Assembly (NCBI GenBank): GCA_016186205.1
Contig: JACPMA010000008.1
Coordinates: 1-64,000 of the forward strand
Direction: 5' to 3'
Length of the DNA: 64,000 bases
Origin: Candidatus Peregrinibacteria bacterium
Lineage (GTDB): Bacteria; Patescibacteriota; Gracilibacteria; UBA1369; UM-FILTER-53-11
A program made the translations under genes and the position numbers. The first letter of the stretch is position 1. Each line of letters opens with the position of its first letter. Below the pieces are notes generated by a model. The model was not told the DNA's origin and searched no databases. It saw nothing but the letters and a program-made list of their open reading frames with translations. Shown piece by piece: positions 1 to 64,000 of this stretch.

Positions 1-156
1 AGGCTCGGGCAATACGGCACAAAAATTTTTCGCACCGATGAAAACGGACGGATTGAATTTATTTTCGATAAAAATCGACTTATTGAAATCAAAACTCAAT
101 CCAAACGCACAATATCAGCGCCGAGCGACCGCAATTTTTCATCAAACCGCTCATAG
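1..156 (+). CDS. C-terminal end of a ComEC/Rec2-like protein (partial)
   Basis: Only the last 51 codons are in the window. The visible peptide (LGQYGTKIFRTDENGRIEF) resembles the end of the metallo-beta-lactamase domain that closes ComEC/Rec2 competence proteins, where a GTxIYRTDExGxIEF-type strand is common. ComEC is the inner-membrane channel for single-stranded DNA uptake. The frame stops at a TAG inside the 3' end of murA on the other strand, so the two genes converge and overlap by about 60 bp. The upstream part lies outside the window, so the call rests on a short motif and is tentative. Confidence 0.45.
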   Translation, partial: RLGQYGTKIFRTDENGRIEFIFDKNRLIEIKTQSKRTISAPSDRNFSSNRS

Positions 157-1352
157 CCGCGATCAATATAGTGAATATCGCTGACGACTGTTTTTCCTTT
201 TGCTGCAAGCGCAGCCAAAATCATTGCCGCACCGGCACGGATATCCCAACTTTTAACATTTCCGCCGCGCAATTTAACCGGTCCTGTTATAAGCGCTTCA
301 TGCGGATTCAACTTTTCAATGCGGGCTCCCATTTTTTTTAAATCCGGAAAATAACTGAATCGGCCTTCAAAAAGCGTTTCGTGAACTCTTCCCTGCCCTT
401 TTGCCTGCGTCATGAGTACGACAAACGGCGGCTGGAGATCGGTCGGATAACCGGGAAAAACATTAGTTTGAAGCCGGCTGCAATTCACCAGCCTGCGGGT
501 CGGCTTCAATCGAACCCAATTTTTCCCCAAAGCAAAATTCGCCTTCATTTCACGCAGTAAATTCCATAAAGCATCGAGATCGGACGGAACTATATTTTTC
601 ACCGTAACATCGCCGCGCGTGAGCACAGAAGCCAAAACCAGCGTGCCGGTTTCAAGATAGTCCGGCGTTATGGAATGCAAAACGCCGCGAGGATTTTTTA
701 CGCCGATAATTGAAAGACTGTGGCTCCCGGCGCCGCGGATCTTTATCCCCATTTTTTGAAGAAATCTGCATAAATCTTGTACGTGCGGTTCAAGCGCCGC
801 CAGCCGGATTTCTGTTTTTTTAGTGCAGCGCGCAGCCGCCATAAGAGCATTTTCCGTTCCGGTCACGCTAAATTCAGGAAGAATAACTTCGCCGCCGCAC
901 GGCCGCCCGCGAAATATAATTTCCTCTTTCGGACTCGGCATTTTTTTCACTCCAAGCTGACGGAGTACGCTGGCATGAGTATCAATCGGACGCGCTCCCA
1001 AAACGCATCCGCCGGGATATGGCAGTCGCGCATATCCTTCGCGCGCGAGCAAAGGGCCAAGAAGTAAAACTGACGCGCGCATCTTGCATCCAAGCGCGTG
1101 CGGCAAAGCATCGTAGCGAATTCTGCGCGTTTGAATCGTAACTGTATGGTTTCTAAAATTCACATCGCTCCCCAAAGAACGCAAAATCGCAAGCATGGTA
1201 TTAACATCTTCAATATCCGGCACATTTTTAAGAATGCATTTTCTATCAGTCAAAAGGGTTGCGGCCAAAATAGGCAACGCCGCATTTTTCGAGCCGCCAA
1301 TACGCACCTCGCCTCGAAGTTTTTTTCCGCCGTGAATGATAAATTTCGGCAT
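96..1352 (-). CDS. murA: UDP-N-acetylglucosamine 1-carboxyvinyltransferase (MurA)
   Basis: MurA transfers enolpyruvate from PEP to UDP-GlcNAc, the first committed step of peptidoglycan synthesis in the cytoplasm. The 418-residue protein has the family length. It starts with the usual GGxxLxGEVxIGGSKNAALPI segment (K22, N23). The catalytic cysteine that reacts with PEP and fosfomycin is present (C116 in PGGCVLGARP), and the active-site aspartate sits at D305 in YPTDLQPP. It ends with TGA directly after the conserved EKLRSLGAD tail, which shows that TGA is a stop codon in this genome. Its start codon lies only 6 bp from the divergent proA start, so its promoter must lie within proA. Confidence 0.97.
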   Translation of the reverse strand: MPKFIIHGGKKLRGEVRIGGSKNAALPILAATLLTDRKCILKNVPDIEDVNTMLAILRSLGSDVNFRNHTVTIQTRRIRYDALPHALGCKMRASVLLLGPLLAREGYARLPYPGGCVLGARPIDTHASVLRQLGVKKMPSPKEEIIFRGRPCGGEVILPEFSVTGTENALMAAARCTKKTEIRLAALEPHVQDLCRFLQKMGIKIRGAGSHSLSIIGVKNPRGVLHSITPDYLETGTLVLASVLTRGDVTVKNIVPSDLDALWNLLREMKANFALGKNWVRLKPTRRLVNCSRLQTNVFPGYPTDLQPPFVVLMTQAKGQGRVHETLFEGRFSYFPDLKKMGARIEKLNPHEALITGPVKLRGGNVKSWDIRAGAAMILAALAAKGKTVVSDIHYIDRGYERFDEKLRSLGADIVRLD

Positions 1353-1358
1353 AGATCG

Positions 1359-2540
1359 ATGAAAGCAAATGCGAAAGATATGAACGCTGGCAAGCGGAAA
1401 AAATTGTCTGACGGATTGCTTGACCGACTGCTCCTCACAAAAGAGCGGATAAAATCAATGGCATCCGATGTTCGGAAAGTGGCCGAACTGAAAGATTATA
1501 TCGGCGAACTGATGGAATCCCGTGAACTGCAAAACGGTCTTTTTTTGAAACGCGTTCGCGTGCCAATCGGCGTTGTAGCGATGATTTATGAAGCCCGTCC
1601 GAATGTCACGGTTGATGCAGCGACGCTATGTTTAAAAAGCGGCAATGCCGTGATTTTGAAAGGCGGTTCGGATGCACTCCATTCCAACCGCGCACTCGTA
1701 AAAATAATTCAAGATGTTTTGAAAGAAACTGGTTTCTTAAAACCGAGTTTGCGGCTTCAGGACGCTGTGCAGCTCATTGATTCAACGGATCGGCGCGTGA
1801 CCGAAGAACTGCTTCATCTCACTGATTTTATAGACGTAATAATTCCGCGCGGCGGGAAAAATTTGATTGATTTTGTGCGCGAAAATTCCACAGTGCCTGT
1901 CATTGAAACAGGCGCGTCCGTTGTACACACATACATTCACGAAGATGCCGATATCGCCAAAGCTGTAAAAATCATCCTTAATGCAAAACTGCGGCGGGTT
2001 TCCATTTGCAATACGCTTGATTCGCTCCTTGTTCACAAAAATATCGCGCGTGATCTTTTTGAAGCATTTGTAAAAGCGCTGCCAAAAAATTCTTATGGAG
2101 CCGATCATCTCGAAATACGCGCTGACAATGGCAGTTTCAATATTCTTCGCCGCATTTCCCAGCCGAAAGATTTTGAGCTTCGGATTAAAAAAGCTTCAAC
2201 CGCTGATTTTTCCTGCGAATTTTTGGATTATATTCTTGCCATTAAGCTCGTCGGAAACCTAGATGGAGCGCTCGAACATATCGCCCGTCATAGCCTAAAG
2301 CATTCAGAAGCTATCATCACGGAAAATCCACAAGTCGCGCAGCGTTTTTTAAAAACCGTTGATGCGGCATGCGTATACTGGAATGCCTCGACGCAATTTT
2401 CCGACGGCGGACAATTTGGTTTAGGCGCAGAAATAGGCATATCCACTCAAAAACTACATGCTCGAGGGCCATTTGCGTTGGAAGGCCTAACGAGCTATAA
2501 ATGGGTTATAGAAGGCAACGGACAGGTTCGCATACCGTAG
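1359..2540 (+). CDS. proA: gamma-glutamyl phosphate reductase (ProA), N-terminally short
   Basis: ProA reduces gamma-glutamyl phosphate to glutamate semialdehyde with NADPH in proline synthesis. The aldehyde-dehydrogenase-type fold is recognisable from GVVAMIYEARPNVTVDAATLCLKSGNAVILKGG, the active-site cysteine segment VSICNTLDSLLVH and the C-terminal FSDGGQFGLGAEIGISTQKLHARGP. The listed ORF begins in the antisense of murA; homology begins only at ANAKDMNAGKRKKLSDGLLDRLLL, so I place the start at the ATG there, giving 393 residues. Compared with E. coli ProA, about 42 N-terminal residues are absent and cannot be found upstream. No clear ribosome-binding site is seen. proC lies 1.6 kb downstream on the same strand; proB is not in the window. 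Confidence 0.9.
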   Translation: MKANAKDMNAGKRKKLSDGLLDRLLLTKERIKSMASDVRKVAELKDYIGELMESRELQNGLFLKRVRVPIGVVAMIYEARPNVTVDAATLCLKSGNAVILKGGSDALHSNRALVKIIQDVLKETGFLKPSLRLQDAVQLIDSTDRRVTEELLHLTDFIDVIIPRGGKNLIDFVRENSTVPVIETGASVVHTYIHEDADIAKAVKIILNAKLRRVSICNTLDSLLVHKNIARDLFEAFVKALPKNSYGADHLEIRADNGSFNILRRISQPKDFELRIKKASTADFSCEFLDYILAIKLVGNLDGALEHIARHSLKHSEAIITENPQVAQRFLKTVDAACVYWNASTQFSDGGQFGLGAEIGISTQKLHARGPFALEGLTSYKWVIEGNGQVRIP

Positions 2541-2556
2541 CGCGCAGCAAAAAACT

Positions 2557-3423
2557 ATGAGCAATATCATCAAAAAATCAGAGGTGGCGAAAATGTATCC
2601 GCGCCGCGATCCAAATTCCCACAAAGGACAAAACGGCCGCGTGCTTATTATCGGAGGTTCACTTAATTATTTCGGCGCGCCGATTTTGGCCGGACTCGGC
2701 GCTCTCGGCTCCGGCGCAGATCTCGTATATCTTCTTGTGCCTGAATGCAATTTTGATGTAAGCCGAAGTTTCTATCCGGATTTTATCGTACGCAAGTATC
2801 CCGGAAATTTCGTCAACAGCCGAACGCTTGATTCCGCCGTTGAACTTCTTCCAAATGTCGATGCTGTGCTTATGGGTCCCGGCGTGAGTGAAGATCCCGA
2901 AAGCGTCCGCATTATCGCGCGCATCATCAAAAAAGCGCAATGTCATGTTGTGCTCGATGCAGAAGCCATTCCGGCGATTGCGCAGCTCGGCATGCAAAGC
3001 GCATCGGAACACCAACATCATCTCACAATAACGCCTCATCGCAGAGAGATGGACGAAATTACCGAAGGCGCGCTGCCGGATGATCCTGAAGAACTCGAAA
3101 AAGTTGTCACGGATTTTGCACACAAATGGGGTGTCACGATTTTATTGAAAGGTCCGCGCGACATTATCGCATCTCCTCACCAAACAACGCGCGTTAATAC
3201 AACTGGAAATGCCGGCATGACGGTCGGCGGCACAGGCGATATTCTTGCCGGTTTAACTGCATCGCTTATCGCGCAGCATGCTTCGCCATACGAAGCTTGC
3301 CAAAGCGCCGCGTTTTTAAACGGCGCTGCGGGTGATACGCTCTTGCGTCAAAAAGGATATAACTTTATGGCAACGGACGTCGCGCTTGAACTCCCATACA
3401 CCATTCACAGCATCGTCGGATAA
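2557..3423 (+). CDS. nnrD: ADP/ATP-dependent NAD(P)H-hydrate dehydratase (YjeF C-terminal domain)
   Basis: This ribokinase-fold enzyme dehydrates damaged NAD(P)H (the S-hydrate) back to NAD(P)H. The 288 residues carry the family signatures in order: NGRVLIIGGSxxYxGAPILAGLGALGSGADLVY near the N terminus, the MGPGVSED turn, VLDAEAI, TPHRREM, then LLKGPRDII and the anion-hole segment NTTGNAGMTVGGTGDILAGL. The N-terminal epimerase domain found in fused YjeF proteins is missing, so this is the stand-alone dehydratase. It lies 16 bp after proA and its stop overlaps the next start as TAATG, which suggests one transcript from proA through proC. Confidence 0.93.
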   Translation: MSNIIKKSEVAKMYPRRDPNSHKGQNGRVLIIGGSLNYFGAPILAGLGALGSGADLVYLLVPECNFDVSRSFYPDFIVRKYPGNFVNSRTLDSAVELLPNVDAVLMGPGVSEDPESVRIIARIIKKAQCHVVLDAEAIPAIAQLGMQSASEHQHHLTITPHRREMDEITEGALPDDPEELEKVVTDFAHKWGVTILLKGPRDIIASPHQTTRVNTTGNAGMTVGGTGDILAGLTASLIAQHASPYEACQSAAFLNGAAGDTLLRQKGYNFMATDVALELPYTIHSIVG

Positions 3424-4172
3424 TGATTCGAAAAATTGCCGCAGGCATTCCGTTTTATGAATTTGAGATATTCCAGCAATTTCGCAGAGGGCTTAAGCAT
3501 GCGGTTTTTACCAGACATAGTGATATTTTGACTCCGAAAACGGTACAAACAATTTTTGAAACAAACGCGCACCCAGTCGCTTTCAAAAATCAACTTCATG
3601 GAACAAAACTTCATATTATTCCGGCGCAATTCAATGAAAAAAAGGTTGCCCAGCCGAGGCTGGGCATTAATTGCTTAGCCTCGCTGCGGCTCGGCCTGTT
3701 TGAAGGCGATATTTTTGTAACTTCGGAACAACAAATTCCTCTCGTAATTCGTATCGCCGACTGCGCGAGCATTCTACTTTTTGATCCAACCAAAAAAATT
3801 ATTGCGAATATTCATGCCGGATGGCGCGGTCTTGCAGCAAAAATAATTCATCGCACGATTCAAAAATTGCAGCAGCGTTTTTTGGTACGCCCGGAAAATA
3901 TTTTTGCAGGCATCAGTCCGATGCTCGGGCCATGCTGTAGCCGCTTCACTGAGCCAAAAAAAGAACTTCCTAATTTTCTCCATCAATATATTCTCCAGAA
4001 AAATATGGTCAATCTTTGGAGCATCACTGAAAGCCAACTGCGCGAATGCGGCGTGCTCAAAAAACATATTGAAAATCCACGCATCTGCACATCCTGCAAT
4101 CCGGAAAATTTCTTTTCCTATCGCCGCGAAGGCGATAGCGGCCGCTTCGGCACAGCAATAATGTTACAATAA
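3423..4172 (+). CDS. YfiH/PgeF family laccase-domain protein (polyphenol oxidase family)
   Basis: Members act as copper- or zinc-using multicopper-like oxidoreductases or, for the LACC1/YfiH branch, as purine nucleoside-processing enzymes; in E. coli the protein corrects misincorporation in peptidoglycan. The metal-ligand set is present: H59 in QLHG, C114 in IADCASILLF and H131 in HAGWRG. GPCC and the FFSYRREGDSGRFG tail also fit. Residues 73-92 (KKVAQPRLGINCLASLRLGL) are encoded by a palindromic repeat inserted in frame just before the conserved GDxFVTS segment; family members do not need this stretch. It shares one base with the preceding gene and is followed after 4 bp by proC. Confidence 0.9.
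   Translation: MIRKIAAGIPFYEFEIFQQFRRGLKHAVFTRHSDILTPKTVQTIFETNAHPVAFKNQLHGTKLHIIPAQFNEKKVAQPRLGINCLASLRLGLFEGDIFVTSEQQIPLVIRIADCASILLFDPTKKIIANIHAGWRGLAAKIIHRTIQKLQQRFLVRPENIFAGISPMLGPCCSRFTEPKKELPNFLHQYILQKNMVNLWSITESQLRECGVLKKHIENPRICTSCNPENFFSYRREGDSGRFGTAIMLQ
3641..3698 (+). repeat. double-hairpin palindromic element, copy 1 (in YfiH-family gene)
   Basis: The element starts AAAGGTTGC, has an 8-bp stem GCCCAGCC/GGCTGGGC, the spacer ATTAATTGCTTAG, then an imperfect second hairpin around CTCGCTGCGGCTCGG, and ends CCTG. It lies in frame inside the gene. The frame matches the copy in proC, but the arms of the first stem are different while still complementary. I see no direct target duplication by eye. 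Confidence 0.85.
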
Positions 4173-4176
4173 ATAT

Positions 4177-5040
4177 ATGCGAATCGGAATAATTGGCTGC
4201 GGTCATATGGGATCAGCAATTGCAAAAGCGCTTCTTGGAACATCATGGGTGCGTGCTGTTTTTGCGAGCAATCCGCAAAAACCCCATGTCATGCTGAGCC
4301 TGAGCAAGCCCGAAAAAAAACGCTTCCGCTGGAAAAAGGTTGCGCCTTTCAGGCGCATTAATTGCTTAGCCTCGCTGCGGCTCGGCCTGGTAGACAATAC
4401 CGCTGTCGTTAAAGCAGTAGACATTGTCGTCATAGCTGTCAGGCCAGGCGTCGTTGCTGCGACACTCCAAGAAATACGCCCGTTTTTGAAAAAAAAACAG
4501 ATTTTAATTTCTATTGCAGCAGGAACGCCTCTGAAAAAACTCAAAAAATGGTCAGGGGGGCACAAAAAAATCGTCCGCGTAATGCCAAATTTGCCGGCGC
4601 AGGTTTTTGACGGCATGTCGGTATGGAAACCGGCTCAAGGGCTTAGTAAAAAGGAAAAAACTGCTGTGAAGAAATTTCTGGAATCTTTCGGAAAACAAAT
4701 CGAAGTTAAGGACGAAAAATTGATCGATATGGCTACAGCCATAGGTGGCGGCGGTCCTGCATATACAGCCGCATTCTTGGAAAGCATGACGAAGGCGGCA
4801 AAGCGCATCGGCTTTTCGGAAAGCGACGCTCGTCTTTTAGCGATCCAAACCGTTGATGGCTCGCTTGATTATATAAAAGAAACCGGCATTGAATTTAATC
4901 AACTGAAATCCGCTGTGCAAACAAAAGGTGGAACAACTGAAACCGGCTTTAAAATTCTTAAAAAGAAAAAGTGGCAGGCCACGCTCGAAAAAGCCCTTTT
5001 CGCCGGATATAAAAGAGCCCGAGAAATAAGCAAAAAGTAA
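4177..5040 (+). CDS. proC: pyrroline-5-carboxylate reductase (ProC) with repeat-encoded insertion
   Basis: ProC makes proline from pyrroline-5-carboxylate with NAD(P)H. The Rossmann motif IGIIGCGHMGSAIAKALL is at the N terminus, IVVIAVRP ends the second strand, and the C-terminal half has the family segments VRVMPNLPA, ATAIGGGGPAYTAAFLESM and QTVDGS(LD) followed by LKSAVQTKGGTTETGF. The protein is 287 residues, about 20 longer than usual. The excess is residues 36-71, encoded by two different repeats lying almost side by side: a HVMLSLSKPEKKRF stretch and the KKVAPFRRINCLASLRLGL stretch. Both lie in the surface loop after the dinucleotide-binding second strand, so activity may be preserved. 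Confidence 0.95.
   Translation: MRIGIIGCGHMGSAIAKALLGTSWVRAVFASNPQKPHVMLSLSKPEKKRFRWKKVAPFRRINCLASLRLGLVDNTAVVKAVDIVVIAVRPGVVAATLQEIRPFLKKKQILISIAAGTPLKKLKKWSGGHKKIVRVMPNLPAQVFDGMSVWKPAQGLSKKEKTAVKKFLESFGKQIEVKDEKLIDMATAIGGGGPAYTAAFLESMTKAAKRIGFSESDARLLAIQTVDGSLDYIKETGIEFNQLKSAVQTKGGTTETGFKILKKKKWQATLEKALFAGYKRAREISKK
4286..4313 (+). repeat. short palindromic repeat, family C, inside proC
   Basis: ATGTCATGCTGAGCCTGAGCAAGCC matches, in the opposite orientation, the sequence at the end of the PPDK gene in about 20 of 25 positions. It encodes HVMLSLSKP in proC. From memory, VMLSLSK-type peptides from such repeats are seen in many unrelated bacterial genomes. Confidence 0.65.
4335..4389 (+). repeat. 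double-hairpin palindromic element, copy 2 (in proC)
   Basis: Same architecture as copy 1: AAAGGTTGC, a 6-bp stem GCGCCT/AGGCGC, ATTAATTGCTTAG, then an identical second hairpin CCTCGCTGCGGCTCGGCCTG. It begins at the same codon position as copy 1, so both encode KKVA....INCLASLRLGL. Stem 1 differs in sequence from copy 1 but is again self-complementary. Confidence 0.85.
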
Positions 5041-5064
5041 TAGTTGGCAGCTACCGCCGCGCCC

Positions 5065-6054
5065 TTATACAAACCATTTTTCCACTTCTCTCACTCCTGC
5101 TTTTTTTCGCCGCATAATTTCTCGTCGCTTTCGCAAAGCAGCAGGCAACTGCAACAAAAATTTTCCAAACGACTTCCATAAAAACGGCTCACGGAAAATC
5201 ATCCAGCCAAACATCAAAATTTCCTTCCATAAAATCGGCATAAAATCCCGGCGCACCCCGTCCCACAATTCATTTTTCACCCTCATTAACCGTTCATTTT
5301 TATATGAGTAATACTTCTGGAAACGCGAAAGGCTTTTCCGGTTTTTTGCCACTGACCAAAGCGTTTCCCGATCCACAACTCCGGTTCCTCGACCGTGATA
5401 TGCAACCGCACGAGATTCATAAAAACACTTCCAGCCAAAAAGCCGCATTCTCCAGGCAATATCCACATCCTCCTTATACATAAAAAAATCTCCGTCAAAA
5501 TATTCGCCACTAATTTTGCAATCCTCAAGCGCCGCGCGCCTATATAGAGGACATGCACCGGTAATACCAAAAACCTCCTCGTTGCGATCAAACTGCCCGT
5601 AATCTTCTTCTCCCTGTCCCCTATCCACACACCGCCGATTGCGATACATCAATAAACCTGCGCTATCAATAAAATTCGTCTTTTTACCGCGTTCAAAATC
5701 ATATTTTCGAAGCTTGCCAATAATCGCTCCGATCCGCCGATCTTTCTCCAGCTGCTTTACTAAAATTTTCAAATAATCCGGCTCAAAAACAATATCCGGA
5801 TTCATAATCAAAACAAAATCGCCGTTGCTCACTTTAACCGCCTGATTCGCTCCGCCCGCATATCCTGAATTATCCTTGTTCGCAAACACACGAACCGCAG
5901 GATAATGCCTCACCACAAACTCAACAGACCCGTCGCTCGAAGCATTATCCAGAAAAATTATCTCCTTATCGTCAAAATCCAGCCGCAATAAAGAATCAAG
6001 GCAAGTTTTGAGCAGTTTTTCCCCGTTAAAATTGATGATGACACACGAAAGCAT
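5065..6054 (-). CDS. glycosyltransferase family 2
   Basis: The N-terminal GT-A fold is clear: [21 protein letters not shown], then [26 protein letters not shown] and the metal-binding aspartate region [11 protein letters not shown], followed by [12 protein letters not shown] and the [20 protein letters not shown] acceptor-side motif of rhamnosyl-type transferases. The C-terminal 90 residues are basic and partly hydrophobic, suggesting membrane contact. The ORF could start at 6081, but that would run into the metK start; the ATG nine codons later begins exactly where family homology begins. Sugar and acceptor are unknown; a role in surface polysaccharide is likely. Confidence 0.9.
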
Positions 6055-6066
6055 CGTTGCTATAAT
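6038..6066 (+). promoter_or_regulatory. sigma-70-type promoter of metK
   Basis: ATGACA (5 of 6 to TTGACA) is followed after 17 bp by a perfect TATAAT. The metK ATG lies 9 nt after the -10 box, so the transcript would have almost no leader and no room for a Shine-Dalgarno site. Confidence 0.75.
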
Positions 6067-6075
6067 ACGCGCCGT

Positions 6076-7347
6076 ATGCAAAATTTTCTATTTACCTCCG
6101 AATCCGTAACCGAAGGACACCCGGATAAAATCTGCGATCAAGTCTCCGATTCAATTTTGGATGCCATGCTCGCCAAAGATAAATATAGCCGCGTGGCTGT
6201 TGAATGTCTTACCACGACCGGGCTTATGTTTGTGGCCGGCGAGGTCACTACAAATTGCTATGTGGATATTCCAAATGTGGTTCGCGGAACACTCAAAGAC
6301 ATCGGTTATACAAATCCGGAATACGGGCTCGATTCATCGGATTGTTCGGTTTTAACCGCAATTCATGAACAAAGTCAAAATATTGCCGTCGGCGTAGATA
6401 CAAACAAAAAACATGAACAGGGCGCCGGCGATCAGGGACTGATGTTCGGCTTTGCCTGCCGCGAAACCGATACTCTCATGCCGCTCCCCATCACGCTTGC
6501 ACACCGACTAGCCATGCGACTAGCCGAAGTTCGAAAGAAAAAAATTCTTCCGTGGGTGCGGCCTGATGGAAAATCGCAGGTGACTATCCAATATGAAAAT
6601 GGCTTGCCTAAGCGCATTGATGCGGTCGTTATTGCGGTTCATCACAATCCGGAAGTGCCGCGCAAAAAAATCCGCAGTGATATTATCGAACACGTTATTC
6701 ATCCGGTCTGTAAAAAAATGATGGATCGGAATACAAAGATTTTTATAAATGAAACCGGCGTTTTCATAGTTGGCGGACCGGAAGCGGATACAGGCCTCAC
6801 CGGCCGAAAGATTATTGTGGATACTTATGGGGGTTACGCGCCTCACGGAGGTGGCGCTTTCAGCGGAAAAGACCCGTCAAAAGTGGATCGCAGCGCCTGT
6901 TATGCAGCCCGCTACATAGCCAAAAATATCGTTGCCGCCGATCTCGCGGAAAAATGCCAAGTGCAACTTGCTTACTCCATCGGTGTGGCTGCGCCCGTAT
7001 CGATTTCTGTGAACTGTTTTGGAACAAATCGCGTGCCGGAAGATAGACTTTCCGCTCTTGTGCGCGAATACTTCCCTGTGAAACCGGCGGATATTATTTC
7101 GCAACTCAAGCTCCTGCGGCCTATTTATCGAAAAACCGCTTCATACGGCCATTTTGGCCGCAATGAACCGGAATTCACCTGGGAAAAAACCGATAAAGCA
7201 ACTTTATTAAAAACCGCTGTTAAAACGTTTTATGAAGTTCCAAGTAAAAAACCTCAAACTCGCGCAGCAGGGAGAAAATCAAATGTTGTGGGCCAGACAA
7301 CATATGCCGGCCCTATCAGCCGTCCGGGAGCGCTTCCAGCATACTAA
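6076..7347 (+). CDS. metK: S-adenosylmethionine synthetase (MetK)
   Basis: MetK forms S-adenosylmethionine from ATP and methionine. Signatures include [31 protein letters not shown], and [40 protein letters not shown]. Homology ends around residue 386 ([12 protein letters not shown]). The last 35 or so residues ([12 protein letters not shown]...ALPAY) are translated from sequence that also encodes the start of ahcY in another frame. The protein is therefore longer than usual, and the two genes overlap by 116 bp, far more than other neighbours here. A lost stop codon after a small deletion between the genes would explain this. Confidence 0.97.
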
Positions 7348-8506
7348 ACCGCTCAAAAATCTGCGCATCGGAATGGCGCTCCATGTTACAAAAGAAACCG
7401 GCATTTTGGTTGAAACGTTGATTGCCGGCGGCGCGCAGGTTGCAATTGCAAGCTGCAATCCCCTTTCCACTCAAGATGACGTCGCCGCCTATCTTGCCAA
7501 AAAAGGAATCGCTGTTTTTGCATATAAAGGCGAATCTAAATCAGATTATTACAAATTTATTAAAGCTGTGGTCGCTTTTAAGCCAAATTTGACAATTGAT
7601 GATGGATGTGACCTTGTATCAGAAATCCATCTCCGTCACAAAAACCTCATTCCAGATATTATCGGCGGCTGCGAAGAAACAACTACAGGTATCAATCGGT
7701 TAAAAGCTATGGAAAAAGACGGCGCATTAAAATATCCCATGGTCGCCGTGAACGATAATAAAACAAAACACCTTTTTGACAATTATTATGGGACCGGCCA
7801 GTCAACTTGGGATGGAATTTTGCGCGCGACGAGCATTCTTGTTGCTGGAAAAACAGTGGTAGTTGCGGGCTATGGCGATTGCGGGCATGGAATTGCTTTA
7901 CGCGCAGCCGGCATGGGCGCCCATGTAGTGGTAACAGAAATTGATCCGGTAAGAGCTTTAAAAGCCGCCATGGACGGTTTTCGCGTGATGACTATGGATA
8001 AAGCATGCAAAATCGGCGATGTATTTGTGACTGCAACCGGCGGAAAACATATCATCACGGCAACGCACATGAAACATATGAAATCCGGTGCAATGCTTGC
8101 AAACAGCGGACATTTTAATATTGAAATCGACATTGATGGACTCGAAAAAATCGCTGTCCGTAAAAAACAAATCCGTGAGTTTGTCGAAGAATATGTCATT
8201 GCGAGCGGAGCGAAGCAATCTACTAAAAAAATCTATCTCCTCGCACAAGGCCGTCTTGTAAATCTCGCAGCAGCAGAAGGCCATCCTTCCGAAGTTATGG
8301 ATCTTTCATTTTGCGGCCAAGCGCTCGCGTGCGAATGGCTTCAAAAAAATAGCGGCGGCCAACGCCTTCAGCCTAAAGTTTATGTGCTTCCGGAAGCCGT
8401 TGACCAAGAAATCGCTCGACTAAAACTAAAAACGCTCGGACTTCGCATCGATACGTTGACCGAAGAACAAAATAAATATGCCTCTTCTTGGCAAGAAGGA
8501 ACATAA
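7232..8506 (+). CDS. ahcY: S-adenosylhomocysteine hydrolase (AhcY), repeat inserted in frame
   Basis: AhcY splits S-adenosylhomocysteine to adenosine and homocysteine, completing the methyl cycle with metK. The start is supported by family-like [12 protein letters not shown]...WARQHMPAL. The NAD site is [13 protein letters not shown], and [27 protein letters not shown] and [18 protein letters not shown] are present. The compact form ending [12 protein letters not shown] resembles archaeal/Thermotoga-type enzymes. Residues 320-331 ([12 protein letters not shown]) are encoded by a short repeat inserted in the loop where relatives have a few residues between REFVEE and the [12 protein letters not shown] strand. 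An almost identical repeat copy begins right after this gene's stop codon. Confidence 0.96.
8191..8224 (+). repeat. short palindromic repeat, family B, inside ahcY
   Basis: ATATGTCATTGCGAGCG followed by GAGCGAAGCAATCTACT. It differs at one base from the copy 300 bp downstream. ATTGC and GCAAT form the ends of a small imperfect hairpin. It keeps the ahcY frame. Confidence 0.8.
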
Positions 8507-8540
8507 ATATGTCATTGCGAGCGAAGCGAAGCAATCTACT
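8507..8540 (+). repeat. short palindromic repeat, family B, between ahcY and the next gene
   Basis: 33 of 34 bases match the copy inside ahcY. It starts directly after the ahcY TAA and supplies the TAG stop (CTA on this strand) of the convergent secreted-protein gene. It may act as a two-way hairpin between convergent transcripts. Confidence 0.8.
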
Positions 8541-9621
8541 CCGCTGGCGGGGCTTCCGGGGATTTTGCAGCCAACGCCTTGACTGCAAAACTGGCCGCAT
8601 CTTTTCTTGAAAAACCCAGGTTTAATTTACATTTACTGCCTTTATACTTAACTGCAATACCATTTGCACGCGCAGTAAAATATACCTGCGCCATTTTCTT
8701 CGTACCTTTTTTGACGTCAGAACAAATCTCTTCCAAATCATCACCCGTAAACGTCTCGTCGAGCGAAATATTTCTAGCATTCAAAAGAACTTCGTAATTT
8801 TGCAGCCGTGTCACTTTTTTGGCTGTAGAAAATGAACTAGGGATAAATTTCGCTTTGATCGCTTCCTTTTTGCAAGCCGTAATGCCGGGAAATTTTTTAT
8901 CCGATCCACAGCCGATGCCGGCAACCGCATTCCAAACCTGAATACCAAGATAACCGTTAGTCAAACGCGAAGGCCAATATTTTTTCGTTGCCGGAACTTT
9001 GTAAGTTTTCTGTTCCAACATCAACTCTGCAATCTGCAAAATCTTTTCCTGTTCGCTTTTTTTGAGCTTGCCGATATCTTTAAACATTGGCTCTTCCTCT
9101 GGCGGCGTTTCGGTTTCGGGCGTTGTTTCTGCATCTGATGATACGGGTTGCGTAGTTACAACGATACTACCGCCCGAAGACCCACCACCACCACCACCTC
9201 CTCCTCCAGCTCCACCGCCAGCCAAATTAGCCGCACAATAATCTGCAGTAGATGTCGGTGTAATAATAACTTTTGTATCAACGGTAATTGCCACCTTTGA
9301 CTTATCCGCATCGCAAGCCGTCTGGAAATTTTGATTGTTTACTAAATTAATTCTGCCCGATGAAGTAATACTGATATTGCCTTCTGATCCTTTTGTTATT
9401 TCCACCGAAGATGTATTTACAATAACTTCATCAGCGGTAGAGCCCGCTGGAATCACCAAAGAAACTGCTGTTGCCTCAACGGTTATAGTAATCGTGGTAT
9501 CTTCAGAGAAAGTAATAACTGAACTTGCTGATACTGTTACGCTAAATAATAAAGAAAAAACCACAATACTTATAATTGCACCAAATAATTTTCCAGATGA
9601 AAAGATATTATAATGAAACAT
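8536..9621 (-). CDS. secreted protein with Gly-rich linker and possible SLH-like C-terminal domain
   Basis: Residues 13-33 form a signal peptide or anchor (FGAIISIVVFSLLFSVTVSA). Residues 34 to about 150 are Thr/Val/Ile rich and probably beta-stranded. A glycine run ([17 protein letters not shown]) and an acidic Pro/Glu stretch link to a roughly 190-residue C-terminal part with paired cysteines (GIGCGSDKKFPGITACKKEA, EEICSDVKKG, GSKCKLNLGFSRKDAASFAVKAL) that loosely resembles degenerate SLH repeats. I do not recognise a defined family. The stop codon lies within a palindromic repeat, so the original C terminus may have been changed. It is divergent from the MopE-like lipoprotein, and both probably act at the cell surface. 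Confidence 0.75.
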   Translation of the reverse strand: MFHYNIFSSGKLFGAIISIVVFSLLFSVTVSASSVITFSEDTTITITVEATAVSLVIPAGSTADEVIVNTSSVEITKGSEGNISITSSGRINLVNNQNFQTACDADKSKVAITVDTKVIITPTSTADYCAANLAGGGAGGGGGGGGGSSGGSIVVTTQPVSSDAETTPETETPPEEEPMFKDIGKLKKSEQEKILQIAELMLEQKTYKVPATKKYWPSRLTNGYLGIQVWNAVAGIGCGSDKKFPGITACKKEAIKAKFIPSSFSTAKKVTRLQNYEVLLNARNISLDETFTGDDLEEICSDVKKGTKKMAQVYFTARANGIAVKYKGSKCKLNLGFSRKDAASFAVKALAAKSPEAPPAE

Positions 9622-9690
9622 AAAAAATAAAATGCAAATAGTACGCTTAAAATTATATATTTTAATTATAGCCTTGTCTTTGACAACACT

Positions 9691-9743
9691 TTGACAAATC
9701 CAAAAAATAGCAATAAAATTATCCTCCTAAGATGTAATAAGGA
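9691..9743 (+). promoter_or_regulatory. strong promoter and ribosome-binding site of the MopE-like gene
   Basis: A perfect TTGACA and TAAAAT are separated by 17 bp. A second TTGACA lies 11 bp further upstream. AAGGA lies 5 nt before the ATG. This is the best promoter-plus-RBS arrangement in the window and suggests high expression. Confidence 0.75.
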
Positions 9744-9748
9744 TATAT

Positions 9749-12418
9749 ATGGCTATTCGCGCACCAGAAAGGAATTCTTTTTCTCTCTTCCGTCGGCTTG
9801 CCGAAAATTCCAGATCCGGCACCCAATTAACTTCTCTTGCAAGAGCTTTTGGTGCTGCGGCTCTTTTAGTTGCCGCTGGCTGCGGATCTGTCGGATATGA
9901 ACCAAACGGAAGACGTGTTGCCGGTTCGGATATAGTATCTCCGGATGGTTCTGTAGGCCCTGCAAATGGACATACCGATGGTGATAGCGGGCCTCCTCTG
10001 CCAGATGATGGAGGCGACATCGGTAGAACTGATGGCGGTAGAGATCGCGATGGTGGTGATGATGAAGACGCAGGCGGCGCGCCGGATGCCGGCACCGGTC
10101 CGGACGCCGGAGGAAACCCAGATGCTGGAAATGGTGCAGACGCCGGCACACCCCCAGACTGCCCTGCAGAAACCTGCCAAGAAGGTGTTGGCGCCTGTGA
10201 ACAGGTTGGGGATGTGCTTTATAACGCTGATTGCAATCCAACCGGTTGCAGCGTCGCTGGAGCAGAACCTGCTGCGAGCGAAGACTGCGATAATGCTTTG
10301 GACGATGATTGTAATGGAGAAATAAATGACGGCTGCGCTTGCGTTCCAGAAGAAACTGCAGCTTGTTATACAGGCGGTGAAGACACGCGCAATCGTGGCA
10401 TCTGCCATGATGGAAATCTTTTATGTGGCGCTGATGGCCAATGGGGCGCTTGCGAAGAGGAACAGGCTCCGCTGGAAGAAATATGCGGCAACGGCCTCAA
10501 CGAAGACTGCGACCTTGAAACAGACGAAGGATGCGGTGGTGGCAGAGAATGTTTTGCTGGCGAAGGAATTTGCCGAACCGCAGGAATCACACGGGTTGAT
10601 GGAAGCTGTGATGCTATACCAGGCGTTCCGGAAGCAACAGATCTCTGCGGGGATGGATTGGATAATGATTGCGTTAATGGAATTGACGACGATTGTGTAT
10701 GCCCGGCAGATAGCACTCAATTATGCTATCAGGGCGGTGCGGATACACTAAATGTCGGTGTATGCAGACCTGGAACTCAAATTTGTATAGATGGCCGCAG
10801 ATGGAGCCCTGCATGCGAAGGCCAAACATTACCTTCTGCCGAACAATGTAACGGCGATGACGACAATTGTAATGATGAAATTGATGAAAATCTCACTCGC
10901 GCCTGCTCAACCGCCTGTGGTGATGGTACGGAAGTATGCAGAGATGGCGCTTTTCGCGATTGCAATGCTCCGCAACCGCAACCTGAAACATGCAACGGCG
11001 CAGATGAGAACTGTAATGACAGAATAGACGAAGATATTGTGCCACGCCCATGTTCAACCATCTGCGGCGATGGCACTGAAGTCTGCAGAGATGGGGCTTT
11101 CAGAGACTGCAACGCCCCTGTACCCCAACCGGAAGCATGCGGCGGTGGAGATGAAAATTGTAATGGCGTTACAGACGAAGGCTGCCCATGCACAGCCGGA
11201 CGCGGCGTTTGCGAAAGAGATGGTACTGTTCAACCCGACGGACGCTGCGATGCAATCGCAGGAAGCCCCGGTATTGAAATTTGCAATGGTGCAGATGATA
11301 ACTGTAACGGCGAAACCGATGAAACTTTTCCTGAACAAGGCCAACCATGTACGGTTGGCGCAGGCGCATGCGAACGCAACGGCGAAGTTGTATGCGAGCC
11401 GCCTTTAGGCGCACACTGTAACGTACTCCCCGGCACTCCTAATGCCGAAGAATGCAACGGAATTGATGACGACTGCAATGGAGTCACAGATGAAGACTGT
11501 CCATGCACGGTCGGACTTGGCATTTGCGAGGCGCCCGGTGTGATAAACGAGGCCGGAAGTTGTGAAGGGGTGGCTGGAGAGCCCGCCCTGGAAACGTGTA
11601 ATGGACTCGACGATGACTGTAACGGGGCGACTGACGAAACTTTCCCGGAAGAAGGACCATGTACTGTAGGCACAGGCGATTGTGCTCGGAGTGGCACAAT
11701 GCTCTGTGAGCCTGGATCTCCTCTTGGTGATACCCACTGCAGCGTTGTATCTGGCGATCCATCTCCGGAAGTATGCGGTGGCGGTGATGAAAATTGCGAT
11801 GGATTTACGGATGAAGAAAATAGCGGCGGTTGTCTAACATTTTACAGAGACGGCGATGTTGATACATACGGCACAGCTGAATCGCAATGTCTTTGCGCAG
11901 GGGTCGGAGAATTTACTGCTTCAAGAAGCGGCGATTGTGCTGATGGAAATGCCGCGGTTAATCCTGGAGCAATCGAAAGTACAGTGAATCGAATTGATGA
12001 TAACTGTAATAGATGGATAGACGAATCTGCTGCTGGCTATGAGGCGATGTGCGATAATACCGGCGGAAGTGCAGGTGTAACGCCAAATGGTCAACCAACG
12101 ATTAGCTGTGGTGGTGGCGGCCGCCCGCTAATGGTACCGATTCCAGCTGATTTATTGAGCACTGCTGTTTACAACACTCTGTTCGGAGCGGACGGCCAAA
12201 GAAGAGCAACTCTTGTAACTCTTGCCCCAAGCGGCGCACCCGGTTTCGACGGTCTCGCAGCAACAAATACCGCTACCGGGTTTCCGCTAAGCGCCGGTCC
12301 GACTGTTTGTCCGGCAGACCTTCCAGCACCGCCCGCTGGACGTGAAACCCGTTGTTATCGATCGCCGGATGAACCGGGTGGTATTGACTCGCCGGTACGA
12401 TTCAATATCACTCCATAG
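9749..12418 (+). CDS. MopE-like cysteine-rich lipoprotein with 11 metal-binding-type repeats
   Basis: The N terminus ends in a lipobox-like AALLVAAGC (C45), so the protein is probably a lipid-anchored surface protein. A low-complexity acidic linker follows (repeated PDAG/DAGG units), then about 600 residues with eleven repeats of the form CNGxDDNCNGxTDE. This pattern is the putative metal-binding motif known from MopE of Methylococcus and common in myxobacterial and other secreted proteins; the spaced Asp/Asn residues look like calcium-type ligands. The C-terminal 150 residues lack the repeats and contain DGDVDTYGTAESQC and a Pro/Gly-rich tail. The DAG linkers plus these repeats are typical of myxobacterial lipoproteins, which hints at transfer. 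Ligand and partner are unknown. Confidence 0.85.
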   Translation: MAIRAPERNSFSLFRRLAENSRSGTQLTSLARAFGAAALLVAAGCGSVGYEPNGRRVAGSDIVSPDGSVGPANGHTDGDSGPPLPDDGGDIGRTDGGRDRDGGDDEDAGGAPDAGTGPDAGGNPDAGNGADAGTPPDCPAETCQEGVGACEQVGDVLYNADCNPTGCSVAGAEPAASEDCDNALDDDCNGEINDGCACVPEETAACYTGGEDTRNRGICHDGNLLCGADGQWGACEEEQAPLEEICGNGLNEDCDLETDEGCGGGRECFAGEGICRTAGITRVDGSCDAIPGVPEATDLCGDGLDNDCVNGIDDDCVCPADSTQLCYQGGADTLNVGVCRPGTQICIDGRRWSPACEGQTLPSAEQCNGDDDNCNDEIDENLTRACSTACGDGTEVCRDGAFRDCNAPQPQPETCNGADENCNDRIDEDIVPRPCSTICGDGTEVCRDGAFRDCNAPVPQPEACGGGDENCNGVTDEGCPCTAGRGVCERDGTVQPDGRCDAIAGSPGIEICNGADDNCNGETDETFPEQGQPCTVGAGACERNGEVVCEPPLGAHCNVLPGTPNAEECNGIDDDCNGVTDEDCPCTVGLGICEAPGVINEAGSCEGVAGEPALETCNGLDDDCNGATDETFPEEGPCTVGTGDCARSGTMLCEPGSPLGDTHCSVVSGDPSPEVCGGGDENCDGFTDEENSGGCLTFYRDGDVDTYGTAESQCLCAGVGEFTASRSGDCADGNAAVNPGAIESTVNRIDDNCNRWIDESAAGYEAMCDNTGGSAGVTPNGQPTISCGGGGRPLMVPIPADLLSTAVYNTLFGADGQRRATLVTLAPSGAPGFDGLAATNTATGFPLSAGPTVCPADLPAPPAGRETRCYRSPDEPGGIDSPVRFNITP

Positions 12419-14048
12419 CAAAAGTGCTATTAAGCAACAAACCTGCAAACGCCATTAAAAATCTCTCCTCAATTTCACTTCTTGAAGTAACACGCTGCAA
12501 ATCCGGAATTATTTGATTTAAATAATTTTTATAATTATCTAATTTTGTGAAACCGGCTGCGGCTTGATTTACTACGGAAGATAATAAAATTATAGCTTCA
12601 GCTTCGAGGTAAGGAAATAAAACCAATATTTTTTTTCCTTTATCGTAATCTTTCTGGAATGCAGAATAATTATCAACCGCTAAATTGCTTAAAGCGCTAT
12701 GCACTGCAGCATTGCCGCGCGCGGACTGTATCGTAAAAAATATTGATGTAATTGTAATTAAAACGCTTAACCCAACAACAGTAATGGCTTTAAAACCGGG
12801 TTGGTTATATGTTGGCCTAATGTCCTCTTCTAACTTCCACGATTTGTTATCTAATAGGCCGATATAAATGAAAAACGGCAAATAACTGTTCAACGTATCC
12901 ACTCCGGTAAGATTTTGAACTATATATGCAATCAAAAGCGCAATAAAAAGCGGCCTTCTTCGCACCGAAATAAAAATCGCTGTCAATAAAAATAAATATG
13001 CCAAAAGACCGACAATGCCGCTATTAACCAACTCATCAAAAAAAACATTATGCGCGCGATCTTCCCATGCCTCCCCCACTCCGGCGGCATCAAAAGACGG
13101 ATCAAAATGAGTATTAAAAACCAAGGAATAATTTTCTCTGCCCCATCCCAAAAGAGGCCGGTCTTTAATCCCCGAAAGCGCTATCTTCCACATTGCAAAA
13201 CGCGCTTTTATAGTCTCTTCTTGCAATGAAAAATTCGTTATGCGTCTTACAAGAGAATTGCCGTTTAAAAAAGGGCTGTCTCTGTTTATAAACAAAAGTC
13301 CGTATATTAAAAATATTATCACCAAACCTCCGGCAAGCAGATGGCGTATATTTTTATATTTCCATATCGCATAAAAAGTCACAAAAAATACAGCCGCGCT
13401 TAACCCCAAAAATGCGCCCCTTACATTAGATAACAATACGGCTGACGCCTGCATGAAGGCGATAAATCCAAGCAAAATCTTTAATTTCTTATTGTTTGTT
13501 TGAGTAAATAAATATAAAGCAAAAAAGATACTAAATATTAAATAAGCGGAAATAAATGTTGGATTCCCCGCTATTGTTTCGGGTACATATCCGGTTAATA
13601 ATACAGATCCTAAAAGATTAATGGCAGCGTATATGCCAATAGCTAGGTTAACTGTCAAAAAAATGTTCCACTGCCGCTCCGTACGCAAAACAACCGTAGA
13701 TACGAATAACAAAATACCATAATGCAAAATTTCAAAAAAACCGAATGCCCGTTCCAGCGTTCCAAACATGCTTTTTGAAGGATCTGCCGAAAAAACAGTG
13801 GAAAGCGCCATGGTCACAAACCAAACCGCAATAGCAGTATGTATAAGCGTCCATTTGGGCCTATAAACCGGATATAAACCGACAAGCAATACTGCAACGA
13901 CTAATAATAATGCAATAATCACTTGAAAATATGCAGTGCGCGGAACTATATACGGGAAAAAGAAATCGTAACTTCTTATAAAAACAGAAAATAAGACCAA
14001 TACAAGCCCTCCGCGCAGTATCCAAAGTAAAACCTTGTCTAATTTCAT
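12408..14048 (-). CDS. O-antigen ligase/polymerase-like membrane protein (Wzy_C)
   Basis: The 546-residue protein has about a dozen hydrophobic segments. The hallmark large periplasmic loop contains RPLLGWGRENYSLVF and then RAHNVFFDELVNSGIVGLLAYLFLL, which match the Wzy_C/WaaL domain. Such proteins join or polymerise lipid-linked glycans, or glycosylate surface proteins. The last 150 residues carry another hydrophobic segment and a helical region. It is the last gene of a three-gene minus-strand run with two TPR membrane proteins, a frequent pairing for these ligases, and it converges on the lipoprotein gene with an 11-bp overlap. Confidence 0.88.
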   Translation of the reverse strand: MKLDKVLLWILRGGLVLVLFSVFIRSYDFFFPYIVPRTAYFQVIIALLLVVAVLLVGLYPVYRPKWTLIHTAIAVWFVTMALSTVFSADPSKSMFGTLERAFGFFEILHYGILLFVSTVVLRTERQWNIFLTVNLAIGIYAAINLLGSVLLTGYVPETIAGNPTFISAYLIFSIFFALYLFTQTNNKKLKILLGFIAFMQASAVLLSNVRGAFLGLSAAVFFVTFYAIWKYKNIRHLLAGGLVIIFLIYGLLFINRDSPFLNGNSLVRRITNFSLQEETIKARFAMWKIALSGIKDRPLLGWGRENYSLVFNTHFDPSFDAAGVGEAWEDRAHNVFFDELVNSGIVGLLAYLFLLTAIFISVRRRPLFIALLIAYIVQNLTGVDTLNSYLPFFIYIGLLDNKSWKLEEDIRPTYNQPGFKAITVVGLSVLITITSIFFTIQSARGNAAVHSALSNLAVDNYSAFQKDYDKGKKILVLFPYLEAEAIILLSSVVNQAAAGFTKLDNYKNYLNQIIPDLQRVTSRSEIEERFLMAFAGLLLNSTFAME

Positions 14049-14049
14049 A

Positions 14050-14763
14050 TTATTTTTTAGACTTCTCTAATTCATCCAGTTTAAGCCTTAGATCGCGCAG
14101 TTCTTCACCGACCTCCATAGTCGGCTCCATTGACCAAAGCTTATCAAAATAAATAATCGCATTATGCACATCACCAATATCGCGATAATAACCGGCCGCT
14201 CTGGCGGTTAAATCTCGATCGCCTTTATGTTTCTTAAGACATTTTAATAAAACATCAATTTCTTTATTTTTCTTAGTTGTATAGGAATATTTATATAAAT
14301 CAGCCAATGCCAAACACCCGCCGGCTTCTCCGGGACGCGCATATTTCATAGCATTTTCATAAGCATCTTCCGCCTCGGAATAATCTTTCATTTCAACGTA
14401 CGCATTACCCAAATTGGTCCAGCCTATTTCATTATTCGGCTCTATATTTAAACCTCTTCTCCACCATTTCGCGGCCAAATCCCACTCGCGCAAATTATAC
14501 CACTGCAATCCCATATCCATGGTTGCTGCAATTTTTTTATATTTATCGGGATTTTTGGACAAATCCTCTTTATTAACTTTTATCTGATCAATAAATTGCT
14601 TCTTTTGTATGTCAAACTCATATCTATCTATTAAAATTGATTCTCGCCATACGCCAAGCCCATAAGATACGCCGCGCCATGCAAAAATCAATAAAATAAG
14701 CGCAATACAAAAAATTAACCATTGCTTTTTTGACATATTTTTAATAAATTTTATTTTTTCCAT
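14050..14763 (-). CDS. membrane-anchored TPR protein
   Basis: One hydrophobic helix at residues 14-34 (QWLIFCIALILLIFAWRGV) is followed by tetratricopeptide repeats: WYNLREWDLAAKWWRRGLNIEPNNEIGWTNLGNAYVEMKDYSEAEDAYENAMKY, then a repeat ending in IYFDKLWSMEP. It overlaps the preceding TPR gene by 13 bp and is 1 bp from the ligase gene, so the three are probably cotranscribed and may form a membrane complex. The specific partner is not evident. Confidence 0.85.
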   Translation of the reverse strand: MEKIKFIKNMSKKQWLIFCIALILLIFAWRGVSYGLGVWRESILIDRYEFDIQKKQFIDQIKVNKEDLSKNPDKYKKIAATMDMGLQWYNLREWDLAAKWWRRGLNIEPNNEIGWTNLGNAYVEMKDYSEAEDAYENAMKYARPGEAGGCLALADLYKYSYTTKKNKEIDVLLKCLKKHKGDRDLTARAAGYYRDIGDVHNAIIYFDKLWSMEPTMEVGEELRDLRLKLDELEKSKK

Positions 14764-15425
14764 TCTTGATATTTTTTATTAATAGCTTCGTTCTTCGGAT
14801 CAATTTTTATATATTTAGGAGCATATTTCAAAAACTCTTTCTTATTTTGATCATACATATAATAACGTGTTATATCAAACAATATATCCTTGTCTGCAGG
14901 GAATTTCTCAAACCCCTTTTGAAGCGTTTCAAATGCTTTATCTTTTTCCGGTTCCAAACGAAAATAATAAAGCCAAGCAAGCTGCGTGTAATTTAAAGGT
15001 TTATTCGGCTCAAATTCCAAAGTTTTGATGTAAGCGTCGCGCGCGCTCGGATAATCCTTTTTTGCTTGATATGCCTTGCCTAAAAATGACCAATAATAAT
15101 ATGTGTTCGGAGAAATCCTAATCGCCTCTTTAAGCGCCCAAATCGCATCATCGTAGCCCTGCAGGCCAAAAAAACCTTGTCCTAAGGAATAATAGGCGCT
15201 GTCATTATTAGGATTTTTCTTTATAAAATCAAGATTTGCCTTCATCGTTTCGCCTACAACGGCAAAATCTTTATGGTGCGAATATTTGTCTAATATACGA
15301 TCCGATCTTATAAATGACAAAAATATAAAAACACCTAAAACGGCTATAACCAAAACCAAAATTATGCTTAACCAATTTTTCTTGTTTAAAATCTTTAACA
15401 TGCTTTCATATGATACAAAATTCAA
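14751..15425 (-). CDS. membrane-anchored TPR protein
   Basis: A transmembrane helix (WLSIILVLVIAVLGVFIFLSFI) precedes at least three TPR units: SAYYSLGQGFFGLQGYDDAIWALKEAIRISPNTYYYWSFLGKAYQAKKDYPSARDAYIKTLEFEPNKPLNYTQLAWLYYF. The start may be the ATG eight codons inside the ORF (MLKILNKKNW), since nothing conserved precedes it. It is the first gene of the TPR-TPR-ligase run, and a strong palindrome separates it from the S-layer gene. Confidence 0.83.
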   Translation of the reverse strand: MNFVSYESMLKILNKKNWLSIILVLVIAVLGVFIFLSFIRSDRILDKYSHHKDFAVVGETMKANLDFIKKNPNNDSAYYSLGQGFFGLQGYDDAIWALKEAIRISPNTYYYWSFLGKAYQAKKDYPSARDAYIKTLEFEPNKPLNYTQLAWLYYFRLEPEKDKAFETLQKGFEKFPADKDILFDITRYYMYDQNKKEFLKYAPKYIKIDPKNEAINKKYQEWKK

Positions 15426-15442
15426 ATTCGTTTGTCATTACC

Positions 15443-15474
15443 AAAGAGCCCCGCTTGCAAGCGGGGCTCTTTTT
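15443..15474. terminator. terminator hairpin after the S-layer gene
   Basis: AAAGAGCCCCGCTTG and CAAGCGGGGCTCTTT form a perfect 30-nt palindrome. On the plus strand it is followed by two more T; on the minus strand by TTTGG. It probably ends the S-layer transcript before the TPR gene. Confidence 0.75.
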
Positions 15475-15511
15475 ATAACTCATTACGTTGTTATCTCTAT
15501 AAACCTATCTG

Positions 15512-20656
<5,145 letters not shown>

Positions 20657-21206
20657 AGAAATGAAAATTAAGTAATAAGAATATTTTTGATAACTTGGTC
20701 GTTCCGTGTTTAGCGCCTCCGGATTCGGCGTCCCGATGCTCTGTTATGACGTCGACCTCATCGCAGGACAGAAGTTCGGGCGATTTTAAAAAGGAAAAAA
20801 GAAAGAAAATTTCTGTTATCCACCACGCGGCGGACATAAATTTAAATCGTAATTTGAATGCAGATTTTTAAGGAACACCTACAGAAACACTTGGGACTAT
20901 TTTTTAATCCCAAGCGCTTGAAAACGCTTTCTTAACAGCAAAATCCGAGTTTTTGCATAAGGTCGCAGTAAAATTTATCAGAGGGGTAATGGTGAAGTCA
21001 AACGATTATATGATTAGAAATTGTGAGAAAAATGCGGTTTTTTGGAAGCTATAATTTTCCGATGAACCGCGGTTTTTCTCCAATTTTACAGGTAAAATCA
21101 CCTTTTGCCCTTGATGAAACTTATCTGTTTTTTTTAACTTGAAATGAGGTGTTTTGTTTCTAAAATTTTGATGACAGATATTTTGTTTGTTGTTTGATTA
21201 TAAAAT
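20657..21206. other. gene-free leader/intergenic region upstream of the SLH gene
   Basis: I see no convincing gene. The part next to the SLH gene has hairpin potential on the minus strand (GATG...CATC and GGCGCC-type arms around 20710-20765). Further out are CTTGGGA...ATCCCAAG near 20890 and AAGCG...CGCTT. The rest is AT-rich. A 5' untranslated leader of 100-150 nt for the SLH mRNA is plausible. Confidence 0.4.
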
Positions 21207-21283
21207 TGGTACCGCGTACGGGATTTGAACCCGTGATTTCCGCCGTGAGAGGGCGGCGTCCTAGACCACTAGACGAACGCGGC
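21207..21283 (-). tRNA. tRNA-Glu (CTC)
   Basis: Acceptor arm GCCGCGT/ACGCGGT, anticodon stem CCGCC/GGCGG with loop CTCTCAC (anticodon CTC), T arm ACGGGTTCAAATCCCGT, discriminator A and encoded CCA. Confidence 0.95.
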
Positions 21284-21302
21284 GCAAACTATGCTGATAG
21301 TA

Positions 21303-21308
21303 TATAAT
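21303..21308 (+). promoter_or_regulatory. -10 box of dnaJ
   Basis: A perfect TATAAT lies 10 nt before the dnaJ ATG. No TTGACA is seen at the right spacing. It implies a very short leader. Confidence 0.5.
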
Positions 21309-21318
21309 TTCAATCACG

Positions 21319-22455
21319 ATGAGTAGAGACTTCTATGAAATTTTGGGGGTTTCCAAAAATGCCTCGCAAGAGGAAATAAAACGCGCGTACCGCAAATTGG
21401 CGCAAAAACATCATCCTGACCGCAATAAAGAAGATAAATCCGCAGAGACAAAATTTAAGGAGATAAATGCGGCTTATGAAGTGCTTTCTGATAAGAAAAA
21501 ACGCGATACGTACGACCAATTCGGCGAGAGCGCGTTTAGCGGAGGGGGCGGGGGAGGCGGCGGACAAGGCTTCCCGGGAGGTTTTGATTTTGGGAATCTT
21601 GGCGGATTTGGCGGCGGCTTTGCTGATATTTTCGAAACTTTCTTCGGCGGAGAAACATCTTCAAAAAAACGGCAATCGCAGGCGCAGGCCGGCGATGACC
21701 GCGAGATATCAATAAATATTACCTTTGAAGAAGCTGCTTTTGGTACAGAAAAGGAAATAAAGGCAGCAAGGATAGGAGAATGTGATGTATGTAAGGGGAA
21801 AGGAGCTGCTGTTGGCTCAAGAATTCTCGCTTGTCCGGCGTGCAACGGGTCTGGAGAAATTCGGACAGTGCGAAATACAATACTTGGTTCTGTGACTACC
21901 CGCCGGGTATGCGACGCTTGTTCAGGAAGCGGGCGCGTGCCGGAAAAAACCTGCGGAAATTGCCATGGAGTAGGACGTATGCGGATTGCAGAAAAACTCC
22001 GCGTGAAGATTCCGGCCGGAATTTCCGATGGTTCGACTATTCGACTAGTCGAAAAAGGGGATAGCGGTCTGCGTGGCGGTCCGAGCGGAGATTTTTATGT
22101 TCATATCACTGTTCTATTACATAAATTATTTCAACGTAAAGGGGCTGACGTATTTTCGGAGCAAGAAATTTATCTGCCGCAAGCCGTGCTCGGCGATGAA
22201 ATGGATATTCAAACAATCCATGGACCGGTAAAAATGCGTATTCCGGCGGGTACTCAATCTTCAAAAATCTTCCGTTTGAAAAATTATGGGGTAGCCAAAT
22301 TAAAAGGGGAGGGGAAAGGCGACCATTTTGTCACTATAAAAGTAAAGGTTCCTGAAAAATTGTCTAAAAAAGAAGAAGAACTCTATCAGCAGCTCGCAAA
22401 AGAAGCCGGATTAAAAATAAATCCAGAAAAAGGGTTTTTCAAAAAATTCATGTAA
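21319..22455 (+). CDS. dnaJ: chaperone DnaJ
   Basis: DnaJ is the J-domain co-chaperone that delivers substrates to DnaK and stimulates its ATPase. The J domain at residues 1-70 has the HPD motif ([10 protein letters not shown]). A Gly/Phe-rich segment follows ([28 protein letters not shown]), then four zinc-binding CxxCxGxG repeats ([32 protein letters not shown]) and the C-terminal substrate-binding domains. Length 378 is typical. No dnaK or grpE is adjacent. A membrane protein gene follows after 15 bp. Confidence 0.97.
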
Positions 22456-22470
22456 GGGTAGAATAAAAAT

Positions 22471-23046
22471 ATGCTTAAGTTATCTTGGGATTTGTTTGTT
22501 GCTGTTATCTTCGCGGTCATTATCGCGTACAGCTTTATTATCGGGAAAGAAAACACGCTGAAGGTGATTATAGGAAGCTACATAGCCATTTTAACTGCTG
22601 ATGGATTGGGCAATCTTTTTAAGCAATATGCTTTAGCATCAAAGGATTTTGTTCAATTTTTGAAGTTTTTCGGCCTCGGCAGCGAGGATAAAACTATGAT
22701 TTTGTTTAAAGTTTTAGCTTTTATAATAGCCATTGTCATTATTGCGATGAAGGGAGGCTTTGAAATACACAGCCATTTTGCGCGCGGCGGAGTAATCGGA
22801 ATCATTATGAACCTCATTTTCGGCTTTTTGAGCGCCGGGCTTGTAGTAAGCACCTTACTTATATATGCGTCGGGCGCATCGTTTGTAGGAGGAAATGTGA
22901 GCATTTTAAACAATACTCTTGCGTCTGCATACGCGGAGTCAAACATGGTAAAACTTATGATTGATAACTATAACTTTTGGTTTGCCCTTCCTGCAGTATC
23001 ATTTCTTGTAGCAAGCTTGTTTAATAAAAAAGAACAAATAGCGTAA
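22471..23046 (+). CDS. conserved-looking multi-pass membrane protein, function unknown
   Basis: The 191-residue protein has about four to five hydrophobic segments (residues 5-25, 30-48, 82-98, 108-132, 165-183) with short charged loops and no catalytic motif I recognise. CvpA-like topology is possible but the sequence does not show it. It lies 15 bp after dnaJ on the same strand, and the tRNA-Lys gene on the other strand follows. Confidence 0.7.
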   Translation: MLKLSWDLFVAVIFAVIIAYSFIIGKENTLKVIIGSYIAILTADGLGNLFKQYALASKDFVQFLKFFGLGSEDKTMILFKVLAFIIAIVIIAMKGGFEIHSHFARGGVIGIIMNLIFGFLSAGLVVSTLLIYASGASFVGGNVSILNNTLASAYAESNMVKLMIDNYNFWFALPAVSFLVASLFNKKEQIA

Positions 23047-23050
23047 AAAA

Positions 23051-23126
23051 TGGTGGGTCGGGCGGGGATCGAACCCGCGACCATCAGCTTAAAAGGCTGT
23101 TGCTCTACCAACTGAGCTACCGACCC
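23051..23126 (-). tRNA. tRNA-Lys (TTT)
   Basis: GGGTCGG/CCGACCC acceptor, D arm TAGCTCAGTTGGTAGAGC, anticodon loop CTTTTAA (TTT), T arm GCGGGTTCGATCCCCGC, discriminator A and encoded CCA, followed by a T6 run on its strand. The window also holds its class I LysRS. Confidence 0.96.
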
Positions 23127-23273
23127 AAATTTTACATAATCATTTAACAGATAACGGCCAAGAAAATCAAACATATAAAATCTGAAACATATTTGCATAA
23201 TCGCGCTACACTTTTTTGGAATATTTTTGCGTGATCGCTTGCGTATACAGAATGTTTTGATTATTCATAAAGT

Positions 23274-23705
23274 ATGGAACTTATCACTATCAATGACGCA
23301 GCGACATTTTCTGGAAAATCCATCCAGACTATCCGTCGCATGATCAAGCAAAAAAAGATAAGGGTAAAGAGGCAAAAAACCCCTCAAGGATTCAATTATC
23401 TTATTATTAAGGATTCGCTTTCGGAGTTCATAGATGCGCATACACAACCGCCTACTCAACCCGATGTGACTACCCAACCGGATAGTCGCGAACACCGGGC
23501 TATTGATCCATCGTCTGGCGGCGATTTTCAGGCTGAAATGGAACGGTTTAATACGACTATTCAAAAACTTATTGAACAGAATCAGCGCGATAAAGACAAT
23601 TTCTTCCAGCTCATAAAAACTTTTCAGGATCGGGTATTTACTCTGGAGAATCAGATAAAATTATTGGAGGCACCGGCACGGCGATGGTGGAAATTTTGGA
23701 AATAA
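23274..23705 (+). CDS. MerR/excisionase-type HTH protein with coiled coil
   Basis: Residues 1-55 match the small winged HTH of the MerR/excisionase type (LITINDAATFSGKSIQTIRRMIKQKKIRVKRQ...GFNYLIIKDSL). A Pro/Thr-rich linker follows and residues 90-133 form a predicted coiled coil (FNTTIQKLIEQNQRDKDNFFQLIKTFQDRVFTLENQIKLLE), ending in WWKFWK. A second protein of the same design lies near 32.1 kb, with a C-terminal membrane helix added. The gene is one base from the next one, a lipid kinase-like membrane protein. Targets are unknown. Confidence 0.75.
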   Translation: MELITINDAATFSGKSIQTIRRMIKQKKIRVKRQKTPQGFNYLIIKDSLSEFIDAHTQPPTQPDVTTQPDSREHRAIDPSSGGDFQAEMERFNTTIQKLIEQNQRDKDNFFQLIKTFQDRVFTLENQIKLLEAPARRWWKFWK

Positions 23706-23706
23706 T

Positions 23707-24330
23707 ATGTCTACGCTGAAAAAAGAAATCCTGCGCAAGCTTATACATTTAATAGAAGTGCCGATTATAGTTGGGTATTCAATTTTGCATTTTACCTTTT
23801 CTCCAAAAATCGGCGTTCTGACATTAACGGGCCTGTTGCTCATTCTTCTTGAAATTGAATATTTTCGAATAGACTATCAAACCCGTATTGGCACCCAGAT
23901 AACCGAATTTTTTGCAAAATTTGTGCTGCGAAAACATGAACGTAATAATGTCGTCGGAGCGATTTTTTTCGTTATATCAACAATTATCGCTTTTTCCGTT
24001 TTTGACTACCCGATCGCCCTTCTTGCCATGCTGCTCACTGTCTTCGGAGATTTAGCGGCTGCAATTATGGGCATTGCTTTCGGAACAAAAAAAATCTTCA
24101 GAAATAAATCATTTGTTGGAACCTTTAGCGGCCTTTTAGTAAATATCTTAATCGGGATCATTATTATTCCGGCCTATCCGGAAATATTCCTACCGATGGC
24201 GTTTATGGCAAGTATTGTTGAAACGCTTACTCAAAAACTTGATGATAATTTGACAGTTCCGCTATTTGCTGGCTTTATAGGACAATTAATTATATTTTGG
24301 AATCAAATTCTCCTTCCGCCGTTTTTTTAA
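23707..24330 (+). CDS. dolichol/phytol/diacylglycerol kinase-like (CTP-type) membrane protein
   Basis: The protein has about six membrane segments. Family marks are the N-terminal EILRKLIHL, the central GDLAAAIMGIAFGTKKIFRNKSFVGTFSGLLVN and the C-terminal ETLTQKLDDNLTVPLFAGFIGQL, the pattern of SEC59/DGK1/VTE5 CTP-dependent polyprenol or diacylglycerol kinases. It probably phosphorylates a lipid alcohol at the membrane, perhaps a polyprenol for glycan carriers. The substrate cannot be told from sequence. Confidence 0.82.
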   Translation: MSTLKKEILRKLIHLIEVPIIVGYSILHFTFSPKIGVLTLTGLLLILLEIEYFRIDYQTRIGTQITEFFAKFVLRKHERNNVVGAIFFVISTIIAFSVFDYPIALLAMLLTVFGDLAAAIMGIAFGTKKIFRNKSFVGTFSGLLVNILIGIIIIPAYPEIFLPMAFMASIVETLTQKLDDNLTVPLFAGFIGQLIIFWNQILLPPFF

Positions 24331-24345
24331 ACCGTGTACAATTGG

Positions 24346-24402
24346 AAAGGTTGCGCCATGTAGGCGCATTAATTAATTAGCACATGCTTTGCATGTGCCT
24401 AG
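24346..24402 (+). repeat. double-hairpin palindromic element, copy 3 (gdhA leader)
   Basis: AAAGGTTGC, stem GCGCC/GGCGC, ATTAATTAATTAG, then a perfect 8-bp hairpin GCACATGC-TTT-GCATGTGC and CCTAG. The framework matches copies 1 and 2, while stem 2 has a different but fully complementary sequence. It lies between a TACAAT box (24337-24342) and the gdhA start and would fold in the mRNA leader. Confidence 0.8.
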
Positions 24403-24403
24403 T

Positions 24404-25678
24404 ATGAGTTTCTTTCAAAATACCCTTGATCTGATCGAAAAAGCTTCGAAACTCATGAAGCTCGATCTGAACGTCAAGGAAATTTTGAGCAATCCGAATC
24501 GAATCATTGAAGTCAGCCTTCCGATAAAAATGGATAGCGGCAAGGTGAAGGTTTTTCGCGGATTCCGCGTGCAGCATAATGACCTTGCCGGACCATATAA
24601 AGGAGGAATTAGATATCATCCACAAGTAGATATGGAAGAAGTCAAGGCGCTTGCCACGCTTATGACTTTTAAGTGCGCTGTTGTCGGTTTGCCTCTTGGG
24701 GGCGGGAAAGGTGGAGTAATTGTTGATCCAAAAAGTCTCTCGCTATCCGAACTTGAACGGCTTACGAGAAAATATGCCGAACGCATTGCGCCATTTATCG
24801 GCCCGGAAGTTGATGTGCCTGCGCCGGATGTTAATACGGACGCACAAATCATGGCTTGGATAGCCGACGAGTATTCAAAAGTAACCGGTAAAAATGCCCT
24901 TGGGGTAGTCACCGGAAAACCATTGCCGGTAGGCGGATCTCTTGGTCGGGAAAAAGCCACAGCGCGCGGCGGCCATTATGTACTCTCGGAAATAGTGAAA
25001 GAAAAAAATATTGATCCAAAAAACACAACAATAGTTATCCAGGGATTTGGGAATGCCGGTGCAAATGCGGCACGTATTTTAGATGAAGACGGCTATAAGA
25101 TTATCGCCGCTTCAGACTCCAAAGGAGGAATTTATTGCAAGGACGGTATTCATGCCATAAAAGCTATTCAATGCAAGATGGAAAAAGGTTCTATCCACGA
25201 ATGCACAATAGGAGGCGCAGTAGATTACCATGTATCAAAAGGAGCAACTTGTCAAAGAATTACAAATGAGGAACTGCTCGAATTGGAATGCGATATTTTA
25301 ATTCTTTCAGCTATGGAAAACCAAGTAACTGGAAAAAATGCTGCCAAGATTAAGGCAAAAATGATTCTTGAACTTGCTAACGGCCCAATGGATCAAGAAG
25401 CAGATGAAATTCTTGAAAAACGTGGAATAACCGTAATCCCTGATATTTTGGCAAATGCCGGCGGTGTAACAGTAAGTTATTTTGAACTTGTCCAGAATCA
25501 AATGAATTATTATTGGCCAAAAGATGAAATTCAGCAAAGGTTAAAAGTAATTATGGTAAATGGATGGAATCGGGTAAAAGAAGTTGCAGCGCAATATAAA
25601 TGCACGCTCCGGATGGCGGCGTTTATCACAGCGCTTTCGCGTCTTTCGGAGTTGATGAAACTTCGCGGGTCAGTTTAG
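24404..25678 (+). CDS. gdhA: glutamate dehydrogenase (Glu/Leu/Phe/Val family)
   Basis: GDH links ammonia and 2-oxoglutarate to glutamate with NAD(P)H. Signatures: VFRGFRVQHNDLAGPYKGGIRYHP, catalytic-lysine region TFKCAVVGLPLGGGKGG, PAPDVNTDAQIMAWIADEYS, and the Rossmann GFGNAGANAARIL in the second domain. Family homology starts at MSFFQNTLDLIEKA, so I choose the ATG five codons inside the ORF; the earlier ATG belongs to the palindromic repeat that forms the leader. The protein is 424 residues, normal for the family. PPDK follows on the same strand. Confidence 0.95.
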   Translation: MSFFQNTLDLIEKASKLMKLDLNVKEILSNPNRIIEVSLPIKMDSGKVKVFRGFRVQHNDLAGPYKGGIRYHPQVDMEEVKALATLMTFKCAVVGLPLGGGKGGVIVDPKSLSLSELERLTRKYAERIAPFIGPEVDVPAPDVNTDAQIMAWIADEYSKVTGKNALGVVTGKPLPVGGSLGREKATARGGHYVLSEIVKEKNIDPKNTTIVIQGFGNAGANAARILDEDGYKIIAASDSKGGIYCKDGIHAIKAIQCKMEKGSIHECTIGGAVDYHVSKGATCQRITNEELLELECDILILSAMENQVTGKNAAKIKAKMILELANGPMDQEADEILEKRGITVIPDILANAGGVTVSYFELVQNQMNYYWPKDEIQQRLKVIMVNGWNRVKEVAAQYKCTLRMAAFITALSRLSELMKLRGSV

Positions 25679-25774
25679 CGATCCTTAATTTAAATGCCCC
25701 TGATGAGAAAAGTCGTAAAGGCAGCACAAAGTAAAAAGCGCCGAATTATACAACAACATACTCGGCCGACCGCT

Positions 25775-28399
25775 ATGAAGTTTATCTATTCATTTTCAGA
25801 AGGAAAAGCTGATATGAAATCCATTCTTGGCGGAAAGGGGGCTGTTTTGGCAGACATGACTCGCATCGGCCTGCCTGTGCCGCCCGGTTTTACTGTAACC
25901 ACGGAAACATGCCATTTTTATCATACTCAAAAAAAATATCCAGAAGGGTTTTGGAATGATTTTGATATCTATCTCAAAGCGCTTGAGAAAAAAAGCGGTA
26001 AAGGGTTTGGTTCAGAGACAAATCCGCTGCTTGTTTCAGTGCGGTCTGGAGCAGCGGTTTCTATGCCTGGAATGATGGATACCATTTTAAATCTTGGCCT
26101 GAACGATAAAACAATCCAGGGACTTATCAAGAAAACGAGGAATGAACGTTTTTGCTATGACGCTTATCGACGATTTGTAAATATGTTTGGAAATGTAGTG
26201 CTTGGTATTTCCCATGAAAAATTCGAGGAAGCTATGGATGGAGTAAAAAAAGCGGCTGGCGCAAAACTTGATACGGAATTGGGGGTTAAAGAATTAAAAC
26301 GATTAGTCGAACTTTATAAACGACTAGTCGAAAAAGAAACCGGCGAGGATTTTCCGACGGATCCATATACGCAACTTAAACTGGCGGTCGAAGCGGTATT
26401 TAAATCATGGAACAACCAACGCGCAAAAACCTATCGAAAAATTCATAATATCACCGGTTTGCTCGGAACCGCTGTCAATATTCAAAGCATGGTTTTTGGA
26501 AATATGGGAGAAACTTCCGGAACCGGAGTGGCGTTTACGCGAAATCCATCTAATGGTGAAAAGGAATTTTATGGTGAATTTTTAATGAATGCTCAAGGAG
26601 AAGATGTTGTAGCCGGCATACGTACTCCTCAAAAAATATCAGAGCTGAAAAAAATAATGCCGCGTGTGTATAGTCAACTGCTGGAAATTCAGAAAAAGCT
26701 CGAGCTCCATTACAAAAATATGCAGGATATTGAATTTACGATTGAAGATGGAAAACTTTTTATTTTACAGAGCAGAAATGGAAAACGGACTGCGCAGGCT
26801 GCGATTAAAATCGCTGTTGATATGGTGAAGGAAAAATTGATTAGTCAAAATGAAGCTGCGTTGCAAGTCGATCCAATGCAGCTAAATCAACTGCTTCATC
26901 CGGCTATTCCGGCTTCACACAGAGGAAAAATCCTCTGCAAAGGGCTTCCGGCTTCTCCTGGCGCTGCTGTGGGGAAAGTCGTATTTACGCCGGAAGATGC
27001 TTGTAAATGGACAGAAAATGCCCAAAAGGTCATTCTCGTCCGCAAAGAAACCTCGCCTGAAGATATTCAGGGAATGTTTACAGCGCAGGGTATTTTGACT
27101 TCTATGGGCGGCATGACTTCCCATGCAGCCGTGGTGTGTCGCGGAATGGGAAAGCCATGCGTAGCCGGCTGCGCAGCGATTCAAGTCGATACAAAGAAAA
27201 AGGTTTTTATATGCGGAGAAATCGTAGTGAGAGAAGGGGATACCATTACGCTTAATGGCTCTACTGGAGAGATTATTTTAGGCGAGGTTGAACTGATGGA
27301 GCCGAAAATGAGCAATGATTTTAAGCTGTTTATGAGCTGGGTGGATAAAATTCGCAAGCTTCGAGTGCGAACGAACGCTGATACGCCGCATGACGCCAAG
27401 GTTGCGCGTGATTTCGGCGCAGAAGGCATTGGGCTGTGTCGAACTGAACATATGTTTTTCCAAGAAGATCGTATTCCAAAAATGCGCGAGATGATTTTGG
27501 CAAAAGATACAGCCGGGAGGAAACGGGCGCTTGAAAAATTACTGCCGCTTCAACGGGAAGATTTTATAGGAATTTTTACGGCCATGGACGGATTTCCGGT
27601 AACGATCCGGCTGCTTGATCCGCCGCTCCATGAATTTCTTCCGACGACGCATGGACAAGTTGAAAATCTCGCTATTGCGATGGGAGTTACGATTGATGAC
27701 GTAAAACGCGTTGCCGACGGCCTGCATGAAATTAATCCAATGCTAGGACATCGCGGGTGCCGGCTTGCAGTAACCTATCCTGAAATTTATGAGATGCAGG
27801 TACGGGCGATTATTGAAGCCGCCATCGCCGCTCATAACATAGGCGTAAAAGTTCTTCCTGAAATTGAAGTGCCTATTATCGGTATGGCTGCAGAATTAAA
27901 ACTTATACGCCGGTTGGTGGAAGAAATTATTAACCGCTATCAAAATGAAATCAAATTTACTGTGAAAATCGGGACTATGATTGAACTGCCGCGGGCGTGC
28001 CTGACTGCGGACGAATTGGCGCCGTATGCGGATTTTTTCTCATTCGGAACTAATGATCTTACTCAAATGACCTTTGGATTCTCCAGGGACGATGTTGGAA
28101 AATTTCTACCGGCATATCTCGATAAAGGCTTGCTTGAACGGGATCCATCTGAAACTATTGATCGAAAAGGAGTAGGAGAATTGATGAAAATTTGCGTAAA
28201 ATTGGGACGGAGCGTAAAACCGAAATTAGAAATAGGCATTTGCGGAGAACATGGAGGCGAACCGCTGTCAGAAGAATTTTGTCATAAAATAGGCATGAAT
28301 TATGTAAGCTGCTCACCTTATCGCGTGCCTATAGCACGACTTGCGGCTGCACAAGCGCAGTTAAAATTTCCTAGAAAGGCTTCGACAAGCTCAGCCTGA
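25775..28399 (+). CDS. ppdK: pyruvate phosphate dikinase
   Basis: PPDK interconverts ATP, pyruvate and phosphate with AMP, PEP and pyrophosphate. The true start is the ATG at MKFIYSFSEGKADMKSILGGKGAVLADM, where family homology begins, 27 codons into the ORF. The N-terminal ATP-grasp domain (TRNPSNGEKEFYGEFLMNAQGEDVVAG), the phosphohistidine domain (GGMTSHAAVVCRGMGKPCVAG) and the C-terminal PEP barrel (ICGEHGGEP, then PYRVPIARLAAAQA) are all present. The final residues PRKASTSSA and the TGA stop are encoded by a palindromic repeat. YqeY follows after 5 bp. Confidence 0.96.
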   Translation: MKFIYSFSEGKADMKSILGGKGAVLADMTRIGLPVPPGFTVTTETCHFYHTQKKYPEGFWNDFDIYLKALEKKSGKGFGSETNPLLVSVRSGAAVSMPGMMDTILNLGLNDKTIQGLIKKTRNERFCYDAYRRFVNMFGNVVLGISHEKFEEAMDGVKKAAGAKLDTELGVKELKRLVELYKRLVEKETGEDFPTDPYTQLKLAVEAVFKSWNNQRAKTYRKIHNITGLLGTAVNIQSMVFGNMGETSGTGVAFTRNPSNGEKEFYGEFLMNAQGEDVVAGIRTPQKISELKKIMPRVYSQLLEIQKKLELHYKNMQDIEFTIEDGKLFILQSRNGKRTAQAAIKIAVDMVKEKLISQNEAALQVDPMQLNQLLHPAIPASHRGKILCKGLPASPGAAVGKVVFTPEDACKWTENAQKVILVRKETSPEDIQGMFTAQGILTSMGGMTSHAAVVCRGMGKPCVAGCAAIQVDTKKKVFICGEIVVREGDTITLNGSTGEIILGEVELMEPKMSNDFKLFMSWVDKIRKLRVRTNADTPHDAKVARDFGAEGIGLCRTEHMFFQEDRIPKMREMILAKDTAGRKRALEKLLPLQREDFIGIFTAMDGFPVTIRLLDPPLHEFLPTTHGQVENLAIAMGVTIDDVKRVADGLHEINPMLGHRGCRLAVTYPEIYEMQVRAIIEAAIAAHNIGVKVLPEIEVPIIGMAAELKLIRRLVEEIINRYQNEIKFTVKIGTMIELPRACLTADELAPYADFFSFGTNDLTQMTFGFSRDDVGKFLPAYLDKGLLERDPSETIDRKGVGELMKICVKLGRSVKPKLEIGICGEHGGEPLSEEFCHKIGMNYVSCSPYRVPIARLAAAQAQLKFPRKASTSSA

Positions 28400-28404
28400 C
28401 ATAT
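28378..28404 (-). repeat. short palindromic repeat, family C, at the end of ppdK
   Basis: GGCTTCGACAAGCTCAGCCTGACATAT on the plus strand; its complement resembles the repeat inside proC. It supplies the last codons and stop of ppdK and abuts the next start codon. Confidence 0.65.
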
Positions 28405-28854
28405 ATGAAACTTAAAGAAAAAATTCATACGGATATTCTTGCGGCTATGAAAGCTAAGGAAGATGTAAGAATGGGTGCGCTTCGATTGCTCAAAGCAGCT
28501 GTAATGAAATTTGAAGTAGCCGGCGATAAAAAGAAAGAAGCTTCGGACGAAGAAGTGCTGCAGATTATTGGAAGGGAAGTAAAACAGCGAAAGGATTCGA
28601 TTGATGCGTATAAAAAAGGCGGGCGCGCGGATTTGGCTGTAAAAGAAGAGGCTGAATTAAAAATTCTTCAGGCGTATCTTCCAGCGCAAATGGATGAAGC
28701 GGAGCTGAAAAAAGTGGTTAGCCAAGTGATTAGTCAAACCGGCGCTGCATCAAAAGCAGATTTTGGGAAAGTTATGGGCGCGGTCATGGCTCAAGTAAAA
28801 GGAAAGGCGGACGGACAGATGGTAAGCCAGCTGGTAGGGGAAATACTGAAATGA
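28405..28854 (+). CDS. YqeY/GatB-like domain protein
   Basis: The 149-residue protein matches the YqeY family: KEKIHTDILAAMKAKEDVRMGALRLLKAAVMKFEV near the start, EEVLQIIGREVKQRKDSIDAYKKGGRADLAVKEEAELKILQAYLPAQMDEAEL in the middle and DFGKVMGAVMAQVKGKADGQMVSQLV at the end. The domain resembles the tRNA-contacting tail of GatB, but the cellular role is not well defined. It probably shares the ppdK transcript. Confidence 0.9.
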   Translation: MKLKEKIHTDILAAMKAKEDVRMGALRLLKAAVMKFEVAGDKKKEASDEEVLQIIGREVKQRKDSIDAYKKGGRADLAVKEEAELKILQAYLPAQMDEAELKKVVSQVISQTGAASKADFGKVMGAVMAQVKGKADGQMVSQLVGEILK

Positions 28855-28937
28855 TTTTTACGCCTCGTTAAACTCGCTCGGCATTCAAATCGCTTTCTTG
28901 TTCTTGCTTATTTATAAATGAAAACTTCGCTCATCTC

Positions 28938-28988
28938 TATGGCATCCGGCTCGCTTCCATGACAGGGAGCGCTTGCCGCATGCCATAG
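28938..28988. repeat. long imperfect palindrome downstream of yqeY
   Basis: TATGGCAT and ATGCCATA close a hairpin whose inner arms (CGGC/GCCG, CGCT/AGCG) also pair with a few mismatches. It may end the ppdK-yqeY transcript or be another palindromic element. The rest of the 150-bp gap shows nothing. Confidence 0.55.
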
Positions 28989-29005
28989 GATTCGCTTGTT
29001 TTCTA

Positions 29006-29092
29006 TGGTGGGCAGGGAGGGATTCGAACCCCCGAAGGCTGGAAGCCAACTGGTTTACAGCCAGTCGCGTTTGGCCACTTCGCTACCTGCCC
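29006..29092 (-). tRNA. tRNA-Tyr (GTA)
   Basis: Long-variable-arm tRNA: acceptor GGGCAGG/CCTGCCC, anticodon stem ACTGG/CCAGT with loop CTGTAAA (GTA), variable arm TTGGCTTCCAGCCTTC, T arm GGGGGTTCGAATCCCTC, encoded CCA. Confidence 0.95.
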
Positions 29093-29313
29093 GTGTTTTG
29101 CAATAAATTAAGTATACCTACAATAAGATTTGATACAGCAAGAATCGCAATAACAACCGTTAACCAGAATATTCTACTCCCTGCCTTTTTATAAGCCAAA
29201 ATCTGTCGTCGCATCATTTCCGCATGCGCTGCTTCGGTAAATTGTCGGCTCTCGTTTTTTTCGAGCGATTGAACGATTTCGGATTCGGATTGATCGAGAA
29301 TAGACATATTCAT
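29083..29313 (-). CDS. small single-pass membrane protein encoded between two tRNAs
   Basis: Starting at MNMSILDQSESEIVQSLEKNESRQF, the 76-residue product has a charged helical N-terminal part and one C-terminal membrane helix (RIFWLTVVIAILAVSNLIVGILNLL). Its start codon is one base after the CCA end of tRNA-Thr and its TAG stop is formed by bases 8-10 of tRNA-Tyr. Processing of the tRNAs would leave a leaderless mRNA that also loses its stop. The tail LLQNTGR reads into the tRNA. The well-formed amphipathic and membrane segments argue for a real gene; function unknown. Confidence 0.6.
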   Translation of the reverse strand: MNMSILDQSESEIVQSLEKNESRQFTEAAHAEMMRRQILAYKKAGSRIFWLTVVIAILAVSNLIVGILNLLQNTGR

Positions 29314-29314
29314 A

Positions 29315-29390
29315 TGGAGCCGCCTCCCGGATTTGAACCGGGGACCCACAGTTTACAAAACTGTTGCTCTACCAGCTGAGCTAAGGCGGC
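29315..29390 (-). tRNA. tRNA-Thr (TGT)
   Basis: Acceptor GCCGCCT/AGGCGGC, D arm TAGCTCAGCTGGTAGAGC, anticodon stem ACAGT/ACTGT with loop TTTGTAA (TGT), T arm CCCGGTTCAAATCCGGG, discriminator T and encoded CCA. Confidence 0.96.
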
Positions 29391-29425
29391 GCTACAATAA
29401 GGCTGACTTATATTAACCACCCTAC

Positions 29426-30316
29426 ATGCTTTTTGAAAAGCTGAAAGAGCGATTTCCAGGTATTCGTCAAAAAGAACCGCTGAAAAATCATTGTACGTTT
29501 CGCGTTGGCGGACCGGCGGATCTATTTTATGAACTTACGAATATTGAAGAAATTCCGGAACTGATCGCTTTCACTGAAGAAAACAGCATTCCTTACCGTA
29601 TTATTGGGCGCGGAACAAATGTTCTTTTTACGGACAAAGGCTTCCGCGGCCTCATAATCAAAAATCTCTCGAATGAATATCGCGTGGATGGCGAGGAAAT
29701 TTCAGCAAACAGCGGCGCGCTATTGAGTCAAATTATCCGTCTTAGTATTGATAATAATTTAAGCGGGCTTGAACCGCTCTATGGACTGCCTGGAACTATT
29801 GGCGGCGCCGTATGGGGAAATGCCGGAATTCCTGGAACTGAAATAAAACAATTTGTTAAAAAAGTGGTGCTTTTTAATGCGAGTGATGGAGTAAGAGAAA
29901 TGAACGCCGATGAAATTTCTTTCCAATATAGAAAAACTTCGCTGCAGGATGCACAAAATATCATAATGCATGTTGTTTTAAGGCTCCAAAAAGGCCATCA
30001 GAAAGCCTCAAAAGAACTGATGAAAAAAATCGACGAAATCCGGAGAGGAAAACAGCCGATCGGATATACGGCGGGTTCTTTTTTCAAAAATCCTTCTCCG
30101 GAAAAACCGGCAGGCTGGCTTATAGATCAAGCAGGTTTAAAGGGAACACGTATTGGCGATGCTGAAATCAGCGCGAAGCATGCAAATTTCTTTATGAACA
30201 CCGGCCATGCAACCGCTTTGCAAATTTTTGAACTGGCAGAGCTCGCGAAAACAAAAGTGAAAGAAAAATTCTCGATTGATCTTGAAATGGAAGTAAAAAT
30301 CATCGGTGATCTGTAG
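29426..30316 (+). CDS. murB: UDP-N-acetylenolpyruvoylglucosamine reductase (MurB)
   Basis: MurB reduces the MurA product to UDP-MurNAc with NADPH and FAD. The FAD domain shows HCTFRVGGPADLFYE, IIGRGTNVLFTDKGF and GLEPLYGLPGTIGGAVWGNAG; the substrate domain has YRKTSL, the catalytic-serine segment GYTAGSFFKNP and KPAGWLIDQAGLKG, KHANFFMNTGHATA. The last segment EMEVKIIGD carries the conserved Glu. Length 296 fits the family. A TATATT box lies about 11 nt before the start, so the leader is short. It is monocistronic, unlike in many bacteria where it sits in a mur cluster. Confidence 0.96.
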   Translation: MLFEKLKERFPGIRQKEPLKNHCTFRVGGPADLFYELTNIEEIPELIAFTEENSIPYRIIGRGTNVLFTDKGFRGLIIKNLSNEYRVDGEEISANSGALLSQIIRLSIDNNLSGLEPLYGLPGTIGGAVWGNAGIPGTEIKQFVKKVVLFNASDGVREMNADEISFQYRKTSLQDAQNIIMHVVLRLQKGHQKASKELMKKIDEIRRGKQPIGYTAGSFFKNPSPEKPAGWLIDQAGLKGTRIGDAEISAKHANFFMNTGHATALQIFELAELAKTKVKEKFSIDLEMEVKIIGDL

Positions 30317-30371
30317 CAAAGATTATTTTTTGTTTTAGTCAAACGTATTTAGCTGTGCGTCTTAGTTGATA

Positions 30372-30380
30372 TGCTACAAT
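30372..30380 (+). promoter_or_regulatory. extended -10 promoter of the pilin-like gene
   Basis: TGCTACAAT is an extended -10 element, with no good -35. It leaves a leader of about 30 nt before the ATG. Confidence 0.5.
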
Positions 30381-30417
30381 TTCAGGTAAGAATTTCATTT
30401 TTTAATCTTTTATCACT

Positions 30418-30825
30418 ATGAAAATCTCCAAAAATCTCGTGCGGCAGTTTCTTTGGGTCTCTGGTCTTATGATTTTGGGTCTTATCCTCGTCAACAGTCT
30501 TGGCGCAGATATTGCTCTTGCCCAAGTAATTGATCCGGAAACCGACCAACCGGCCATTATTAAATTGCTTTCCGGCGGCCAAACCGGACTCCGCGGCATT
30601 GTATTAACGATCATTAACTTTTTCCTCACGTTCCTTGGGCTTTTGGCGGTGATTATGGTGATTTATGGAGGCTTTCTTTATGTCAGTTCTGCCGGCAATG
30701 AAGAAAATGTGAATAAGGCTAAAAAAATTCTTCTATATGCTGTACTTGGTATCGTTGTCATCATCATTTCCTTCGCTCTAGTCAATACGCTTTTGGGCGC
30801 AGCATCAACCGAAAGACCGTCGTAA
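30418..30825 (+). CDS. TrbC/VirB2-type pilin-like membrane protein
   Basis: The 135-residue product has a signal peptide (FLWVSGLMILGLILVNSLGADIALA), a short hydrophilic stretch, then two membrane helices around a loop with the characteristic GGFLYVSSAGNEENVNKAKKILLYAVLGIVVII. Small proteins of this design are very common in Patescibacteria and resemble the VirB2/TrbC pilin precursor of type IV secretion, but no other secretion gene is nearby. It is followed by a strong terminator, so it is likely a single-gene unit. Confidence 0.82.
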   Translation: MKISKNLVRQFLWVSGLMILGLILVNSLGADIALAQVIDPETDQPAIIKLLSGGQTGLRGIVLTIINFFLTFLGLLAVIMVIYGGFLYVSSAGNEENVNKAKKILLYAVLGIVVIIISFALVNTLLGAASTERPS

Positions 30826-30846
30826 AATATCTTACACATAAATTTT

Positions 30847-30876
30847 AAAAGCCCCGATTTTAGTCGGGGCTTTTTT
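30847..30876 (+). terminator. Rho-independent terminator after the pilin-like gene
   Basis: AAAAGCCCCGA-TTTTAG-TCGGGGCTTTTTT: an 11-bp stem with a T6 run. Confidence 0.9.
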
Positions 30877-30879
30877 GTA

Positions 30880-30900
30880 AAAGGTTGCGGCATTAACCTA
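30880..30900 (+). repeat. fragment of the double-hairpin element
   Basis: AAAGGTTGC directly followed by GGCATTAA: the two conserved edges of stem 1 without the arms, and without hairpin 2. It ends just before the PRC-barrel gene stop. Confidence 0.55.
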
Positions 30901-31419
30901 CTACGCGGCAAAAGCCGATGATGGCGCTGCAGCTTTTTCTTTTTCTCGAGCCGCAATCCGGGCATCTTTTACGATAATCGATTCTTTGTGAATTCTTATA
31001 ATCGATTTGTAAGAAATGATTTTTTCCTGAAAACGGAAAAATAAAAATGTTTTTGCGACATGAATCGAAACAAGCATCATACCGCGCGTTTCGATTTCGT
31101 AGTCAACGACGCGGCCGAGATAGATTTTTGTATTTTGCGTAATGACGCGGCTGCCGAGAATTTTTATTTTGCGCTCTGCGACTTCTTTAGCGCGCAAAAC
31201 GTCTTCTGTTGGCACAATATGGCTTTGGTCCTTTATAAAAAGACCGCGTCCTAAACGTTCAACATCGAGCGGCACAATAATTCGATTGTTTTTTACGGCG
31301 AATGCGACCACTTTCCCGTTTTCAGGATCAATAAAGATATCGCGAATGAGAGTTAGCGGAGAAGAGGAATATTCATCGAAAACCGGCAAACCGATGAGTT
31401 CGGAATAGAGCTTTTGCAT
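30901..31419 (-). CDS. PRC-barrel domain protein
   Basis: The first 45 codons of the ORF run through tRNA-Pro and are not real; the start is at MQKLYSELIGLPVFDEYSSSPLTLIRDIFIDPENGKVVAFAV, giving 172 residues. It holds two PRC-barrel-like halves, the first as quoted and the second around NTKIYLGRVVDYEIETRGMMLVSIHVAKTFLFFRFQEKIISYKSIIRI. PRC barrels occur in RimM and in photosynthetic reaction centre H subunits and often mediate protein or RNA contacts. The Ala-rich tail is unstructured. It is downstream of tRNA-Pro on the same strand. Confidence 0.85.
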   Translation of the reverse strand: MQKLYSELIGLPVFDEYSSSPLTLIRDIFIDPENGKVVAFAVKNNRIIVPLDVERLGRGLFIKDQSHIVPTEDVLRAKEVAERKIKILGSRVITQNTKIYLGRVVDYEIETRGMMLVSIHVAKTFLFFRFQEKIISYKSIIRIHKESIIVKDARIAAREKEKAAAPSSAFAA

Positions 31420-31458
31420 AAGATTAAGATGATGCCCTGCGGGGCCGAGAGAACGAAG

Positions 31459-31480
31459 CACACTCGCTGCGCTCGTGTGT
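31459..31480. repeat. CTCGCTGCGCTCG-core hairpin
   Basis: CACACTCGCTGCGCTCGTGTG has a 5-bp stem, a TC/TC mismatch, a 2-bp stem and a small loop. The layout is the same as hairpin 2 of the double-hairpin element (GCCTCGCTGCGGCTCGGC), including the mismatch. Confidence 0.45.
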
Positions 31481-31481
31481 A

Positions 31482-31558
31482 TGGTCGGGGTGCCCGGACT
31501 CGAACCGGGGGCCTTCTGGTCCCAAACCAGACGCGCTAGCCATCTGCGCCACACCCCG
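31482..31558 (-). tRNA. tRNA-Pro (TGG)
   Basis: Acceptor CGGGGTG/CACCCCG, anticodon stem TCTGG/CCAGA with loop TTTGGGA (TGG), T arm CCCGGTTCGAGTCCGGG, discriminator A and encoded CCA. Confidence 0.96.
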
Positions 31559-31593
31559 AAAATTACTTGTTCATTATAACATTTATCTGCGTA

Positions 31594-32034
31594 TTAAGTA
31601 CGGCCGAGAATCTTATAGGCCATGCGCTTCATGCGGACTTCTTCAAGTAATTTTTTATGGTCATAGCCAAAACAATGAAGCAGACCGTGAATAAAAAGAA
31701 ATTGGAGTTCTTTGGCAAGAGGCTGGCCAATTTTTTTGGCTTGTCTAAGGGCAAACGGAACACAAATAAAAATCTCTCCTGCAAAATCATCCTGCATAGA
31801 CGGCTTAAAATAACTTAAAGAAATAACGTCCGTTTGGCGATTTTTTTTGTGATACATCTTATTTAACCGCTGCATAAAAATTTCCCCGACAAGGGTGAGT
31901 TCAAGACGATAATTTTTCCGCGGCCGAATACGTTTTGTTTTTAAAAGACATTTTTCCGCAGCAAGCAGTAATTTGAAAAAAAGTTCTTTTGAAATACTGC
32001 TGCGAACTCGATTATGAATTTCAAGATGAAACAT
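31594..32034 (-). CDS. ybeY: endoribonuclease YbeY
   Basis: YbeY is a zinc-dependent RNase involved in 16S rRNA maturation and ribosome quality control. The metal motif HGLLHCFGYDH lies near residues 114-124 and is preceded by family features NKMYHKKNRQTDVISLSY and GEIFICVPFALRQAK. Length 146 is normal. The gene is divergent from the HTH/membrane protein gene and downstream of no visible partner; in other bacteria it sits near phoH or era, which are absent here. Confidence 0.94.
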   Translation of the reverse strand: MFHLEIHNRVRSSISKELFFKLLLAAEKCLLKTKRIRPRKNYRLELTLVGEIFMQRLNKMYHKKNRQTDVISLSYFKPSMQDDFAGEIFICVPFALRQAKKIGQPLAKELQFLFIHGLLHCFGYDHKKLLEEVRMKRMAYKILGRT

Positions 32035-32108
32035 GCTTGATAGATGTCTATTGTCTGGACGTTAATTGACTTTTACAGTGCATGCTCCAATAATAGAAGA
32101 AACCAAGT

Positions 32109-32663
32109 ATGGATGCTAATGTTTCAACCTATATCGATCGAAAAACCGCAAGTCAGCTTTTAAGTGTGTCTATACGGACCATAGACCGCTACATTCGATC
32201 TGGCAAGCTTTGGGCTATTTCGGAAAACGGCAGAATTTGGCTTGATAAAAAGGAAATACTGTCATTTTCTTCTGCGGAAACGACAAGCCGAAAAATGACA
32301 ATAGACAGACCGATGTCGCTACACGTCCGTTCCGCAAAAGAATCAAGCACGGATTTCTATCAAGATCTTTACGGAGAGGCAAAACGCGCTCTCTCTGACT
32401 ATCAACAAAAATTAGAACAAGCGAATTACCGCATCGGTCAATTGGAATCTCAAATTTTGAATCCGCTTGCGTCAAAAACTATTGAACGGCGTGATGAATC
32501 ACTCTCAACTGAATTTATGCGCAAAGAACTCCACGAACGAGAAAAAGAAATAAATGCCTTTAAAGAACTTTTGAAAAAAGAACGGACTGGACGAATTATC
32601 TTTGCCGCTCTGACATACGTTTTGCTTATACTCCTACCGACGTTATGGTATCTACTCCGGTAA
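32109..32663 (+). CDS. HTH protein with coiled coil and C-terminal membrane anchor
   Basis: Residues 5-55 form a MerR/excisionase-type HTH (YIDRKTASQLLSVSIRTIDRYIRSGKLWAISENGRIWLDKKEI). Residues 85-160 are charged and helical with heptad-like spacing, and the C terminus is a membrane helix (IIFAALTYVLLILLPTLWYLL). A membrane-tied DNA-binding protein is suggested. Together with the anchor-less paralogue near 23.3 kb it forms a pair of one design. The last 12 bp overlap the convergent DUF881 gene. Confidence 0.75.
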   Translation: MDANVSTYIDRKTASQLLSVSIRTIDRYIRSGKLWAISENGRIWLDKKEILSFSSAETTSRKMTIDRPMSLHVRSAKESSTDFYQDLYGEAKRALSDYQQKLEQANYRIGQLESQILNPLASKTIERRDESLSTEFMRKELHEREKEINAFKELLKKERTGRIIFAALTYVLLILLPTLWYLLR

Positions 32664-33269
32664 TTTGGAGATAACGATCTTTTCACGTTCACTCAGCGTA
32701 ATACGCAAACCGGAGTAGCTGTTTTGTAGACGATCTAGAAATCCGCCGCTCTGGGAAATGGAAAGCTTGAGTTCTTGCTTGGGGCCAATAACCGATATGC
32801 GAAACGGAGCCCGCAAAAAATGGCGTCGCATCAGCAGTCCTCCGCCAACATCTCGAAGGCCGGCAGTTTGGGGCGTAAGCCGAATATCGTTTATGGCAAT
32901 GGCCTCGGCGCCCGCTGTCACAAGCTGTGTAATTAAATCGGCAATTCGATAAGCAGGAACAGAAATATTAAAAATAATCTCTATGCCTTGTCCGGAAACT
33001 TCATGTTCGCCGGCAATAAGTTGAAGACGCAACAGTTCCGCTTCAACGGCTTGGCTGGTAATTTTTGATTGTATATCTTCAAAATTCTTTTCGCTTTCTT
33101 CAAGCTGCGTTCGAAGTTGCTGATTTGCAATTTGAAATACTCGCAATTCTTCAAAAACGCTTTCTGGTCCGGAACGCTGAAGAAGAAACTCAACCTTTTG
33201 AAAAGACCTAACCTGCAGGGCGAGAAAAATTCCGACAATAACCGCCGTAATAATAAAAACTTTTTTCAT
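32652..33269 (-). CDS. DUF881-family membrane protein
   Basis: An N-terminal membrane helix (VFIITAVIVGIFLALQV), then a coiled coil (VFEELRVFQIANQQLRTQLEESEKNFEDIQSKI), then the DUF881 core: GQGIEIIFNISVPAYRIADLITQLVTAGAEAIAINDIRLTPQTA...APFRISVIGPKQELKLSISQSGGFLDRL. In Firmicutes such proteins (YlxW/YlxX) lie near division genes; their role is not known. It overlaps its paralogue upstream by 4 bp, so both come from one transcript. Confidence 0.85.
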   Translation of the reverse strand: MKKVFIITAVIVGIFLALQVRSFQKVEFLLQRSGPESVFEELRVFQIANQQLRTQLEESEKNFEDIQSKITSQAVEAELLRLQLIAGEHEVSGQGIEIIFNISVPAYRIADLITQLVTAGAEAIAINDIRLTPQTAGLRDVGGGLLMRRHFLRAPFRISVIGPKQELKLSISQSGGFLDRLQNSYSGLRITLSEREKIVISKLPE

Positions 33270-33958
33270 TGATTATCTAATGAGAGAAATTTAAGAGATC
33301 GTGGATTATCCGCTGAAGCAACCGTGATGGTTTGCGGTGTATCTACAAAAATCTGGATTTTTCTTTTGTGCAAAACCTTTACGGCTTCTTGGAGCGCATC
33401 CGGATTTCCGACAACCGAAATGACAAACGGTGAACCGATTTGAAAATTACCAACTAAAATACTGTCAAATACAGGCTGAATGGATGTAAATGGAAGAATG
33501 CGCTTTTCATTAATGGAAATTGCTTTCGCATCCTGGAGAAAAAGGACGTTTACAAGATCCCGTAAATCTGAAGCTTGCACGAAATTTTCATTAAGCGCGG
33601 AGAAATCAACGCGAGATACCGAAGGATTATCAGACAGCGTAATACGGATCCCTTCTTCCGATACTGCATCAAAACCGGTCAGACGCTTGAGGCGGCTAAG
33701 GGTTTTTTGAGTTTCCCTAGATGAACGTTTTTCCATAATTTCTTTTGCGCTCGAAAGTTTTTCCTCAATACTCAAAAGCTTCTTTTTTAATGATTCCTGT
33801 TCTGTTAAAAAACTATTTAGAAGGGATTTTTGGATGGCAAGCTGTTTTTCGGGAGAAGAACCTGTGCCGACCGGCTGCGCACGGATTTGCAAAGATAAAA
33901 TAATGCCGATAATGATGCCGATAAAAATAAAGAACAGGTTAAAAAAACGGGTTTTCAT
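33266..33958 (-). CDS. DUF881-family membrane protein
   Basis: Same design as the downstream paralogue: membrane helix (LFFIFIGIIIGIILSLQI), coiled coil with many Lys/Glu, then EEGIRITLSDNP...LRDLVNVLFLQDAKAISINEKRILPFTSIQ...FVISVVGNPDALQEAVK. The two proteins probably work together as a tandem pair at the membrane. Confidence 0.85.
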   Translation of the reverse strand: MKTRFFNLFFIFIGIIIGIILSLQIRAQPVGTGSSPEKQLAIQKSLLNSFLTEQESLKKKLLSIEEKLSSAKEIMEKRSSRETQKTLSRLKRLTGFDAVSEEGIRITLSDNPSVSRVDFSALNENFVQASDLRDLVNVLFLQDAKAISINEKRILPFTSIQPVFDSILVGNFQIGSPFVISVVGNPDALQEAVKVLHKRKIQIFVDTPQTITVASADNPRSLKFLSLDNQ

Positions 33959-34453
33959 AGAATTAAACTAGAATTTAATGGTTTGTATATAAGAAGTATT
34001 TGCAAAGAATTTTGTAGACTGATAAATTTACATGATTTGTTCTTTGACAATTCGCAAGGCAGGGAAAAATGAAAGATGGCTTGAATCCTATTATACATTT
34101 TTCCGGCGTGCATTTCTCTCACTTTTCTCTGCTTTGCGGTGATAAGGGATTACAACAGACCGCCCTTATCTCTCAAAATAAAAACAAAGCTTGGTGTCTC
34201 TGTTTCTCTCCTTCTAGCCTAGCTAGAAAAAAACAAAACACAAAAAACAAGCCGTCGTTAGGGTTCGACGAAAATAAAACCGAAGCAAGGCAGGTTCGCC
34301 TCGCGCGAATCAGAAGGGGTTGGTCTCCTTTCTCTCCATAAACTTTCGGAATTTCGTACCTCTGTTGTCTTTCAATTTTTTATACTTTGAACAACAGATA
34401 GGTTACCCGGAAGCTGGTGGATGCTTATGGGCCTTTGCAATATTAAGGCCCAT

Positions 34454-34502
34454 AAAAAAGCTCTCTAATACCGGACATATGTGCGGCAAGAGGGCTTTTT
34501 TA
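34454..34502 (+). terminator. long terminator hairpin before murI
   Basis: AAAAAAGCTCTCT pairs with AGAGGGCTTTTTT through 13 bp (one T-G), with an inner CCG...CGG and ACATATGT palindrome as the loop. It would end a plus-strand transcript just before the murI promoter. Confidence 0.75.
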
Positions 34503-34511
34503 TGTTATAAA
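34503..34511 (+). promoter_or_regulatory. extended -10 promoter of murI
   Basis: TGTTATAAA is an extended -10; the ATG follows the box after 7 nt, so the mRNA is probably leaderless. The box lies directly after the terminator T run. Confidence 0.6.
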
Positions 34512-34518
34512 TACAACT

Positions 34519-35364
34519 ATGATCGGTGTTTTTGATTCCGGCTATGGGGGACTTACGGTTTTAAAGGAAATTCTTAAAGCGCTCCCGCAGTATGACTATC
34601 TTTATCTTGGAGATAACGCCCGGACGCCGTATGGAAATCGCAGCAAAGAAACAGTGACGCGGTTTACCGATGAGGCTGTACGATTTCTGTTTGAGAATGG
34701 AGCTCGGCTCATTATTATCGCTTGCTATACGGCAAGCGCTCTTGCATTGCGTGAATTACAAGAAAAATATCTGCGCAGTCCAAAATCAAAATATCGCGAC
34801 AGAAAAATACTAGGCGTTATTCGGCCGATCGTTGAAACTGCTGTTACGGAAACAAAATCTAACCGAATCGGCGTGGTTGGAACGCGCGGGACCATCACCT
34901 CAAAAGCTTTTGAGGTTGAACTGAAAAATCAGTTTGCTGCGCTTGAGCGATCTTTGGATATCAAACTAACGGTAGTATCCCAAGCATGTCCGCTGCTCGT
35001 TCCGCTTATAGAAGAACATTGGCATACCAAGCCTGAAGCACGGATGATTTTGCGTAAATATCTGCGACCGCTCAAAAGCCACAATATCGATACGCTTATT
35101 TTGGGCTGCACGCATTATCCGCTTATGCTCCGCGATTTTAAACGCATTATGGGCAAACGTACTCGCGTTTTGGATAGCGGAAAAACTGTGGCGGAAAGTC
35201 TCAAAAATTATCTTGCTTGGCATCCGGAAATTGAGTGCCAGCTGACGAAAGAAGGGAAGCGCGCTTTTTACACCACCGACGATCCAGAGCGTTTTCGCGA
35301 GTTTACAAAAACGTTCGCAGGAATTACTATTCCCACTCAATCGTGCCGGGCGGTTTGTTTGTAA
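34519..35364 (+). CDS. murI: glutamate racemase (MurI)
   Basis: MurI makes D-glutamate for peptidoglycan. The N-terminal FDSGYGGLTVLKEILKALPQYDYLYLGDNARTPYGNRS is of the type I know from Bacteroidetes, as is the tail FYTTDDPERF, which hints at transfer. The two catalytic cysteines are in IIIACYTASALAL (C69) and LGCTHYPLM. The residue after the first cysteine is Tyr where nearly all family members have Asn (CNTAS); that Asn contacts the substrate. The gene converges on guaA and overlaps it by 38 bp. Confidence 0.93.
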   Translation: MIGVFDSGYGGLTVLKEILKALPQYDYLYLGDNARTPYGNRSKETVTRFTDEAVRFLFENGARLIIIACYTASALALRELQEKYLRSPKSKYRDRKILGVIRPIVETAVTETKSNRIGVVGTRGTITSKAFEVELKNQFAALERSLDIKLTVVSQACPLLVPLIEEHWHTKPEARMILRKYLRPLKSHNIDTLILGCTHYPLMLRDFKRIMGKRTRVLDSGKTVAESLKNYLAWHPEIECQLTKEGKRAFYTTDDPERFREFTKTFAGITIPTQSCRAVCL

Positions 35365-37123
35365 TGTCGTAAAAAACCGCGGAAACTTTTGGGGCGAGTT
35401 TGGCCACGAGTTTTTTCAGCAACATAAAATCCATTTTATAAAAATTGGCGGTCATGGCTTCTTCTGAGCAAACCGGGCGCAGCATCACCGCCTCACGCTT
35501 AATGCCATTGATAGAAAGCGGAAGAAGAATGGTCGGAAATTGCCATGTATCGCGTTCAATATGATTTTTTTGGATGAAAGTCATGACGATATCGTCAAGT
35601 TCCTGAAGGAGATGGACGCGCTTTTCTGTTAAAACTCCTGGAAGGATTTTTATCGAATGAATTTTTTGCGGTGCAAGAAGAAGGCAAACGCGATTGATTA
35701 CCTGAAAACGATTCGTGAGGGCAGTTGAAAGATTTTCAAATTCATCAAAATTAATATTTTCTCCCCAGACAGCAAGCGGATTACGGTATGTGCGCGCGTC
35801 GCCCTGCACGCCGACGCTTTGGATCGGAAGAATTTTCCCGGAAAGTCTATGCGGCATAAGAAATGTTTCAATATTTTCTTCAGCAGCTGACGTATTTTCA
35901 GGAAGTTTTTCTGCATCAGCACATAGGATTCGTACAGCAAGTCCGGGGCCTGGAAATGGATGTTTCCACACCATACTATCCGGTAATCCGAGCTGCGTTC
36001 CGAGCTTGCGCACTTCGTCTTTATAGAGTTCCGCAAGCGGCTCAATAACTCGTCCTTTTTTAATAAGCTCCAAAATTTCCGGCACGCGGTTATGGTGAGT
36101 TTTAATTTTGTCGGCGTATTTCGTGCCTGCGCTCTCGATGGTATCCGGATAAATCGTGCCCTGTCCAAGCACCCAATGCTCCGGATCGAGCTTAAGCTTA
36201 CGAACTGCCTGCGCTTGAACTTCTAAAAATAAATCGCCGATAATTTTCCGTTTTTCTTCAGGATTTATTACGCCGCGCAAGGCTGAAAAAAATCTTTTCT
36301 TCGCAGAAAATACATGAAAATTTTTCACGCCGATCTTTCTGAGCGCCGCAGCGATTTTCTTACCTTCATTCTTGCGGAGAAAACCGGTATCAACAAAAAG
36401 CCCGTAAACGCGGTCTGTGCCTAGGGCTTTAGAAAGCATTGCATACGCCACTGCTGAATCCACCCCGCCGCTTACAAGCAAAAAAACCTTGCGGTCGCCA
36501 AGCATTTTTTTGATCGACGTAATTTTTTCTTCCATAAACCGCTCCATGCTCCATTCGCGTTTTGCATGGCAAATATCAAGAAAATTCGACAGCATTTTCA
36601 TACCGTCAACTGTATGCGTAACCTCAATATGAAACTGCGCTGAAAAAATTTTGCGGGCCGGATTTCCCATGGCAGAATAAAAACAATCCGGCGTTTTTCC
36701 CAAATGGATAAAATCTTTCGGGAGCGCTGTGACCGTATCTCCATGCGACATCCAAACCTGCGTGTGATCGCGAAGATTATCAAAAATTCCTACTTTTTTT
36801 AAAACGGAAAGTTTTGCGAGACCATATTCTTTTGTCTGCCCGGGCTCGACTTTTCCGCCAAGAAGATGAGCAATAAGCTGATGGCCATAGCATAAACCAA
36901 GAATCGGTATGCCGAGCGAAAAAATTTTCGGGTTGATAGTTGGAGCGCCTTTTTCGTAAACCGAATTCGGACCGCCGGAAAGAATGATGCCTTTGTATTT
37001 GGAAAATACATGGAGCGGCGTTTCAGGAAGAAAAATTTCCGCATACACTTGAAGACGGCGGACGCGATTCGCAATCAGATGAGCATATTGACTGCCGAAG
37101 TCGATGACGGCGATTGAATCCAT
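35327..37123 (-). CDS. guaA: GMP synthase (glutamine-hydrolysing), long form
   Basis: GuaA aminates XMP to GMP. The N-terminal class I amidotransferase has its nucleophile at C78 (ILGLCYGHQLIAHLLGG) and the His-x-Glu in AQFHIEVTHT. The ATP pyrophosphatase domain has LVSGGVDSAVAYAML and LGQGTIYPDTIES; the C-terminal dimerisation domain ends YDITNKPPGTIEWE. At 598 residues it is about 70 longer than E. coli GuaA, mainly from extra sequence between RILCADAEKLPENTSAAEENIETFL and VGVQGDARTYRNPLAVWG and the segment after it. A second, partial copy of its 5' end lies upstream. Confidence 0.96.
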   Translation of the reverse strand: MDSIAVIDFGSQYAHLIANRVRRLQVYAEIFLPETPLHVFSKYKGIILSGGPNSVYEKGAPTINPKIFSLGIPILGLCYGHQLIAHLLGGKVEPGQTKEYGLAKLSVLKKVGIFDNLRDHTQVWMSHGDTVTALPKDFIHLGKTPDCFYSAMGNPARKIFSAQFHIEVTHTVDGMKMLSNFLDICHAKREWSMERFMEEKITSIKKMLGDRKVFLLVSGGVDSAVAYAMLSKALGTDRVYGLFVDTGFLRKNEGKKIAAALRKIGVKNFHVFSAKKRFFSALRGVINPEEKRKIIGDLFLEVQAQAVRKLKLDPEHWVLGQGTIYPDTIESAGTKYADKIKTHHNRVPEILELIKKGRVIEPLAELYKDEVRKLGTQLGLPDSMVWKHPFPGPGLAVRILCADAEKLPENTSAAEENIETFLMPHRLSGKILPIQSVGVQGDARTYRNPLAVWGENINFDEFENLSTALTNRFQVINRVCLLLAPQKIHSIKILPGVLTEKRVHLLQELDDIVMTFIQKNHIERDTWQFPTILLPLSINGIKREAVMLRPVCSEEAMTANFYKMDFMLLKKLVAKLAPKVSAVFYDITNKPPGTIEWE

Positions 37124-37186
37124 AAAAACAAAATCAAAAGTTTAAGCGAGCGGCGGGTCTCGTGGGTTCCCGCTGCGAGCGATACG

Positions 37187-37226
37187 CGCCCGTCTCAAGT
37201 AGCGCACAGCGCGATAGACGGGCGCG
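37187..37226. repeat. palindrome between guaA and its upstream relic
   Basis: GCGCCCGTCT and AGACGGGCGC form a stem of about 10-11 bp with an 18-nt loop. A second hairpin (CGGCGGG/CCCGCTG) lies next to it at about 37150-37175, giving a double-hairpin arrangement. Confidence 0.6.
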
Positions 37227-37227
37227 C

Positions 37228-37274
37228 AAATGAGCGTACTGACTTCCAAAATCGATAACGGCAATAGCATCCAT
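37228..37274 (-). pseudogene. relic of a second guaA 5' end
   Basis: Reads MDAIAVIDFGSQYAHL, against MDSIAVIDFGSQYAHL at the start of intact guaA. The two differ at most third codon positions, so it is not a recent tandem copy. After this stretch the frame continues through hairpins to a TGA without further homology. Confidence 0.75.
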
Positions 37275-37401
37275 GATTGGATTATAGCAGTGGCTGATAG
37301 TGGCTGATGGCGGGAGATGGTAGTAGATGGTGGGGTTTCCTTAACTATAAAATATACTCCTCTATGTCAATGGCTGGCACGTGCATAAAGCACAAAATTT
37401 A

Positions 37402-37417
37402 TGGTAAAATAAAAGGA
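37402..37417 (+). promoter_or_regulatory. -10 box and ribosome-binding site of mscS
   Basis: TGGTAAAAT is an extended -10; AAAAGGA follows and is 5 nt from the ATG. Confidence 0.45.
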
Positions 37418-37421
37418 TTTT

Positions 37422-38456
37422 ATGAACCCAAAATTACTTGCCGCCAACATACTAAAAACAAAAGCTGATCCGCTCACCGGAGCTGAACGCACGCAAATCG
37501 ACTTTCAGGAGGTTGCGGTGAATATTTTGATGAAATTTATCGATGTATTGGAAGGAGTCGCAATAATCGCCATCGGCATTTTTTTGATGCGGTTTGCAAA
37601 AAGCTACATTGCAAAAGTTGAAACGACCCATGAACGACAGCGCACAGCGTTGAATCTGCTCGAAAAAATCACGAGCGGTTTTATTATAATTATTTCGGTC
37701 ACGCTCGGCCTCAAAGTTATCGGTCTTGATTTAACCATTCTCGTAAGCGTTTTGACCCTCGGTCTTTCGTTCGGTCTCGGCGATGTGGTAAAAAATTATG
37801 TGGCCGGCTTATTGATTCTTTTTAAATCTCCATTTGAAATCGGTGACGTGGTTAATATTCGCGCATTCACGGGAAAAATTGAAAAAATCGAATTCCAGGC
37901 GGTTTCACTGCGGACTTTTGATCAAAAGCTCATAACGATTCAAAACAGCGACCTCCTCACGCAGCCTATTACGAATTTTTCAAAAGCGGAACAGACGCGT
38001 TTGGAAATCGATATCACTCTCGGCTATGGAAGCGATGTGGGTCGCGCTTTGAAAATTTTTGACCGTATTTTGCAAAATCATCCGGCGGTTTTGAAATCGC
38101 CGCGCTATTCGATCGTATTCAAAGAATTTAAACAGCTTGGGGTGGAAGTATTTATTCGGTTTTGGGTGAAAAAACCGTGTAACTCGCTCAAAATCCGTTC
38201 TGAATTGGCGCTTAAAATCCAAGAGGCATTTGATGAAGAAAATATCCTTGCGCCGTATTCGCGGGAGGCCGGCTTGGACGGCGCGTTCGGCATGACCGAA
38301 GCGCGCAAACAACGACTCAAAGTTTTTTATGGTCAGCCGATTCTTGCTGATATTGCCGTGCAAACGGTTGAGCAGATTGCCGCAGCGGCTTCGCCAAACG
38401 GCGCGGTCGTGCCTGTAGCTCAAGAAGAATATATTGATTCGGAAGAACCGGAATAA
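37422..38456 (+). CDS. mscS: small-conductance mechanosensitive channel (MscS family)
   Basis: The 344-residue protein has membrane helices at about 45-63, 85-103 and 108-130. The pore-lining third helix region VLTLGLSFGLGDVVKNYVAGLLILFKSPFEIGDVV is characteristic, followed by the beta domain (GKIEKIEFQAVSLRTFDQKLITIQNSDLLTQPITNFS) and the mixed C-terminal domain. MscS channels release solutes under hypo-osmotic stress. A roughly 60-residue C-terminal extension is Ala- and acid-rich and probably disordered. Confidence 0.93.
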   Translation: MNPKLLAANILKTKADPLTGAERTQIDFQEVAVNILMKFIDVLEGVAIIAIGIFLMRFAKSYIAKVETTHERQRTALNLLEKITSGFIIIISVTLGLKVIGLDLTILVSVLTLGLSFGLGDVVKNYVAGLLILFKSPFEIGDVVNIRAFTGKIEKIEFQAVSLRTFDQKLITIQNSDLLTQPITNFSKAEQTRLEIDITLGYGSDVGRALKIFDRILQNHPAVLKSPRYSIVFKEFKQLGVEVFIRFWVKKPCNSLKIRSELALKIQEAFDEENILAPYSREAGLDGAFGMTEARKQRLKVFYGQPILADIAVQTVEQIAAAASPNGAVVPVAQEEYIDSEEPE

Positions 38457-38474
38457 GAAACTTCTGCAAATTCT

Positions 38475-39448
38475 ATGGCAAGAGAAGATAAGCATGAAAA
38501 ACCAAAAGGATTAGAAGCACCCCCCCTCAACTCCCTCGTATACCGCTCACGCCGGAACGACGAAAATCGCTCCTTGCCATTTTACCTACGGCTAGAAAAG
38601 ACCTCACTACTCTTTCCGAAAAACTGGATCAGTTACGCAAGAATTATCCGGATGAATTTGAAAATATTCACAGAAAACATCCGGCATTATCGATTGCCCT
38701 TGGAGAAGCCCGCCAAGCTGCTGATTTTTTAAATTCAAAAAATACGGGATTGAGCGACGAAGATATTCTCAAATCCATAGATGCGTATAACGAATATGCA
38801 AGGATGGTCAATCAAACATTGCGACTCCTCAGAAATGAATCGGCGGAAGCGCAAGAACGTGAAATTACCGCAGCGGCAAACGGTGAACTTGAATTTAACG
38901 AAACCGATTTAACGCCGGAACAACAAGTTGAACTCAAAAATCTCGCTATGGATTTGTGGGAAGAATTATTTCCGCCGTCGTATACGGATAAATTCGTAAA
39001 ATGAGCAAATGGACAAACGCAGCTTGAGGGATACCAAAAAATTCTCCTAGCGCCGGCGAATGGAATCGAATCGGTCGTTGGTTCGGTTGTGAGTTTGTTG
39101 CGTCCGAAAACATATGTGGATTTAGCTCGCGCCATTCAAACTACGGCAGGCATGAGCTATAAAGATTGGTGTTCTACATGGAAAAGCCTCAAGTTTCTCT
39201 ATGAACGTCTTCCGATGGAAGACAAGGTTGCTCCGGTTCTTTCTCTTATTTGCGGAGTTGCTTTTCTTTTCGGCGGCGCCACGAAAATTCTTCAATATTT
39301 GGATAAAGCGAAATATTCTTCAAAAATAAAAAATGTCGTGAAGGGCGCTCTAGTTGTGCGCACGGTTACACATCGGTTCGGTGAAACGGCGAAGGTTTTA
39401 CCGCTTGCTACTATTACAGGATTATCGCTGAAATATGTTCAGCATTGA
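38475..39448 (+). pseudogene. broken gene: C7-tract frameshift plus one in-frame TGA
   Basis: Three consecutive pieces read as one protein. It begins MAREDKHEKPKGLEAPP in one frame; at CACCCCCCCTC (7 C) the coding pattern moves to another frame, which runs LTPERRKSLLAILPTARKDLTTLSEKLDQLRKNYPDEFENIHRKHPALSI... to FPPSYTDKFVK, then one TGA at 39002-39004, then ANGQTQLEGYQKILLAPANGIESVVGSVVSLLRPKTYV... to the final stop. Eight C would restore the first junction. The whole would be about 324 residues, helical, with a membrane segment near VLSLICGVAFLFGG. No family recognised. A sequencing error, phase variation or true decay are all possible. Confidence 0.7.
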
Positions 39449-39449
39449 A

Positions 39450-39471
39450 AAAGTGTGCACGTGCACACTTT
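39450..39471. promoter_or_regulatory. perfect 22-bp palindrome upstream of the carboxypeptidase gene
   Basis: AAAGTGTGCACGTGCACACTTT is fully self-complementary. It lies 2 bp after the preceding stop codon and about 50 bp before the likely -10 box of the next gene, so it could be an operator for a dimeric regulator or a terminator stem. Confidence 0.55.
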
Positions 39472-39520
39472 AACTTTCCTGAAAGCGTTTAATTACGAAC
39501 TCGCAAAGAACTGCGAGGTG

Positions 39521-39526
39521 TATACT
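39521..39526 (+). promoter_or_regulatory. -10 box deciding the carboxypeptidase start
   Basis: TATACT lies 6 nt before an in-frame GTG. The same spacing to a GTG is seen at pdxT and yraN in this window, supporting the internal GTG over the ORF's first codon. Confidence 0.5.
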
Positions 39527-39532
39527 CTTCTC

Positions 39533-40366
39533 GTGAAACTGAGAAAACACATTGGGCATGTTATTCGTGGCACGATCGGCATATTTGAAAATAATCGCCC
39601 TCAAAAAATCGTCTCGCGTGATGTAAAACGTTTTGAAATAGGCAAATCGATTGGCGGTCTGCCGATTGAGTGCTTTCAGATAGGACATGGGGGGCGCAAA
39701 ATTATTTTAGCCGCAGGAATACATGGCAATGAAGTTGGAACAGTAAAGCTTGCTCAACATCTTACCCATTGGCTGCATGCCAATACGGATGAATTCGAAA
39801 TGATGACCGTTTTTGTAGTTCTGTGCTTAAATCCGGATGGATTTTCAATGGCGAAAAAAAATCCGGATTATTTTCATGGTGGGAGGATCGGACGTTTTAA
39901 TAAAAATAATGTAGACCTAAACAGAAATTTTTTAACCAAAAGTTTTCGCCAAAATTCATTATGGATGTTTGGCAAAAATTATTCTGAAACTGTGCCTGTG
40001 TATTGCGGGCCGCATGGCAATTCAGAGCCGGAAACCAAAGCATTAACTGACTTTATACTTTCAAATGGCATCAAAATGCTTGTTATGTTTCATAACGCTG
40101 GCCGTGAGGTCATGGGAAGCAATGATCCATTAGCGCAAAATCTCGCGGGGCTTTATGCGCAAAAAACCGGCTTCAAATTGGTCAATGGGAAGATGTGGCC
40201 GACCAATAAACAAACGGGAACGGCCAAAGATTGGTGCGAAGAAAATAGCGTATCGTACATAGAAATTGAAGGTTCCGTGCGATGGGGATCCGATTGGAAA
40301 ACTCAAAAAGGTGCTCTCATCGCGGTATTGGAGGAGTTCAAAATGCTACGAAGTGATATCAACTAA
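39533..40366 (+). CDS. zinc carboxypeptidase-like protein (M14/AstE-AspA type)
   Basis: The zinc ligands are visible as ILAAGIHGNEVG (HxxE) and, about 125 residues later, MLVMFHNAG (His). VDLNRNF carries the substrate-binding Arg, and the catalytic Glu is likely in VSYIEIEGS. This is the pattern of M14 carboxypeptidases, including peptidoglycan-peptide amidases and the succinylglutamate desuccinylase group. No signal peptide is seen, so it is probably cytoplasmic. The ORF can start 26 codons earlier inside a palindrome; I prefer the GTG 6 nt after a TATACT box. The gene end overlaps the convergent LysRS gene by 21 bp. Confidence 0.82.
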   Translation: MKLRKHIGHVIRGTIGIFENNRPQKIVSRDVKRFEIGKSIGGLPIECFQIGHGGRKIILAAGIHGNEVGTVKLAQHLTHWLHANTDEFEMMTVFVVLCLNPDGFSMAKKNPDYFHGGRIGRFNKNNVDLNRNFLTKSFRQNSLWMFGKNYSETVPVYCGPHGNSEPETKALTDFILSNGIKMLVMFHNAGREVMGSNDPLAQNLAGLYAQKTGFKLVNGKMWPTNKQTGTAKDWCEENSVSYIEIEGSVRWGSDWKTQKGALIAVLEEFKMLRSDIN

Positions 40367-42676
40367 AACCTGCTCACCCAAATCTCCACCGCAATATTTT
40401 ACGAGCAATTCCTCAAGCTCGGAAAGGCAGTTTTTTACATCAGCAAGAGAGACGGCGTGATTACCGTCGACATTCAAAAATATATTTGTTGTCTGTTTAT
40501 CAACTTTGGTGAGTTCGGAATCAATATAGTTAAAATCGCGCGCCATAACTTTTCCTTCGCTATCGAAATAACAAAGCTCGCCTTTGATGAGCGGCACGGC
40601 CCTGTCGGTTCCGAGCGCATAGAATTTTTCACCGCCGTGCGCAAAACGCAACTCGACGGGCAATTTTATTTTATCTAAATCAAAAAGTCCGATGGAGAGC
40701 TGATGTTTCACAACAAGAGTATTATAAATATCAACTGCAACATTGATACTGGGGAGCATTTTGCCGTTTGCTAGGCGAGAAACAAGCGCCAGGGGGCTTG
40801 GTTTATTTTTGGTTGGATTCACGCCGAAATTGCGATAAATTTCACAAAATGCTTCGAGTCGGGGCGAAGTTTTTTTGATTTTTTCAAAATCGAGACCGGA
40901 CAAAAGTTTGTTGCGAAGCTCGGAAAGACCTGAATGGTTACGCGTGATTTTTGTGCCCATCAAAATATTAAATCCAAGCTTAATTCCGGGGAATCGCTGT
41001 CTAACTTCTTTATGAACTACAATAAGAGGCGTAATGAGATTTTGTATCTCGACCTTTTGGAATGCCGGCAAAGCTGCGCATTCTTGAAACCGCTCTATAA
41101 CAAAAGCCTGATCGAGCGCATCAAGAAACCACCCTGCCTGAGGCCCAGATGTTTTCCCCAAGAGCGCAGTATAAATCGCTTCAAAGCCTTCTTTCGGAGA
41201 GAGTGGAGATTTTTTTCGGAGTTCATGAATTGCTGCGTGAAGTTCCTCACCGTGCTGTTTTGCTCCGGAAAGAAGACCGGCAACAACTATAAGAAATTTT
41301 TTCTGTTCGCCCGAAAGTGTTTTGGCCAGCTCCGGCATTTCTCTCTGCACGCTGAATTTATCGCTTTCGGTAGCGTATTCGGAAAGCCATATGCGTGCAT
41401 ATTTTGACCGACGCTCGGCTTCGGCTTTTTCTTCTACTGTGAGTTTTGCGCCTTTCAATTTTGCGACCTCATCTAAAAAATCAAGCTGCGGCATTTGAAT
41501 AAGGAACGCGGTGCGCGAAAAACGCGGCCGAAAATAATCTTTTTCATGCTCCGGTTTAATTACGGAAAAATGGAGCGCTTTCTTTATTTCATCAGCCACA
41601 TCAGATGGCTTGCGGCCATACGCAATCTCCACGGATTCATCAAAAAAATCAAAAAGGCGAGGCGTTGTGGAGCCGGAAGGTTCAAAATCTATATGTCTTT
41701 CCGGACTATTTCGAACCATCAAAAAACGCAATAATTCTTCCGGAAGCATATCGACGACTTCTGCTGCAGAGGCTCCGCGGGCCTTAGAAGAACTCATCTT
41801 CGCTCCGCCGATGGTAAAAAACTCATACGGCACATTCACCGGCACAATGCCTTTAAAAACTTCGCGTGCGATGCGCGCGGAAACATCACGGCTTCCGCCT
41901 GCAACCGAATGATCTTTGCCTGCTCCTTCAATATCCACTGGAAAAATCTGCCATTTTGCAGCCCATTCCACTTTCCAAGGTAATTTTCCGCGGCCGCGGT
42001 AAGGGGCAACCTTGCCTTTATGCCCGCATCCATTCGCCCATTTCACTTTATCCAATTCACATATATATTCCACGGTTTTTTCTCCACGCGGTCCGCTGGA
42101 ACCAATCACAGTCGTTGTACCGACTTTTCCGCATTTCTCGCACACAACTTGCACGGGATTCCATTCTTCTTTTTTTTCGGAACCGGAAACTTCACGGTAA
42201 ATGCGGCGGATATCCTCTGACTTTTCAAGCACAATATCAATCCACGGATCATATTTTCCTTCCGCGTAGAGTGTAGAACTTAAATAGAATTCGGGCTCAA
42301 AACCGAGCCGCCGGATCACAGCAATAAAATCATCGCCAAAATACTGGGCGTAATTTTTTTGCGGCGTCGGCGGAACATCCGGCGACAAAGGCGATGGCAC
42401 ATCTTTTAATGGCTTGCCCATATACGGCAAAAATTTCTCTTTCGGCAAATAAACCGGCATTCCGTCCATAGGATCCGCATCATTGATTTCATAAAAATAT
42501 TTCACGCTGTACCCTTTTTCAATAAGCGCCTGTGCAATAACTCCATGAATCACCACGCCGCGCAGAGATCCCACATGCACGCGGCCGGACGGCGTTTTTT
42601 CATCGCGCACAATAAAACTTTTTCTGCCTGGATACGTTTTCTCGGCAACGGCGACAACTTCATCAACCCAAAACAT
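40346..42676 (-). CDS. lysS: class I lysyl-tRNA synthetase with C-terminal B3/B4-like domain
   Basis: Residues 1 to about 545 are a class I LysRS: the HIGH-type motif is HVGS (34-37, in TPSGRVHVGSLRG), the zinc-binding segment has CEKCGK...CELDKVKWANGCGHKG, and the KMSKS-type loop is KMSSSKARG. The VEWAAKWQIFPVDIEGAGKDHSVAGGS segment fits the archaeal-type class I enzymes. Residues about 546-776 are not part of normal LysRS; they match the B3/B4 domain known from PheRS beta and stand-alone proteins (NPTKNKPSPLALVSRLANGKMLPSINVAVDIYN, YALGTDRAVPLIKGELCYFD, ARDFNYIDSELTKVDKQTTN). B3/B4 domains bind or edit mischarged tRNA. The ATG start is the first in the ORF. Confidence 0.93.
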   Translation of the reverse strand: MFWVDEVVAVAEKTYPGRKSFIVRDEKTPSGRVHVGSLRGVVIHGVIAQALIEKGYSVKYFYEINDADPMDGMPVYLPKEKFLPYMGKPLKDVPSPLSPDVPPTPQKNYAQYFGDDFIAVIRRLGFEPEFYLSSTLYAEGKYDPWIDIVLEKSEDIRRIYREVSGSEKKEEWNPVQVVCEKCGKVGTTTVIGSSGPRGEKTVEYICELDKVKWANGCGHKGKVAPYRGRGKLPWKVEWAAKWQIFPVDIEGAGKDHSVAGGSRDVSARIAREVFKGIVPVNVPYEFFTIGGAKMSSSKARGASAAEVVDMLPEELLRFLMVRNSPERHIDFEPSGSTTPRLFDFFDESVEIAYGRKPSDVADEIKKALHFSVIKPEHEKDYFRPRFSRTAFLIQMPQLDFLDEVAKLKGAKLTVEEKAEAERRSKYARIWLSEYATESDKFSVQREMPELAKTLSGEQKKFLIVVAGLLSGAKQHGEELHAAIHELRKKSPLSPKEGFEAIYTALLGKTSGPQAGWFLDALDQAFVIERFQECAALPAFQKVEIQNLITPLIVVHKEVRQRFPGIKLGFNILMGTKITRNHSGLSELRNKLLSGLDFEKIKKTSPRLEAFCEIYRNFGVNPTKNKPSPLALVSRLANGKMLPSINVAVDIYNTLVVKHQLSIGLFDLDKIKLPVELRFAHGGEKFYALGTDRAVPLIKGELCYFDSEGKVMARDFNYIDSELTKVDKQTTNIFLNVDGNHAVSLADVKNCLSELEELLVKYCGGDLGEQVLVDITS

Positions 42677-42865
42677 GGCTATAGAATACAGGAAAATGGC
42701 GTATGGCGAAATTGCGTGTATTGTCTAGTTGACATTCTTCGACCATTCTTCGATCTGCATTGCAAAAATTTCAACTGGATCAGTTATGCGCAAAGGATTT
42801 TCTTGTATTTACGAAAATAAATTCCGGTTTTTTTAGCGCCTTGTTGTACTGGCAAATAACAAACG

Positions 42866-43528
42866 CTAAGGAGCCCATGGATCCATTGCCTTAGGAGGAG
42901 TAGAATCCTCCGGAGATGAAGGAGCCCATGGATCCATTGCCTTAGGAGGAGTAAAATCCTCGAGAGATGTATGGCTTTCAAATGTACCATCTGGGTTTAG
43001 AGTAATATCCATTTTGCGTACTTTCTCGTTAGAAGGTTGATATTCTACATGAAGAAGCAAGCTACCAGGTTCATCACCGAAAGGAAACAAACCTTTAACC
43101 GAGCTGCTGGTTTTAAGTTTGCAATATAACAAATTTTGAAAGTCAATATTTAGATCGAGTTCTGCATTAAATTGTTTCGCAAGATCAAGCTCTTCCTCTC
43201 TAATGGATTCGTAACTTGGATTTGTCTCTGGCATGAATTCCCCACGTTTGAAACGCTCGACCCATATTCTATATAGTTCATCACGTTTTTTTTCTAGTTT
43301 CCGAACTATATCAAAGCGATCCTTAAATTTAATTTGCTGTAGTCTTTCCAGTCCGCTATTGGCTGCACCAAGAACATTCTTTCCAAGTGCTTGTTGAGAT
43401 ATTTCTGGTGGTCCATCAACTTGCAGTGATTCTGAAGCTGCTGGCGACGCATCTTTTCTTTCCAAAAAAATCAAACGTTGATGTGCAGCACATAAAAAAT
43501 TGCCCAGAAAACAATTTAATAATTGCAT
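42866..43528 (-). CDS. hypothetical protein with tandem C-terminal 17-residue repeat
   Basis: The 220-residue product shows a helical, charged middle part (FKDRFDIVRKLEKKRDELYRIWVERFKRGEF) and a beta-like segment (GSLLLHVEYQPSNEKVRKMDITLNPDGTFESH). It ends with two copies of a 17-residue unit (SPEDSTPPKAMDPWAP). I do not recognise a family. Upstream on its strand are TTGACA (43580-43585) and, after 17 bp, TACGAT, with a TATAAT slightly further on, so it seems to have its own promoter. Confidence 0.65.
   Translation of the reverse strand: MQLLNCFLGNFLCAAHQRLIFLERKDASPAASESLQVDGPPEISQQALGKNVLGAANSGLERLQQIKFKDRFDIVRKLEKKRDELYRIWVERFKRGEFMPETNPSYESIREEELDLAKQFNAELDLNIDFQNLLYCKLKTSSSVKGLFPFGDEPGSLLLHVEYQPSNEKVRKMDITLNPDGTFESHTSLEDFTPPKAMDPWAPSSPEDSTPPKAMDPWAP
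42870..42971 (-). repeat. 51-bp tandem repeat, two copies
   Basis: GGAGCCCATGGATCCATTGCCTTAGGAGGAGTA... occurs at 42870 and again at 42921, with a few differences near the second end. The unit is a multiple of 3 and duplicates 17 codons without breaking the frame. Confidence 0.85.
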
Positions 43529-43611
43529 ATTTATTTTTGTTTTAACAACTGATTATATCGTACACTATTATTACATATATGTCAACTACATACAAAATTA
43601 AGAAAAAGCGA

Positions 43612-44967
43612 CTAAGCTAGCACCTTCCGTTGGCGTTCGATATCAAGAAATCGCAACTTTTCCCGCTCAAACATAAGCTCAATATGGCCGGTCGGGCCAT
43701 TGCGGTGTTTGCGGATAAAAATATCGGTTATGCCTTTGCGTTCGGAATCTTCTTCATAATAATCCTCGCGATACATCATAAGCACAACATCGGCATCTTG
43801 TTCGATCGAGCCGGATTCACGCAAATCCGAAAGCTGCGGAATTTTGCTTGGACGGCCTTCCACAGCGCGTGAAAGCTGCGAAAGCGCCAAAACCGGAATG
43901 TGGAGTTCGCGTGCGAGATTTTTTAGAGCCCGTGTAATTTCTGAAATTTCCTGCACACGATTGGATTGATATGAACTTTTGGCAGCGACATTCATCATCT
44001 GCAGATAATCCACTATAAGCATATCGAGACCATGTTGAGCTTTAAGTCGACGCGCTTTAGTGCGAAGTTCCACAATGCCATTCACGGAAGAATCATCAAT
44101 AAAAATTTTCGTTTGATTAAGATCGTCCATCACGCTCCCGATACGCGCAAAATCTTCATCCGCCAGCTTGCCGGTGCGCATCTTCCAGCTATCCACGCCT
44201 AAAAGCGCACAAAACATGCGTTCAACAAGCTGCTCCTTTGACATCTCAAGCGAAATGATTCCGACGGAGTAATCACGGCGCGCAATATTCTGGGCAATAT
44301 TAAGGGCGAAAGCGGTTTTTCCCATAGCAGGACGCGCTGCAAGGACAACAAGATCGGTTGGCTGAAGGCCTGAAAGGAGATTGTCGAGTGTCCGAAAACC
44401 TGTCGGCAGACCGCGATAATGATTTTTTGATTCCGGGTCATGGAGGTCGGAAATTTTCTCATACGTCTGGGCGAGAATTTCTTTAATGTGAATGAAACGA
44501 TCCTTAACAAAATTTTGAGAAACTGAAAAAAGCGCCTTCTCCGCTTCCTCAAGAAGATTCTCGAGCTCGTTCACTTCATCATAACCGAGCGCCATGATGC
44601 GGTCGCCGGTGGTGATGAGTTTTCTAAGGGTCGATTTGTGTTTGACAATAAGGGCGTATTGAACAATGTGGCTCGCTGTTGGCACTTCCAGCGTGAGCTG
44701 GGCAAGATATGACGCGCCGCCGGCTTGATCAAGCTTTCCATGGTCTTCCAGAAAAGTTGCGAGAATTTTGAGATCAATCGGCATGCGTTTGGCAAAAAGG
44801 TCAAGCATGCCTTGATAAATCATAATGTGCTGATCAAAATAGAAATCTTCCGGCTTCAAGAAATCGGCGATTTTAATAATCGCTTCTTTGTCTAGAATAA
44901 GCGAACCGAGCGTGGCGCGTTCGGCCTCTTGGCTGTGCGGCGGGATGCGGGTGAGAGGAGTGGACAT
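43612..44967 (-). CDS. dnaB: replicative DNA helicase (DnaB)
   Basis: DnaB unwinds DNA at the replication fork as a hexamer. The N-terminal domain starts IPPHSQEAERATLGSLILDKEAI, a short linker follows, and the RecA-like domain carries Walker A (LAARPAMGKTAFALNIA), DMLIVDYLQMM (Walker B) and SRAVEGRPSKIPQLSDLRESGSIEQDADVVLMMYR. Length 451 is normal and no intein is present. Direct repeats and a hairpin RNA candidate lie upstream. Confidence 0.97.
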   Translation of the reverse strand: MSTPLTRIPPHSQEAERATLGSLILDKEAIIKIADFLKPEDFYFDQHIMIYQGMLDLFAKRMPIDLKILATFLEDHGKLDQAGGASYLAQLTLEVPTASHIVQYALIVKHKSTLRKLITTGDRIMALGYDEVNELENLLEEAEKALFSVSQNFVKDRFIHIKEILAQTYEKISDLHDPESKNHYRGLPTGFRTLDNLLSGLQPTDLVVLAARPAMGKTAFALNIAQNIARRDYSVGIISLEMSKEQLVERMFCALLGVDSWKMRTGKLADEDFARIGSVMDDLNQTKIFIDDSSVNGIVELRTKARRLKAQHGLDMLIVDYLQMMNVAAKSSYQSNRVQEISEITRALKNLARELHIPVLALSQLSRAVEGRPSKIPQLSDLRESGSIEQDADVVLMMYREDYYEEDSERKGITDIFIRKHRNGPTGHIELMFEREKLRFLDIERQRKVLA

Positions 44968-44994
44968 GAATTATGAATTACTAATGATGAATGA

Positions 44995-45060
44995 TGAATT
45001 TTTCATGAAATTTTCATGAACTGCAAATGAATTTTTCATGAAATTTTCATGAACTGCAAA
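44995..45060. repeat. 33-bp direct repeats with TTTCATGAAA palindromes upstream of dnaB
   Basis: TGAATTTTTCATGAAATTTTCATGAACTGCAAA occurs twice head to tail, and a third copy starts (TGAACT). Each unit contains TTTCATGAAA and TTTTCATGAA. They begin 28 bp before the dnaB start and could be operator sites. Confidence 0.75.
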
Positions 45061-45143
45061 TGAACTCGGTTGAAAGATTTACGGGATGATTTTTGGTATG
45101 TGCGAAAGATGTGCAAAAGATGCGTTTTCGTTTACCGCGGCAG

Positions 45144-45360
45144 CAAAAAATCTGACAGGCTGGCTGATGTATTTCTGAGGCCAATTTGGGTCAGCTAGGC
45201 CGAGGGATCATGCTTTGCGAAGCCCAGCGCAGCTAGGCGCAGCAAAGTGCCGCGACTATCGAAGCGGCAATCCCAAGGCCGTCGCGAGGCCGTACATGCT
45301 AGGCCGAGCGACAGCGCTGACCATTGGCCGAAGGAATACTCAGCCAGTCTGTCAGTAAAA
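45144..45360 (-). ncRNA. long structured RNA candidate (about 205-nt hairpin)
   Basis: The ends 45152-45167 and 45340-45355 pair over 16 bp (CTGACAGGCTGGCTGA/TCAGCCAGTCTGTCAG). The helix continues through GTATTTCT/AGGAATAC, a GA/GA internal loop, GGCCAAT/ATTGGCC and GGTCAGC/GCTGACC. Inside are GGCC-GA-GGGAT/ATCCC-AA-GGCC and the hairpins GCTTTGCGAAGC, TGCCGC/GCGGCA and GGCCGTCGCGAGGCC. On the minus strand a T6 run follows the closing helix, so transcription is probably from that strand, directly after the hydrolase stop. I could not match it to 6S, SRP or RNase P RNA. Confidence 0.6.
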
Positions 45361-46353
45361 TCAAGTGGCAACCAACGCCCTCAAATCGAGTGATTCCAGA
45401 CTATGTCCGTCTTCCGGCAACACGGTTTCAATGGCAGTCCGCGTACTCCCGATTCGCCGCGCAATCAAATCGCCGTGGCTTTCATCAATATATGGATCTT
45501 TTTCTCCTCGAAAAACGCGCACGCGGCAACGATCTCTTACAACCGATGTAAGATCTCCGATTTCTCCAAAAAAACGCGCGCCGAATGCCCGCATATGCCA
45601 ATCAATTGGATTTCTTTGCGGCTGGGTAACATGATAAAAACGCGGTAAACTCGATAATACCTCCTTCAAAACGCCGATATGGCTTCCTGGGCCTGGCGCA
45701 ACGAGGCTTTCGTCAACCGCAACGCGGGTATTAATAACCCTTAAAGCAATATCCGGATCTTTGGTATCCAGCGCTACTTGAACAAACGGCGAAAGGAAAT
45801 TTGCGCAGTCCGGAGGCGGCATACCGCTTTTAGCACATTGGCGCAAAGCATAAAGCGCTGCCAAAGCGCCGTATGAATGACCGGCAATATGCATACTTTC
45901 GAGTTGCGGAGCATATCGCCGCATGGCTTTCATTGCGGCAAAAAGCGCTCGCGTATACCGCTCAAAAGAAAACGGTTGCTCAAAAAAGAACGGCCGCTGC
46001 CGATGGAACTCATCCGCTTCTGGACCACCAAGTTCACCAATTCCCATTTTATAAGTTCCGCGCCGAAGACCTCCGGGCATCAATAAAAGCGTCGAGATAT
46101 CTCCTGTTTCTTTCGCAAGCTTTCTTGCTTTCTCTTCAGCATCCATTCGCCATTGATCGCCTGGCAGACCATGCTGAACCAGTAATGCGCGGCGCACTTT
46201 TGATAACGGACTTCCTTCGCAGGCCGGCGCAATGAGTTTTCCTGCTGCTGTTACCCATTTTCCATCAATGGTGTCTATTGGCAAGAAAACCATTTCCTCG
46301 GCCACATCTGGGTCGGGGCCGTTAAGACAACCTAAAGATAATTGCTCTTCCAT
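45361..46353 (-). CDS. alpha/beta-hydrolase-fold protein
   Basis: The nucleophile elbow GHSYGALAALYAL lies near residue 160, an early strand reads RRALLVQHGLPGDQW, and late segments supply a possible acid (RGEKDPYIDESHGD) and the catalytic His (PEDGHSLESLDL), giving a complete Ser-Asp-His set. Substrate is unknown. There is no signal peptide. It follows the aminotransferase gene on the same strand after 37 bp, and its stop is directly next to the long hairpin. Confidence 0.8.
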   Translation of the reverse strand: MEEQLSLGCLNGPDPDVAEEMVFLPIDTIDGKWVTAAGKLIAPACEGSPLSKVRRALLVQHGLPGDQWRMDAEEKARKLAKETGDISTLLLMPGGLRRGTYKMGIGELGGPEADEFHRQRPFFFEQPFSFERYTRALFAAMKAMRRYAPQLESMHIAGHSYGALAALYALRQCAKSGMPPPDCANFLSPFVQVALDTKDPDIALRVINTRVAVDESLVAPGPGSHIGVLKEVLSSLPRFYHVTQPQRNPIDWHMRAFGARFFGEIGDLTSVVRDRCRVRVFRGEKDPYIDESHGDLIARRIGSTRTAIETVLPEDGHSLESLDLRALVAT

Positions 46354-46390
46354 AAATAGGAGGCTTATTGTAAGCCATTTTCAGGATTTT

Positions 46391-47719
46391 TCAAGCACTG
46401 TACGCCACCTCAAAAATTGCCTGAATCATCTTGCTGATTTTTTCTTTTTTTACGCCGCAAAACGCGACGCGAAATCCTTGCTGTGAAGGCACGACTCCGA
46501 CTTTTTTCTCTTTCAAGAGCCGCTCGGCAATATCCTTAGCATCGATGCTTTTCTCTAAATTCATATATGCAAAAAATCCGCCATTGCATGGATCTGCCCA
46601 AAGTTTCTGTTTGCCGTATTTTTTATAACCTTCCTCCAGCGCAACCATCATCATTTTCCAGCGATCACGGAGGCGGTTGATGATTTCTTCGCGCTGCGCT
46701 TCGACCGTCGCAAAATCATCCATAAGCGCATCCGCCAAAATTTGGCCGTGGTGATTTACTTGCGAAATTTCGCCGCGGACCAGTCCGCCAATTTTCGAAC
46801 CTGTTTCTGCACGAAGACCCCTCAAAAATTCTTCATTCATTAAATGCCCGTCCAAAGCGCTCGCAAAAAATGTCAGAAAACCGATGCGGTATCCGTATGC
46901 AAGCATGACTTTTGAAATACCATCCATTTTCGCAACGCTCAAATTCGGAAGTGGTGCGAAAATTTGCGAAAGGAGAGAATATTTTTGGCCAATTTCATCA
47001 TAAACATAACCTTCATAAGCATCATCTAGCAAAACGACAAACGGCACCTGCGGCATTTCTCGGCAAAGCGCCTGTATGCGCTGACCAAGCTCCTTGGCAT
47101 CGTCGGCGCTCGGCATAAAGCCGGTTTGATTATGCGGAAAATTCAGCAGCAAAACGACTTTTTTCTGAAGCTGCGCCGTTTCCCTGCATGCGCCGATTAA
47201 AGCATCAATGTGGAGCACACCGTTGGTAAAAAGCGGAAATGTCGAAATCTTCACGCCCTGCACATCCTTAAAAATATGTTCGTAATTCTCCCACGATTTA
47301 TCGGCAGTAATAAGCGTTTGACCGTTTTCAAGAAAAAGCCGGCCGGCGAGCGCAAGCGAATGTGTGATACCGTTGGTCACGACCGGCAGCGTTGCGTAAT
47401 TTGCAAGCCCCGGATGTTTTTCAATAATTTTTGCGAGCCATTTTTTACGCAGCGATTCAACTCCTTCAATCGGCGCATAGCCGAAAATTTTTGCTTTTGG
47501 CACGCGTTCCATGATTTTCGCTCCAGCCCACGGTTCCGCGACTGCGATATGCGAAATCGTTCCATCATCGTCTTGCGCAATTCCGATGGTGCCGTCAATT
47601 TCCGCTTCAGTACGCGCCCGCCCGCTCCAATAAAAAATTCCTTTTGGCGTTTCGATGCTTTTGCCTAGCGGTGAAAACGCTGCCCAGAGCGAAGTTTTTT
47701 GTAAAAATGGAAATCCCAC
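46391..47719 (-). CDS. PLP-dependent aminotransferase, class I/II
   Basis: Fold-type I motifs are in order: VTNGITHSLALAGRLFLENGQTLIT for the cofactor phosphate region, LLLNFPHNQTGFMPS with the conserved Asn, VVLLDDAYEGYVYD with Asp and Tyr for the pyridine ring, and SKVMLAYGYRIGFLTFF, whose Lys would form the Schiff base. The terminal RVAFCG has the substrate-carboxylate Arg. Length 442. The amino donor and acceptor are not evident from sequence. It starts 21 bp from the divergent yraN gene. Confidence 0.9.
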   Translation of the reverse strand: MGFPFLQKTSLWAAFSPLGKSIETPKGIFYWSGRARTEAEIDGTIGIAQDDDGTISHIAVAEPWAGAKIMERVPKAKIFGYAPIEGVESLRKKWLAKIIEKHPGLANYATLPVVTNGITHSLALAGRLFLENGQTLITADKSWENYEHIFKDVQGVKISTFPLFTNGVLHIDALIGACRETAQLQKKVVLLLNFPHNQTGFMPSADDAKELGQRIQALCREMPQVPFVVLLDDAYEGYVYDEIGQKYSLLSQIFAPLPNLSVAKMDGISKVMLAYGYRIGFLTFFASALDGHLMNEEFLRGLRAETGSKIGGLVRGEISQVNHHGQILADALMDDFATVEAQREEIINRLRDRWKMMMVALEEGYKKYGKQKLWADPCNGGFFAYMNLEKSIDAKDIAERLLKEKKVGVVPSQQGFRVAFCGVKKEKISKMIQAIFEVAYSA

Positions 47720-47736
47720 GCGATTATCTTATATGC

Positions 47737-47742
47737 TAAAAT
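47737..47742 (+). promoter_or_regulatory. -10 box deciding the yraN start
   Basis: TGCTAAAAT is an extended -10 whose last two bases overlap the first ATG of the ORF, so that ATG cannot be in the mRNA. The GTG 7 nt further is the likely start. Confidence 0.6.
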
Positions 47743-47749
47743 GCACGGC

Positions 47750-48115
47750 GTGAAGGCAAAAACTCTTGGGTATTCCGGCGAAACTCTTGCGGCGCAATTT
47801 CTCAAAAATAAAGGCTACGAGATTTTGCAAAATAATTTTACGATTCGCGGCGGGGAAATCGATTTGATAGCTCTTCACGGTACGATTCTCATTTTTGTAG
47901 AAGTAAAAACGCGAACGAATGAAAGTTTCGGACGCGGTGAAGAAAGCATGAATTATTTCAAACGGACACGTATCCATCGGGCGATCGAACGGTACCTCGA
48001 CCGGCATGGAGATCGCGAGGACACGGATTATCGCGTTGATCTCATTGAGGTTGAACTTGATCCAACTACAAAAGCGTTAAAGAATATTAATCATTTTGAA
48101 GATATTGAATTATGA
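47750..48115 (+). CDS. yraN: UPF0102/YraN-family nuclease-fold protein
   Basis: YraN proteins are small, widely conserved and share the Holliday-junction-resolvase-like endonuclease fold; their role is unclear. Motifs: GYSGETLAAQFLKNKGYEILQNNFTIRGGEIDLIALHGTILIFVEVKTR, containing the E-x-D...E-x-K active-site pattern. The GTG start is preferred because the -10 box overlaps the earlier ATG. It overlaps the next gene by 4 bp and heads the run yraN, PEGA protein, comM, vapBC. Confidence 0.93.
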   Translation: MKAKTLGYSGETLAAQFLKNKGYEILQNNFTIRGGEIDLIALHGTILIFVEVKTRTNESFGRGEESMNYFKRTRIHRAIERYLDRHGDREDTDYRVDLIEVELDPTTKALKNINHFEDIEL

Positions 48116-49371
48116 AATCCGAAGATCAAATTGCAATTCATAAACCATCGCGGAAACAAGCGCTTCTCTTCTTTTTCATTTCTATCCTGCTCGCGGCCGG
48201 CGTAATCGCATGGACATTTTTTCTCAATAAAGGAAAACTTGTAGCCGAGGGTCCTGCGCCTTTCCGAATGAATGCTGGAGGCAAGCAAATTGTTTGCGAA
48301 AAATCTCCGTGCATTATTGAACTTGCTCCACGGTCATATGACATTACGCTTCAGAAAGACGGATATTATGATGCTTCGCAACGCGTAGCTGTCGCGCGAT
48401 GGAAAGAGACAAAAATCGCGGCGCAATTTGAATTTATTCCGAAAGTTTACGATAGAGGAGACATCGTGCTGCCTTTTGAAACTGCTCCGCTAAAATCGCC
48501 ATTCATCGACATGAAAAAATTCGAGAACTTTCCAAAAGATGTAAAAGAAGCTTTATTTTCCGCATCCGGAAATTTTGCCATGCTGAAGCTCGGCAGGGAA
48601 CGCTATATATATGATGTTCAAAATCGCGCTGTATCGAAAATTGATGTGCCGCTCAATGCGCAGCTTGCTTGGATCGGTGAAAAAATCGCTTCACTTGAAA
48701 CCAATGAAGAAAATGAAGAAAAACAAATTTTGTTTATATCCGATACTGCCGGAAAGCGCCAATCAAACGCATCTTTCGCGCGACCGTTGAAAAATCCTGC
48801 TATGTTTGGTTCGCCTTTGGGACAAAAAATAATTATTCGCGATGGCGGCACAAATGCTTTCTATGAAATAGATGTCGAAAAACAATCTCGCAAAAAGATT
48901 GAAGAACTGACTGCCGATGCGGTGGTTTCTCGCTGGGTCGGGAAATATATTATTTTTTCCGAAGAAGAAAAGATTTTTGCGCTTGATGCAGATACATTTG
49001 AAAAAATCGAGCTTGGCGCAGCTGATGCAGAGAACATTACGGAAATCAAACCGGGCGTGCTTGTTTTTCTTTCCTTAAATAAACGGGATTCCGGAAAAGC
49101 AAACTTAAACCAAACTCTGGAAGAAGCCGTGGAAGCTGCAAAAAAAGAAACGCTTTCTGAAAAATCTGCAGAGAAATCAGTGGAAAAAACGCCGGAAAAA
49201 TCATTGTTTATCACGGAATTCACTATCGAAAATCGTACTTTAAGAACGCTGGCAGAAATTCCTCTAAAACCGGATGAAATCATCCATAGGCTCACTTTTG
49301 ATGCAAATTCAGGCAATTTGTTTTTTATAAAAAATGAAAAATTATACGAGGTTCAGCTAAAGGCGAATTGA
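48112..49371 (+). CDS. membrane-anchored PEGA-like, beta-propeller-like protein
   Basis: One N-terminal membrane helix (ALLFFFISILLAAGVIAWTFFL), then a PEGA-like domain (ICEKSPCIIELAPRSYDITLQKDGYYDASQRVAV), then about 290 residues with repeated strands and turns such as NFAMLKLGRERYIYDVQ, KQILFISDTAGKRQ, KIFALDADTFEKIELG and SGNLFFIKNEKLYEVQL that look like propeller blades. A charged insert with repeated EKS units sits near residue 345. It is probably an extracytoplasmic sensor or scaffold. Function is not known. Confidence 0.75.
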   Translation: MKSEDQIAIHKPSRKQALLFFFISILLAAGVIAWTFFLNKGKLVAEGPAPFRMNAGGKQIVCEKSPCIIELAPRSYDITLQKDGYYDASQRVAVARWKETKIAAQFEFIPKVYDRGDIVLPFETAPLKSPFIDMKKFENFPKDVKEALFSASGNFAMLKLGRERYIYDVQNRAVSKIDVPLNAQLAWIGEKIASLETNEENEEKQILFISDTAGKRQSNASFARPLKNPAMFGSPLGQKIIIRDGGTNAFYEIDVEKQSRKKIEELTADAVVSRWVGKYIIFSEEEKIFALDADTFEKIELGAADAENITEIKPGVLVFLSLNKRDSGKANLNQTLEEAVEAAKKETLSEKSAEKSVEKTPEKSLFITEFTIENRTLRTLAEIPLKPDEIIHRLTFDANSGNLFFIKNEKLYEVQLKAN

Positions 49372-49464
49372 TCTGTTATTTGACGATTTGCGCTTAAGCG
49401 CTTGTCATAAAAAATTCATAAAAAGTTTAGAAGGATTTCATAAGGATATGTTACACAGGCCTCT

Positions 49465-51000
49465 ATGCCTGCGAAAATTTTTTCTGCCTCAATTTTTGGC
49501 TTTGAATGCCGGCTTGTGGAGGTGGAAGTGGATATTTTGAACGGTCCGGCATCTATGACGATTGTCGGGCTAGGAGATGCATCGGTTCAAGAATCAAAAG
49601 AGCGAATTCGTTCTGCGATAAAAAACAGCGGTCTGGAATATCCGCGGCGCAAAAAAACCATCAATCTCGCGCCTGCGGATCTGCGGAAGCACGGCCCGAT
49701 GTATGATTTGCCAATCGCTCTTGGACTCCTAATACAGTCGGAACAAATTCCAAAAAATTGTCTAGAAGATACTTTCGTCGTAGGGGAATTGGCTCTATCC
49801 GGAATGCTTAGGCGGATTCCAGGCGTATTAACAATGATTTCTCATGCGGCGAATAAAGGCTTTAAATATGCAGTTATTCCTGCTGCGAATGCCGAAGAGG
49901 CGGCGCTTGTAAACGGTATCCGTATCATTCCGGCGCCGGATTTCAAAACTTTGGTTGATCATTTACGCGAAGAAAAAACCATCCCGCCTTATACGGCGGA
50001 GCTTGATGTCATAGATTTTTCTTCGGATAATCTTTGGCATTTTGAAGATATTCGCGGACACGAATACGCGAAACGAGCGCTTACAATTGCGGCGGCCGGC
50101 GGCCACAATGTGCTCCTTTATGGTCCGCCGGGTTCGGGAAAAACGCTTCTCGCCCGCAGTTTTCAAAGCATTTTGCCTTCGCTCAATTTTGAAGAAGCGC
50201 TTGATGTGACGAAAATTTATTCCATCGCCGGAAAACTTCCGGCTGATATTTCTCTCATTCATACTCCACCTTTTCGCGCCGTCCATCACACCGCGTCGAC
50301 AATTTCGCTCGTTGGCGGAGGAAGCATTCCGCGGCCGGGGGAAATTTCGCTCGCGCATCGCGGCGTGCTTTTTTTGGATGAACTTTTGGAATTTCCGCGC
50401 GCAAGTTTGGATTGCCTTAGACAGCCGCTGGAAGACGGGGTTGTTAATGTGACTCGCGTGGCCGGCTCTAGCCGTTTTCCGGCTCAATTCACCCTTATCG
50501 CCGCCACAAATCCATGTCCGTGCGGATATTTCGGCGATTCAACAAAAGCATGTTCATGCACGCCTTCACAGCTACAAAAATACAGAAAAGCGCTTTCCGG
50601 AGCGCTTTTAGACCGCATAGATTTAATGTGCTATGTACCTCGGCTTCCATTTGAAAAAATAACCACGCTTTCCGGCACCGACACTTCGAATAATATTCGA
50701 AAACGCGTGGCGACGGCGCGCGAAAAACAAAAACAGCGGTTTGGCGCCCTTGGCATGAACGGAACCGTATCAAGCAACGCCATACGCCAATACTGCGCAC
50801 TAAAACCTGATGCCATCGGACTTCTTAAAGAAGCTTTTTCGACATTTCAGTGCTCCGGACGGGCTTATTACAGAATTTTGAAAGTGGCGCGCACCATTGC
50901 CGACCTCGAAAACTCGCCGGAAATCGCGCCGCACCATCTTGCGGAGGCGTTACAGTATAGACCAAAATTGTTTGACAATTTGTCTGACAAAATGGTATGA
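49465..51000 (+). CDS. comM: Mg-chelatase-like AAA+ ATPase (ComM/YifB family)
   Basis: ComM is a hexameric helicase that promotes branch migration when foreign DNA is integrated during transformation. The N-terminal domain starts MPAKIFSASIFGFECRLVEVEVDILNGPASMTIVGLGDASVQESKERIRSAIKNSG. The AAA+ core has LLYGPPGSGKTLLARSFQSILP near residue 220, GVLFLDELLEFPR (Walker B) and the CPCGYFGDSTKACSC segment, and the Mg_chelatase_C tail follows. Length 511 is normal. The possible ComEC fragment at the window start and this gene fit DNA uptake. Its stop overlaps the antitoxin start. Confidence 0.94.
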   Translation: MPAKIFSASIFGFECRLVEVEVDILNGPASMTIVGLGDASVQESKERIRSAIKNSGLEYPRRKKTINLAPADLRKHGPMYDLPIALGLLIQSEQIPKNCLEDTFVVGELALSGMLRRIPGVLTMISHAANKGFKYAVIPAANAEEAALVNGIRIIPAPDFKTLVDHLREEKTIPPYTAELDVIDFSSDNLWHFEDIRGHEYAKRALTIAAAGGHNVLLYGPPGSGKTLLARSFQSILPSLNFEEALDVTKIYSIAGKLPADISLIHTPPFRAVHHTASTISLVGGGSIPRPGEISLAHRGVLFLDELLEFPRASLDCLRQPLEDGVVNVTRVAGSSRFPAQFTLIAATNPCPCGYFGDSTKACSCTPSQLQKYRKALSGALLDRIDLMCYVPRLPFEKITTLSGTDTSNNIRKRVATAREKQKQRFGALGMNGTVSSNAIRQYCALKPDAIGLLKEAFSTFQCSGRAYYRILKVARTIADLENSPEIAPHHLAEALQYRPKLFDNLSDKMV

Positions 51001-51299
51001 TGGAAGCGATGAAAAAAACGATTACGATCAATAACCGCGAACTCGTGCGCTCATATCGACTGTACCGCGAAAAACTCCTTAATGGAGAAGTTGACCGCGT
51101 AATCATTCCTGTGAACGGGAAAAAATTGTATCTCGCCATACTGCCGGAAAAACCGACTCATCGCCCTGGCGACATCCGACCGCTACTTGAAAAAATTAAA
51201 CTGGAAAATCCGTATAAAGATTTGAAATTTATTCGTCTTTCCGGAGAACTGACCAGCCTAAAGCTTTGGAAAAAATCTGATAGGAAAAACCGCACATGA
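50997..51299 (+). CDS. putative antitoxin of a VapBC-type pair
   Basis: A 100-residue basic protein directly before, and overlapping by 4 bp, a PIN-domain gene. The start may be the ATG four codons in (MKKTITINNRELVRSYRLYREKLLNGEVDRVIIPVNGKKLYLAILP). The N-terminal part resembles a small beta-strand/HTH DNA-binding fold as in prevent-host-death or VapB antitoxins, but I cannot assign a family. The call is from position. The start overlaps the comM stop, so the pair is cotranscribed with comM. Confidence 0.65.
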   Translation: MMEAMKKTITINNRELVRSYRLYREKLLNGEVDRVIIPVNGKKLYLAILPEKPTHRPGDIRPLLEKIKLENPYKDLKFIRLSGELTSLKLWKKSDRKNRT

Positions 51300-51685
51300 C
51301 TCGTTATCTGCTCGACACAAATATCGTCATCTATATCCTCAAAAATGACACAGGCGTCATGAATTTAATCTCGCGTTATTCAGGCGCGCTCTTCTTTATA
51401 AGTATAGTAACTTGGATTGAAACGCTTGGCGGGAGTTTCCATCATGGAAAAAATATACACGAACTTGCTCATACCTTAGAGGTTTTTTATCGTATACCAA
51501 TACATGAAAAAATTGCTATCTTAAGCGCAAATCTCATACAATCTTCAGCTCTCAAAAAACAAAAATTGCGTTTCCAGGATACTGTAATTGCGGCTACGGC
51601 TATTACAGAAAATATTCCTCTCATCACAAATAACCCCAAGGATTTCAGGCATTTTAAAGGACTCAAAATTATTTCGCCGAATTAG
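51296..51685 (+). CDS. PIN-domain ribonuclease toxin (VapC-like)
   Basis: VapC toxins cut specific tRNA or rRNA. The four acidic positions of PIN domains are present: D7 (YLLDTNIVIY), E42 (TWIETLGG), D95 (RFQDTVIAATA) and D116 (TNNPKDFRHF). Length 129 is typical. It overlaps the upstream small gene by 4 bp, which fits a toxin-antitoxin module. carB starts 45 bp downstream from its own promoter. Confidence 0.9.
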   Translation: MTRYLLDTNIVIYILKNDTGVMNLISRYSGALFFISIVTWIETLGGSFHHGKNIHELAHTLEVFYRIPIHEKIAILSANLIQSSALKKQKLRFQDTVIAATAITENIPLITNNPKDFRHFKGLKIISPN

Positions 51686-51689
51686 CGTT

Positions 51690-51718
51690 TTGCAAGTTGA
51701 TGAACTCTCCGCTATACT
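51690..51718 (+). promoter_or_regulatory. sigma-70-type promoter of carB
   Basis: TTGCAA and TATACT are separated by 17 bp. The ATG is 12 nt after the -10, with GGAAAG just before it. Confidence 0.65.
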
Positions 51719-51730
51719 CTGCCGGAAAGC

Positions 51731-54700
51731 ATGAAAAATTCGGCTAAACCCAAGAAGGTTCTCGTTCTTGGCTCCGGCGCGCTGAAGATCGGAGAGGCTG
51801 GAGAGTTCGATTATTCCGGTTCGCAAGCCATAAAAGCCCTGCGCGAGGAAGGCATCAAAGTCATCCTCGTAAATCCCAACATCGCCACCAATCAAACTTC
51901 CAAAAACCTCGCTAATGAGGTTTATTTTTTGCCGGTGAATCCGTTTTTCGTTGAAAAAGTGATTGCGCTTGAGCGGCCGGATGGAATATTGCTCGGATTC
52001 GGCGGCCAAACGGCATTAAATTGCGGCTTGGAATTGGATCGAAAAGGCGTGCTGAAAAAATACGGCATACGCGTGCTCGGGACATCCGTGAAAACCATTG
52101 AAATAACGGAAGACAGGGAACTTTTTAAAAAAGCGCTGGCTGAAATCGGCGTGGCTGTTCCGCGGAGCATCGCGTGTACGACAAAAGAAACGGCGAGGAC
52201 GGCAGCTAAAAAAATCGGCTATCCGGTGATTTTGCGCGCAGCGTTTGCGCTCGGCGGAAAAGGATCGGGGTCGGCCTATAACGAAGAACAACTCGACGAC
52301 CTTTTGGATACGGCATTCGCATTTTCGCCGCAAGTTTTGATTGAAGAAAATTTAAAAGGCTGGAAGGAAGTGGAATATGAAGTGGTGCGCGACCAATATG
52401 ACAATTGCGTGACGGTCTGCAACATGGAAAATGTGGATCCGCTAGGAATTCACACGGGGGAAAGCATAGTTATTGCTCCGTCTCAAACTCTCACAAATTC
52501 CGAATATCATTTCCTTCGCGAACTTTCTATGCGCGTCATCCGACACCTGGGCGTGATCGGCGAATGCAACATTCAATATGCGCTTGATCCACAATCTGAA
52601 ACTTATAGGGTTATAGAAGTCAATGCGCGTTTATCCCGATCTTCAGCGCTTGCGTCAAAAGCAACGGGATATCCGCTGGCTCATGTTGCTGCAAAACTTG
52701 CACTTGGATACCGTCTTTCGGAACTCAAAAATGCCGTGACGAAAAATACAACCGCGTGTTTTGAACCGGCGCTCGATTACGTCGCGCTCAAAATTCCTCG
52801 CTGGGACCTCGATAAATTCAAAAAGGTCTCGCGCGAAATCTCGACGGAGATGAAATCCGTCGGAGAAATCATGGCGCTCGGACGAAATTTTGAAGAAGTG
52901 CTGCAGAAAGGACTGCGCATGCTGCAAATCGGACTACAGGGATTTACGGCTAACAACAAAGTAAAACTGGAATCAAACAATCTTGCGCATGATATAGCCG
53001 TGCCGACGCCGAAACGGATTCTCGCCATTGCCGAGTCGCTCAAACGCGGCTGGTCAACTAGCAAAATCGAGAAACTTTCCGGCATCGACCGATGGTTTCT
53101 CGACAAAATGAAAAATATCATTGCGTGCGAACGGCGCCTTAAAAAACACCGCTGCACGACGGAAGATTTACGGCTTGCAAAACGCTTTGGATTTTCTGAC
53201 AAACAAATCGGCAATATCGTCGGCAAATCAGAAATGGAAATCCGGCAGCTGCGTAAAAAACTCAAAATACTGCCTCAAATCAAGCAAATCGACACTATGG
53301 CGGCCGAATATCCGGCCAAAACAAATTATCTTTACGTAACCTACCATGGCGAAAAACACGACATTACAGTCGATCACCGGCGTAAAAAAATAATGGTGCT
53401 CGGAAGCGGCGCATATGCGATCGGCACATCGGTGGAATTCGACTGGTGCGGAGTGACCTGCGTTCAAACGCTGGCGCGCGAAGGCTTTGAAACCATAATG
53501 GTGAACTATAATCCTGAAACGGTTTCCACGGACTATGATATTTGCTCTAAACTTTATTTTGATGAACTTTCCCTTGAACGCGTACTCGACATTTATGAAA
53601 AAGAAAAACCGATCGGCGTTGTGATTTCGACAGGGGGGCAGGTGCCGAATAATCTTGCTCTGAAGCTCCACGAGGCGGGTGTAAAAATTCTAGGGACATC
53701 GCCGCTGAATATCGATCGGGCGGAAGATCGGCATAAATTTTCCGGACTGCTCGATGAACTCAAAATCGACCAGCCGGTTTGGCGCGAATTAAGCTCGATT
53801 GCCAAAGTCAGCGATTTTGCTAAAAAAGTCGGCTACCCGCTGCTCGTGCGGCCGAGTTACGTGCTCTCCGGCGCCGCTATGAGCGTGGCGCATAATGATG
53901 ATGATCTTAAAATTTTTCTTAGCAAAGCAACCGATGTTTCTGAAGAAACTCCTGTTGTAGTAAGCAAATTTGAACAGGGTGCGAAAGAAATTGAAATAGA
54001 CGCCGTGGCGCATCGCGGGCAAATCGTCATTTACGCAATTTCCGAACATATTGAAAACGCCGGCGTTCATTCTGGCGACGCAACTATGGTTCTTCCGCCG
54101 CAAAAACTTTATTTTGAAACCGTAAAACGCATCAAACAGATAGCTCAAAAAATTGCGCACGTGCTTCAAATTTCCGGCCCGTTCAACATACAATTCCTCG
54201 CGAAAAATAATTTAGTGAAAGTCATTGAATGCAACTTGCGCGCAAGCCGAAGTTTTCCATTTGCTTCAAAAGTAACCGGCCATAATTTCATAGAAATCGC
54301 CACGTACGCCATGCTCGATCTGGAAAAAATCAAACATTACAAAACGATGAAGTTCCATACGCTCGACCTTGAACATGTCGGCGTCAAAGCTCCGCAGTTT
54401 TCTTTTTCACGGCTGAAAGGAGCTGATCCGGTGCTCGGAGTAGAAATGGCTTCGACCGGAGAAGTTGCATGTTTTGGAAACGATCTTTCCGAAGCGCTAC
54501 TAAAAGCCATGATTTCAGTGGGCTTTATAATTCCCAAAAAAAATATTTGCCTGACCATCGGCCGCATTGAAGATAAAGCGGATTTTCTGCCGTCGGCCAG
54601 AAAGCTGGCGCGGCTTGGGTTCAAGCTCTTTGCCACCGAAGGCACTGCGGCATTTTTGCGGCAAAACGACCTCGATGTAACGACTCTGCACAAAGCGCGC

Positions 54701-54940
54701 ACCGGAAAACATCCGAGCATTATCGATTATCTCATTGAGAAAAAACTCGACCTTGTCATTGATGTTCCAAAATCATACAGCCGCGCCGATATCACTGACG
54801 GTTACCTAATTCGCCGGCGCGCAATAGACTCAAACATTCCGCTTATAACAAATCTTCAAATTGCCAGAGCCGTTGTGGATGCAATTGAACGGTATAAAGA
54901 AACAGACCTTGAAACGAAACCGTGGAGCGCATATGTCTAA
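51731..54940 (+). CDS. carB: carbamoyl-phosphate synthase large subunit
   Basis: CarB makes carbamoyl phosphate from bicarbonate, ammonia (or glutamine through CarA) and two ATP. Both halves are seen: VLVLGSGALKIGEAGEFDYSGSQAIKAL at the N terminus and the repeat IMVLGSGAYAIGTSVEFDWCGVTCVQTL at about residue 555, each followed by an ATP-grasp domain (ILRAAFALGGKGSG and LVRPSYVLSGAAMSV). The C-terminal allosteric domain (ATEGTAAFLRQNDLDVTTLHKA...) is complete. Length 1069. carA is not in the window, so the small subunit must be elsewhere. Confidence 0.97.
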   Translation: MKNSAKPKKVLVLGSGALKIGEAGEFDYSGSQAIKALREEGIKVILVNPNIATNQTSKNLANEVYFLPVNPFFVEKVIALERPDGILLGFGGQTALNCGLELDRKGVLKKYGIRVLGTSVKTIEITEDRELFKKALAEIGVAVPRSIACTTKETARTAAKKIGYPVILRAAFALGGKGSGSAYNEEQLDDLLDTAFAFSPQVLIEENLKGWKEVEYEVVRDQYDNCVTVCNMENVDPLGIHTGESIVIAPSQTLTNSEYHFLRELSMRVIRHLGVIGECNIQYALDPQSETYRVIEVNARLSRSSALASKATGYPLAHVAAKLALGYRLSELKNAVTKNTTACFEPALDYVALKIPRWDLDKFKKVSREISTEMKSVGEIMALGRNFEEVLQKGLRMLQIGLQGFTANNKVKLESNNLAHDIAVPTPKRILAIAESLKRGWSTSKIEKLSGIDRWFLDKMKNIIACERRLKKHRCTTEDLRLAKRFGFSDKQIGNIVGKSEMEIRQLRKKLKILPQIKQIDTMAAEYPAKTNYLYVTYHGEKHDITVDHRRKKIMVLGSGAYAIGTSVEFDWCGVTCVQTLAREGFETIMVNYNPETVSTDYDICSKLYFDELSLERVLDIYEKEKPIGVVISTGGQVPNNLALKLHEAGVKILGTSPLNIDRAEDRHKFSGLLDELKIDQPVWRELSSIAKVSDFAKKVGYPLLVRPSYVLSGAAMSVAHNDDDLKIFLSKATDVSEETPVVVSKFEQGAKEIEIDAVAHRGQIVIYAISEHIENAGVHSGDATMVLPPQKLYFETVKRIKQIAQKIAHVLQISGPFNIQFLAKNNLVKVIECNLRASRSFPFASKVTGHNFIEIATYAMLDLEKIKHYKTMKFHTLDLEHVGVKAPQFSFSRLKGADPVLGVEMASTGEVACFGNDLSEALLKAMISVGFIIPKKNICLTIGRIEDKADFLPSARKLARLGFKLFATEGTAAFLRQNDLDVTTLHKARTGKHPSIIDYLIEKKLDLVIDVPKSYSRADITDGYLIRRRAIDSNIPLITNLQIARAVVDAIERYKETDLETKPWSAYV

Positions 54941-54953
54941 AATGCTGCTTGCC

Positions 54954-55553
54954 CTATCGGCCTAGCGCTGCTCGGACATTTTCAAAAGGACGATCTTCAA
55001 AAAGCGTTTTTGTTTCCCATTGATCGCCGGTTTTTGTCGCGCGGATATAAGTCATTAAAAATGGCGGCAAAGGACTTATGCGCAAAGAATAACCGCTGTA
55101 TTCGCCGTCTGGGCGGAAGAAGTTAAATTTTGTGCAAGATTCATCGGTCGGCCTTGTAGTCGCCCCTGTTCCCAAACGTTTTTGTGCAAACCATGCGGCA
55201 ATAGCATTTCTATTTGATTGCGCTGCAAGCGCTTCTTGTTGAAGCTGGCGCTCTGCAGTAGACGATAAACTGGCTGCAAAAGAATTGGCAGCATGCGGAG
55301 GAATAACCAATCGCAATGCGGCAAGAAGGCGAGAATTGAAATGACGTTGTGTATCGGGAGCCGGCGCATCAGGCGCAGCAAAAGATTCGAGTACAGACTC
55401 ATGGTTTTTACCATTTGAACCGGGTCTTGGTGCATTACTTAAGCCCGCTGCTTCTAGATCTTCTAAGGAAACGCCATTAAACCAAGCGGTTTCTAATTCG
55501 CCGTCAGCTAACGGATCGACTATCTGAAGATCTGGTGTGGTATCTGGTGGCAT
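54954..55553 (-). CDS. hypothetical protein
   Basis: The 199-residue product is acidic and Pro/Ala-rich at the N terminus, with a helical middle (LSSTAERQLQQEALAAQSNRNAIAAWFAQKRL) and a possible small globular C-terminal part (CTKFNFFRPDGEYSGYSLRISPLPPFLMTYIRATKTG...WETKTLFEDRPF). There is no signal peptide, and I recognise no family. It sits alone between carB (convergent) and pdxS (divergent). Confidence 0.55.
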   Translation of the reverse strand: MPPDTTPDLQIVDPLADGELETAWFNGVSLEDLEAAGLSNAPRPGSNGKNHESVLESFAAPDAPAPDTQRHFNSRLLAALRLVIPPHAANSFAASLSSTAERQLQQEALAAQSNRNAIAAWFAQKRLGTGATTRPTDESCTKFNFFRPDGEYSGYSLRISPLPPFLMTYIRATKTGDQWETKTLFEDRPFENVRAALGR

Positions 55554-55649
55554 ATATAGTTTGACATAATACTAAATTGGTGTAATTTGTCAATAGTATT
55601 TACCTAAACCTGTACAAAACCATTTCTAATCTGTTACAACCTTATTGAT

Positions 55650-56567
55650 ATGAGACAACATAGACCCCTTCTAAAGAATACAGAAAAGCTGAAACGCGGG
55701 CTCGCCCAGATGCTTAAAGGAGGTGTAATCATGGATGTGGTTACGTCGGATCAGGCAAAGATTGCTGAAGCAGCTGGCGCGGTTGCAGTTATGGCGCTCG
55801 AGCGGGTGCCGGCCGATATTCGCAAACAAGGAGGTGTTGCTCGCATGTCTGATCCTAAATTAATACGTGCGATCATGAAAGCTGTTTCAATTCCTGTTAT
55901 GGCAAAAGTGCGCATCGGGCATTTTGTCGAAGCGCAAATTCTGGAAGCGCTCGGGGTTGATTATATTGATGAATCTGAAGTTTTGACGCCGGCGGATGAA
56001 GAATTTCATATAGCGAAAGAAAAATTTCGCGTGCCATTTGTGTGCGGAGCGCGCGATTTGGGCGAGGCTCTGCGGAGAATTGCGGAAGGCGCATCAATGA
56101 TTCGCACAAAAGGGGAGGCGGGAACTGGAAATGTGGTGGAGGCAGTAAGGCATATGCGGCGAATTACTGGCGAAATAAAAGAGCTTCAGGAAAAATGGAA
56201 TTTTCTAAAAGGAGCGCGCAAAATTTTTATGTTCAAGAAAAAGGCTGAAAGTTTGCGCGTGCCAGTCGAACTGGTCGAATTGGTTGCCATGCACGGCAAG
56301 CTGCCTGTGGTAAATTTCGCTGCCGGCGGAATTGCAACGCCGTCCGATGCCGCGCTCATGATGCAGCTTGGCGCTGAAGGAGTTTTTGTCGGTTCTGGAA
56401 TTTTTAAGTCGGAAAATCCTCAAAAACGCGCACGCGCCATAGTTGAGGCTGTGCTCCATTTTGATAATCCGGATATTATTGCAAAAGTTTCCGAAGGGCT
56501 CGGTATCGCCATGGAAAGTTACGAAATCGAAAAACTCGACCAGCTCTACGCGAAGCGGGGGATTTAA
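55650..56567 (+). CDS. pdxS: pyridoxal 5'-phosphate synthase subunit PdxS
   Basis: PdxS makes PLP from ribose 5-phosphate, glyceraldehyde 3-phosphate and ammonia supplied by PdxT. The TIM-barrel motifs are clear: [101 protein letters not shown] and [36 protein letters not shown]. Unusually, pdxT is 2.5 kb away, separated by a minus-strand transporter operon. The stop overlaps the convergent NRAMP gene by 4 bp. Confidence 0.97.
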
Positions 56568-57790
56568 AAAACTTCAGCAAAACTATTTACAACCAACACG
56601 GCGCTTAATGCAATGAGCGCAACAACCGTAGTCCATGCGATAACATTATGCCACGGCTTATTTGTATAATGCCCCATGAGCCATTTTTTGTTTACGAGCA
56701 GCACAATGAAAATGAGCACCGGCGCCAGTAAAATGCCATTCACCACCTGCGCCGTGAGCATGACTTTTAAAAGCGGCGTCTGTGGAAAGAGCGCCGGAAT
56801 TGCGCCGAGAATAATAAGAACCGTAAAAATTCCGTTAAACCAAGGCGCCTCGCGGAAACTTTTGTTCACGCCTGATTCAAATCCAAGGCCTTCGCAGATG
56901 AAATAAGAAGTAGCGAGCGGGACAATCATAGCGCCGAGAATTGATGCGTTCAGCAAGCCGATCGCGAAGAGTATTTCCGCAAATTGTCCGGCAAATGGAA
57001 GAAGGGCCCGCGCTGCATCGGCGGCGGTTTCCACTCTGATGCCGTGAACAAAAAGCGTGGCTCCGGATGCCACCATAATAAAAAAAGCAACTGCGCCGGA
57101 AAGTATTGCTCCGATTCCAACGTCAAATTTCGTGTAGCGGTAATCCTCCGTCTTCACGCCTTTTTCTACAACCGATGATTGCAGAAAAAATTGCATCCAT
57201 GGCGTAATCGTCGTACCGATGACTCCAACAAGCATCAAAAGATAAGGTTTTGAAAATTCAAATGAAGGCCGCAATGTACCCTCAAAAACCTCGCCCCAAT
57301 TCGGACGCGCCAGAAAACCCGAAACAATGTAGGCGAAATAAAGAATGGCCGCGGCAAAAAATATTTTCTCCGCGGAACGGTATGTGCCTTTCGTAATAAC
57401 CCACCAAACGAGGAATGCGGCGATCGGCACGGATACGTATCGCGGAACGTCGAAAATTTCCATGCTTCCGGCGATGCCGGCAAATTCGGAAAGGATGGTT
57501 GAAAGATTTGCAATAAGCAATCCGATGAGCATGTAGAATGTGGTTTTTGCGCCGTATACTTCTCGTACAAGATCAGAAAGTCCTTTTCCGGAAACCACAC
57601 CCATGCGCGCGCACATTTCCTGAACGATAACGAGAACGAGTGTAATCGGAATCATCACCCAAAGAAGACGGTATCCGAAATGCGCTCCGGCTGCGGAATA
57701 AGTGGCTATGCCTCCGGCGTCATTTCCGACTGCGGCTGCAATAATGCCTGGGCCGATTAGCGCGAGAATTTTTAATGCGCGATGCTTCAT
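56564..57790 (-). CDS. NRAMP-type divalent metal transporter, non-canonical motifs
   Basis: About 11 membrane helices with NRAMP-like organisation. The first helix reads [30 protein letters not shown]; where classical NRAMP proteins have the metal-binding DPGN, this one has NDAG (residues 23-26). In the sixth helix the usual MPH is replaced by [13 protein letters not shown]. This suggests a different ion or mechanism within the NRAMP superfamily. It overlaps the upstream PRC-MgtE_N-CBS gene by 4 bp, so the two are one operon and the partner probably senses the ion. Confidence 0.87.
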
Positions 57791-59037
57791 GCTGCTGCTT
57801 TAAATAATGGCAAAATATCATCAACCGTAATAATGCCCTCGAGTTTCTTATTTTTCCCGACAACCGGAATGGCGATTAAATTGTACTTTGTGAATTTTGC
57901 AACGACTGATTTTGCATGTTCCCGACTCTTTGCAAAAACCGGCTTCCGTTTTATAAGAGAAGCCAGCGGCGTTTGAGGTTCGACAAAAATAAGTTCGCGG
58001 AGGGAAATTACACCCTCAAGGCCGCCTTCGCCATCAACAATATAAAGATAATAAATATATTCCGCCTGCTGGCCTTTGCTGCGAAGTTCCTTAAGCGCTT
58101 CTTCGGCAGTCAAAGTTTTTTGGAAAGCGACAAATTCAGTATTCATGAGGCTGCCTGCGGTATTTTTCCGGAACTTTAGCAATTCGTGAATGTCTTTTGA
58201 GTCAGAAGTGCGCATGGTTGCCAGCACATGCTGCATTCGGCGCCGCGGGAGTTCGGAAACGATGTCGGTTGCCGCATCAGGTGCAAGGCGTTCGAGAACT
58301 TGCGTTAGGGTTTCATCTTTCAATTTTCCGAGAATTTCTTTCCGCACTTCCGGATTTAATTCCGCAATGGTTTTTGCAACCGTATCGGTCGGCAATGCCT
58401 GCAGAATGGAAGTGCGTTCAAAGTGATCAAGGTCAGACATAATGTCTGCCAAATCAGCAGGATGCATTTGCTTTAATTGTTCTTGCGCGACCGTAAGAGT
58501 GATGTCATGACGGATGCGCGCCGGAAACGGATCAATGTATTTTGCCGGCACGAGGGTATTGGAAAAAGAACGTCGGAGGATTTGCGCGAGAGAAAGGGCC
58601 CATTGTTCTAATCCTATACGCCGGAGGAGCCCGCGCAGCCCGATATCGGCAGCCACCATAAAAAGCTCGTCTTTCACCGCAACAATTTTTAAATCATTCA
58701 CGCGCACAACGCGGTGATTTTCCGTATCGATGATTTGCTGATCGAGAATATCGCGCTTTAAACGGAGTTCATCTTCATCATAATCGATCGGCGCAATTTC
58801 AGCAAATTTTTTATTTACTTTTAAGCTTACCGGGTCGGCTTCTATGGAATGAATATCATGCCATGGAACAATAACGCGGTGTCCGTCGCGGGTGCGAATA
58901 CGCACTTTGGTTATAAGAAAATTCCCGTTCTGTCTTTTTACGATGAAATCGCGAAAATTTCCGTAGTATTTTTCGTCGATTGTGTAGACGGGTTTGCCAA
59001 TAAGCGTGGAAAAGAAAATTTCAGAGAAGAAAGCCAT
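57787..59037 (-). CDS. PRC-barrel, MgtE-N and CBS domain protein (partner of the transporter)
   Basis: The ORF's first 143 codons are antisense of pdxT; the real start is MAFFSEIFFSTLIGKPVYTIDEKYYGNF, giving 416 residues. PRC-barrel segments come first (GNFRDFIVKRQNGNFLITKVRIRTRDG...), then the MgtE intracellular N domain (LKQMHPADLADIMSDLDHFERTSILQALPTDTVAKTIAELNPEVRKEIL...VLERLAPDAATDIVSEL), then two CBS motifs (MNTEFVAFQKTLTAEEALKELRSKG... and SLIKRKPVFAKSREHAKSVVAKFTKYNLIAIPVVGKNKKLEGIITVDD). No membrane helices, so it is a cytoplasmic sensor rather than a channel. Confidence 0.9.
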   Translation of the reverse strand: MAFFSEIFFSTLIGKPVYTIDEKYYGNFRDFIVKRQNGNFLITKVRIRTRDGHRVIVPWHDIHSIEADPVSLKVNKKFAEIAPIDYDEDELRLKRDILDQQIIDTENHRVVRVNDLKIVAVKDELFMVAADIGLRGLLRRIGLEQWALSLAQILRRSFSNTLVPAKYIDPFPARIRHDITLTVAQEQLKQMHPADLADIMSDLDHFERTSILQALPTDTVAKTIAELNPEVRKEILGKLKDETLTQVLERLAPDAATDIVSELPRRRMQHVLATMRTSDSKDIHELLKFRKNTAGSLMNTEFVAFQKTLTAEEALKELRSKGQQAEYIYYLYIVDGEGGLEGVISLRELIFVEPQTPLASLIKRKPVFAKSREHAKSVVAKFTKYNLIAIPVVGKNKKLEGIITVDDILPLFKAAA

Positions 59038-59043
59038 AGATGA

Positions 59044-59071
59044 TTGCTTAATCTTATTTTCAAGGTAAAAT
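59044..59071 (+). promoter_or_regulatory. promoter of pdxT
   Basis: TTGCTT and TAAAAT are 16 bp apart. The GTG start is 6 nt after the -10 box, indicating a leaderless mRNA. Confidence 0.5.
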
Positions 59072-59077
59072 ATCGCC

Positions 59078-59683
59078 GTGTCAATAAAAAGTGTGCAAAT
59101 TGGCGTTTTAGACATCCAAGGCTCCGTAGAAGAACATTTGGCAATGCTTGGAAAAATAGGTGCGAGCGCTGTTGCTGTAAAAACAAAAAAGGATTTGGAT
59201 GAAGTCGACGGTCTTATTATTCCCGGCGGCGAATCTACCACTATCGGGAAATTAATGAAAAAATATAGACTGGATGAAGAAATTAAAAAGCGCGGAGATA
59301 CATTAACGATTTGGGGAAGCTGTGCAGGCGCAATTCTTCTCGCAAAAAAAATCCGCAATCGCAAACCGGATGCGCTTGGGTTGATGGATATCGAAATCGC
59401 ACGAAACGCATACGGCCGGCAAATTGACAGTTTTGAAACGAAGCTTTCGGTGCCGAGTTTGCGCAAGCAAAAAATCCCTGCGATTTTTATACGCGCACCA
59501 CGCGTGAAAAAGGCTTCTCCAAAAGTAAAAGTACTGGCAGAATACCGTGGGGAGCCGGTTATGCTACAGCAAGAAAATCTTCTTGCAACTATGTTTCACC
59601 CGGAGCTCACCAACGACCCCACGATCCACCGATATTTCCTTGAACTCGTAGCAACCTATGCCAAAAGTAAAAATGGATATTGA
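59078..59683 (+). CDS. pdxT: pyridoxal 5'-phosphate synthase glutaminase subunit PdxT
   Basis: PdxT releases ammonia from glutamine for PdxS. The class I glutaminase triad is present: C82 in IWGSCAGAILLA, H174 and E176 in ATMFHPELTND. PGGESTTIGKLMKK and the FIRAPRV segment are family features. Length 201. The start is a GTG 6 nt after a -10 box. It shares 26 bp with folE, which suggests coupled translation. Confidence 0.95.
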   Translation: MSIKSVQIGVLDIQGSVEEHLAMLGKIGASAVAVKTKKDLDEVDGLIIPGGESTTIGKLMKKYRLDEEIKKRGDTLTIWGSCAGAILLAKKIRNRKPDALGLMDIEIARNAYGRQIDSFETKLSVPSLRKQKIPAIFIRAPRVKKASPKVKVLAEYRGEPVMLQQENLLATMFHPELTNDPTIHRYFLELVATYAKSKNGY

Positions 59684-60218
59684 GGAAGCCGTCAAGGCGC
59701 TCATCGCCTCCCTCGGTGAAAGCGTTTCAAGTCAACAGCTCTCTAAAACGCCGACGCGCGTGGCACGGGCTTTTGAAAAAGTTTTTTCAGGCTATGGGAG
59801 GGACCCGCAGGCGCTCCTCACGGTTTTTGAAGATGAGCACTACGATGAAATGATTGTTGTAAAAGACATTGAATTCTACTCAACATGCAGCCATCACCTC
59901 CTCCCGTTTTTTGGAAAAGCGCACATCGGCTATATTCCGAATGGAAAAATCATCGGCCTCTCAAAAATGCCGCGCCTCGTAGAAATTTACTCACGACGAT
60001 TGCAGGTCCAAGAACAACTCACCATGGAAATCGCCCGAGCCCTCAAGGATCTCGTGCATCCGAAAGGGGTGGGCGTTGTGCTTGAAGCAAAACATCTTTG
60101 CATGATGGCCCGCGGCGTGGAAAAACAAGGAAGCCAAGTTGTGACATCGTCGATGATGGGGCTGTTTAAGAAAAATTTGAATACGCGCAGCGAATTTTTA
60201 AAATTAATTGGAAAATAA
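59658..60218 (+). CDS. folE: GTP cyclohydrolase I (FolE)
   Basis: FolE opens the GTP ring to make dihydroneopterin triphosphate, the first step to folate. The zinc ligands are C77, H80 and C148 (STCSHHLLPFFGKAHIGYIPNGK and AKHLCMMARGVEKQGSQVVTS). KTPTRVARAFEKVFSGY is the usual N-terminal segment. The start is either this ATG or the ATG five codons later. It overlaps recR by one base. Confidence 0.97.
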   Translation: MPKVKMDIEEAVKALIASLGESVSSQQLSKTPTRVARAFEKVFSGYGRDPQALLTVFEDEHYDEMIVVKDIEFYSTCSHHLLPFFGKAHIGYIPNGKIIGLSKMPRLVEIYSRRLQVQEQLTMEIARALKDLVHPKGVGVVLEAKHLCMMARGVEKQGSQVVTSSMMGLFKKNLNTRSEFLKLIGK

Positions 60219-60844
60219 TGCTTCCGAAATCTCTACAAAAACTCATTGATGCTTTTGCAAAACTTCCAGGCGTAGGGAAGAAAACCGCCCAGCGGTACGC
60301 ATATTTTCTACTGCGTTCGCACCGGTCTCTTTCAAGAGATATCGGCGAATCGCTTCTTCATCTTCAGGAAAATATCGCATTGTGCCGTGAGTGTTATATG
60401 ATTTCCGAGGCAGCGCTTCCCGGTAGCGCTTCACTTTGTTCGATTTGCATCAATCCGCGGCGCGATCAATCCACCGTCTGTGTTGTGGAACATGTTTTTG
60501 ATGCTGAAGCGATTGAGCGGTCAGGGGAGTATCGCGGCGTATACCATGTTCTGCACGGCCGCATTGCTCCGCTCGATAACGTGACGCCGGACGATCTCAA
60601 AATAAAAGAACTGCTCATGCGCATTAAAAGAATCAATGGAAAAGGCGGTGCGCTTGAGATTATCCTTGCGACAAATCCAAGCAGCGAGGGTGAAACAACG
60701 GCTTTTTATATTCAAAAACTTTTAAAACCGCTCGGCATAAAACTGACGCGAATCGCCACCGGCATTCCGGTTGGAGCGGATTTAGAATATGCCGATGAAT
60801 TGACGCTTGCGCGCGCGCTCAAAGGAAGACAAAATTACGAGTGA
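60218..60844 (+). CDS. recR: recombination protein RecR
   Basis: RecR works with RecO and RecF to load RecA at gaps. The HhH region (LIDAFAKLPGVGKKTAQRYAYFLL), the zinc finger (C56, C59, C74, C77) and the Toprim domain (TVCVVEHVFDAEAIERSGEYRGVYHVLHGRIAPLDNV...LEIILATNPSSEGETTAFYI) are all present. The start overlaps the folE stop as TAATG, and the last 10 bp overlap convergent ispE. Length 208. Confidence 0.97.
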   Translation: MLPKSLQKLIDAFAKLPGVGKKTAQRYAYFLLRSHRSLSRDIGESLLHLQENIALCRECYMISEAALPGSASLCSICINPRRDQSTVCVVEHVFDAEAIERSGEYRGVYHVLHGRIAPLDNVTPDDLKIKELLMRIKRINGKGGALEIILATNPSSEGETTAFYIQKLLKPLGIKLTRIATGIPVGADLEYADELTLARALKGRQNYE

Positions 60845-61650
60845 ATTCTTATAAGTGCGCCTCCGGATCCGCAAAGCATGACTTTTCCGGATTTTCCGGC
60901 CTCGATTTTTTGTTTTATTTCGGCCAATTCCGGATATTTTCCAAAGACGAATTCCTCAAAATCATTATGGAGATTTTTGAAAATGCCTTTTGAATCACCA
61001 ACTTTCAGGGCCGCAATAAATCTTTTGGTTTTTTCCGTATTTTTTCCGCAACGAGCTAAATCAATATGTTCGTATGCCCAGCGAGATGAAATTTCGACGC
61101 CAGTTTCAATAACCTCAAAACGGATATTTTCTGGCAGCGATGGTAAAGGAGTAATTTTTTCTCCGAAATGCTCACCGAGAACCGTGCCGTTGTAAAAGAA
61201 AAACCTGCAATCCATGCCGATTTGGTCCGCAAGTCCATGGAGAAAACATCCTTCGCGATGACGGCCGTCGCAACACGAAATACTCCAAAGCGCCGCAAGC
61301 GCTTCTAAGACGGCCGCAGCATTGCTTGCGCCTCCGCCGAGTCCGCTCATGATGGGTATTTTCTTTTTGATAAAAATTCTCGCACCGCCTAAAATGCGTG
61401 TGTACTGTTTCAGCAGTACGGCCGCCTTGTAGACCGTATTGGTTTCATCACAAGGAACTTTTTTATTATCGCATTCAACTACTATGCGGTCGTCATTGCA
61501 GGGTTCAATGATAATTTCATCCCGCGGCTCCGACAGTTGATGAAAAACTGTCCGTATTTCATGGTATCCGGACGGAGTTTTACCTAAAATATCCAGAGCT
61601 AAATTGACTTTTGGATACGAAAATACAGAAATAACAGATTTACTTGACAT
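60835..61650 (-). CDS. ispE: 4-diphosphocytidyl-2-C-methyl-D-erythritol kinase (IspE)
   Basis: IspE phosphorylates CDP-methylerythritol in the MEP isoprenoid pathway. GHMP-kinase marks: YPKVNLALDILGKTPSGYHEIRTVFHQL with the catalytic Lys, KKIPIMSGLGGGASNAAAVLEAL as the ATP-binding loop, and VMLCGSGGALI at the end. Length 271. Together with ispDF 2 kb away, the MEP pathway is well represented. Confidence 0.95.
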   Translation of the reverse strand: MSSKSVISVFSYPKVNLALDILGKTPSGYHEIRTVFHQLSEPRDEIIIEPCNDDRIVVECDNKKVPCDETNTVYKAAVLLKQYTRILGGARIFIKKKIPIMSGLGGGASNAAAVLEALAALWSISCCDGRHREGCFLHGLADQIGMDCRFFFYNGTVLGEHFGEKITPLPSLPENIRFEVIETGVEISSRWAYEHIDLARCGKNTEKTKRFIAALKVGDSKGIFKNLHNDFEEFVFGKYPELAEIKQKIEAGKSGKVMLCGSGGALIRIHS

Positions 61651-61702
61651 ATTACAAAAAAGATGAAAGAATGGCGCCCTTATCTATTAAACATCCTATC
61701 AT

Positions 61703-62917
61703 ATGCCTTCAGTGCCTCCGGAAGAACCCGCAGCAGCAAGAACATTTACGCCTGATGAATTATATCAATTGGCTAGCCAAGCTGAACTTTCTGAAAGGGC
61801 AGCCAGAGCTTATCCGAACCGCTTTTCAGTAGCAGATATTATTCACTTGGCCAGATGCAAAGTTTCTGCAAAAAAAGCAGCAGCATATCAGAGAGGTTTA
61901 AGAGCCGAAGAAATAATTCGGTTGGTTGAGGTAAAAGTTTCACCTGATGTCGTTGCGGCATATCCACATTCTTCAACCGTGCAAGAAATTATCGCTTTTG
62001 TTCATGGAAGAATAGGAGCAGAAATGGCTGGAGAATATCCGGAACGTTTCGGCGAAAATGCAAGAATAATTTTAGCTCAACAAGGCATACAGCCGACCGT
62101 GGCGGCGAGTTATGCAGTACGATTTAGCGCCGTTGATATTGCTTTATTGTACGCCGCCAAAATTCGCCCTGCAGAAGCCGCTTTGTTTCCGCAGCGCATT
62201 ACCGGTGAAGAAATTCTTGCTTTTGTACAAAACAATATTACGGAACCGGAAGTCAGCGGCTATCCGGCACGGTTTTCAGGAAAAGAAATACTCGAGTTTA
62301 TTAAAAACGGTGTGCCTGCAATAGAAACAGCGGCTTATTCACAGCTTGTTAATGCAAAACTCATCACGCAACTTCATCAAGCAGAAATTTTACCGAGCGA
62401 AGCCAATCCATATTTGGAGATTATAGGCCGGTTGCATCCGATGTTGCTTGACTATTCCGATTCCATCGCCGCTCTCGTTATTCAATGTGTAAAAAAGAAT
62501 GCGCCTTTGGCAACAGTAGATGCATATTGTAAAACTGATATTGCCAGCGCCACTGAACTTATAAAAGCAGGTGTTACTCCGGAGCAAGCGTCTCAATATG
62601 AAGGATTTAGCGGTTATGATATTGCTCAACTTGTAAAAGCAAATGTTCCGCCTGGTGTAGCTGCAAAATACCCATCATCTTACCGCGGGGAAGCTATTGC
62701 ATTATGCTTTAAGAATGGAGTTATACCTGGCGAGGCGCCTCCAGAATTTTTTGGAAGATTTGACGGCAATGAAGCAGTGGCTTTATTGAAAGCGCATGTA
62801 TCTATTAGTGATGCTCTTTCTTATTCACCACGATTTTCAGGAGGTCAAATTGTCCGTTTTGTTCAAATAGGATTAGACGCTGATGCTGCGGATGCGTCTG
62901 ATCCAGAAATGGATTAA
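61703..62917 (+). CDS. protein made of about fourteen 25-residue repeats
   Basis: From about residue 15 to the end the sequence divides into units of 25 residues with the pattern YPxRFSxxEIxxFVKxGIxPxxAAx, for example YPNRFSVADIIHLARCKVSAKKAAA, YPARFSGKEILEFIKNGVPAIETAA and YSPRFSGGQIVRFVQIGLDADAADA. One unit near the middle carries a 13-residue insertion. Each unit fits two short helices, so an alpha-solenoid is likely. No signal peptide or membrane segment is seen. I recognise no known family; a protein- or nucleic-acid-binding scaffold is possible. Confidence 0.8.
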   Translation: MPSVPPEEPAAARTFTPDELYQLASQAELSERAARAYPNRFSVADIIHLARCKVSAKKAAAYQRGLRAEEIIRLVEVKVSPDVVAAYPHSSTVQEIIAFVHGRIGAEMAGEYPERFGENARIILAQQGIQPTVAASYAVRFSAVDIALLYAAKIRPAEAALFPQRITGEEILAFVQNNITEPEVSGYPARFSGKEILEFIKNGVPAIETAAYSQLVNAKLITQLHQAEILPSEANPYLEIIGRLHPMLLDYSDSIAALVIQCVKKNAPLATVDAYCKTDIASATELIKAGVTPEQASQYEGFSGYDIAQLVKANVPPGVAAKYPSSYRGEAIALCFKNGVIPGEAPPEFFGRFDGNEAVALLKAHVSISDALSYSPRFSGGQIVRFVQIGLDADAADASDPEMD

Positions 62918-62933
62918 TGTAGATTCTGCAAAA

Positions 62934-64000
62934 TTATTCCAAAAGCACTGCTGCTTGGCAGCGGATTGCTTTGCCGCGGCCGAATGGAGTAAGTGATTTT
63001 CCGGAAGTTGCCGTAATGCCGATGCGTTCTTGCGGGATTTTTAGAAGTTTTCCGAGGCTTTTTTTAAATGCATTGGCGAGCGGATCTATTTTAGGCCGGC
63101 TTGCCTCAATGGCAATGCTGCAATTTTTAATACTGCGATGGGAATGATAGAGTTCATTCATTATTTTTTGAAGATAAACGCGGCTGTCGCGAATGCCGTT
63201 TTTACACATTCGTGTGGCGTAAGTGCCGAGTGAGCCTTTTCCCAAAGCGCTTGCGAGCGCATTACAAAGCGCATGGAGCACAACATCTCCATCCGAATCC
63301 GCCTCAAGCGCCGGCAAATTTTTGATTTTAACTCCTCCCAAAGTTAAAAAACCATCAACCTTAAATTCATGACTGTCTTCACCAATGCCAACCGCAATCG
63401 CTGTATCTGGCAAATCATCGGGTGTTGTAATTTTTTTATTGCGCGGCGATGCTAAAACGACGCCTGTTTTCTTTCCGGCGGATTCCAAAACCGATAAATC
63501 ATCCGTATAGTCGGCCTTTTGAGGGGCTTTTTTAACGACTTCCATAAATTCGCCAGCGCGAACGACTTGCGGAGTTTCCATTTCCCAAAGTTGAGTCCGC
63601 GGCAACGTGTGGTGCACTGTGCGGTCGGGGTTAATTTGTTTGATGGTTGAGACAACCGGACGGCCGACGCCAACTCCACTGAATCTCATTCGTTTTAGCG
63701 TGTTAATACATTGATACAACTCTTTTTGTGTGGCGTACGGATTGACTGCATTGTGGATGACGAGGTGACGGATGGTAGTGGACGGTTGCGGATATCGGCG
63801 AATGGCATGGATGGCTTTTTTAACTGATTCAAAACGTGTTTTGCCGCCGAGCACGATTTTTTTTACTTTCCGAAAAGATTCATCGTGCACGAGTTTTTCA
63901 ATGCGTTTTTTATTTGAGGAATTGGCGGCAATAAAAATTTCATCAACGTAACGTGATTCATTTAAAAATTGAAGCGCATAAAAAATAATCGGCTTCCCGT
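62934..64000 (-). CDS. ispDF: bifunctional IspD/IspF (MEP pathway), N terminus outside the window
   Basis: IspD joins CTP to methylerythritol phosphate; IspF cyclises the phosphorylated product. The reading frame stays open to the window edge (GKPIIFYALQFLNESRYVDEIFIAANSSNKKRIEKL), so the ATG-proximal part is missing. IspD features include HNAVNPYATQKEL (from the HDAARP motif, changed here) and LPRTQLWEMETPQVV. The IspF domain has VGIGEDSHEF with the metal Asp and His, LEADSDGDVVLHALCNAL and ITATSGKSLTPFGRGKAIRCQAAVLLE. The nearby ispE supplies the middle step. Confidence 0.94.
   Translation of the reverse strand, partial: GKPIIFYALQFLNESRYVDEIFIAANSSNKKRIEKLVHDESFRKVKKIVLGGKTRFESVKKAIHAIRRYPQPSTTIRHLVIHNAVNPYATQKELYQCINTLKRMRFSGVGVGRPVVSTIKQINPDRTVHHTLPRTQLWEMETPQVVRAGEFMEVVKKAPQKADYTDDLSVLESAGKKTGVVLASPRNKKITTPDDLPDTAIAVGIGEDSHEFKVDGFLTLGGVKIKNLPALEADSDGDVVLHALCNALASALGKGSLGTYATRMCKNGIRDSRVYLQKIMNELYHSHRSIKNCSIAIEASRPKIDPLANAFKKSLGKLLKIPQERIGITATSGKSLTPFGRGKAIRCQAAVLLE

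Follow-up and report, generated by a model that had tools for sequence, protein, structure and literature searches.

Why should two adjacent genes for conserved enzymes carry the same short peptide, in frame, in the genome of a Candidatus Peregrinibacteria bacterium? The question arose in the window, by which we mean the whole stretch of 64,000 nucleotides analysed (contig JACPMA010000008.1, positions 1 to 64,000). A sequence-only reading had described there a double-hairpin palindromic element inside yfiH and proC and had likened it to the Rickettsia palindromic elements (RPEs). Both copies are present and in frame as described, and a third copy lies outside genes. The features are as follows:

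3423..4172, forward strand: host gene yfiH (peptidoglycan editing factor PgeF family), PF02578 above cut-off
3642..3698, forward strand: element copy 1, 57 nt, in frame in yfiH/pgeF; adds KVAQPRLGINCLASLRLGL, residues 74-92
3647..3666, forward strand: hairpin 1 of copy 1 (TGCCCAGCC..GGCTGGGCA), by reading and by covariation of helix 1
3676..3697, forward strand: hairpin 2 of copy 1, imperfect, by reading; helices 2 and 3 of the covariation analysis
4177..5040, forward strand: host gene proC (pyrroline-5-carboxylate reductase), by family models (Pfam, NCBIfam) and Foldseek
4336..4389, forward strand: element copy 2, 54 nt, in frame in proC; adds KVAPFRRINCLASLRLGL, residues 54-71
4341..4357, forward strand: hairpin 1 of copy 2 (TGCGCC..GGCGCA), by reading and by covariation
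24347..24401, forward strand: element copy 3, 55 nt, extragenic; ends 2 nt before an ATG and differs in the stem of hairpin 2 (CACATGC/GCATGTG)
24404..25678, forward strand: glutamate-dehydrogenase-like (gdh-like) gene directly 3' of copy 3, by reading of the protein

Besides its PF02578 match, YfiH scored 118.8 bits against TIGR00726, under the curated cut-off of 141. The peptide said to recur in both enzymes does so, as KKVAQPRLGINCLASLRLGL in YfiH and KKVAPFRRINCLASLRLGL in ProC, and stem 1 differs between the two copies yet is self-complementary in each of them. The copies have an exact 35-mer in common (3664-3698 = 4355-4389), which was obtained in 0 of 100 dinucleotide shuffles. The pattern AAAGGTTGC-N-GCATTAATT has three matches in the window versus 0.01 expected, with as many in none of 100 shuffles, which excludes a chance repeat. 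The ProC stretch VMLSLSKP was also considered as a possible second insert; relatives carry a comparable stretch, PHLSVSASQKKR, so that a short gain is the most it can represent. The window also contains a different repeat, GTCATTGCGAGCGRAGCGAAGCAATC, at 8190-8224 and 8506-8540, which resembles CGTC-tagged REPs and is found six times genome-wide when up to 3 mismatches are allowed; one of its two window copies lies in frame within ahcY (peptide VIASGAKQS) and the other is located at the ahcY stop codon. Short tandem repeats at 44994-45070 and 42868-42969 (33-nt and 51-nt units) are unrelated to the element.

The unit is composed of AAGGTTGC-hairpin 1-GCATTAATTGCTTAG-hairpin 2-CCTR and measures 54 nt from AAGG to CCTR; the consensus of the genome that contains the window (hereafter the home genome), also of 54 nt, is written AAGGTTGC(hairpin 1)GCATTAATTNCTTAG(hairpin 2)CCTR, and the yfiH copy owes its 57 nt to a longer stem 1. 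Of the two hairpins originally proposed, the first is clearly upheld by covariation. In 75 distinct copies from the home genome and three other genomes (G002, G055 and G034), helix 1 was formed in 99% of cells, with compensatory changes at five of its six pairs. The whole structure was 86.5% paired versus 28-47% in slid controls (shuffled controls were also run), figures that lean towards the structure because the alignment was fitted to the model. Hairpin 2 is weaker, with two middle pairs left unformed in roughly 50 of 68 sequences; it is imperfect in both reported copies but perfect in some others (CCGAGC..GCTCGG), and entire replacements of stem 2 were found, such as the one in copy 3. When folded alone as RNA, the yfiH copy preferred one long hairpin and the proC copy folded no better than its shuffles; the two-hairpin fold is derived from covariation over many copies and not from the folding energy of these two. 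Some copies of G002 have a third hairpin and reach 96 nt (L085, L090, L092); these three, together with L072 and L082, are longer, contain at least one extra hairpin between hairpin 1 and the 3' end, and look as if the element had grown by nesting or by the addition of modules. Rfam family models gave no credible match to the element, and an Rfam family was rejected as its identity.

A covariance model built from 12 copies recovered 33 copies at E<2.2e-4 in the home genome (1.39 Mb), the genome-wide work consisting of this profile search and of the stretches around the copies. G002, which belongs to a sister genus of the same family, holds 38-44 copies, and the search of four further genomes of this family returned none. 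Copies of a diverged type, GTTGTGG..CCACGTT.TTGCTTAGC, are present in G055 (13 copies), G034 (8), G040 (5) and G286 (12), as well as in one or two copies in few other genomes among the 353 of the class that were searched. Over the phylum, a broad model matched 2 of 380 sampled genomes, the home genome included; absences in these large searches are not firm because the filters were strict. No exact match to the pattern was obtained in viral contigs, nor in the GTDB genome_contigs, a set from which the home genome and near records are possibly absent.

Copies within genes occur in either orientation. Sense copies read KVAPxGRINCLASLRLGL and are found in YfiH, ProC, TsaD, DHFR, NadB and the signal peptide of an SLH protein, and antisense copies, which had escaped the sequence-only reading, read RPSRSEAKQLMRPKGAT and are found in AtpG, FolD, an alpha-2-macroglobulin-like protein, a methyltransferase and others (host families were named via Pfam and NCBIfam, solved relatives, or orthology). 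At least six conserved enzymes carry the insert in frame, each with a gain of about 14-21 amino acids. Translation of the consensus gives one stop-free frame per strand, the one used by the genic copies, and the other two frames contain stops. The length was divisible by three in 23 of 28 genic copies versus 14 of 35 others (Fisher P=9e-4), which is supporting evidence rather than proof, because the assignment to genes via open reading frames favours multiples of three. For this comparison two copies, L017 and L016, were counted as extragenic because their genes probably start after the element despite open frames through it, and the copy at the gene start of LexA (L033) was kept in the genic set. 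Outside genes, by contrast, the copies contain stop codons and differ in length in ways that would shift the frame. The stop-free frames and the length bias of genic copies are indirect signs that the inserted peptide may be translated and present in the protein.

The copy in NadB (L028, C18:155859-155914 of the home genome) is placed directly before the EGGH motif common to the solved E. coli enzyme. This region is probably near the active site, so the enzyme may be impaired. The NadB insert, beside a conserved motif, is not obviously in a neutral loop, which counts against the interpretation given below. In the SLH-domain protein, the copy (L031, C2:53274-53330) lies within an apparent signal peptide, to whose hydrophobic core its hydrophobic ICLASLWLGL apparently contributes. 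A further copy, antisense and located at the beginning of lexA (L033, C3:2259-2316), extends the N-terminus and may even supply the start codon.

Structure models of the two window enzymes place the insert in a loop-like position. The AlphaFold model of ProC (pLDDT 91) has a single segment below 50, residues 58-70, within the insert, and that of YfiH (pLDDT 84) likewise has only one, residues 73-91, which is the insert; these low values are partly expected because the segment is unique to the query. With the models as queries, Foldseek recovered P5CR and YfiH/YlmD structures.

Relatives show empty sites. Orthologues were recovered from as many as nine other genomes, and for all six proteins tested, namely YfiH, ProC, TsaD, DHFR (FolA), AtpG and FolD, they lack the insert; for TsaD and FolA the difference from the relatives is exactly 18 codons (54 nt). 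The loop in question contains other, unrelated residues in one distant TsaD and in one AtpG. In the operon nnrD-yfiH-proC, YfiH and ProC are filled and NnrD is empty in the home genome, and in G002 it is NnrD that contains a 20-aa element, with YfiH and ProC empty. Around filled loci, the flanking sequences of these two genomes mostly show no homology to each other, and the typA leader is the only locus filled at the same place in the two. The leader of an ftsH-like gene (by reading; 83% identical protein) is filled at different places, by L025 in the home genome and by L084 in G002, which looks like two independent insertions. Neither of the outcomes named beforehand as adverse, that is, relatives with the peptide but no repeat, or no further copies, occurred.

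The element is thus multicopy and dispersed, occupies different sites in related genomes, adds a clean 54 nt (18 codons) where the sites are best resolved, and combines a first hairpin, at least, that is kept by covariation with a single stop-free consensus frame per strand. We interpret it as a family of non-autonomous mobile DNA elements of very small size, RPE- or MITE-like, with two adjacent hairpins and the ends AAGG...CCTR, and we put the probability of this reading at roughly 85%. A trans-acting enzyme with the hairpins as its substrate would copy the element to new places, and most insertions into genes would be purged by selection. The genic copies that survive would be those with a compatible frame, mostly with a multiple of three bases, and situated in loops, so that the host enzyme would be extended by some 18 unstructured residues. 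For extragenic copies, the slot right before a start codon would be a frequent surviving position. For the host, the element is probably neutral to slightly harmful and maintained by its own spread.

The preference for that slot was not part of the sequence-only reading. Of the 71 copies in the home genome and G002, 11 are followed after 0-3 nt by an ATG with an open frame of at least 100 codons, where 0.55 would be expected from ATG density; copies inside genes were not scored as hits. Antisense copies are likewise found 0-9 nt from ATGs, the diverged type included. In the window, where ORF starts were taken as the first ATG, a motif like the Shine-Dalgarno (SD) sequence precedes 4 of 48 starts, not far from what chance would give (random 5.8%), and a -10-like hexamer is found upstream of 12 of the 38 starts with intergenic sequence upstream (random 9%), suggesting that initiation of these genes is SD-poor or leaderless. 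Most simply, insertions would be tolerated between promoter and ATG, the host relying little on SD: because host genes mostly have no Shine-Dalgarno sequence, an insertion into the leader separates none from the ATG.

It is possible that the element acts as a leader. We regard as rather doubtful the idea of a mobile portable leader that would be inserted between the promoter and the start codon of SD-less, in many cases perhaps leaderless, genes and whose folded hairpins would support initiation; if it were true, the same 54 nt could serve as a 5' UTR and, within a gene, encode 18 tolerated residues on either strand. We likewise consider it unlikely that the element is a functional RNA or regulatory 5' leader, selected before start codons for controlling or allowing initiation in SD-poor genes, with the genic copies as by-products. 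Such a leader would fit the clustering of sense copies at 0-3 nt before ATGs, the typA leader filled at the same place in two genera, the covariation of the hairpins and the -10-like boxes that, by reading, lie shortly upstream of the typA, gdh and polA copies. However, many copies lie within unrelated genes on either strand, most filled sites are not common to the home genome and G002, antisense copies abut start codons too, no Rfam family matches, and a tolerated slot accounts for the same facts.

Regarding the enzyme that would move the element, a REP-type TnpA transposase had been proposed as something to look for, and the search came back empty: no Y1_Tnp match was found in the home assembly (about 92% complete), nor in the carriers G055 and G034. 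G002 holds Y1_Tnp genes, but the intact one (L061) was rejected as mobiliser, being IS200-like, with an end hairpin of its own and no element adjoining. That a REP-associated tyrosine transposase (RAYT) moves the copies, and that the family is an ordinary REP, is consequently improbable, in spite of the short palindromes, of the Y1_Tnp genes in G002 and of one G002 subtype with GTAG before hairpin 2; the copies of the home genome have TTAG at this tag, not GTAG or CGTC. No consistent target-site duplication was found at the resolved sites. At the termini, only the AGG/CCT ends pair, and the left flanks are A-rich in the home genome and G002. In the same two genomes, 33 of 56 copies are followed by G at +3 and 29 of 56 by A at +4, which may reflect a bias at the level of the target or of the protein.

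We see very little chance that the element, as an intron or a bypassing element, is removed after transcription or skipped in translation and never appears in the protein. Although a strongly structured element within essential-type enzymes, and next to a conserved motif in NadB, could be accommodated in this way, an excised element would not need to be stop-free in the gene frame or to have a length that is mostly a multiple of three, and no splice or intron family matched. An ancestral protein motif common to both enzymes is excluded by the empty orthologues, and this origin or a chance or assembly repeat can practically be dismissed, as copies lie on many contigs and in independent genomes and are also extragenic and antisense.

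Taking the element as mobile two-hairpin DNA, we compared it with known families. RPEs are dispersed palindromes that sit in frame in unrelated conserved genes, encode a recurring peptide and are also intergenic; their homologues lack the insert, and no mobiliser is named in the summaries consulted (PMC2229807, PMC10969869, on Ogata 2000 and 2002). With these and related Wolbachia elements our element has in common the in-frame, dispersed, peptide-encoding insertion absent from homologues, and the RPE-like reading draws support from the genome-wide copies, the empty sites in relatives and the loop-like position in the models. RPEs, however, are 105-146 bp long and form one long stem-loop with terminal inverted repeats (PMC2229807), whereas this element has 54 nt and two separate hairpins and occurs in few Patescibacteria genomes. 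By length and architecture, the features compared, it is apparently unrelated to RPEs, in a different phylum. Among the NCBIfam models listed for five proteins of the window or genome none bears an RPE name, a result that would count only if NCBIfam includes such models.

REPs of the GTAG and CGTC superfamilies are short palindromes that are sometimes found in ORFs, where dimers encode 20-30 aa, some of them N-terminal; they are single palindromes of 20-40 bp with a GTAG or CGTC tag, are linked to a RAYT and lie mostly downstream of genes (PMC3733652). Our element departs from them in its tag, in its two hairpins, in the lack of a RAYT in the home assembly and in the position of its extragenic copies, often before a start codon. 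MITEs with ORFs (ERIC/RU-1, YPAL/RU-2) are non-autonomous and form in-frame fusions, some in signal peptides; they measure 100-170 bp, have mostly TA ends and in several cases target duplications (PMC2229807, PMC2759123). The element resembles them in the in-frame fusion (compare the copy in the signal peptide of the SLH-domain protein), but it is shorter, about 45-65% G+C and without a clear duplication.

Many dispersed palindromic copies in one genome (33), in frame in unrelated conserved genes and absent from orthologues (six of six proteins, plus NnrD in G002), are hallmarks of a protein-coding palindromic repeat, a kind in which the inserted peptide is also translated into the protein, and the best reading is that the element belongs to this kind as a new family. 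No report of such an element in Patescibacteria was found in the open-access literature, to which our search was confined, in agreement with the initial claim that, as far as known, none had been described.

Coding palindromes are best known from intracellular Alphaproteobacteria, and intragenic REPs are known elsewhere. A family in streamlined Patescibacteria, with another length and architecture and apparently no RAYT, would suggest that the invasion of protein genes by hairpins arose more than once. For annotators, it is a warning that loops of this sort are element-derived. Dozens of filled and empty gene pairs within one family would make it testable what moves such elements and what a loop of 18 residues costs the host enzyme.
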